Virus record (IMG/VR): IMGVR_UViG_3300042392_000559
Span: 1 to 30,899 of that record
Length of the DNA: 30,899 nt
DNA from: a virus
Strand: one strand, 5' to 3'
Shown here: in pieces, positions 1 to 30,899 of the stretch
How positions within the stretch are numbered: position 1 is the first letter of the stretch
How the letters are laid out: each line of letters opens with the position of its first letter
The notes under the pieces: model-generated
The model's database searches: none
What the model saw: only the letters and a program-made list of their open reading frames with translations
Told to the model about the DNA's origin: nothing
Program-made: the position numbers and the translations under genes

Positions 1-16
1 TCAAAACAATTATACG

Positions 17-628
17 ATGAGTCAGGAAAAACAAATTAATGCATTGGCCGAAATACAGGCAAAATTAAAAGCACCCAAAGGGCAATTCAATTCATTTGGG
101 AAATACCATTACAGATCAGCCGAAGATATTTTGGAGGCCGTTAAAAAGGTAATTAATCCAATGGGATTTTCAATTACACTAACCGATGATTTAATTTTTG
201 CTGATGGCCGTTGGTACATTAAATCGGTTGCAGAATTGACTGATGGTATAAGAACATTCAAATCAATTGGTTTGGCACGTGAAGAAGAAACCAAAAAGGG
301 AATGGATGGTTCACAAATCACAGGGGCGGCATCAAGCTACGCAAGAAAGTACGCATTAAACGGATTATTTGCCATTGATGACACAAAGGATTCAGATGCA
401 ACAAATGATCACGGCAAATCACAAGAATCAAAGCCACAGGCCAAAACAGGAATGCCGGCACCATCGCAATTTGACATAGAGTTCAAAGAATTGATTGCAG
501 ATGTTAAAAGTGTGATTGCAATTGGTGAATTAAAGGGCATCTGGGAAAAATTAACCGATGAGGCAAAAACCAATAAAGAAATACAGCAATTATTTAACCA
601 CAGAAAAGCAGAATTATCCATCAAATAA
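17..628 (+). CDS. erf: ERF-family single-strand DNA annealing protein
   Basis: Phage recombinase of the ERF superfamily, which anneals complementary single strands during phage recombination and genome circularisation or repair. Residues 13-35 carry the family pattern with LKAPKGQFNSFGKYHYRSAE, followed by an alternating beta region and the hallmark GSQITGAASSYARKYALNG near residues 98-116, then FAIDDTKDSDATN. After about residue 130 a polar linker leads to a charged C-terminal helical tail, as usual for ERF proteins. At 203 aa the length is normal. The ATG at 17 sits just before the conserved N-terminal helix and has no Shine-Dalgarno site. It is first in a same-strand cluster with a companion protein and an SSB-like gene, the usual recombination module. 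Family assignment is strong; the exact mechanism is inferred from the family. Confidence 0.95.
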   Translation: MSQEKQINALAEIQAKLKAPKGQFNSFGKYHYRSAEDILEAVKKVINPMGFSITLTDDLIFADGRWYIKSVAELTDGIRTFKSIGLAREEETKKGMDGSQITGAASSYARKYALNGLFAIDDTKDSDATNDHGKSQESKPQAKTGMPAPSQFDIEFKELIADVKSVIAIGELKGIWEKLTDEAKTNKEIQQLFNHRKAELSIK

Positions 629-639
629 ATAAACAACCT

Positions 640-1104
640 ATGAAAAACGAATTGATGGCCGTTGATGGCCAAATCCTAGAATTGAGCAAAAAAGAAATCA
701 CGCAGTTGGCCGAAAACTTTATGGCCAACGCAGATTCAATTAACACCGTGAAATTGGCGGCACAATTGGCGAAATTCACGCATTTATCAGCCGAAATGGA
801 TAAACTATTAAAAGAGCATTTATTTGTTGATCTGCGCCAAAATAAGGATGGCAAATTATCAGCATTTGGTGTTGACTTTTCAGAAATGGAGGGCGGTGTA
901 AAATATGATTATTCAGAAACCGAATCTTGGTGCAAATTACAATTTGAAATTGACCGCTTAAAAGACAAACAAAAAGAAATTGAGGCATTTTGTAAGGCAT
1001 TGAAATCAAAGGTTTCTATATTGGATGAGGAAACAGGTGAGTTGGCTGATTTTTACCCACCATCGAAATCATCCACAACCACAATCAAAAAAGTAATTAA
1101 ATAA
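640..1104 (+). CDS. recombination-cluster companion protein, function unknown
   Basis: A 154-aa soluble, strongly charged protein with no signal peptide or membrane segment. The N-terminal half is helical (many K/E/L). Residues near 86-95 read MEGGVKYDYS, followed by a long predicted helix with DRLKDKQKEIEAF, and the tail ends in PPSKSSTTTIKKVIK. This arrangement (GVKYDYS, a lysine/glutamate helix, a terminal S/T-rich beta strand) resembles small proteins I have seen beside ERF or RecT genes in Bacteroidota phages, but I know no demonstrated function. It starts 12 bases after the ERF gene and is followed by the SSB-like gene, so it is probably co-transcribed with them. A role in recombination is inference from position only. 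Confidence 0.8.
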   Translation: MKNELMAVDGQILELSKKEITQLAENFMANADSINTVKLAAQLAKFTHLSAEMDKLLKEHLFVDLRQNKDGKLSAFGVDFSEMEGGVKYDYSETESWCKLQFEIDRLKDKQKEIEAFCKALKSKVSILDEETGELADFYPPSKSSTTTIKKVIK

Positions 1105-1125
1105 ACAATCTAAATAAAAAATCAA

Positions 1126-1434
1126 ATGGCACGTTTAGTAAGCATTAAAATTGACCTTTCAAAAATTGACAAATCACGCATCTTTGAAAGCCAAAAGACA
1201 GGAGCGAAATATCTGGACATCACAGGTGTATTGACAGACACACCAGATCAATACGAAAACAATGGATTCGTAAAGCAGAACACGACAAAGGAGGAACGTG
1301 AGGCAGGATTAAAATTGCCAATTATCGGGAATTTTAAATTGTTGAAAATCTTAAATGATCCGGGCGCACCTGTATCGGCACAGCCTATTCAACGTGAAGT
1401 CAATCCAATTGAAACAGATGAATTACCATTTTAG
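1126..1434 (+). CDS. putative single-stranded DNA-binding protein (SSB-like)
   Basis: A 102-aa protein ending in ETDELPF, an acidic tail closed by a Pro-Phe dipeptide. That is the signature of SSB C-termini (DDDIPF in E. coli), which dock repair and replication partners. The body begins with beta-strand-like sequence (LVSIKIDLSKID) and contains KYLDITGVLTDTPDQY and PIIGNFKLLKIL, consistent with a compact OB-fold, although no full OB signature can be proven by eye. It is shorter than bacterial SSB (about 150-180 aa), which is common for phage versions. Context beside ERF supports the call. The acidic tip is direct observation; the OB-fold and DNA binding are inference. Confidence 0.7.
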   Translation: MARLVSIKIDLSKIDKSRIFESQKTGAKYLDITGVLTDTPDQYENNGFVKQNTTKEEREAGLKLPIIGNFKLLKILNDPGAPVSAQPIQREVNPIETDELPF

Positions 1435-1436
1435 CA

Positions 1437-1706
1437 ATGAGAAAAATTGTAGATAGTTACACAACACGGCACGGAGAATTAAGGGCAATTTATTCCGTTG
1501 CAACGGCCAATTTAAAGCACAGGGATATTGAAATCGGTGCGGTATATGAATTGGAATACCGGTTGGGGAATCAGGTTTTATTTTTGAAATCCACATTGGA
1601 TCACGTAACAGATGGGAATCGGACTTTATTTTTTAAACACCCCGATCCAGAACGCAGATTGATTGGGATTCCGATTATGTCAATAATTAGATACGTGAAA
1701 AAATGA
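1437..1706 (+). CDS. small hypothetical protein
   Basis: An 89-aa protein I do not recognise. It begins MRKIVDSYTTRHGELRAIYS and looks mainly beta-stranded, with alternating hydrophobic and charged residues and several aromatics (VYELEYRLGNQVLFLKS). There are no cysteines, membrane segments or metal motifs. The ATG lies two bases after the stop of the SSB-like gene, and its own stop overlaps the ATG of the next small gene as ATGA, so the three are probably translationally coupled in one operon. A nucleic-acid metabolism role would be a guess from context. Confidence 0.65.
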   Translation: MRKIVDSYTTRHGELRAIYSVATANLKHRDIEIGAVYELEYRLGNQVLFLKSTLDHVTDGNRTLFFKHPDPERRLIGIPIMSIIRYVKK

Positions 1707-1813
1707 GCATAGAAACAAAAATTGATTTAGTATTTTATTGGGCCATTGCACAAATGTTTTTTACGATATTAGGTGCATTAATCAATATTTATAATGAAAA
1801 CAAAAACAAATAA
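1703..1813 (+). CDS. small single-pass membrane protein (36 aa)
   Basis: A very short frame with ATG overlapping the previous stop (ATGA), so coupling is likely. It translates to a short charged N-terminus (MSIETKID), one hydrophobic segment at about residues 9-30 (LVFYWAIAQMFFTILGALIN) and a lysine/asparagine tail. That layout is typical of phage micro-proteins placed in the inner membrane. No homologue is recognised. The overlap with the upstream gene and the clean membrane segment are the only support; the chance of a spurious frame remains. Confidence 0.45.
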   Translation: MSIETKIDLVFYWAIAQMFFTILGALINIYNENKNK

Positions 1814-1967
1814 AACAAACGAATTGGGGTATACGTTCAATCAGGTTTGGGCGCATATCGCAAAAGAATTAGAAAATAATTTACAAAAATTAAATAAAAT
1901 TCAACCTAAACAACAAAAATATGGTAACGTTTCAGCAATATCATCAGGCCAATCCGCATCTTTATGA
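1794..1967 (+). CDS. small hypothetical protein (57 aa)
   Basis: A short frame that starts inside the end of the 36-aa membrane gene and runs 47 bases into the next gene. The product is hydrophilic, with a lysine/asparagine-rich start, a helical centre (NQVWAHIAKELENNLQKLNK) and a serine-rich end. The amphipathic helix looks protein-like, and the frame fills an otherwise empty 100-base stretch in a tightly packed operon. The overlap with the following gene and the lack of a recognised family keep confidence low. Confidence 0.35.
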   Translation: MKTKTNKTNELGYTFNQVWAHIAKELENNLQKLNKIQPKQQKYGNVSAISSGQSASL

Positions 1968-2196
1968 GTTGTACAAGGCCATTGCAATGCAGTTAATTCA
2001 GCAAAATCGCAAGGCAATTGGATCAGGATACATATTCCAAAAAATGCGTTTTGAATTTCAGTTCACCACCAATGGCGATCCATTCAAAATCAACAACAAT
2101 TTTGCGCCAATGTATGCACGCAAATTTGTTTTGGAGCATCCGCAATTTGGACACCTTTTTAAATTTAAGCAGTTAAAAGGTAGTTTATTAATGTGA
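1921..2196 (+). CDS. small conserved phage protein, function unknown
   Basis: A 91-aa protein with a pattern I associate with a small protein found widely in phages and prophages. It has an N-terminal helix (YHQANPHLYELYKAIAMQLI), a central IFQKMRFEF segment, then GDPFKINNNFAPMYARKFV and a C-terminal HPQFGHLFKFK. The INNNFAPMYAR block is the most distinctive part. No function is known to me for that group, and no catalytic residues are evident. It closes the recombination operon: about 20 bases downstream comes a palindrome and promoter-like element preceding the replication genes. Confidence 0.7.
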   Translation: MVTFQQYHQANPHLYELYKAIAMQLIQQNRKAIGSGYIFQKMRFEFQFTTNGDPFKINNNFAPMYARKFVLEHPQFGHLFKFKQLKGSLLM

Positions 2197-2200
2197 TTTT

Positions 2201-2214
2201 GTTACATTTGTAAC
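2201..2214 (+). promoter_or_regulatory. palindrome GTTACA-TT-TGTAAC overlapping a -7-like element
   Basis: A perfect inverted repeat with 6-bp arms and a 2-bp centre lies just after a stop codon and about 100 bases before the replication initiator gene. The same bases contain TACATTTG (2203-2210), matching the Bacteroidota -7 consensus TAnnTTTG. A dimeric regulator bound here would cover the promoter. No convincing -33 TTTG is seen at the usual 19-20 bp. The palindrome is direct observation; operator function is inference. Confidence 0.45.
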
Positions 2215-2217
2215 GCA

Positions 2218-2285
2218 GGCACGATCTCACAACATAGTGCCAATGGACTTAAAATGCCATCATCTAATGAAACCGAAGTGAGATC
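2218..2285 (+). other. structured leader candidate upstream of the replication genes
   Basis: This gene-free stretch holds nested complementary segments: GATCTCAC (2223-2230) with GTGAGATC (2278-2285), a perfect 8-bp closing stem; ATGG (2243-2246) with CCAT (2257-2260) inside it; and GGCAC (2218-2222) with GTGCC (2237-2241), which would cross the outer stem as a pseudoknot or compete with it. A 12-codon frame (2243-2281) lies inside. The arrangement could be a regulatory 5' leader of the replication transcript. It is not a tRNA: there is no acceptor stem or T-loop consensus. Confidence 0.35.
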
Positions 2286-2315
2286 CGGTGGATTTATTTG
2301 GTGGCTTTTTATATT

Positions 2316-2990
2316 ATGAGCAAATTGATAATCAAAACCAAATATTCGGTAATTCCGAATGACTTGGTAAATAGTGATCAAATATCACTAAAAGCAAAGG
2401 GGCTATTTGCATACATCCAATCAAAACCAGATGGGTGGGATTTTAGTGCAGAACGCATTGCAAATCATTTGAAAGAGGGATTGCAATCTGTGTCATCAGC
2501 ATTGAAAGAGTTGGAAAAAAGTGGGTATTTGGTCAGGGAAAAAAGGCAGAATGAATGGGGGCATTGGGAGGTCGAATACATATTGAATGAAATCCCTGCC
2601 ATTGAAAACCCTACCTACGGAAACCCGGTGTCCGGAAACCCAACGTTCGGAAACCCGATGCCCGGAAAACCATCAAATAATATAAAGCAATTAAATACAA
2701 AACAAGAATACAAAGAAATAGTAAAAACACGGAGGGATGAGATTTTTGATTTGTGGTTTAAATACAAGGCTGAGAAAAAACAACGGTACACGGAAACAGG
2801 CAAAGCCACTTTATTAAAAAAATGGGAGCACGTGACCGATGATCAATTGAATGAATACATCAATCATTCGATGGCTAATAATTATTCAGGTATATTTGAA
2901 AAATCAGTAAACAACAACAACAATGGAAATTCAACCGGTGAAAAACTTGGCACAAGTGCCGCAAGAATGGAAGCCCTTAGAAATTGGTAA
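2316..2990 (+). CDS. winged-helix replication initiator-like protein (lambda O / DnaD-like)
   Basis: A 224-aa protein whose first 85 residues form a helix-turn-helix/winged-helix domain like those of phage replication proteins. It runs from YSVIPNDLVNSDQISLKAKG through a recognition-helix region (LKEGLQSVSSALKELEKSGY) to a wing (LVREKRQNEWGHWEVEYIL). Next comes a five-residue repeat (ENPTY-GNPVS-GNPTF-GNPMP-GKPSN), then a helical C-terminal domain with DLWFKYKAEKKQRYTETGKA. I chose the ATG at 2316; an in-frame TTG at 2298 is unlikely in this start-codon context. The DNA of the GNP repeat is a set of tandem iteron-like units. It overlaps the next gene by 68 bases, as linked replication genes often do. 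Domain call good; initiator role inferred. Confidence 0.8.
   Translation: MSKLIIKTKYSVIPNDLVNSDQISLKAKGLFAYIQSKPDGWDFSAERIANHLKEGLQSVSSALKELEKSGYLVREKRQNEWGHWEVEYILNEIPAIENPTYGNPVSGNPTFGNPMPGKPSNNIKQLNTKQEYKEIVKTRRDEIFDLWFKYKAEKKQRYTETGKATLLKKWEHVTDDQLNEYINHSMANNYSGIFEKSVNNNNNGNSTGEKLGTSAARMEALRNW
2604..2678 (+). repeat. five tandem 15-bp iteron-like repeats with AT-rich flank (candidate replication origin)
   Basis: Five consecutive 15-bp units begin at 2604, 2619, 2634, 2649 and 2664. Each starts G[G/A]AAA[C/A]CC-like; units 2-4 start exactly GGAAACCC, while unit 1 (GAAAACCC) and unit 5 (GGAAAACC) are near copies. An AT-rich tract of about 60 bases follows (2671-2735). In lambda the origin is a set of iterons inside gene O followed by an AT-rich unwinding element, and here the repeats lie in the initiator-like gene. 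They also encode a 5-residue protein repeat, so origin function is inferred. Confidence 0.5.
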
Positions 2991-3675
2991 AGGAACAGCT
3001 AATTTAATTATTAGAGCGCAAAGCACAGGGAACATCCGTACACGGCCCGAAAATGATTTGAAACAGGTATTGCGGATGGCAATGCTAATGGTGGGCCTAC
3101 GTGGGGCAAATATGCCAACAGATGAGGAAAAATACGTATTGCTTGCATTCATCAAATCAAATTACGGAAACCAAACACCAGAGGAAATTGCTATTGCATT
3201 TGAATATGCAGTTGCAGGCAAATTGAATACTGATTGCAAATGTTATGAGAATTTTTCGTGTGAATACTTTGGCCGGATAATGAACGCATACATTGAATAT
3301 GCAAGGCAGGAAACAAAGAATGTAAAAAAGCCGGAACCCGAAATTGTCAAACCGATTCCAACGGATGAGGAATCAAAGGCATTAACCATTGCAATAGTTA
3401 ATTCATACGTTAAAAGGATTGAACATTCACAATATAATGGAGGTGATTTTGAATGGACATTGGGTGGATTGTCACATTTATATGATGATTTAGTAAGATT
3501 TGGAATTTGGAAATGCCCTGATATTGATCGGGAATCAATAAAAGCAAGATTAAGACCAAAATTTAATGATGATAAATTATTCAATGCAGAATGCAAATCT
3601 GAGGCTTACAAATTGTTTTGTTATAATTTGGTTGAAATGGGTGTAAAATTGGATGAAAACGGACAAATAATTTAA
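2923..3675 (+). CDS. putative replication-associated protein downstream of the initiator
   Basis: A 250-aa soluble protein with no recognised catalytic motif. Residues about 45-75 (LKQVLRMAMLMVGLRGANMP) begin a helical domain. A distinctive block near 104-123 reads CKCYENFSCEYFGRIMNAYI, followed by a proline/lysine/glutamate linker (KKPEPEIVKPIPTDEE) and a helical C-terminal domain. The ...EYFGRIMNAY block recurs, as far as I recall, in Bacteroidota phage proteins that follow a winged-helix replication protein. By analogy with lambda O/P order it could help load helicase, but no direct motif (for example a Walker A) supports that. The start at 2923 overlaps the upstream gene; a later start at an internal ATG is possible. 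Real gene: confident. Function: inference. Confidence 0.75.
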   Translation: MEIQPVKNLAQVPQEWKPLEIGKGTANLIIRAQSTGNIRTRPENDLKQVLRMAMLMVGLRGANMPTDEEKYVLLAFIKSNYGNQTPEEIAIAFEYAVAGKLNTDCKCYENFSCEYFGRIMNAYIEYARQETKNVKKPEPEIVKPIPTDEESKALTIAIVNSYVKRIEHSQYNGGDFEWTLGGLSHLYDDLVRFGIWKCPDIDRESIKARLRPKFNDDKLFNAECKSEAYKLFCYNLVEMGVKLDENGQII

Positions 3676-3678
3676 ACT

Positions 3679-4767
3679 ATGAATGTGTTATCATTATTTG
3701 ATGGAATGTCCTGTGGACAACAAGCATTGCAACGTGCAGGATTTAAGGTAGAAAATTATTTTGCATCTGAAATTGACAAATATGCAATTCAGGTGACAAT
3801 GGCAAATTTTCCAAATACAATTCAATTAGGTTCAGTTGTGAATGTGGATGGATATTCATTGCCAAAAATTGATATTCTGATTGGTGGATCACCTTGTCAA
3901 TCATTTTCATTTGCAGGTAAACGCAAAGGAATGGCAACAAAGGATGAACAAGAAATTTTGACATTAGAGCATTATTTGCAGCTAAAATCAGAGGGATTTG
4001 AATTTGAAGGGCAATCGTATTTATTTTGGGAATATATGCGTTTATTAAACGAAACAAAACCAAAATATTTTTTGCTTGAAAATGTAATGATGGGTGAAAA
4101 ATGGGAAAAGGTTTTGAGCAAAGCAATTGGGGTGAAACCAATTATGATAAATTCAGCATTGTTATCAGCACAAAATCGCCAGCGTTTATATTGGACAAAT
4201 ATTGGATTAAAGCCATCGGGGTTGTTTGGTGATTTAGAAACCACAATACAGCAACCAAAGGACAAAGGTATTTTATTGAAAGATGTGTTGGAATCAGATG
4301 TCAATCAAAAATATTTTATTAATGTTGAAAATAATGACCGATTAAAACAGACATTATTTGGCAATAGATTAGACAGATTGTGTCTAATTGATTTATATAA
4401 TCAAACATTACATTATGACAAATCAATTACATTGAGTACACGTGTCAGCGCAAGCAACAACACACATATTCATAATCCAATAGTTCATAATATGATGCCA
4501 CGTTCATCAAAAAGCGGAAAGGGTGGATCCGGCCATCTGAGTCGCTCAGATGGCCGGACATATTGTTTGGACACAGGATTTACAAATGCAATTGAATTAT
4601 ATGGTAAAATTAGGAAATTGACACCCATTGAATGCGAAAGATTGCAAACAGTAGCAGATAATTACACCAATCACGTTTCTGATTCACAGCGATACAAAAT
4701 GCTTGGAAATGGATGGACTGTTGATGTAATAGTTCATATTTTAAATTATATAAACCTAAACCAATAA
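3679..4767 (+). CDS. DNA (cytosine-5) methyltransferase
   Basis: Transfers a methyl group from S-adenosylmethionine to C5 of cytosine in a specific DNA site, probably shielding phage DNA from host restriction. The motifs are in canonical order: motif I LSLFDGMSCG (residues 4-13), motif IV GGSPCQSFSFAG (69-80) with catalytic Cys73, motif VI ENV (134-136), motif VIII QNRQRLYWTN (165-174), a variable target-recognition region about 180-300, then motif IX/X RKLTPIECERLQ and YKMLGNGWTVDVI. At 362 aa it is a typical solitary phage enzyme, and no restriction endonuclease partner is seen. Codons around 284-294 form a perfect GC-rich hairpin. Target specificity cannot be read from the sequence. Confidence 0.95.
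   Translation: MNVLSLFDGMSCGQQALQRAGFKVENYFASEIDKYAIQVTMANFPNTIQLGSVVNVDGYSLPKIDILIGGSPCQSFSFAGKRKGMATKDEQEILTLEHYLQLKSEGFEFEGQSYLFWEYMRLLNETKPKYFLLENVMMGEKWEKVLSKAIGVKPIMINSALLSAQNRQRLYWTNIGLKPSGLFGDLETTIQQPKDKGILLKDVLESDVNQKYFINVENNDRLKQTLFGNRLDRLCLIDLYNQTLHYDKSITLSTRVSASNNTHIHNPIVHNMMPRSSKSGKGGSGHLSRSDGRTYCLDTGFTNAIELYGKIRKLTPIECERLQTVADNYTNHVSDSQRYKMLGNGWTVDVIVHILNYINLNQ
4528..4558 (+). repeat. perfect 14-bp inverted repeat with 3-base loop inside the cytosine methyltransferase gene
   Basis: The arms TCCGGCCATCTGAG and CTCAGATGGCCGGA are exact reverse complements separated by TCG. The element is GC-rich in an AT-rich gene and uses codons that are otherwise uncommon here (CTG, CGC, CGG, TCC). 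It stays in frame, encoding the SGHLSRSDGRT segment, which resembles a conserved patch of related methyltransferases. As RNA it would be a very stable hairpin. Function unknown. Confidence 0.9.
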
Positions 4768-4774
4768 CCGACAT

Positions 4775-5026
4775 ATGAAAAAGAATTTGATTTTAAGCGC
4801 AGTTTTTATCACGATTGGATCAATTGTATGTATTGCAATTAATCAGGTCAGAAAGCAAAGGAATGGGGGCAAAAAACAAGTAATTGCCAAACGTTCTGAA
4901 TTTAGTCAGGCATTTATGATGGACACCTTTGAACCTATTGATGATTTCGAAATGATTTATTTTGATGATCACAGGGGATTGGTTCAAATTAAACAAAACG
5001 ATAATGGGAAAGCAAACAGCAATTGA
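4775..5026 (+). CDS. small membrane-anchored protein
   Basis: An 83-aa protein starting MKKNLILSAVFITIGSIVCI, with one N-terminal membrane segment (about residues 4-24) followed by a basic stretch (NQVRKQRNGGKKQ) that would hold the rest in the cytoplasm. The C-terminal half is acidic (EPIDDFEMIYFDDHRG). There is no lipobox in the right place, so it reads as a membrane anchor rather than a lipoprotein. The next gene starts 22 bases inside its 3' end. No family is recognised. Confidence 0.6.
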   Translation: MKKNLILSAVFITIGSIVCIAINQVRKQRNGGKKQVIAKRSEFSQAFMMDTFEPIDDFEMIYFDDHRGLVQIKQNDNGKANSN

Positions 5027-5255
5027 GTGGATTGAAACTGAATTATCAAAACTAAATAATGATATTTCTACATTTAAAACATTCAAACAATATCACAAAA
5101 AGAGAATATCATTATGGGAAAAAGCTAAACAGATGGAGAAAGAGCAAATAATTTCATTTGCATTAGAATTGCATGAAATTGATCAAAGCAAAACAGGGAC
5201 AGATATTTTACTTGATGAGGCTTTTCAATTGTATTTTAAAACCTATATAAAATGA
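5004..5255 (+). CDS. small hypothetical protein with KEMEKEQI-type helix
   Basis: I start this gene at the ATG of MGKQTAIEWIETELSKL, because that opening (KQTA-E-L-E) and the later segment KAKQMEKEQIISFALEL match a small protein seen very often in Bacteroidota genomes and their phages. An in-frame ATG 42 bases upstream would extend it, but lies deeper in the previous gene. The product is about 83 aa, helical and soluble. Its stop overlaps the start of the VRR-NUC gene (ATGA), so translation is probably coupled. Function is unknown. Confidence 0.65.
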   Translation: MGKQTAIEWIETELSKLNNDISTFKTFKQYHKKRISLWEKAKQMEKEQIISFALELHEIDQSKTGTDILLDEAFQLYFKTYIK

Positions 5256-5677
5256 GAAACGAACACGAACACAGATTGCAAACGGTGTTGGCCAAATATC
5301 TTGATTTGAACAATTACACGTTTTTTGCCATTCCAAACGGTGGATGGAGAAACAAAGCAGTTGCGGCCAAATTAAAGGCTGAGGGAGTGAAAGCCGGTGT
5401 GGCTGATTTATTAATCCTATTGCCAAACCAAACGTTTCACGGCCTATTTGTTGAAGTCAAAATTGCAGGCAATTATCAACAGCCAAATCAAAAGGATTTC
5501 GAACAGAAAGCAAGGGAATGTGGGTATGAATATATGATTGTGCGTTCATTGGATGAATTGATTGAAAAGCTAAAATACTATGAGGCGCAACGATTTGTGG
5601 AACAGGACAAAATTAGTGCCGCATATCGGTCAGGATACATTGATGGCAAACTTGAAAATCAAATGACAATACGATGA
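5252..5677 (+). CDS. VRR-NUC domain nuclease
   Basis: A 141-aa stand-alone virus-type replication/repair nuclease of the PD-(D/E)xK superfamily, probably acting on branched or damaged DNA. Motifs in order: EHRLQ near the start, the PNGGWRN loop (29-34), GVKAGVADLLIL (45-56) with the metal-binding Asp52, GLFVEVK (64-70) giving Glu68 and Lys70 of the ExK pair, then QKDFEQKARECGYEYMIV, the usual closing helix and strand. Stand-alone VRR-NUC proteins of this length are common in phage replication regions. Start and stop overlap both neighbours by ATGA, so it belongs to a coupled operon. Confidence 0.92.
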   Translation: MRNEHEHRLQTVLAKYLDLNNYTFFAIPNGGWRNKAVAAKLKAEGVKAGVADLLILLPNQTFHGLFVEVKIAGNYQQPNQKDFEQKARECGYEYMIVRSLDELIEKLKYYEAQRFVEQDKISAAYRSGYIDGKLENQMTIR

Positions 5678-5931
5678 AAGTAATATATAAATACAAATTA
5701 GAATCAGGCCCAATATGTTTGACAAAAGGGGCGGAAATACTTACAATTCAATTACAAAATGGATACCCTTATATTTGGGCATTAATTGACAATGAGGCTG
5801 AAAAAGATTACAAAGTATTAGTAATACTTGGTACAGGTCAAGAAATGCCGGAAAATTTTGATTATAAATACATTGCAACATTTCAACAAAATACGTTTGT
5901 TTGGCACGTTTTTGAATTAAATAAAAATTAA
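5674..5931 (+). CDS. DUF7352-like small protein
   Basis: An 85-aa beta-rich protein with the sequence order IYKYKLESGPICLTKGAEIL, then IQLQNGYPYIWALID, then VLVILGTGQEMPENFDYKYI and a closing ATFQQNTFVWHVFEL. This matches the pattern I recall for DUF7352, a small family in phages and bacteria (LP-GA-ILSVQ-QNG-P-LWALVD, GTG, YIGTFQ, FHVFE). No function is established to my knowledge. It overlaps the VRR-NUC stop by ATGA and lies 5 bases before the next gene. Confidence 0.75.
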   Translation: MKVIYKYKLESGPICLTKGAEILTIQLQNGYPYIWALIDNEAEKDYKVLVILGTGQEMPENFDYKYIATFQQNTFVWHVFELNKN

Positions 5932-5935
5932 ACCT

Positions 5936-6163
5936 ATGAACATAAACAGACAAAAGGCCATTGATTGGGCCAACGAAAGAATTGCCGATCCAAATTTTAG
6001 TGATCAACCAATCCGTGTAAATGCATGGGAACTGATTCACAATCCAAAATTATTTCTGGAAACCTGTGTGGCCCGGCTTACCTACGGATCAGAAAGGGAA
6101 AAAATTGTAGTTTATAACCGTGTGCGAAATTTTAAAATGTTTTATAATGAACTTAATAAATGA
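5936..6163 (+). CDS. small hypothetical protein
   Basis: A 75-aa soluble protein, apparently mostly helical, starting MNINRQKAIDWANERIADPN and rich in Asn, Arg and aromatics (TYGSEREKIVVYNRVRNFK). No membrane segment, cysteine cluster or known motif is present beyond a single Cys. The ATG follows the previous stop by 4 bases (AACCTATGAA, a start context repeated in this phage). The following gene starts 17 bases inside its 3' end. Function unknown. Confidence 0.6.
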   Translation: MNINRQKAIDWANERIADPNFSDQPIRVNAWELIHNPKLFLETCVARLTYGSEREKIVVYNRVRNFKMFYNELNK

Positions 6164-6341
6164 TGATGAAATATTTGTACACGGTGATATTAAATGTTCC
6201 GATCCATTAACACGAGAGGAGGCAAGCGAATTGATTCAAGAAATACAGGAATTGATGATATTCCATAAAATTGTGAAAATTGATTTGTGTATTGATCCAT
6301 ACAAATTTCCACGTGAATTGTTAGACATAGGCAAATCATAA
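6147..6341 (+). CDS. small hypothetical protein (64 aa)
   Basis: I chose the ATG at 6147 (MNLINDDEIFVHGDIKCSDP); a GTG 27 bases upstream is in frame but less likely. The protein is acidic with a central helix (LTREEASELIQEIQELMIF) and two cysteines. It overlaps the end of the preceding gene, consistent with coupled translation in this compact block. No family is recognised. Confidence 0.5.
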   Translation: MNLINDDEIFVHGDIKCSDPLTREEASELIQEIQELMIFHKIVKIDLCIDPYKFPRELLDIGKS

Positions 6342-6386
6342 AAATACAAGGCAATAAATGTCCAGAATTAACAAAAAAACAAACCG

Positions 6387-6773
6387 ATGAAAACTACAAA
6401 AGACAAAATACGTTTATTAACATTCTTTGCATTGTGCCAAAATATGTTGGATTTTATTGATGGATCATGGCACGGTCATCCGGCAAACAAACAGGCCGTA
6501 AAGATGGTCACAAAACAAATGGTCAGGGAGTTGGAAAAAACAATGGCCATATTATTCCCACCAAACAGAAACGATGATCCGGAATTGCCTGATGCATTGG
6601 ATACGTTCCAAAATGCTTGCACAGCAATGGAGTCATTTTTTATGCTTGGGATGGAAATGGATCAGATGGATCAAACAAAGAAAGATTCGTTGAATACACA
6701 GATTAATATTTTACTAAAATCATATGGGATTGATACTTGGGAAAAACCAATGTCAAACCTATGGAAAGATTAA
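6387..6773 (+). CDS. hypothetical protein
   Basis: A 128-aa, largely helical soluble protein. It begins MKTTKDKIRLLTFFALCQNM and contains SWHGHPANKQAVKMVTKQMV, a proline-rich turn (LFPPNRNDDPELPDAL), and a methionine-rich helix (FFMLGMEMDQMDQTKK). The HGHP stretch is not part of a recognisable metal motif. It stands alone between two short spacers. Function unknown; the length, composition and absence of competing frames support a real gene. Confidence 0.65.
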   Translation: MKTTKDKIRLLTFFALCQNMLDFIDGSWHGHPANKQAVKMVTKQMVRELEKTMAILFPPNRNDDPELPDALDTFQNACTAMESFFMLGMEMDQMDQTKKDSLNTQINILLKSYGIDTWEKPMSNLWKD

Positions 6774-6845
6774 TTAATTTTGTTGCGCAGTTGGGTGATG
6801 AATAACTGCCGGATCAAAAGCACATATTTACCTAATCAATACAAA

Positions 6846-7064
6846 ATGACAAATGAGAGCCGTGAAATGGTGGATCATCCGCAACATTATCAATCTGTTG
6901 GAGGCATCGAGGCAATTGATGTAATCGAAGGGTTTAGCCTGAATTTTAATTTGGGGAACGCAATCAAATATATTTTGAGGGCCGACAAAAAAGGCAACAA
7001 GAAACAGGATTTGGAAAAATCCCTGTGGTATATCAAACGAGAATTAGACAAATTTCAGGGATGA
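6846..7064 (+). CDS. DUF3310 family protein
   Basis: A 72-aa protein covering a complete DUF3310 domain. It opens MVDHPQHYQSVGGIEAIDVI, followed by NFNLGNAIKYILRADKKGNK and DLEKSLWYIKRELDKF. The family is widespread in phages; the T7 member is the nucleotide-kinase gene 1.7, so a role in nucleotide metabolism is possible but not shown for short versions. The ATG at 6846 is chosen because the domain begins a few residues later; longer in-frame extensions lack plausible sequence. Its stop overlaps the next ATG (ATGA). Confidence 0.85.
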   Translation: MTNESREMVDHPQHYQSVGGIEAIDVIEGFSLNFNLGNAIKYILRADKKGNKKQDLEKSLWYIKRELDKFQG

Positions 7065-8224
7065 TTGAAGAAATAAACATCAAATTGGTAATTCCACATC
7101 CAAACAATCCCAGATTGATTAAGGATGATAAATTCAAAAAATTGGTTAAGTCAATTAAGGAGTTCCCTGAAATGTTACAATTGCGCCCAATAATCGTGGA
7201 TGATAATTGTGTGGTGTTAGGTGGGAATATGAGATTGCGAGCCTGTATTGAAGCCGGATTGAAGCGTGTGCCAATTATTAAGGCATCGGCATTGACACCA
7301 GAGCAGCAGAAACGTTTTATCATTAGCGACAATGTTGGATTTGGTGAGTGGGATTGGGATATTTTAGCCAATGAATGGGATCAAGATGAATTGATTGATT
7401 GGGGTTTAGATTTGCCTGTGATGGACATTATTGATGCAGGAACGGCAGATGAGGATGATTATGATGCACCGGAAGGCGGATTAGAAACAGATATTGTTTT
7501 GGGTGATTTATTTGAAATTGGGCCACACAGATTATTATGTGGTGATTCAACGAGCAGTGATGCAGTTTCTAAACTAATGAATGGGGAAAAAGCAGATTTA
7601 GTTTTTACTGATCCACCTTATGGAGTTAGTTATCAATCAAATTATAGAACAAAATCAGAAAAGTTTGATATTCTAAAAAATGATGATGTTTTTATTACTG
7701 AATGGATTAATAATTTACCTTTATTTTCAAAAGGTTTTGTATTTGTATGGACATCTTGGAAAGTATTAAAACAATGGATTGAATTTTGTGAACCAATTGG
7801 TGATTTATCAAATATTATAATTTGGAACAAAGGAGGAGGTGGGATTGGTGATTTAGAAAAAACATTTTCAACAGATTTTGAGGTGGCACTATGTTATCAT
7901 AGAGGTGCAAAAATTATTGGGAAAAGATTGGGTAGTGTTTGGTCAGTTGGCAAAGATGGATCTTCGACATATTTGCATCCTACACAAAAACCTGTTGAAT
8001 TGGCTGCAATGGCTATTCAAAACATATTAGAGTTAAATAAAATATGTCTTGATTTATTTTTAGGTTCAGGAACAACAATGGTTGCATCACATAAATTAAG
8101 CAGGAAATGTTACGGGATGGAACTTGATCCAAAATACTGCCAAGTAATAGTTGACAGAATGAAAAAACTTGATCCGAGTTTAGTGATTAAGAAAAATGGC
8201 GAGATTTACGAATCAGATAAATAA
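7061..8224 (+). CDS. ParB-like domain fused to amino-DNA methyltransferase (N6-adenine or N4-cytosine)
   Basis: A 387-aa two-domain protein. Residues 1-120 form a ParB/sulfiredoxin-like domain with IPHPNNPRLI (11-20), LRPIIVDDNCVVLGGNMRLRA (41-61, the GG-x-R core) and helical SPO0J-type sequence. After an acidic linker the methyltransferase begins with GDLFEIGPHRLLCGDS. Its catalytic motif DPPY is at 184-187, and the AdoMet motif DLFLGSGTT lies near the C-terminus (331-339), after HPTQKPVEL. This is beta-class order. DPPY fits N6-adenine or N4-cytosine methylation; the base cannot be decided here. I start at ATG 7061, overlapping the previous stop. Such fusions often sit just upstream of terminase, as here, and are thought to protect phage DNA. 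The central segment looks more AT-rich than the N-terminal part. Confidence 0.93.
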   Translation: MIEEINIKLVIPHPNNPRLIKDDKFKKLVKSIKEFPEMLQLRPIIVDDNCVVLGGNMRLRACIEAGLKRVPIIKASALTPEQQKRFIISDNVGFGEWDWDILANEWDQDELIDWGLDLPVMDIIDAGTADEDDYDAPEGGLETDIVLGDLFEIGPHRLLCGDSTSSDAVSKLMNGEKADLVFTDPPYGVSYQSNYRTKSEKFDILKNDDVFITEWINNLPLFSKGFVFVWTSWKVLKQWIEFCEPIGDLSNIIIWNKGGGGIGDLEKTFSTDFEVALCYHRGAKIIGKRLGSVWSVGKDGSSTYLHPTQKPVELAAMAIQNILELNKICLDLFLGSGTTMVASHKLSRKCYGMELDPKYCQVIVDRMKKLDPSLVIKKNGEIYESDK

Positions 8225-8227
8225 ATT

Positions 8228-8593
8228 ATGGCAGTACCTAAAAGTGTGACAAAACTAAACAAAAAACGTATGTTGGAGGCTCTTGAAAAGTCTTTGGGAA
8301 TTGTCACATCCGCTGCAAAGATTGCAGGCATACATAGGGCGCAGCATTACGAATGGATCAACATTGATCCAGAATACAAAAAGGCAGTTGATGATTTAGC
8401 TGATATGACATTGGATTTTGCTGAATCGCAGTTGCATAAGCAAATCAAAGATGGCAACACAACAGCTACCATTTTTTATTTAAAGACCAAAGGCAAAAAG
8501 CGTGGATACATTGAACGCACTGAGGTTGTACACGAAACCGGCATAGAATCTGCCATAATAGAATGGACACCGGCACAAATAGAAAACGAATAG
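8228..8593 (+). CDS. terS: terminase small subunit
   Basis: A 121-aa protein located immediately before, and overlapping, the large terminase gene. The N-terminal half carries a helix-turn-helix, ALEKSLGIVTSAAKIAGIHR followed by AQHYEWINIDPEYKKAVDD, the classic TerS pattern (helix, A..AGI.R...Y.W...DPE). The C-terminal half has AESQLHKQIKDGNTTATIFY and TKGKKRGYIER, also typical. TerS binds phage DNA at the packaging site and regulates TerL. The packaging site itself was not identified. Confidence 0.92.
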   Translation: MAVPKSVTKLNKKRMLEALEKSLGIVTSAAKIAGIHRAQHYEWINIDPEYKKAVDDLADMTLDFAESQLHKQIKDGNTTATIFYLKTKGKKRGYIERTEVVHETGIESAIIEWTPAQIENE

Positions 8594-9747
8594 CGCAGAA
8601 ATGCAATATTCAGTTTTATCAGACATTAAACAGCACCAAAAGAATCAAAGTTCATCAGGGCGGTACACGTTCGGGAAAAACCTATGCCCTGTGCCAATAC
8701 CTAATCTATAAATTAACATCATCACAGAAACCGTTGGTGATCTCGATTGTGCGTAAAACATTGCCGGCATTAAAAGGATCGGTGATGCGTGATTTTCTCG
8801 AAATATTAGACACGTTGGGCATTCTTTATGTGGGCCAACACAACAAATCCGAAAACACATACACGTTTGGCAATCACGTTGTGGAATTTCTTTCAGTTGA
8901 TGAGCCACAAAAAATCAGGGGTAGAAAACGCAATATTTGCTATTGTAACGAGGTAAACGAATTAGATCACGAAGATTTTCGGCAGTTATTAATGCGTACA
9001 ACGGATGAAATGATTTGCGATTTTAATCCATCCGATCCTGTGCATTGGATTTATGATGAGGTCATCACACGTGATGATTGTGATATGTGGATCACAACGT
9101 ATTTGGATAATAAGTTTTTGCCGGATGAGTTGGTGAAAGAAATTGAAAGATTAAAAGCTAAAGATCCGGATTATTGGAGGGTGTACGGTGAGGGGAAACG
9201 TGCGGTGTTTAGTGATCGCCAGATATTCCCTAATTGGCAATTCATTCCAAAGGCAGAATTTCCTGAATTTGATGATGTGTTTTATGGCCTTGATTTTGGA
9301 TTCAGTCACGATCCAACGGCCATTGTACAATTGGCAAAGGTTGGTGATAAATTGTACATCCACGAAATTATGTACAAAAAGGGAATGACAAACAGGGATA
9401 TTGCCGATTTCCTAAAAGAAAAAAAACTAAATGAACACATAATTTATTGCGAATCAGCAGAACCGAAATCAATTGAGGAATTGCGACAGATGGATATTTT
9501 GGCAGTTCCTGCAATAAAAGGTGAGGGATCAATAAAGGCCGGAATTAGTTTATTAAAGGAACACGAGGTGATTTGTTCATCTGAATCACAGAATTTGCAC
9601 AATGAATTCCAATTTTATTTTTGGGAGCAATTAAAGGATGGAACGATTATAAATAAGCCAATAGACAAACACAATCACCTAATGGATGCAATTCGATATG
9701 GGGTTTATACTAAATACAAAAACCGTTCTGATTTTTTTGTAGTTTAA
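8563..9747 (+). CDS. terL: terminase large subunit (ATPase/nuclease)
   Basis: The 394-aa DNA-packaging motor. The ATPase domain carries the Walker A motif GGTRSGKT (33-40), a Walker B region ending in catalytic Glu130 (NICYCNE) and a coupling motif near DFNPS (153-157). The C-terminal RNase H-like nuclease has FYGLDFGFSHDPTAI (Asp244), YCESAEPKSI (Glu297) and KHNHLMDAIRYG (Asp375), the three acidic metal ligands. The length fits the compact PBSX/SPP1-like group. The ATG lies 31 bases inside terS, so synthesis of the two subunits is probably coupled. The gene ends just before a promoter-like TATTTTTG and the portal gene. Confidence 0.97.
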   Translation: MDTGTNRKRIAQKCNIQFYQTLNSTKRIKVHQGGTRSGKTYALCQYLIYKLTSSQKPLVISIVRKTLPALKGSVMRDFLEILDTLGILYVGQHNKSENTYTFGNHVVEFLSVDEPQKIRGRKRNICYCNEVNELDHEDFRQLLMRTTDEMICDFNPSDPVHWIYDEVITRDDCDMWITTYLDNKFLPDELVKEIERLKAKDPDYWRVYGEGKRAVFSDRQIFPNWQFIPKAEFPEFDDVFYGLDFGFSHDPTAIVQLAKVGDKLYIHEIMYKKGMTNRDIADFLKEKKLNEHIIYCESAEPKSIEELRQMDILAVPAIKGEGSIKAGISLLKEHEVICSSESQNLHNEFQFYFWEQLKDGTIINKPIDKHNHLMDAIRYGVYTKYKNRSDFFVV

Positions 9748-9752
9748 TTCGT

Positions 9753-9760
9753 TATTTTTG
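9753..9760 (+). promoter_or_regulatory. -7-like promoter element TATTTTTG before portal gene
   Basis: TATTTTTG matches TAnnTTTG and lies 19 bases before the portal ATG in a short spacer. Several T-runs lie upstream, but a TTTG at 9736-9739 is too close (13 bp) for a normal -33 box, so the assignment is tentative. Confidence 0.35.
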
Positions 9761-9779
9761 AGAAAAAAAAGCAATACAA

Positions 9780-11504
9780 ATGGCATCAATCATTGATACA
9801 TTCAAACAATCCATTGCCAAAGCATTATCAAGCGGCACAAACGAGGCATATAATAAACTGATATACACGTGGCTAGGCACGAATATCATAATGAATGAGG
9901 ATAATGATTCCACATACATTCGTGATGGTTATCAACGTAATGCCACCATTTATTCAATCATTAACCTGATTGTTAAGGCAGCCACAACAATCCCTGTTTC
10001 TGTTTACCGTGTCACAAACGAAGGCACAGCAAAACAATACAAGGCAATGACATCAGGTGTAATGGATGGCCATGCAATATACAAGGCCAACATATTACGA
10101 AAAAGAGCATTTGAGGAAATCAAAGATTCGGATTTAGAGGCATTATTAATGCGCCCAAACCCAGAACAATCATTTTCAGCGTGGTTGGGTGAAATCGTTG
10201 CATTCGGTAAATTAACCGGAAACCGTTACATCTACGGCATCGGGCCAGATTCAGGGCCAAACGCAGGCAAATTTACGGAGTTGTACAATTTACCATCACA
10301 ATTAGTTGAAATCGTTTCAGGTGGTGTGATGGAGCCGGTGGCAGGGTACAAAATACAATATAATTCAATGATTGAGGTTGCACCTGAATACATTTGCCAC
10401 ATCAAAGATTTTAATCCGGATTACGACAGCAGCGGTTCAAACCTATATGGCCAATCACCTTTGCGTGCCGGCCTGCGTGTTTTATCGGCCAACAATGAAG
10501 CCGTAACCACCGGATTAAAATATTTACAGAATCAAACATCACGTGGGATGTTAATTTCAAAGGATGGTAATTTGACTGAGGTGCAAGCACAGGCACTAAA
10601 AGACAAATTCCGAAAAAATTATCAGGGTGCAGGAAACGCAGGGGATGTGATAATCACACCAAAGGATTTGAGTTGGGTGAATTTCGGTTTGTCAGCATCT
10701 GATTTGTCATTGATTGAGCAGTACAATGGAACGGTGAAGGATTTGTGTAATTTATACAACATCCCTGTGCAGTTGCTAAACAACACAGATGCATCCACAT
10801 ACAACAATATGAAGGAAGCTAAAAAGGCATTATATCAAAATGCCGTGATTCCTGAATTGATTAAGATACGTGATGAATTAAATAGATGGTTGGCACCAAA
10901 GTACGGCAAAGAATATTTCATTGATTTCGATTTCACCGTAATCAGCGAAATGCAGGAGGAAGTGGACAAATTGGTGTCACAATTAGCAGCAGCGTGGTGG
11001 GTTACACCAAACGAGAAACGTGATGCAATGAATTACGCTATGGACACAGAAAATGCGTTTATGGATGATTATTTCATCCCGGCTAATTTAATGGCACAGA
11101 ATCCATCAATGCCATCATTGGAGAATCCAAAGTCATTAGATATTCAGTATTCAACAAAGGCGGCATCAAATGAAATGTATGATGACTATCCAAAGAAAGC
11201 ATCATTGAATGCACAAAAGATGTTGGATTGGAAACAGGAATACCCGGATGAAATTCGTGGAGGCACAGAAATTGGTTGGACACGTGCAAGACAATTAGCG
11301 AACCGTGATGAAATCAGCCGTGATATTGTCAGCAGAATGGCACAATTTAATCGCCATCGCCAAAACGCAACGATTGCGGATGAATATAAAGATACCCCGT
11401 GGAAGGATGCAGGATATGTGGCTTGGAACTTATGGGGCGGAACTGAGGGTGTTGATTGGGCAATCAAAAAAATAAAGGAAATAGATGCCGTTACCGAATC
11501 CTAA
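9780..11504 (+). CDS. portal protein with extra C-terminal domain
   Basis: The dodecameric vertex through which DNA enters and leaves the head. Residues about 40-430 follow the HK97/SPP1-type portal pattern: RNATIYSIINLIVKAATTIP, LMRPNPEQSFSAWLGEIVAF, LTGNRYIYGIGP, YGQSPLRAGLRVLSANNEA, then NFGLSASDLSLIEQ and DLCNLYNIPVQLLNN with STYNNMKEAKKALYQNAVIP. The C-terminal ~100 residues (about 470-574) are unusual. They contain YPKKASLNAQKMLDWKQEYP, GWTRARQLANRDEISRDIVS and GYVAWNLWGGTEGVDWAIKK. This resembles a small domain (x-RA-LA-G---S---V--M--F-RH... AW--WGG--G--WA) attached to other phage head proteins such as XkdF-like proteins. The overlap with the next gene is 20 bases. Confidence 0.92.
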   Translation: MASIIDTFKQSIAKALSSGTNEAYNKLIYTWLGTNIIMNEDNDSTYIRDGYQRNATIYSIINLIVKAATTIPVSVYRVTNEGTAKQYKAMTSGVMDGHAIYKANILRKRAFEEIKDSDLEALLMRPNPEQSFSAWLGEIVAFGKLTGNRYIYGIGPDSGPNAGKFTELYNLPSQLVEIVSGGVMEPVAGYKIQYNSMIEVAPEYICHIKDFNPDYDSSGSNLYGQSPLRAGLRVLSANNEAVTTGLKYLQNQTSRGMLISKDGNLTEVQAQALKDKFRKNYQGAGNAGDVIITPKDLSWVNFGLSASDLSLIEQYNGTVKDLCNLYNIPVQLLNNTDASTYNNMKEAKKALYQNAVIPELIKIRDELNRWLAPKYGKEYFIDFDFTVISEMQEEVDKLVSQLAAAWWVTPNEKRDAMNYAMDTENAFMDDYFIPANLMAQNPSMPSLENPKSLDIQYSTKAASNEMYDDYPKKASLNAQKMLDWKQEYPDEIRGGTEIGWTRARQLANRDEISRDIVSRMAQFNRHRQNATIADEYKDTPWKDAGYVAWNLWGGTEGVDWAIKKIKEIDAVTES

Positions 11505-12537
11505 TAATGGCGAAAGCCAAAATGATTTTATGGCCCGTTGTGTTGTTGATCCTAATATTGTCAATGATTTTGGCACTATTGATCAGCGTGTGGCGGTATG
11601 TAGCAATCTATTTAATCCACAGAAAGAAACAAAAGCGCAGGATGATTGGGAAAACGATTTTGAAAACCAATTGACCAAAGCAGAACGCATATCAGTTCGT
11701 GATTTTACTGAATTTTATAAGTCCGAATACAATGATGCCATTGACCTATTTTTAAGAGTTAAGGCAATGACACCGGCAACAGCACAAGGGTTTTTTCAGG
11801 ACAGCAAATATGTTGGAATGTACGAGGGGATGTATTCAAAAATAGGTTTACAATTTGCAAATTGGTATTCCAAAAACGTGCAGAAATATATGCCAAAAGC
11901 AGATCCGGCTAATATGCAATCTATTTGGGCCAACGCATTTGCATTTATGGGGAATCAGGTGGCAGGGCAACGTGTCACGTTAGTATCGGCAACAGCACAG
12001 GCAACATTGACAAACACAATTCGCCAATTTATGTCCGATCCTGTTTTTATGTCATCTGGGGAGGTTGTACAATCAAAAATGTTGCGACAAAAATTTGATG
12101 GGTTGGCTGATTATCAAGCACGCAGGATTGTTAGAACGGAGGCAACAAACGCAGCCAATTATGCAACGGAACAGGCGGCGGTCAATTTGTTTGCCGGTCA
12201 GGATTTAACTAAAACTTGGCGATCTGGATTTGATGCAAGGGTGCGTGATGCACACAGGGCAGCCAATGGACAGGTTGTTCCATTTAATAGCAAATTTTCG
12301 GTTGGTGGGGAGTCATTACAAAGGCCGGGCGATCCTAATGGATCAGCAAGCAATGTAATTAATTGCAGGTGTTCAATGATTGTATTACCAAAAGCAAATG
12401 CAAACACAATTGGTGAGCCAATTACAGACATTGGATTTGGTATTGCACAGGCAACCATAATTGATGCAATTAATAGTGCTGAAATAATAACAGGTGCAAC
12501 AGGTGCAATTGTGGCTGAGGAAAATTTGGGCGGATAA
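11485..12537 (+). CDS. phage head morphogenesis protein (Mu F / SPP1 gp7-like)
   Basis: A 350-aa minor head protein. The C-terminal region (about 200-305) holds the family signature: DYQARRIVRTEATNAANYAT, then a WRSGFDARVRDAHRAANGQV block and the C-terminal NVINCRCSMIVLP with its cysteine pair. Gp7/MuF proteins bind the portal and are ejected or influence DNA release. The N-terminus is a short conserved motif, MPLPNPNNGESQNDFMARCV followed by a second Cys in QRVAVCSNLF, which recurs at the front of various phage head proteins. The region between is helical and poorly conserved. It starts inside the portal 3' end, in standard portal-gp7 order. Confidence 0.9.
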   Translation: MPLPNPNNGESQNDFMARCVVDPNIVNDFGTIDQRVAVCSNLFNPQKETKAQDDWENDFENQLTKAERISVRDFTEFYKSEYNDAIDLFLRVKAMTPATAQGFFQDSKYVGMYEGMYSKIGLQFANWYSKNVQKYMPKADPANMQSIWANAFAFMGNQVAGQRVTLVSATAQATLTNTIRQFMSDPVFMSSGEVVQSKMLRQKFDGLADYQARRIVRTEATNAANYATEQAAVNLFAGQDLTKTWRSGFDARVRDAHRAANGQVVPFNSKFSVGGESLQRPGDPNGSASNVINCRCSMIVLPKANANTIGEPITDIGFGIAQATIIDAINSAEIITGATGAIVAEENLGG

Positions 12538-12555
12538 AATTAATTTTTGTATTCC

Positions 12556-12585
12556 GTTTTCTAATTAGCAATTTGACTAATTTTG
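12556..12585 (+). promoter_or_regulatory. promoter/operator: GTTTT-CTAATTAG-N8-CTAATTTTG before prohead protease
   Basis: The 63-base spacer contains the palindrome CTAATTAG (12561-12568) and, 8 bases later, CTAATTTTG (12577-12585), whose last eight bases match TAnnTTTG. GTTTT lies directly before the palindrome, 17 bp upstream of the -7 box. The same arrangement with the same spacing occurs before the phosphoesterase gene at 29.1 kb. The protease ATG follows 15 bases later, implying a very short leader. Confidence 0.6.
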
Positions 12586-12600
12586 AGCAAAAGAAAGGTT

Positions 12601-13284
12601 ATGATTTACAAACAAACATCCATTGGGATTGATGACATTGATGAGGCAAACGGTATTGTTTCTGGATATGGTTCAATTTTCGGCAATATTGATTCAGATA
12701 ATGACATCATTTTGCAAGGTGCATACACCAAAACATTATCTGAAAACGGATCACGTGTAAGATATTGCAATCAACACAGAATTGATCAGCCATTAGGTAA
12801 ATTCACAGAATTACGTGAGGATGGCACAGGATTGTATTTTGTTGCGGAAGTTCCAAAAACAAGAATGGGTGAGGACATTTTGTTGTTAATGAAAAACGGT
12901 GTGATCACGGAAAATTCTGTTGGTATTATGCCAATTGTAAAGAATTACAGACAGGATGGTGTGCGTGAATTGAAAGAGGTGAAGTTGTACGAAATTTCTT
13001 GCGTTACATTAGCCGCAAACCCAATGGCATTGATTACCGATGCAAAGGGGGAAATCAATCAAGAATTATTGGCAAAACGTTTTGATGTTTTAGCCAAAAT
13101 GATAAAAAAAGAAAACGTATCCGATGAATTAGGGTATGCAATCGAAGGTGAGTTGATGAAATTAAAATCATTGTTTATTGATGTTACCACACGGCCGGCA
13201 GAAATTGTCACCGTGCCGGAAGTTAAACAGGTTGAGATTTCCGAAATATTTTCATATTTAAACAAACAAATTAAGTCAAAATAA
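12601..13284 (+). CDS. prohead protease (HK97 family)
   Basis: A 227-aa serine protease that matures the procapsid by trimming scaffold and capsid N-termini. The core (about 8-150) follows the HK97 protease pattern: GIVSGYGSIFGNIDSDNDII, QGAYTKTL, the catalytic His in VRYCNQHRIDQPLGKF, LYFVAEVPKTRMGEDILLLM, the nucleophile Ser in GVITENSVGIMP, and EVKLYEISCVTLAANPMALI. The C-terminal third is helical and may act as a built-in scaffold segment. I use the ATG at 12601; an in-frame TTG at 12583 overlaps the -7 element. The gene precedes the major capsid gene by one base, the standard order. Confidence 0.95.
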   Translation: MIYKQTSIGIDDIDEANGIVSGYGSIFGNIDSDNDIILQGAYTKTLSENGSRVRYCNQHRIDQPLGKFTELREDGTGLYFVAEVPKTRMGEDILLLMKNGVITENSVGIMPIVKNYRQDGVRELKEVKLYEISCVTLAANPMALITDAKGEINQELLAKRFDVLAKMIKKENVSDELGYAIEGELMKLKSLFIDVTTRPAEIVTVPEVKQVEISEIFSYLNKQIKSK

Positions 13285-13285
13285 G

Positions 13286-14482
13286 ATGACAGAAGAAATC
13301 AAAAATCAATTAGATGAATTGAATTCAGCTATTGATAGCCGTATCGCAAAAGCGGAAGGCCAAGCAGTTGCATCAGCAACAGGAAAAGCGGATGAGTTAT
13401 TAAAATCCGAAATCAAGAATTTAGAAACTAAATTCACAGAAATCCACAGCCGTATTGATGCAGCAGAAGTTGCAGCAAAGAAAACAGCATCAGGAGCAAA
13501 CGCACAATCATTCAAACAATCTTTGATTGATGGTATCACAAAGGGTGGTTTAGATGGTTTAGTAAATGGCAATAGCCGTTCAGCTAAATTTGAGATCAAA
13601 GCAGGTGATATGACCGTTGCAAACAATTTCACAGGTGAGGTAATCCCTGCGCAATATGTTCCGGGTATCAAATACGATCCAACTCGTCCTGTACACGTTC
13701 GTCAATTATTGGCGCAAGGTTCAACAACATCTGAGGTTGTTCGTTACGTACGTGAAACAGCATATGACAATGGAGCAGGTGCAGTTGCACAAGGATCAAC
13801 ATTGGCTGAATCAGATTTCGATCTTTCAGCAATCGATGCAAACGTTCAGAAAATCGGTACTTATTTCCGTATTTCTGAAGAAATGTTAGCAGACACGCCA
13901 CAGCTAACATCATATTTGGCAGCACGTGCGCCAGAGAAATTATTGACTGTTGAAGATGCACAATTGCTTTATGGTAACGGTACAGCACCAAACATCAGCG
14001 GTATTTCTACATCAGGTGCAACAGCGTTTGCAGCAGGTGCATTTGCGGATACAATTACAGCAGCAAACCAATTTGATGTTTTAACCGTAGCAATCAACCA
14101 ATTAGCATTGGTTAATTATCGTCCTGATTACATTATGTTGAACCCAACAGATTTTTCAAAAATCTTGTTATTAAAGGCGACAACAAACGAGTATTTAAAA
14201 GATCAGGTTTACGCAGGGTTACAGCCACAATTCTTAGGAATTCCGGTTGTTGTAAATACAGCGGTAACAGCAGGAACATATCTTGTTGGAAACTTTGCAA
14301 TGGCTACTCAATTATGGGTACGTGAGAATCTTTCATTGGAGTTTTTCCGTGAGGATGGAACAAACGTACGTGATGGTTTTGTGACGGTTCGTTTGGTAGA
14401 GCGTATTGCATTAACAAACTACGCACCACTTGCAATTGTGAAGGGTGTATTTGCAACGGACATCGCTGCAATCGGAGTTTAG
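13286..14482 (+). CDS. major capsid protein (HK97 fold)
   Basis: The 398-aa shell protein. The first ~95 residues are charged, alanine/lysine/glutamate-rich and coiled-coil-like (IKNQLDELNSAIDSRIAKAE), matching the scaffolding delta domain that the upstream protease removes. The mature part starts near the GDMTVANNFTGEVIPAQYVP region and shows the family pattern: SEVVRYVRET, a long E-loop/spine segment with FRISEEMLADTPQLTSYLAA, the A-domain with YRPDYIMLNPTDFSKILLLK, GIPVVVNTAVTAGTYLVGNF and a closing VRLVERIALTNYAPLAIVKG. It is followed directly by a strong terminator, so protease and capsid probably form one abundant transcript. Confidence 0.96.
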   Translation: MTEEIKNQLDELNSAIDSRIAKAEGQAVASATGKADELLKSEIKNLETKFTEIHSRIDAAEVAAKKTASGANAQSFKQSLIDGITKGGLDGLVNGNSRSAKFEIKAGDMTVANNFTGEVIPAQYVPGIKYDPTRPVHVRQLLAQGSTTSEVVRYVRETAYDNGAGAVAQGSTLAESDFDLSAIDANVQKIGTYFRISEEMLADTPQLTSYLAARAPEKLLTVEDAQLLYGNGTAPNISGISTSGATAFAAGAFADTITAANQFDVLTVAINQLALVNYRPDYIMLNPTDFSKILLLKATTNEYLKDQVYAGLQPQFLGIPVVVNTAVTAGTYLVGNFAMATQLWVRENLSLEFFREDGTNVRDGFVTVRLVERIALTNYAPLAIVKGVFATDIAAIGV

Positions 14483-14509
14483 TTTTAATACAATTCCAAA
14501 TTAAGAGAG

Positions 14510-14540
14510 GCCACCTAAATTTTGGGTGGCTTTTCTTTTT
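14510..14540 (+). terminator. intrinsic terminator after major capsid gene
   Basis: GCCACC (14510-14515) pairs with GGTGGC (14525-14530). The inner TAAA/TTTG bases extend the stem to about nine pairs with one wobble. A T-rich tail of ten bases with a single C (14531-14540) follows. It is the clearest terminator in the window, 27 bases after the capsid stop. Confidence 0.88.
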
Positions 14541-14547
14541 ATATTTG
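14540..14547 (+). promoter_or_regulatory. -7-like promoter element TATATTTG after capsid terminator
   Basis: TATATTTG matches TAnnTTTG, begins at the last T of the terminator tail and ends 19 bases before the next ATG. A TTTG at 14521-14524 is 15 bp upstream, slightly short for a -33 box. Its position right after a terminator supports a role in restarting transcription for the connector genes. Confidence 0.5.
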
Positions 14548-14566
14548 TTCAAAAAATAGCACAATT

Positions 14567-14818
14567 ATGGGCAAAGTTTTAATGAAAAAAACGGTATTTG
14601 ATAACAAATCAGGATACCACAAAGCCGGTGAAATTGTAACATTATCGGCCGATGTTGAAAGACATTATTTGGCAAATAATTTTGGCACAAAGGTTGAAGA
14701 TCAGCCAGAAGTTATTGCACCAATTGTGGAGGCCGTAGAGGTTGAAACAAAAGAGGAAAAAATAGTTTACAAGACAAAAGGCAACAAAGCAAAAAAGGAT
14801 GCGGCAGATCAAGATTAA
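14567..14818 (+). CDS. small head-region protein, function unknown
   Basis: An 83-aa protein. Residues 1-50 (KVLMKKTVFDNKSGYHKAGE, then IVTLSADVERHYLANNFGTK) look like a small beta-barrel or SH3-like unit of the kind found in short phage head/connector proteins that list physical property ranges (K-G-x-V-L). The C-terminal half is a charged, disordered tail (VEAVEVETKEEKIVYKTKGN ... KKDAADQD). I chose the ATG at 14567; the longer frame back to 14522 would run through the terminator and promoter. It overlaps the connector gene by 20 bases. The role is not known. Confidence 0.7.
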   Translation: MGKVLMKKTVFDNKSGYHKAGEIVTLSADVERHYLANNFGTKVEDQPEVIAPIVEAVEVETKEEKIVYKTKGNKAKKDAADQD

Positions 14819-15308
14819 TGATGTAATTGGTGTTCCAATTATTTCACGTGCAGATGCAAAAAATTACATCCGTATTGATACAACGGCAGATGATACGTTG
14901 ATTGATATGATGATTGAGGCAGCGCACACAGCGGCTGAAAATTATATGAGCCGGGATATTATCGCAAAGGAACGCACATATTATTTGGATTATTCTGATT
15001 CAGGTTTTATTGATGTTCCATTTGGGCCGGTGGCATCCGTTGATGATGTAACGGTCAAAGATGTTGCGGTTACATTTACCGTTTACGGATTAGGCGATCC
15101 AATTGTGGAAATAACCCCATTAGGAACAAATATTAAAATTGATTTTACAACGGAGGGAATGAGTGATGGCCTATTGAAACAGGCATTGTTAATGATGGTT
15201 TCCACATATTATGATAATCGTACAGATTTCGTGACAGGAATGACCGTGAATGAAGTTCCAAGCGCATCCGCTAAATTATTGGATGGCATAAAATCTGTAT
15301 TTATCTAA
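14799..15308 (+). CDS. head-tail connector protein (HK97 gp6-like)
   Basis: A 169-aa adaptor that forms the ring beneath the portal. It matches the gp6-like pattern: an N-terminal ISRADAKNYIRIDTTADDTL, then IDMMIEAAHTAAENYMSRDI, a beta region describing YYLDYSDSGFIDVPFGPVAS and VDDVTVKD, and a C-terminal helix pair (LLKQALLMMVSTYYDNRTDF) ending PSASAKLLDGIKSVFI. It is the first of five genes linked by one-base TAATG overlaps or spacings of 1-2 bases, so stop-start coupling is likely. Family call is strong. Confidence 0.9.
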   Translation: MRQIKINDVIGVPIISRADAKNYIRIDTTADDTLIDMMIEAAHTAAENYMSRDIIAKERTYYLDYSDSGFIDVPFGPVASVDDVTVKDVAVTFTVYGLGDPIVEITPLGTNIKIDFTTEGMSDGLLKQALLMMVSTYYDNRTDFVTGMTVNEVPSASAKLLDGIKSVFI

Positions 15309-15652
15309 TGGCAACAAGCAACAACGCATCAATTTTAAAACAACGGATTCTGATTAAACGTTTATCACGCACATCAGATGGATTTGGTGGCACAACACCG
15401 GGGGGATATGTTACCATTGACACCGTATGGTGCAGGGTAGAGGAAACCAAAGGGCCAATTGATGAAAGAATGGGAATCAGGTTGAAATCAACGGAAATTG
15501 AAATCACTATCCGAAAGGAAACGGCTGATTTGATTGCCAATGAAGATGTGTTGCAAGTTGAGGGATTTTCGGCATTGTATCGCATCAATTCTGGATTCCA
15601 AACGTTTGAGAATTTTTGGGTTAAAATGACAGCCACCAAAATTGAGGGATAA
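15308..15652 (+). CDS. head-tail joining protein (head closure, SPP1 gp16 / HK97 gp7-like)
   Basis: A 114-aa beta-barrel stopper protein that closes the filled head. The family pattern is clear: LKQRILIKRLSRTSDGFGGT, then a VWCRVEETKGPIDERMGIRL block, a beta strand EIEITIRKETADL, DVLQVEGFSALYRI and WVKMTATKIEG. The ATG overlaps the previous stop (TAATG). It stands in the canonical position between the gp6-like connector and the gp10-like protein. Confidence 0.9.
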   Translation: MATSNNASILKQRILIKRLSRTSDGFGGTTPGGYVTIDTVWCRVEETKGPIDERMGIRLKSTEIEITIRKETADLIANEDVLQVEGFSALYRINSGFQTFENFWVKMTATKIEG

Positions 15653-16098
15653 TGGCAAAGAAAAGCGGTGTTGATTCGAAGCAATTAGCCGATTTGCAAA
15701 ATAAGATTGAACAATTAGGCAAATTATCCAAACAGGAATTGTCTAATGAATTAGTAGATACAGCAACGTTTATGGTTGCAGGAATGAAAACAGATGCCCG
15801 ACATAAAACCGGAAATTTAAGATTAAATATAGGATTTGAAAGGCAAAATCAAAATACGGTTGTTGTTTTTTCGAAAGCACCATATTCCCCATATGTTGAA
15901 TTTGGAACAGGCAGAAACGTTGATTTACAACATTTAACAAGGCTTGGATTTCCTGCATCATATGCTGCCCAATTTAAAGGCAAAGGGATTAAGAAAGTAA
16001 ATTTGCCGGCACGGCCTTTTTTCTTTACAAATTTGCGTAAAGAATTAGGCGATTTAAAAAATAGGTTAGAAACCAAAATTAAACAATTGACAAAATAA
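15652..16098 (+). CDS. HK97 gp10-like tail/neck protein
   Basis: A 148-aa protein of the HK97 gp10 family, a neck or tail-completion component. It shows an N-terminal helix (KQLADLQNKIEQLGKLSKQE), then VAGMKTDARHKTGNLRLNI with the family's H-x-T-G-x-L core, VVVFSKAPYSPYVEFGTGRN (the Y-x-x-Y-V-E-F-G-T signature) and LPARPFFFTNLRKEL near the end. The one-base overlaps with both neighbours keep it in the coupled block. Confidence 0.9.
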   Translation: MAKKSGVDSKQLADLQNKIEQLGKLSKQELSNELVDTATFMVAGMKTDARHKTGNLRLNIGFERQNQNTVVVFSKAPYSPYVEFGTGRNVDLQHLTRLGFPASYAAQFKGKGIKKVNLPARPFFFTNLRKELGDLKNRLETKIKQLTK

Positions 16099-16538
16099 TG
16101 TTAGAACCGATACAATTTATCCGTAAGGCAATTATCACACGTTTGACAAATAATGTGGTGATTGGTGGTGTGACATTTGGTGTTTATAACCGTGTGCCAT
16201 CAACGGCATCTTTTCCGTACATTTTGGTGTATTCTGTTTCATCCGATGAAACCGATTTTAATCAATCATCATATATCACAGAAACAATCACACGGATTGA
16301 GGTGGTGACACGTTTTCAATCTGATTCAGGCGGTGAAATCACAGCCAACAGCGCAATCAATAGAATTTTAGAATTAATTAGAACACGATCAAACGGATAT
16401 TTTGATTTATCAGCGGATGGATTTAATGTATTTACGTGCGTAAAGGAGTCATCAACGTATATTGTGGATGATGAACCAGATCACACGTATTTTCGTGGTA
16501 TTTTAGAAATAAGCAATAAAATCCAACAAACAATTTAA
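16098..16538 (+). CDS. tail terminator / completion protein (DUF3168-like)
   Basis: A 146-aa protein with the fold pattern of tail terminators, which cap the growing tail tube. Features are LEPIQFIRKAIITRLTNNVV, a GVYNRVPSTASFPYILVYSV strand pair, a TETITRIEVVTRFQSDSGGE strand and a late QQTI end. The position after a gp10-like gene is standard. It overlaps the previous stop by one base (TAATG). The family call rests on motif order and position. Confidence 0.8.
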   Translation: MLEPIQFIRKAIITRLTNNVVIGGVTFGVYNRVPSTASFPYILVYSVSSDETDFNQSSYITETITRIEVVTRFQSDSGGEITANSAINRILELIRTRSNGYFDLSADGFNVFTCVKESSTYIVDDEPDHTYFRGILEISNKIQQTI

Positions 16539-16539
16539 A

Positions 16540-16827
16540 ATGGAAACAAGGGATGCCATTATTGGCCTAGCATCATCAACCGTCACGGCATTTATATCGT
16601 GGATATTAGGGAAACGCAAAGAAAACGCGGACATCAGTACAATACAATTAGAAAATTCCCAACGTGTGATTGATATGGTAACCCAAATGAATGAAAAGTT
16701 GGAAGCGAAAGTGGATCAATTAAGCAAAAAAGTTGATGAATTAACGGTTGAAATTGAAAACCTGCGTGAAGAAAATCACAAATTAAAGCACGGAAAACCT
16801 GCAAAAAAGAAAGAGGAAAACGAATAA
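16540..16827 (+). CDS. putative holin-like membrane protein with coiled coil
   Basis: A 95-aa protein with one membrane segment near the N-terminus (about residues 7-24, IIGLASSTVTAFISWILG), a basic stop (GKRKENAD), a long heptad-patterned coiled coil (MNEKLEAKVDQLSKKVDELT, then VEIENLREENHKLKHG) and a lysine/glutamate tail. It sits directly before an M15 endolysin with a TAATG overlap and before a spanin-like gene, so it is the best candidate for the holin. A single weak membrane helix is a minimal holin topology, and a different role in membrane attachment is possible. The coiled coil and membrane segment are visible; holin function is inference. Confidence 0.55.
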   Translation: METRDAIIGLASSTVTAFISWILGKRKENADISTIQLENSQRVIDMVTQMNEKLEAKVDQLSKKVDELTVEIENLREENHKLKHGKPAKKKEENE

Positions 16828-17315
16828 TGAAAGATCAAATCACATTGGATAGAATCAAATTGATGCACCCGAAATTACGTGCTGAGGTTGGAATTATTTA
16901 CGATGAAATTGTGAACGCATTAAGAGGCAAAGCATTTTGCAGATTTACACACACATTACGCACATTTAAGGAACAAGAGGCAATATATGCACAGGGCAGA
17001 ACAAAGCCCGGCCCAATCGTTTCAAAGGCAAAACCCGGTTTGAGTTTACACAATTACGGATTGGCAATTGACATCGTTTTGATTGATGGCAAATCTATTT
17101 CGTGGGATATGAAAAAGGATTTTGATGGGGATGGCAAAGCAGATTGGATGGAGGTTGTGGCCGTGTTCAAAAAGTACGGATGGGAATGGGGTGGTGATTG
17201 GAAAAAATTCCCAGATGCGCCACATTTTCAAAAAGCATTTGGAAAAACACCATCGCAATATTTAGCATTGTGGAATGCTAAAAAAGTGGATGCAGATGGG
17301 TATGTGATTTTGTAG
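16827..17315 (+). CDS. endolysin, M15 family peptidoglycan peptidase with EF-hand loop
   Basis: A 162-aa zinc peptidase of the VanY/T5-endolysin type, which cuts the L-Ala-D-Glu or D-Ala-D-Ala peptide bond of peptidoglycan during lysis. The zinc ligands are visible as SLHNYGLAIDI (His75, Asp82) and DAPHFQ (His133), with Asp130 the likely catalytic acid. Residues 98-109 (DFDGDGKADWME) match the EF-hand calcium loop at every ligand position (D98, D100, D102, G103, D106, E109), so calcium control like that of the T5 enzyme is plausible. There is no signal peptide, so it needs a holin to cross the membrane. The ATG overlaps the previous stop. Confidence 0.95.
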   Translation: MKDQITLDRIKLMHPKLRAEVGIIYDEIVNALRGKAFCRFTHTLRTFKEQEAIYAQGRTKPGPIVSKAKPGLSLHNYGLAIDIVLIDGKSISWDMKKDFDGDGKADWMEVVAVFKKYGWEWGGDWKKFPDAPHFQKAFGKTPSQYLALWNAKKVDADGYVIL

Positions 17316-17376
17316 GTATATTTAAACGCATATAAAATTCAACAAATCATTATAATCATATCCAAAAGCATATAAA

Positions 17377-17826
17377 ATGAAAAAATTCCTAATCATCGCC
17401 ATTGTTTTGTTTGCAAGTTGCAAACCATCAAAAACAATTATCAAAGAAAATACGATTGTTAAATACGATACAATCCACACATCGGATGTGATTTATAAAA
17501 CAAAGGCAATCCGTGATTCAATTATCATTGAAAATCCGTGCGATTCTACCGGCATTTTAAACAAGTTTTATTCAAAATTTGTAATACCACAAGGCACAAT
17601 CACATTGCGTTCAGCACGTGGCAGAATTGAGGCCAAAATCGACATTGATTCAATCGAATCTGTGTACAAATCTAAATACCAATTGTCAAAGTCGGACAAT
17701 GTTCGAATTTCAAACAAAGAAGTGATAAAAAATGTAGTGCCTGCGTGGGCCATTATTACCATCTTTTTTGAATCGGTCATCATTATCGGATACGTGTTTT
17801 ATAAAATGAGGCTATTTATTTTTTAA
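17377..17826 (+). CDS. putative unimolecular spanin (u-spanin)
   Basis: A 149-aa protein with a lipoprotein signal at the start (MKKFLIIAIVLFASC, lipid-attached Cys15) and a membrane segment at the very end (about residues 119-142, VVPAWAIITIFFESVIIIGY). A periplasmic linker of roughly 100 residues, rich in Lys, Ile and Ser, lies between. This is the topology of single-gene spanins such as T1 gp11: anchored in the outer membrane by lipid and in the inner membrane by the C-terminal helix, fusing the membranes in the last lysis step. It lies 61 bases after the endolysin and fits a Gram-negative host. Spanin sequences diverge widely, so topology and location are the support. Confidence 0.75.
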   Translation: MKKFLIIAIVLFASCKPSKTIIKENTIVKYDTIHTSDVIYKTKAIRDSIIIENPCDSTGILNKFYSKFVIPQGTITLRSARGRIEAKIDIDSIESVYKSKYQLSKSDNVRISNKEVIKNVVPAWAIITIFFESVIIIGYVFYKMRLFIF

Positions 17827-17852
17827 CTTGCATTAAAATAAGCAGGTAGAAA

Positions 17853-20800
17853 ATGGCATCATTAACCGGTCAATTAGTAGCGGAAACATACAAAGCATTG
17901 TTAAAAACCATTGACAATGACATCCTAACAGCAAGCGAAAAGCAAATCACAGATGGATTAGGTGGCGGATCAAATGTTTTTATTGATTCACAGGGGTTTT
18001 TAAGAGCAAACAAATTTAAGGTCACTAATGGTTTAGCAACGCAGTTTTTAAAGGCGGATGGATCATTGGATGCAAATACTTATTTGACCGGCATCACAAG
18101 TTCACAAATCATCACGGCATTAGGGTACACACCTGTTCCGACAACACGTACATTGACAATCAATGGCACAACTTATGATTTGAGTGCAAATAGATCGTGG
18201 ACGGTCGCAGGAACGGCAGCCGTGTGGGGTAATATCACAGGCACATTGTCCAATCAAACAGATTTACAAACGGCATTAAATGCCAAATACAATAATCCAA
18301 CCGGTACAATTTCACAATACATTCGTGGCGATGGTTCATTGGCTACATTCCCAACATTGCCGGGAGGTTTGCCAACAGGTGGAACAGCCGGCCAAATTTT
18401 GGCCAAAATTGATGCAACCGATTACAATACACATTGGATTGATAATTTTGCCACACAAACCAAAAATGAGGTCAAATTAGGCGCAACATTAGCTAAAGGC
18501 ACAGCGGTTTATGTTTCTGGATCAACCGGTGGCAGCGGAACAAATATGATTGTGATGGCCGCATCAAATGCAAGTGAGGCATTAAGTTCAAAAACGTTTG
18601 GTTTACTTGAAACAGGTGGTGTGACTAATGATTTGGTAAAATGTGTGACATTCGGATTATTAGCCGGATTGGATACATCAACAGCACAGGCAGGTGATCC
18701 GGTTTGGTTGGGTGTTAATGGTGCATTATTGTTTGGTTTAGCCAATAAACCCGTTGCACCTGCTAATATGGTTTATATTGGTGTTGTGACACGTGTACAA
18801 TCAAACAATGGTGAAATATTTGTAAACGTTCAAAATGGATTTGAAATTGAGGAATTACACGATGTGTTGATTCAATCAAAAGCCAATAATGAGGGTTTAT
18901 TTTACGAATCATCCACAGGATTGTGGAAAAATAAAAGCATTGCAACGGTGTTAGGTTACACACCACAGGCGCAGTTAGATGGGACAGGATTTGTAAAAGC
19001 ATCAGGCACAACGATTTCATACGACAATTCAACGTATTTAACCACGACAGATGCAGCAAGTACATATCAAAGATTGGACAAACTTGCATCCTCTTTATTT
19101 GCGAGTGCTACCAATTACCCAAACAACAATGCTGTAATTGCAGGTTTAGCATTGAAGGCAGACGCAGCAAACCCAATATTTACCGGATCGATGAATATTG
19201 TTGGTTTAGAATCAAGAATTAATTTTTATGATGAAAATAGTCTTAGAAAATATTTTATCGGGTATAATTCAGGCCAATTATCTATTTACCAAGATGCAGG
19301 ATCAGCAACAAGATTTTACATAAATTCATCGGGGGAAACATTCATACCGGGAACACTTACCGTTGGATCAGTAATTAAGGATGGAGGCACAGCCACACAA
19401 TTTTTAAAAGCAGATGGATCAATTGATTCAAGCACCTATGTTACATCTACGGCATTGGCTGATTATTTATTAATCACAACAGCGGCATCAACATATCAGC
19501 GATTAGATAGGATTGCATCGTCATTATTTGCAAGCGCAACAAATTATCCAAATAACAACGCAGTCATTGCCGGATTGGCTTTAAAAGCGGATGCCGCAAA
19601 TCCTGTATTTACAGGATCAATGAACATTCAAGGGTTAGAATCAAGAATTAATTTTTACGATGAAAACAATTTAAGAAAGTTTTTTATTGGTTATAGTTCG
19701 GGACAATTGTCAATTTTTCAAGATGCCGGATCAGCAACAAGATTCCAAATAAATTCAAGCGGAAACATAACAACAGGTGTTAACAATACAATAACATCTT
19801 GGGGTTTTATCAAATCTGGTGGCACATCAAGTCAATTTTTGATGGCTGATGGATCGGTTTCAACCGGGCCTGCAAATGGAATTACAGGAACATTGACATC
19901 AGGATTTATCCCAAAGGCAACAGGTGCAAATATATTAGGTAATAGTATTATTTCTGAGGTTAGTTCAAAAATCAGTATTACATCATCATCTGCTTATGGT
20001 TGGATATATTCAAACGATGTTAATCATAGTATAATTTTGCGTGCAGATAGAAATGGAACGGTTTTAAATTACACTAATTATTATCAATATGGAGGTACAT
20101 TGGCTGATGGGTTAGGTCATAAATTTTGGACAGGAGGCGATTTATCAATTCAATCATTAAGATTTCAAATTGCAGATAATGGTGTTTATGTTGCTAATAA
20201 TTTATTTGTAGGTACAACCACAGATTCAGGGTACAAATTTGATGTAAACGGAACAGGAAGATTTAGTGGGTATTTATATGCTGATGGTTTAAGAATTGCA
20301 GGTGGAGATACAGGGAATACAATTTATGCAGGTAGCCGAAATATGGGAATCACGGCTGAATCAGGATATAATATTTCAATTGGTAGAGTAAGTAATACAA
20401 CCGTAGGATTAAATATTAGAACAGATACAGGTAATGTTTCAATAGGTACATCTAATACATCAAGTAGATTTAATATTAAAGGAGATAGCAGTAATTCACA
20501 AATTGAATTTAATAACTTTTCAACAGGTCAAAATTACATTCTTTCTTATGATAGAGTTGCAAATGCATATCGAGATTTTATAATTACAACAAATGCAAAT
20601 AATAATGGATTATCAGTTACTACATCGGGTAATATTGGAATTGGAACAATTACTCCTGCTAATCAATTATCAGGTACAAAAGGATTGTCAATTTTTGATT
20701 CAACAAATGCGGCATTAGGATTATCAAATGGAACTAATCATTGGTTGAATTATTTAGGAGGTTCACAATACAGATTTTGGAATAATACATCCAACGAGGT

Positions 20801-21869
20801 GATGGTTTTACATCTTAATGGAAATGTAGTAATTGGAAATGGAACAATTGATGCAGGCGGATATGGTAAATTAGCAGTTGGCGGAGGCATTAGAATTTTA
20901 GATGATAAAAATGCTAAATTAGAAATTGGCAGATATTCAAGTGGGGCATCAAATTCATATATTAAATTAGGAGCAAATTCAAATTCATTAAGAATTACAA
21001 ACAATACTGATACAATTGATATATTTACTTTAACAAATGGCGGTTTAGTTGGCATAAATACATCTTCACCATTTAATTTTGGTTCGGGTAGTGGAATGTT
21101 AGATGTTCGATCGCAAAATACAGGATCTGTTTCAGGGGTATTTGTAAGCAATTCAGATGCTACTGCAAGACTTACGATGTATATTAATCCAAATGCAACA
21201 GCAACATTTGGCACATCTACAAGTCATATTTTGCAAATTGTAACTCAAGATGTCGAAAAAATGAGAATTACAATTGGCGGAAATATACTAATTGCAACAA
21301 CCACCGATAATGGTTCTAAATTTCAAGTAAATGGAACATCTTCATTTTTAGGCACAACGGCATTACACGATAATCAATTACGTGTTAGGGCAATGAGTGA
21401 TCCAAATCACGCAATTGTTTATAATGGTACAATTAATGGCCCATTATCATACGGATATTTTGGTGCAGGTTTAGGATATACGGAAGGCGGTTCAGCAAAT
21501 ATTACATTGATGACATATCGTGGAAATGCAATGGTTGGTTATACATCGGATCAAGGATACAGATTAGCAGTTAATGGATCAGTTTTGGCAACAGGATTTT
21601 TTGAATCATCTGATTTAGAATTAAAAAACATTTCAAAAAAATACGATTCAAATGATTTTGGTGCAATTGAATTTAATTGGCTTGATGAAAGAGATGCAAA
21701 AAATCATTGGGGATATATTGCACAGGATGTTCAGAAATTTTTACCTGATGCAGTTGTCAAAAATAAAGATGGATTTTTAGCCGTAGATTATAATCAAGCA
21801 CATACATATAAGATTGCGCAATTAGAAAAACGTGTGGCTGAATTAGAGGCACAATTAAATTTGAATTAA
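17853..21869 (+). CDS. tail fibre with C-terminal S74 intramolecular chaperone domain
   Basis: A 1338-aa receptor-binding fibre, the longest gene here. The N-terminus ([20 protein letters not shown]) probably attaches to the tail. The shaft is beta-rich with fibre-type repeats (three copies of QFL-ADGS, two of LGYTP) and a near-identical ~97-residue duplication (positions 19041-19335 and 19475-19765). The end (about 1249-1338) is a peptidase-S74 chaperone: ESSDLELKN, with the Ser and Lys expected for self-cleavage, then [37 protein letters not shown] and a terminal coiled coil. S74 domains trimerise the fibre and then cut themselves off. The second half seems richer in A/T than the first, suggesting domain exchange. 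It sits before the tail-tube genes, an unusual location. Confidence 0.93.
19041..19765 (+). repeat. internal duplication in tail fibre: two ~97-residue copies
   Basis: Copies at about 19041-19335 and 19475-19765 encode almost the same protein: ...[62 protein letters not shown]. Their DNA differs at many third positions; for example the STYQRLD segments read agt aca tat caa aga ttg gac and tca aca tat cag cga tta gat. The protein is conserved and the DNA is not. Confidence 0.85.
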
Positions 21870-21870
21870 T

Positions 21871-22314
21871 ATGCAATGGATAAATGTGGCATCCAATCAA
21901 ACGTGTTCGTGGGATAGTTTACAAAATGCCTGCGATAACGGATATTTTTTGCAAATATTACCTATGCCACCATCAGGTGTTCCGGCAAGCCGTTGCGTTC
22001 GAAAGGAATTAATACAATCGTACATTGAAATTCAACCCGGCCCATTGGTAGGTGTGCCAAACAATGAATTGGTAGTAAAAAGCCAATTGGTAGGGGTTAC
22101 ATACACATATTATCAATTGACACCTTGCGATGGTGGTGCAGGTGCGTGGACACGTATTTCCCCAACACTAGGGGTTGGCCAACGGTATATTTTGCCCGGT
22201 TTTACTAATCGGTTTTTTTATTACAATGGAATATCGCAAGGGCCACAAACAAACGTTCCATCTGGATACAACGGATCAATTCAAATTGTAAGTGGTTCAA
22301 CGTATTGCCCATAA
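21871..22314 (+). CDS. fibre-associated hypothetical protein
   Basis: A 147-aa protein starting one base after the fibre stop. It is rich in Gly, Pro, Tyr and Cys: WNVASNQTCSWDSLQNACDN-like start (exact opening MQWINVASNQTCSW), a central GVPASRCVRKELI, repeated VGVPNNELVVKSQLVGVTYT, and a C-terminal IQIVSGSTYCP. Six cysteines, one two residues from the end, suggest disulfides in an exposed virion protein. Position suggests a fibre accessory or tip protein, but I recognise no family. It has no signal peptide, as expected for a virion component assembled in the cytoplasm. Confidence 0.6.
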   Translation: MQWINVASNQTCSWDSLQNACDNGYFLQILPMPPSGVPASRCVRKELIQSYIEIQPGPLVGVPNNELVVKSQLVGVTYTYYQLTPCDGGAGAWTRISPTLGVGQRYILPGFTNRFFYYNGISQGPQTNVPSGYNGSIQIVSGSTYCP

Positions 22315-22318
22315 TCAG

Positions 22319-22326
22319 TATATTTG
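22319..22326 (+). promoter_or_regulatory. -7-like promoter element TATATTTG (TATATTTGCATA group)
   Basis: TATATTTG matches TAnnTTTG, lies 4 bases after a stop codon and 27 bases before the next ATG. The 12-mer TATATTTGCATA recurs exactly before the tail-tube gene at 23561, which supports a shared late-promoter motif. No good -33 box is seen. Confidence 0.5.
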
Positions 22327-22353
22327 CATATTAAACAACCAAATCAACATAAA

Positions 22354-22749
22354 ATGAAAAAGAAGTACGCAGAAATTATTGTTTTGTCACGTGTATTGAG
22401 CCATTTTGCCGGTGATCAAAAGACAAAGGCACAAAAGAAATTGGCTAAAATCAACGAGAAATTAAAGCCATATTTGGATAAATACGATGAACAAGCAGAG
22501 GAACACAGATTGGAATTTGCATCTGTTGATAAGGACAACAATCTAATTTTGAAAGAAAATGGAGGTTATTCGTACACAAAAGATGGATTAAAAAAATTGA
22601 CTGAGAAATCAAAGGCATTAAATTTGACTGAGGTCGATTTTGAATTAATACAGGTAATCAATCCAGAGGGATTAGAAGAATTTGGATTCCTGAAAGATTG
22701 GGTAGAGGGTGTTGAGTTCACAAACATTGAAGAAGAAATAGAATTATAG
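22354..22749 (+). CDS. hypothetical tail-region protein
   Basis: A 131-aa, highly charged helical protein. It opens MKKKYAEIIVLSRVLSHFAG, continues with a lysine-rich helix (KTKAQKKLAKINEKLKPYLD), a short beta-like stretch (NLILKENGGYSYTKDGLKKL) and an acidic end (VEFTNIEEEIEL). I chose ATG 22354, because the frame upstream begins at a TTG inside the promoter-like element. It is followed two bases later by the next gene. No family is recognised; a chaperone or assembly role is possible given the charge and location. Confidence 0.7.
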   Translation: MKKKYAEIIVLSRVLSHFAGDQKTKAQKKLAKINEKLKPYLDKYDEQAEEHRLEFASVDKDNNLILKENGGYSYTKDGLKKLTEKSKALNLTEVDFELIQVINPEGLEEFGFLKDWVEGVEFTNIEEEIEL

Positions 22750-22751
22750 AT

Positions 22752-23099
22752 ATGAAAACAATCGAACCGGTTTCAATTTGGGACAATGGCAAAACACTAA
22801 GTGCAACCATTTTAAATGCGTATGCGGTGAATGTAACGTTGGGAAATTCAGCAACGTTTTACTATTCATTAAGTGCTGAAAATGATGATCAAACAATTGG
22901 CGCACAGCTTGCACAGGGTAATTTGTCAATGACAGGTGAAGATTATGCACAATGGGAAGTTGATGCCTATGCATGGGATTGGGTTGCAGAGCAATTAAAT
23001 TTGACAATCACAGGCGATTATATCCCACCTGTGCCACCACAACCAGAACCAGAACCAGAAACACCAATTGATCCGGCAGTCGAATCACCGGCAGTTTAA
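22752..23099 (+). CDS. hypothetical protein with proline-rich tail
   Basis: A 115-aa protein beginning MKTIEPVSIWDNGKTLSATI. The first ~95 residues look like a small beta domain (NVTLGNSATFYYSLSAEN, GNLSMTGEDYAQWEVDAYAW, WVAEQLNLTITGDYI). The tail is a Pro/Glu repeat (IPPVPPQPEPEPE). Similar proteins (SIWDNG ... LNLTITGDYIPP) occur, as I recall, next to tail genes in Flavobacterium phages. Function is unknown. The stop is immediately followed by the ATG of the first tube paralogue. Confidence 0.7.
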   Translation: MKTIEPVSIWDNGKTLSATILNAYAVNVTLGNSATFYYSLSAENDDQTIGAQLAQGNLSMTGEDYAQWEVDAYAWDWVAEQLNLTITGDYIPPVPPQPEPEPETPIDPAVESPAV

Positions 23100-23549
23100 A
23101 TGGCATTAGTAAACGGCACAAATGTTGTTTTGTATGAAGGCGATGTGGCATTAGGACATTCCAAATCAGCCACGATGTCTTTGCAAATGGATATGGCCGA
23201 ATTTACCAATAAGGATTCACAGGGTTGGAAGGAAGTGTTGGCCGGTAAACGATCGGCATCCTTTTCAGCGGAAGGGTTAGTGGATTATTCCGATCAGGTC
23301 AATTTTAATGACTTTGCAGAACGGATAATCACACGATCTGAGGTGCAATGGGTATTTCAAACGGCCGGGATGTTTTATTACGGATTGGGATACATTAACA
23401 ATGTGGAACAAGTTTCCCAAATGGAAAACGTTTCAACGTATTCGGTTGATTTTACAATTTCGGGCCGGATTTATACTGATCAGCGATTGATTTGGAATTT
23501 GGTGTTTACCAATTGGGAAAACTTAAATATTCAATGGCAAAATCTATAA
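23100..23549 (+). CDS. tail tube-like protein, paralogue 1 (TP901-1 family)
   Basis: A 149-aa protein matching phage major tail proteins of the TP901-1/HK97 gp6-fold group. It runs ALVNGTNVVLYEGDVALGHS, then KSATMSLQMDMAEFTNKDSQ, GWKEVLAGKRSASFSAEGLV, a helix, and YSVDFTISGRI near the end. It aligns along its length with the next gene, sharing NGTN at the start, TK(D/N)S-GW, the R-S--S--GLV(D/N)Y stretch and the closing FSG-I strand pattern. It ends with an aromatic tail (WENLNIQWQNL) that the other lacks. It has no promoter of its own and may be a minor tail-tip or tail-end version. The homology is visible; division of labour is inference. Confidence 0.82.
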   Translation: MALVNGTNVVLYEGDVALGHSKSATMSLQMDMAEFTNKDSQGWKEVLAGKRSASFSAEGLVDYSDQVNFNDFAERIITRSEVQWVFQTAGMFYYGLGYINNVEQVSQMENVSTYSVDFTISGRIYTDQRLIWNLVFTNWENLNIQWQNL

Positions 23550-23560
23550 TGCATTTTGAA

Positions 23561-23568
23561 TATATTTG
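23561..23568 (+). promoter_or_regulatory. -7-like promoter element TATATTTG before main tail-tube gene
   Basis: TATATTTG lies 11 bases after the paralogue 1 stop and 32 bases before the tube ATG, followed by CATA as at 22319. A terminator follows the gene, giving a one-gene unit. No -33 TTTG at the usual distance is present. Confidence 0.5.
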
Positions 23569-23600
23569 CATAAAATAAGAGCATAAAATAAAACAAAAAT

Positions 23601-24011
23601 ATGGCAACATCGGGAGTATTTAACGGCACGAACCTATTGATCAAAGTTGAGGGGACTGCAATTGCACACACAACATCATGTTCATTGTCTATTTCACAGG
23701 ACATTGCAGATGCAACAACAAAAAATTCAGGCGGTTGGTCTGAGGGAATCAGCGGTTTACGTTCAGGTGAAATTTCATTTGATGGTTTAGTAAACTACGC
23801 ATCGGCTGCAAATGCTGAGGAATTAGTCGATTTCGTTTTGAACCGTACAATCATCACTTGTGTATTCGGAACAACGGCAACAGGTGATGTGATTTACACA
23901 GCGGAAGGTTACATTGCATCTATTGAGCAATCAGCAGAAATGGAAGCAGCGGTGACATTCTCAGGATCAATCACATTGACAGGCGCAATCGTAAAATCAA
24001 CAAACGCATAA
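23601..24011 (+). CDS. major tail tube protein, paralogue 2 (TP901-1 family)
   Basis: A 136-aa protein with the same tube fold as the preceding gene: GVFNGTNLLIKVEGTAIAHT, SCSLSISQDIADATTKNSGG, WSEGISGLRSGEISFDGLVN, an ELVDFVLNRTIITCVFG helix-strand pair, and VTFSGSITLTGAIVKSTNA. This type forms the stacked hexameric rings of the siphovirus tail. It has its own promoter-like TATATTTG and a strong hairpin terminator 21 bases after its stop, so it is probably made in large amount and is the better candidate for the bulk tube protein. Confidence 0.88.
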   Translation: MATSGVFNGTNLLIKVEGTAIAHTTSCSLSISQDIADATTKNSGGWSEGISGLRSGEISFDGLVNYASAANAEELVDFVLNRTIITCVFGTTATGDVIYTAEGYIASIEQSAEMEAAVTFSGSITLTGAIVKSTNA

Positions 24012-24031
24012 TTTGTTAAATTAAAATACAC

Positions 24032-24062
24032 CCCCTGCATCGGTAATATGGTGCAGGGGTTT
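24032..24062 (+). terminator. hairpin terminator after tail tube gene
   Basis: CCCCTGCA (24032-24039) pairs exactly with TGCAGGGG (24052-24059) around a 12-base loop, followed by TTTAGAGTTTA. The stem is strong but the T-tract is short, so partial read-through into the chaperone genes is likely. Confidence 0.75.
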
Positions 24063-24088
24063 AGAGTTTATCACCTAATCAAACACAA

Positions 24089-24478
24089 ATGGAAAATCGC
24101 AAACGTGGCTATTGTCAATTAAATATTGGCGGTCAAAATCGCACACTACATTTTTCGATGAATTTTTGGGTTGCATTTGAGGATGCAAGTGGCCACAAAA
24201 TATCAGAAATCGACAAAGTATTTTCATCAGGAATTTCATTGAATACAATGCGTGCATTAGTTTATGCAGGTTTATTGGCATATGATCAAGAAAACGGAAA
24301 TGAAATTGATTACAATGTTTTTCAGGTAGGATCGTGGATGGAGGATATGACACCGGATTCATTGACATTGTTAGTGAATACATTAATGGAATCAAGAATT
24401 TTGGGTAATGACTTGAATGCAGGTGTGCGCAGAAACGTTGAAAAATCCACAAAAAACCCAAAGCCGATCAACCCCTAA
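24089..24478 (+). CDS. tail assembly chaperone gpG-like
   Basis: A 129-aa protein in the position of lambda gpG, between the tail tube and tape measure. It opens MENRKRGYCQLNIGGQNRTL and has a helical chaperone pattern (FSMNFWVAFEDASGHKISEI, ALVYAGLLAYDQENGNEIDY, SWMEDMTPDSLTLLVNTLME). The C-terminus is lysine/proline-rich (VEKSTKNPKPINP). The codons aca-aaa-aac near 24449-24457 form a slippery heptamer from which a -1 shift enters the next open frame, making a longer GT-type protein. gpG binds the tape measure protein and recruits tube subunits. Call rests on position, fold pattern and the frameshift signal. Confidence 0.88.
   Translation: MENRKRGYCQLNIGGQNRTLHFSMNFWVAFEDASGHKISEIDKVFSSGISLNTMRALVYAGLLAYDQENGNEIDYNVFQVGSWMEDMTPDSLTLLVNTLMESRILGNDLNAGVRRNVEKSTKNPKPINP
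24451..24457 (+). promoter_or_regulatory. programmed -1 frameshift site (A AAA AAC) joining gpG and gpT
   Basis: The heptamer A-AAA-AAC lies in the gpG frame, 18 bases before its stop codon. The -1 frame is open from 24442 through to 24792, so slipping gives a fusion of about 234 residues (123 from gpG plus 111). A short CCCC...GGG pairing (24472-24484) lies downstream. This is the canonical heptamer type of tail chaperone genes. Confidence 0.85.
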
Positions 24479-24489
24479 CGTGGGACAGA

Positions 24490-24792
24490 ATGCTTGATTT
24501 TTACATAGGTCAGGCAGGTATTTCACCGGATCAGTTTTGGCGCAATACTTGGAAAGAAAATGCGTTGTTGGGGGAGAGTTGGAGTGTGAACGTAAATTTG
24601 AATTGGGAAATGGCCCGATATATTTCCACAATGATTGTCAATTCGAATGCCGTGAAAAAATCACAAATAATTACACCTGATAAATTATTCCCGTTGCCAC
24701 AGGATGTGTATTTGGAGAAAGGTAAACCGAAATCAACACCGGAACAATTCAAAGCATTTTTAGAACAAATTGAAAAAAGTCAATCCAAATAA
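24490..24792 (+). CDS. tail assembly chaperone gpT part (made by -1 frameshift)
   Basis: The reading frame is open from 24442; the ATG at 24490 (MLDFYIGQAGISPDQFWRNT) is probably not the true start, because the frame is entered by ribosomal slippage from the gpG gene. The sequence continues with NVNLNWEMARYISTMIVNSN and ends PEQFKAFLEQIEKSQSK, features (D-F-W--T--E, aromatic and helical) that fit the T domain of lambda gpGT, which contacts the tail tube. The gene ends inside a terminator hairpin (24781-24810). The fusion is inferred from the open frame plus the slippery heptamer. Confidence 0.82.
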   Translation: MLDFYIGQAGISPDQFWRNTWKENALLGESWSVNVNLNWEMARYISTMIVNSNAVKKSQIITPDKLFPLPQDVYLEKGKPKSTPEQFKAFLEQIEKSQSK

Positions 24793-24810
24793 TGGGTTGG
24801 CTTTTTTTTT
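24781..24810 (+). terminator. terminator between tail chaperones and tape measure
   Basis: CAATCC (24781-24786) pairs with GGGTTG (24794-24799), one G-U, loop AAATAAT, followed by GC and nine T. It overlaps the gpT stop and lies 11 bases before the tape measure ATG, so it probably attenuates rather than stops transcription. Confidence 0.65.
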
Positions 24811-24821
24811 AACTTTACATT

Positions 24822-27044
24822 ATGGCAGAGGAACTAAAAGTACGAATAACCGGTGACGCAACCGATTTTGATTTGGCATTATCGGATGCGCAGAAATCAT
24901 TGGTTGCATTTTCTAAACAAGCAGCGCAATTGGGCAAAACAATGTCCACATATGTAACTGCGCCATTATTGGCGGCAGGTGCTGCATCAATCAAAATGGC
25001 ATCCGATTTCAATGAATCATTGAATAAAGTTGATGTTTCATTTAAAAGCGCATCTGGATCAGTCACGGAATTTGCAAAAACATCATTAAAAACATACGGT
25101 ATTGCATCAGGTACGGCATTGGATATGGCATCCAATTTCGGTGATATGGCAACATCAATGGGATTGGGTGTTGGTGAGGCATCTAAATTATCCACATCAT
25201 TAGTTGGATTGGCCGGTGATATGGCATCCTTTAAAAATATTCGAATTGATGTTGCACAAACAGCATTAAACGGAATTTTTACCGGTGAAACAGAATCATT
25301 GAAGCGATTGGGCATTGTAATGACCGAAGCCAACGTGAAAGCATATGCGTTTGCACAGGGCATCACAAAGCAATACGAAACGATGTCACAGGCAGAAAAG
25401 GTAATGTTGCGTTATCAATACGTGATGTCGGTGACAAAGAATGCACAGGGTGACTTTGCCAGAACAAACGAAAACGCAGCCAATCAGATGCGTATGTTTG
25501 GGGAAGGGATGAAACAATTAAGTGCTGAAATTGGGCAGGTAATGTTGCCAGCGGTTACATCAGTAACAAGGGCGGCCAATGATATGATCAGCGGATTTTC
25601 AGGTGCATCAGAGGGAACAAAAGGGTTTGTGGTTGCATTGGGTTTAATTGCAGCAGGAACAGGGCCATTGTTATTTTTGGTGGGAACAATTGTACCGAAA
25701 GTAATTGAGGGATTCAATTTAATGAGTGCAGCAGCGGTTAAATTTAATTTGACATTAACATCAGCCACAGGGATTGCAGGATTGGCGGCATTATTTGGGG
25801 TTGCTGCAAAATCTGCATATGATTACGCAAAAGCATTGAATCCTGATAATAAGCTAACAGAGCAAGAAAAAAAGGATGCAAATGCAATTAGAGCAAAAAA
25901 CAAAGAGATATTAGCATCAATTGAATTGCTTAAAAAGCAAAAAGGGATGGCAGGTGGCCCGATTACCGGTTTAAATACGGCACAGGGTATTTCAACGCAA
26001 TCTTTTGATGCACAAATTGCAGCGCAACAAAAATTGTTAGCGCAAAACAACGCATTAATTGCAGGTTTAGAGAAAAAAAGCAAAACGGATGCTGCATTAA
26101 CAGCACAAGCAGATGCGGAGGCACAAAAGGAACAAAAAAGAATTTCGGCTGCATTAGGAGGCAAAGAAAAAGCATTTAAAATAGAAAAAGACAATTTGCT
26201 TGAAATGCAATTGTTGAAATTGAAAAGTGCTGCATTGGATGAAGAAATTGCCAAAAAGGAATTGAAAATGGCTAAATTTCAGGCATTTGGTGACACATCA
26301 AATGTCAAAGATTTGCCAACATTTGCCGGTGATCTTGTAAAGCATTTCGAGAAATTCCCTGCAATTGGTGAAAAGATTATGGGAATCACCACCAATTTAG
26401 GCACGTTAAAATCACCATTATCTGTAATGGATGCATCAATTCAAGCATCAACATTATTGCAAACAACACAGCTTGATGGATTATTATTAAAATACAACCA
26501 GATTATGTCTGTTGGCCAAATGGTGGCAGATACAACAGGTCAAGCATTTACAGCATTGGGTGATTCAATTGTGGCATCAATGGGTTTTGCATCCACAGGA
26601 TTTGAAGGTTTTGCACAAATAATGATGCAAACTTTGGTAAAATTAGGAGCAATGATTTTGCAACAAATTGTTATGAATAAAGCATCGGCAATTTCAAGTG
26701 CTGTGGCCGGTGCATCACAATCAGCGGCAGCAACAGGGCCGGCTGCAATATTCACACAACCGGCATTCATTGCAACAGCAATTGGTGGTATATTATCTGC
26801 ATTTGCGGCCATTCCAAAGTTTGCAGCAGGTGGTATCGTATCAGGCCCAACAATGGGTTTGATGGGTGAATATCCGGGTGCAAAATCAAATCCAGAGGTG
26901 ATTGCACCATTGTCAAAATTACAGGGAATGTTAGATCAAGGCAATGGCGGAACGGCAAATGTATCAGGTGAATTTGTGTTGAGAGGTCAGGATTTGGTGG
27001 TGGCATTACAAAGAGCAGAAAAGCAACGAAATAGAATTGGATAA
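24822..27044 (+). CDS. tail tape measure protein
   Basis: A 740-aa protein that sets tail length and is ejected with DNA. Residues 1-240 follow the tape measure core: ELKVRITGDATDFDLALSDA, QKSLVAFSKQAAQLGKTMST, a FNESLNKVDVSFKSASGSVT stretch, TSLKTYGIASGTALDMASNF, GTALDMASNFGDMATSMGLG, and RLGIVMTEANVKAYAFAQGI. Then come a hydrophobic segment (GLIAAGTGPLLFLVGTIV), a lysine/alanine-rich helical middle, and a hydrophobic C-terminal region (AIFTQPAFIATAIGGILSAF) ending in a Gly-rich GGIVSGPTMGLMGEYPG motif typical of these proteins. At 740 residues, and about 0.15 nm per residue, a tail near 110 nm is expected. It precedes the tail-tip gene by two bases. Confidence 0.93.
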   Translation: MAEELKVRITGDATDFDLALSDAQKSLVAFSKQAAQLGKTMSTYVTAPLLAAGAASIKMASDFNESLNKVDVSFKSASGSVTEFAKTSLKTYGIASGTALDMASNFGDMATSMGLGVGEASKLSTSLVGLAGDMASFKNIRIDVAQTALNGIFTGETESLKRLGIVMTEANVKAYAFAQGITKQYETMSQAEKVMLRYQYVMSVTKNAQGDFARTNENAANQMRMFGEGMKQLSAEIGQVMLPAVTSVTRAANDMISGFSGASEGTKGFVVALGLIAAGTGPLLFLVGTIVPKVIEGFNLMSAAAVKFNLTLTSATGIAGLAALFGVAAKSAYDYAKALNPDNKLTEQEKKDANAIRAKNKEILASIELLKKQKGMAGGPITGLNTAQGISTQSFDAQIAAQQKLLAQNNALIAGLEKKSKTDAALTAQADAEAQKEQKRISAALGGKEKAFKIEKDNLLEMQLLKLKSAALDEEIAKKELKMAKFQAFGDTSNVKDLPTFAGDLVKHFEKFPAIGEKIMGITTNLGTLKSPLSVMDASIQASTLLQTTQLDGLLLKYNQIMSVGQMVADTTGQAFTALGDSIVASMGFASTGFEGFAQIMMQTLVKLGAMILQQIVMNKASAISSAVAGASQSAAATGPAAIFTQPAFIATAIGGILSAFAAIPKFAAGGIVSGPTMGLMGEYPGAKSNPEVIAPLSKLQGMLDQGNGGTANVSGEFVLRGQDLVVALQRAEKQRNRIG

Positions 27045-27046
27045 TT

Positions 27047-28978
27047 ATGGCATATGGTGTGAAATATCGTTTGGAATTTGCCGACATAAAAGGCAACAAA
27101 CGAAAGGTTGAGATTTTCAAAAATGGGTACACCGGTGAGGTTTTACCAATGATTGGAACAGGTGAGCCGGTTGAAATTGAGTGGAAGGCTGAGGAAGATT
27201 TGTATGAGCCATTAATAGGATCATTATGCACATTGAATTTATTGGTGACAGATGATGTGACCTATGATGACTTTTATTTGTACGATGAACGTGAATACAA
27301 AGTCGTGATTTATTACGAATCATCGGCAGGCAATTGGGGAACATATTGGTCGGGTTGGGTTGTAAACGATTTATATTCACAGGCATTGGTTTCCACACCA
27401 TATTCATTGTCAATCACAGCCACAGACAATTTAGGTCAATTAGATGGATTTGATACGTGGATGCCTGCAGTTAATGTAGATAATCAAACCCTGTGGAAAT
27501 TTATGTGGAATGCATTAACCAATTTAGGATTGGATTATGACATTTACATTAGCAATGATTTAAGGATTGCAACCGATTCTGCGTGGAAAAACGTGTTTGA
27601 TCAGGTGACAATCAAAAAGGTCGGATTTTATCACGATTATTATATTATCAACGATGCAAAAATGACATTGCGTTCAATTTTACTTGGATTCAATTGCCGT
27701 TTATTTCAATCGTTTGGCCGTTGGTATATTGTGAACAATTCATCGTATGGCGATCAACGAATCATTGCAGGAATCCAAGCAGGAACATACACGGGATCGG
27801 GAATTTTAACAGCCAAACAAGCATTTTTAAATGGTGGATCAGAGGAAATCAAATATTGGATTTATAATGCATCTGGGGTTGAGCAATCAACGGTGACAAC
27901 CAATATGCTGAAAATTGTGCCAACCAATATGCAACCGATTGGCCAAAACCTATTCAGAACACCACGCAGACCGGTTAAAAAATATCAGGAAATTGTGGAC
28001 ATTTCACAACAACAGGTTGATTTAAACCTAAATGCATCGTTTGAATTTGGTTACGAAAATTGGGATACCACATTCGGTGCAGTTGGAACATTTGAGCCAA
28101 ACGCATTTGCAGGCCGTAAGGCGATTAAATTCACAGGCACAAGTGCATTGGGTGTATATCAAACAAAATTGTTTAGCACAGGGGCAGCAAATGCCATCAA
28201 AGGCAATCAATATCAGGTTTTGTTTTCGGTTAATATAGACAAAGGGGGAAGCGACAACAGATTGCCATGGTATTTGCGTATTGAATATGCACCGGGTGTT
28301 TATCAATATTGGAGTGAAACAAATAAAACATGGGGTACATCACCCGGATCGGTACTATGGAATGAAACGGCGGTAGTTGGGGCAGGTACATTTGAATCAT
28401 TCAAATTTACGGCAAAGGAAGCACCAGAACCGGGACAAATTCAATTGGGGTTTGCATTACCTTATGTAAACGCAACCGGATCGTACACAGGTGTGTATTT
28501 GGACAATTGTGCGGTACGTAATATTGACAAAGAACAAAACGTTTACAAAGAGGCATATTTTATCAGGGAACAATCAGGCACATTTGTGACATCCGATGTG
28601 ATGGAGCATAAAGATGTTGTACAGGCCGATGTTGATTCAGTTGTATTTTCGGGTGCATTTACGGATAATAATTCATTCAAACGTGCGCAGGATGCTAATG
28701 GTTTATTTTTGGAACAAATAGTCACACAGCAAAGATTGAATGATTTTAGGCAATATTCAATGCAATATGAAGGCGATTTGTATAATATGGATGATTTTGG
28801 TGTGATGTCAATGGCTCATAAATTATGGATCAAATTTGACACATTAACCGAAACAGATTCGGCAATTGTTGATTCAATACGTGTTCAATTAAAATCAAAC
28901 ATATATACTTGTCAATTCCACATCCCAAATAATTACACGGATGTGGCAAGCAATTACAGGGTATCGTATCAGGAATAA
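27047..28978 (+). CDS. tail tip / distal tail protein with carbohydrate-binding-like insert
   Basis: A 643-aa protein directly after the tape measure, where siphoviruses place distal tail or hub proteins. The N-terminus reads MAYGVKYRLEFADIKGNKRK, with IEWKAEEDLYEPLIGSLCTL, YDDFYLYDEREYKVVIYYES and TYWSGWVVNDLYSQALVSTP, a pattern I know from Bacteroidota phage tail proteins (P-LIGS, F-L-DERDY--EIY, Y--GW---D-Y). Residues about 325-494 look like a separate jelly-roll module (NASFEFGYENW, FAGRKAIKFTG, LRIEYAPGVYQYW, TGVYLDNCAVRNID) similar to CBM4/9-type carbohydrate-binding domains. The C-terminus resumes tail-protein sequence. The insert may bind surface sugars; this is inference. Confidence 0.82.
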   Translation: MAYGVKYRLEFADIKGNKRKVEIFKNGYTGEVLPMIGTGEPVEIEWKAEEDLYEPLIGSLCTLNLLVTDDVTYDDFYLYDEREYKVVIYYESSAGNWGTYWSGWVVNDLYSQALVSTPYSLSITATDNLGQLDGFDTWMPAVNVDNQTLWKFMWNALTNLGLDYDIYISNDLRIATDSAWKNVFDQVTIKKVGFYHDYYIINDAKMTLRSILLGFNCRLFQSFGRWYIVNNSSYGDQRIIAGIQAGTYTGSGILTAKQAFLNGGSEEIKYWIYNASGVEQSTVTTNMLKIVPTNMQPIGQNLFRTPRRPVKKYQEIVDISQQQVDLNLNASFEFGYENWDTTFGAVGTFEPNAFAGRKAIKFTGTSALGVYQTKLFSTGAANAIKGNQYQVLFSVNIDKGGSDNRLPWYLRIEYAPGVYQYWSETNKTWGTSPGSVLWNETAVVGAGTFESFKFTAKEAPEPGQIQLGFALPYVNATGSYTGVYLDNCAVRNIDKEQNVYKEAYFIREQSGTFVTSDVMEHKDVVQADVDSVVFSGAFTDNNSFKRAQDANGLFLEQIVTQQRLNDFRQYSMQYEGDLYNMDDFGVMSMAHKLWIKFDTLTETDSAIVDSIRVQLKSNIYTCQFHIPNNYTDVASNYRVSYQE

Positions 28979-28990
28979 TTTTGTTTTTCA

Positions 28991-29092
28991 TAGGTTTGGT
29001 AGTGCGCATCCGTTCATCTTATGGGTGAAGCGGATGTTGATTAGGTTGAATGCAGAATGGTCGTGGAATTATCTACGGCCATTTTTGTTTTA
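28991..29092 (+). ncRNA. candidate small RNA between tail tip and phosphoesterase genes
   Basis: In the 139-base gap, a TAGGTTTG (28991-28998, TAnnTTTG type) is followed by a strong hairpin: CATCCG-TTCA (29007-29016) with TGAA-g-CGGATG (29026-29036, one bulged G). Some 20 bases later comes an intrinsic terminator (29057-29092). A transcript of about 85 bases with two stem-loops would result. No -33 box is visible, and the first hairpin might instead be a processing or 3'-end element of the tail operon. Confidence 0.35.
29057..29092 (+). terminator. intrinsic terminator before the phosphoesterase unit
   Basis: ATGGTCGT (29057-29064) pairs with ACGGCCAT (29075-29082), one G-U pair, 10-base loop, followed by TTTTGTTTTA. 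It probably ends the tail transcript. Confidence 0.8.
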
Positions 29093-29099
29093 TTTGTCG

Positions 29100-29130
29100 G
29101 TTTTACTAATTAGTTAAATGGCTAATTTTG
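29100..29130 (+). promoter_or_regulatory. promoter/operator: GTTTTA-CTAATTAG-N8-CTAATTTTG before phosphoesterase
   Basis: The palindrome CTAATTAG (29106-29113), eight spacer bases and CTAATTTTG (29122-29130) repeat the arrangement before the prohead protease, with identical spacing. The element overlaps the first ATG of the gene; the second ATG (29145) lies 14 bases downstream, as in the protease gene. Confidence 0.6.
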
Positions 29131-30128
29131 AAAAAAAACTACAAATGGGTTTAAAACACGATCAAATCAAGGATCATTTTTTTTCATCGCCATTATCAAT
29201 GAAACATTTTTCGGAAAAATACCACGAAACGTATGGTTATGTAGATGCAAAGCAGATGAGAAAAATGATGAGCCGGTACAATATCTTGTCACGTGTAAGG
29301 GCTGAAAAAACATTGGCTGATTTACCAAAGGCACAAATCGAATCCACAACATTTTTCGAATTAGAAAATTTTGGAATTGAGGAATCAATTGGTAAGGAAT
29401 ACACATCAGCACGATTACCGGATCATTTAAAGAAAATTGGAATATTATCGGATATTCACGTGCCGTTCCATTCTGTTGAAGCAGTTGTGTGCGCAATTAA
29501 GTATTTAAAGGAACAAAAAATTGATTGCTTGTATCTGAATGGAGACACCTTTGACCAATATTCCATCAGCAGACACGAACGTGATCCCGATCTCAGGGAC
29601 TATCCAAAGGAAGTAGAAATGTGCCGTAATTTCCTGCAAACTTTGCGTGGTATATTTCCAACAATCCCGATTTATTTTAAGGCAGGCAATCACGAAAACA
29701 GGCATCAAAGATATATAAACCAACAGGCAGAAGAATTTGCGCAGTTGCACGAATTGCAATTTGAGCAATTTTTTAGATTGGATGTGTTAGACATTAAATA
29801 TGTTCCTGATTGGCAGGGAATGGAAATGGGCGATTTGTTGGTGTGTCACGGTCACGAATTGATGGCAGGTGGAATGAATCCATCACAAAGCACGTTTAAT
29901 AAAACGTTTTGCAATACGTTGATTGGACACGTACACAGGACAACAAATACCACCAAAAAGACAGGTTTTAAAGAATACATCCACACGTATTCCACAGGAT
30001 GTTTGACACAATTATCCCCAAAATATTATCCTTTTGCCCAGCACAATCACGGGTTTGCATTAGTAATGATAACCGATGGGAAGGCAAAGGTTGAAAATAT
30101 AATGATAAAAGATGGAAAAATTGTGTAG
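29118..30128 (+). CDS. calcineurin-like metallophosphoesterase with N-terminal helical domain
   Basis: A two-domain protein of 336 aa (or 327 aa if it starts at the ATG at 29145, which the overlapping promoter favours). The phosphoesterase domain shows all metal-binding motifs: ILSDIHVPFH (Asp112, His114), NGDTFDQ (Asp143), AGNHENRH (Asn191, His192), CHGHE (His244, His246) and GHVHR (His271, His273). Residues 1-75 form a helix-turn-helix-like region (PLSMKHFSEKYHETYGYVDA, then KQMRKMMSRYNILSR). The substrate is unknown; phosphoprotein, nucleic acid ends or cyclic nucleotides are all possible. The gene sits alone between two terminators with its own promoter, a moron-like arrangement. Confidence 0.9.
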   Translation: MANFEKKLQMGLKHDQIKDHFFSSPLSMKHFSEKYHETYGYVDAKQMRKMMSRYNILSRVRAEKTLADLPKAQIESTTFFELENFGIEESIGKEYTSARLPDHLKKIGILSDIHVPFHSVEAVVCAIKYLKEQKIDCLYLNGDTFDQYSISRHERDPDLRDYPKEVEMCRNFLQTLRGIFPTIPIYFKAGNHENRHQRYINQQAEEFAQLHELQFEQFFRLDVLDIKYVPDWQGMEMGDLLVCHGHELMAGGMNPSQSTFNKTFCNTLIGHVHRTTNTTKKTGFKEYIHTYSTGCLTQLSPKYYPFAQHNHGFALVMITDGKAKVENIMIKDGKIV

Positions 30129-30176
30129 TTTTGCATTGGTAGTAAAGGTTTAATGATTCATACAGTTGTTGTTTAG

Positions 30177-30209
30177 AAAGGGCAGATCCGATGGTTTTGC
30201 CCTTTTTTT
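30177..30209 (+). terminator. intrinsic terminator after phosphoesterase
   Basis: AAAGGGCA (30177-30184) pairs exactly with TGCCCTTT (30198-30205) around a 13-base loop, followed by four more T. The stem is eight bp and the tail seven T in total. Confidence 0.88.
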
Positions 30210-30247
30210 GACCGTTAAATAAATAATTTATATTTTTTTGATTTATT

Positions 30248-30291
30248 TTGTTTGAAATTGTTTGAAAGTTAAAATAAAGGTTGTATGTTTG
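30248..30291 (+). promoter_or_regulatory. strong Bacteroidota promoter with tandem 10-bp repeat
   Basis: TTTG (30261-30264), 19 bases, TATGTTTG (30284-30291): an exact match to the -33/-7 consensus with ideal spacing, in a very AT-rich region. The -33 box lies in the second of two perfect tandem copies of TTGTTTGAAA (30248-30257 and 30258-30267), one helical turn apart, suggesting a regulator site. It points toward the small genes at the right end. Confidence 0.8.
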
Positions 30292-30296
30292 AATCA

Positions 30297-30316
30297 CAAT
30301 AACAACGGAGTTATTG
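30297..30316 (+). promoter_or_regulatory. 5' leader stem-loop at the predicted transcription start
   Basis: CAATAAC (30297-30303) pairs exactly with GTTATTG (30310-30316) around AACGGA. It begins 6 bases after the -7 box, so the message would start with this hairpin, which could protect its 5' end. The stem contains few G/C pairs. Confidence 0.5.
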
Positions 30317-30332
30317 AAAAACAACAACAAAA

Positions 30333-30491
30333 ATGAAAAATTTACAAAATTTTATTCCCGCATTTGAAATTTTTAAAGAAAACAGAACATCTGATTGGGT
30401 TACAATTTTAATTCCAAAATCAGATTATACTAAGCAATTAGTTCAAAAGAAAATGGAATTTTATATCCAATTAGGTTATTCAGTTAAATAA
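30333..30491 (+). CDS. small protein (52 aa), first gene of the right-end operon
   Basis: The first ATG behind the strong promoter. The product starts MKNLQNFIPAFEIFKENRTS, continues DWVTILIPKSDYTKQLVQKK and ends with GYSVK. It has mixed alpha/beta character with amphipathic helices, no membrane segment and no cysteine. The length and clear promoter context argue for a real gene, and small promoter-proximal phage genes often act on the host early in infection, but nothing here identifies a target. The leader contains an AACAACAACAAAA run before the ATG, a typical Bacteroidota start context. Confidence 0.6.
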   Translation: MKNLQNFIPAFEIFKENRTSDWVTILIPKSDYTKQLVQKKMEFYIQLGYSVK

Positions 30492-30513
30492 TAAATTTTT
30501 AAACAACAAAATT

Positions 30514-30624
30514 ATGTGGAATCTATTAAAAACAATTGACAAAAACGATATTGCAGGTTTAGTTATCGTTTTAACAGCCATTGCAATTTGTGTGAAACTT
30601 ATGTACATCGTTGGAAACATTTAA
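30514..30624 (+). CDS. small membrane protein (36 aa)
   Basis: The ATG at 30514 opens MWNLLKTIDKNDIAGLVIVL, followed by TAIAICVKLMYIVGNI. A single membrane segment spans about residues 13-34. It lies 22 bases after the preceding small gene and 11 bases before the next, without an obvious promoter between them. No family is recognised; the membrane helix and operon position are the only evidence. Confidence 0.5.
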   Translation: MWNLLKTIDKNDIAGLVIVLTAIAICVKLMYIVGNI

Positions 30625-30635
30625 TCACTACGGAA

Positions 30636-30824
30636 ATGATATACAAAATCACATTTAAAGATAGTTCAGGGTATTACACCGTGACAAAAGATTTTGCCAA
30701 CACAGATGAGTTGGGCAAATACATTCAGAATGAAATGGCCAATTATGGCGGAAAAGAAATAGGCATTGAGGAATTTGAATCAATGCAGGAAATGTTAGAA
30801 AAAAGATATGAGGGTAAAAATTAA
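30636..30824 (+). CDS. small hypothetical protein (62 aa)
   Basis: I start at ATG 30636 (MIYKITFKDSSGYYTVTKDF); a GTG further upstream would run through the end of the previous gene. The protein looks like a beta hairpin followed by an acidic helix (ANTDELGKYIQNEMANYGGK, then EEFESMQEMLEKRYEGKN). It has no cysteine, no membrane segment and a net negative C-terminal half. Small acidic proteins of this kind in phage early operons sometimes mimic DNA or bind host enzymes, but this one has no diagnostic feature. Confidence 0.6.
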   Translation: MIYKITFKDSSGYYTVTKDFANTDELGKYIQNEMANYGGKEIGIEEFESMQEMLEKRYEGKN

Positions 30825-30899
30825 TCACGGTGAATTACATCAAAAGGTGGCAGACGATTTGAACAAACGAGGGATTCTGCCACCACGAAAAGACAAATG
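30808..30899 (+). CDS. partial small ORF running off the window
   Basis: ATG at 30808 overlaps the previous gene by 17 bases and the frame stays open to the window edge (MRVKINHGELHQKVADDLNK...). It reads as a helical, basic protein. It contains a 9-bp inverted repeat (30846-30884). Truncated by the window, so length and identity are unknown. Confidence 0.4.
   Translation, partial: MRVKINHGELHQKVADDLNKRGILPPRKDK
30846..30884 (+). repeat. 9-bp inverted repeat GGTGGCAGA / TCTGCCACC
   Basis: Perfect arms (30846-30854 and 30876-30884) separated by 21 bases, within the last partial frame. There is no T-tract before the window ends, so a terminator is not supported. Confidence 0.6.

Follow-up and report, generated by a model that had tools for sequence, protein, structure and literature searches.

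The window analyzed here, the whole 30,899-nt stretch of viral DNA, carries on its plus strand a gene for a C5-cytosine DNA methyltransferase (Table 1). The protein contains the PF00145 domain, the GGSPCQ motif IV, and C-terminal motifs IX and X, and it aligns with M.HhaI at both ends. Its target-recognition half includes a conserved module motif whose peptide, GG(T/S)GHL(S/T)RxDGKTYCLDTG, is found in dozens of homologues at the same length as in the window, whose only departures from them are T to S and K to R. We found no relatives with the exact GHLxRxDGRTYC motif in viral contigs and no match to the module peptide in cultured phages. Elsewhere in the window, tandem 15-nt units at positions 2606 to 2665 encode NPxxG-type pentapeptides in an HTH_36 protein, and a 294-nt direct duplication, 77% identical (19035 to 19328 and 19464 to 19757), lies within a 1,338-aa ORF (17853 to 21869) that is possibly a tail or receptor-binding protein.

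Table 1. Coordinates of the methyltransferase gene and of the features inside it (positions of the window)
Feature	Position	Strand	Remarks
C5-cytosine DNA methyltransferase gene, 362 aa	3679..4767	+	PF00145, E=6.7e-44
Conserved target-recognition module motif GSGHLSRSDGRTYCLD	4525..4572	+	90 distinct homologous motif DNAs; hairpin site in other phages too
Left arm TCCGGCCATCTGAG	4528..4541	+	Codons S-G-H-L-S; perfect complement of 4545-4558
Triloop TCG	4542..4544	+	
Right arm CTCAGATGGCCGGA	4545..4558	+	Codons S-D-G-R-T; CGG in place of the family's AAR (K to R)

The motif holds a perfect hairpin on the plus strand at positions 4528 to 4558, TCCGGCCATCTGAG-TCG-CTCAGATGGCCGGA, with 14 pairs and a 3-base loop, and the original prediction was exact in its coordinates, pairs, and triloop. 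The 31 bases are in frame and code for SGHLSRSDGRT. The hairpin is 65% GC versus 33% for the methyltransferase gene, and it is 5 bp longer than any other perfect hairpin of the 30.9-kb window, the second longest having 9 pairs. RNA folding of the isolated hairpin gave −26.5 kcal/mol, and its 106-nt context folded with a z score of −3.4, with none of 200 shuffles equally stable. The codons that build it are rare in this phage (CTG, 2%; CGG, 7%; TCC, 8%; CGC, 9%), which agrees with the prediction of locally rare codons in an AT-rich gene. That prediction had also placed the hairpin in frame in the variable half of the gene. The frame is correct and the target-recognition half is variable overall, but the hairpin stretch itself is the conserved module motif.

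Known kinds of element did not account for the hairpin. No Rfam match was found in the window, and no promoter was found. There was one weak terminator-like match, 210 nt before the stop codon, and we rejected a terminator because such matches were about as numerous as in shuffles (1 versus 0.9 expected), the T-tract is poor, and the match lies inside the gene. The target-site hairpins of DGRs were weighed as an identity and set aside because of the loop type that they have; among the ten window proteins scanned, none was a reverse transcriptase.

We compared 90 distinct homologous motif DNAs, 83 of which lacked GC-rich stems of at least 7 bp. The other seven, one from the window and six from AT-rich metagenomic phages, had perfect GC-rich stems of 8 to 14 bp. 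The state was binary across the 90 motifs, perfect or absent with no intermediates, and the run of inner-stem pairs at the window register was 0 to 1 in 84 motifs and at least 8 in 6. The seventh carrier, L103, has a perfect hairpin of 9 bp whose register is shifted, GTACGGGTC-ATCT-GACCCGTAC. Over a 168-nt stretch of the 90 genes, GC-rich stems of at least 7 bp were confined to the motif, with none in the flanks; codon resampling expects 0.05 such stems in the motif, versus 7 observed. The original prediction had looked to homologous genes for conservation of the hairpin and had taken identical residues without a hairpin, together with a lack of further copies, to count against it. Most homologues do lack the hairpin, but the prediction did not foresee the six other phages, whose perfect hairpins are compensated or shifted. 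By these sequence comparisons, one motif of phage methyltransferases is a hotspot of perfect coding hairpins. Coding palindromes are known as a kind; their recurrence in phage methyltransferases appears to be undescribed in the literature searched.

Searching viral contigs for the outer-arm pattern GGNCATCTG-N7-CAGATGG returned 71 places, 5 of which fell in the methyltransferase motif (L085, L095, L099, L196, and L210; contigs or loci of 29 to 34% GC). The inner bases were perfectly complementary in all five motif places versus none of the 66 unrelated viral places, and they read TCCAGGA once, ACCAGGT twice, and TCCTGGA twice, with the L196 stem reaching 10 pairs. The pairing classes are AGT-CGC-TCA (window), TCC-(A/T)GG-ACA (L085, L196, and L210), and ACC-AGG-TCA (L095 and L099), so that every class preserving Ser/Thr-Arg-Ser/Thr is populated. 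Among the CTN-leucine copies that an exhaustive degenerate scan yielded, every CTG copy formed a hairpin and CTT or CTA copies never did; L210 and the window lie outside that scan, yet both obey the CTG rule. L095 and L099 belong to related phages (∼88% identical across long segments), and L085, L196, and L210 form one pairing class; the seven carriers are therefore not all independent and represent four sequence solutions in two registers. Several other features were seen among the relatives. The minus-strand methyltransferase ORF of L359 (L085) has an intein-like insert (Pfam Intein_splicing, Hint) exactly at the motif IV catalytic Cys (GGSP/C...HN/CQSFSF), and 11-bp perfect AT-rich coding hairpins lie outside the motif in the L046/L290 methyltransferase (L046, 3790 to 3818) and in L032 (3301 to 3327). 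Two related carrier phages also differ by a module-sized indel of ∼140 nt, ∼46 nt from the hairpin (L360, 9024 to 9162, versus L361, ∼9193).

A chance coincidence of codons in a palindrome-prone peptide is strongly disfavored by these counts. The peptide does permit a hairpin, and codon-resampled versions of it reached 10 pairs in 2 of 50,000 cases. However, for this peptide and the codon usage of the phage, 14 pairs have an exact probability of 1.5 × 10−8, and there is a single coding solution apart from two free wobble bases. The excess of carriers over codon resampling and the difference between motif and control places in the scan argue against coincidence as well. We consider this explanation very improbable, and the claim that the hairpin lies far beyond chance holds.

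The suggestion that the hairpin is a remnant of a small mobile palindrome did not stand. A short GC-rich hairpin within AT-rich DNA speaks for an inserted REP- or IS200/IS605-like palindrome or an assembly artifact. However, the window sequence adds no residues relative to homologues, the reading frame and conserved residues are intact on both arms, and a search of the window record found no second copy. Further copies, which the prediction had suggested looking for in host and phage genomes, did not appear either: a search of other viral contigs gave no copy of the exact core, its close DNA relatives in phages or plasmids were chance matches only, and none of 395 Bacteroidia-class genomes held a hairpin with the phage centers, while the outer arms were present in 7. 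An artifact is further opposed by the presence of hairpins in several separately assembled contigs. Because homologous codons were replaced without an indel and there are no dispersed copies, we rejected an REP or other palindromic mobile element, and we regard insertion or artifact as hardly credible.

The typical motif DNA, CATTTAAGCAGATCAGATGG, is already a quasipalindrome (CATTT...AGATG). Two residues are nearly invariant across the 90 motif DNAs, and apart from R to K, changes at them occurred in carriers only: R to W (L196 and L210), K to I (L210), and K to R (window). Relative to its nearest relative, L311, the window core differs at 48% of bases and the flanks differ at 18%, and this core divergence exceeds the maximum of 39% over 112 comparable non-carrier pairs. 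The change on the window arms is thus clustered and multibase. Both arms carry derived, rare codons, as judged against distant relatives only, and since rare codons lie on both arms, the window hairpin would need at least two template-switch events plus point mutations. The loop reads CAG in L085 versus CTG in L196 and L210, where the R to W change equals a loop inversion, although one A to T substitution would produce it too. The starred branches of the gene tree force at least two changes, which is a weak statement because the tree is poorly resolved and its L210 row comes from an unrelated catalytic half.

We propose, with about an even chance of being right, that the hairpin is a coding palindrome which template switching during replication, or quasipalindrome conversion, has both created and kept perfect. 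The peptide G-H-L-x-x-x-D-G-K would force an imperfect palindrome between the CAT of His and the AGATGG of x-Asp-Gly; a polymerase stalled there could briefly copy the opposite arm and so leave complementary arms through clustered substitutions tolerated by the protein. The multibase change of AAR to CGG could be explained by copying of the left arm, and inversion of the loop from CAG to CTG by the same process may have produced R to W in L196 and L210. The window hairpin is a perfect inverted repeat in coding sequence with conserved residues on both arms and no indel, and the all-or-none pattern, the clustered substitutions, the possible loop inversion, and the occurrence of all protein-compatible pairing classes fit template-switch conversion. 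From this pattern we infer both the mutational mechanism and a persistence that needs no function. Copying of an arm does not by itself account for the GC enrichment within AT-rich genes. Among 752 non-methyltransferase AT-rich phage genes, there were 2 perfect hairpins of at least 9 bp versus 10.2 ± 3.4 in synonymous codon shuffles, which suggests that strong hairpins are avoided in these genes. Because long hairpins outside the methyltransferase are scarcer than in shuffles, there is no general excess of hairpins from template switching.

Several described systems resemble the proposed process. Nematomorpha mitochondrial genes hold perfect, binary coding palindromes attributed to repeat conversion (PMC6649704), and they share with the phage hairpins perfect repeats, conserved protein on both arms, a perfect-or-absent state, and scattered gains and losses. 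Unlike those palindromes, which reach 284 bp in many genes of an animal organelle, the phage hairpins are 8 to 14 bp, vary in sequence, and occupy one motif of one gene family. In Saccharomyces cerevisiae genes, template switching homogenizes arms and inverts spacers (PMC8604942). There, as proposed here, short coding repeats are perfected by multibase, amino-acid-changing substitutions, and spacers flip, as the loops of L196 and L210 may have done; the yeast events were traced on strain trees, whereas ours are reconstructed from distant relatives only. Quasipalindrome mutagenesis, in which imperfect inverted repeats become perfect by template switching, is established in bacteria and phage T4 with Escherichia coli thyA and lacZ reporters and T4 rIIB (PMC7202029). 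Those were laboratory measurements, whereas the phage case is natural, recurrent, and located at a motif fixed by protein constraint. Template switching can also yield perfect stems and apparent compensatory changes without stepwise selection (PMC8794818), a point made for RNA genes, whereas the window hairpin lies in a protein-coding phage gene.

The main rival to template switching is a selected mRNA or DNA structure, in which a strong hairpin at a fixed position in the methyltransferase message, or a palindrome to which the enzyme or a regulator binds, would adjust translation, transcript lifetime, or expression levels in some phages. The place is constant while the inner pairs covary (AU/UA and CG/GC, with both sides changed), and the shifted hairpin of L103 preserves the place and not the sequence. 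The cores of L085 and L210 are identical at 25 of 26 bases although 16 of 24 flanking synonymous codons differ, and this near-identical core with diverged flanks also fits selection. The scarcity of hairpins in other genes of these phages is a further argument for selection. Five carriers have a palindromic CCWGG center, but pairing together with the Ser/Thr-Arg codons is enough to yield it. Against selection, the great majority of homologues lack such a stem, and folding of non-carriers is no stronger than that of their codon-resampled versions and, at the motif, if anything slightly weaker (z of about +0.4). Loop, center, and register are not common to the carriers, and the searches for Rfam families, promoters, and terminators gave only the weak match described above. 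No structure common to all homologues was found, the pair count at the register being 4.49 versus a codon null of 4.33 ± 0.17. The covariation pair count is partly circular because the carriers were found by their outer pairs, so that the independent pairs are the inner ones only (columns 19-25 and 20-24). With inner-pair covariation confined to a few carriers and the stem absent from most motifs, the hairpin does not behave as a conserved functional RNA element. Expression control and service as a binding site, both raised originally, are possible candidate roles, and we judge selected structure overall to be a real but rather unlikely explanation. Its strongest form, a position-fixed, sequence-free element that arose anew, with different pairings, on at least three or four occasions, controls methyltransferase expression or module recombination, and acts strongly enough to alter otherwise invariant residues, is in our view unlikely.

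Instead, a palindromic tract of rare origin could have passed from one target-recognition module to another through homologous recombination or gene conversion, with shuffled modules carrying the hairpin along. In L210 (L363), the module and a closely similar hairpin core are joined to a catalytic half only 27% identical to that of the window, which shows that modules are shuffled between methyltransferase types. A module-sized indel next to the hairpin distinguishes L095 from L099, which come from related phages, and four carriers come from closely numbered samples. However, recombination leaves the different center and longer stem of the window unexplained, as it does the compensated class of L095 and L099 and the register of L103, and the flanks of carriers are mostly closest to those of non-carriers. 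Module recombination may spread hairpins among phages, but as the explanation for all of them we consider it distinctly doubtful.

Compensated base pairs are usually taken as proof of functional RNA. The methyltransferase motif is a compact example from nature: constraint on the protein creates a near-palindrome, which replication may repeatedly perfect, altering conserved residues as it does so. The motif provides a testable system for deciding whether coding hairpins originate by mutation or by selection, and it also bears on the evolution of the target-recognition modules of phage methyltransferases.
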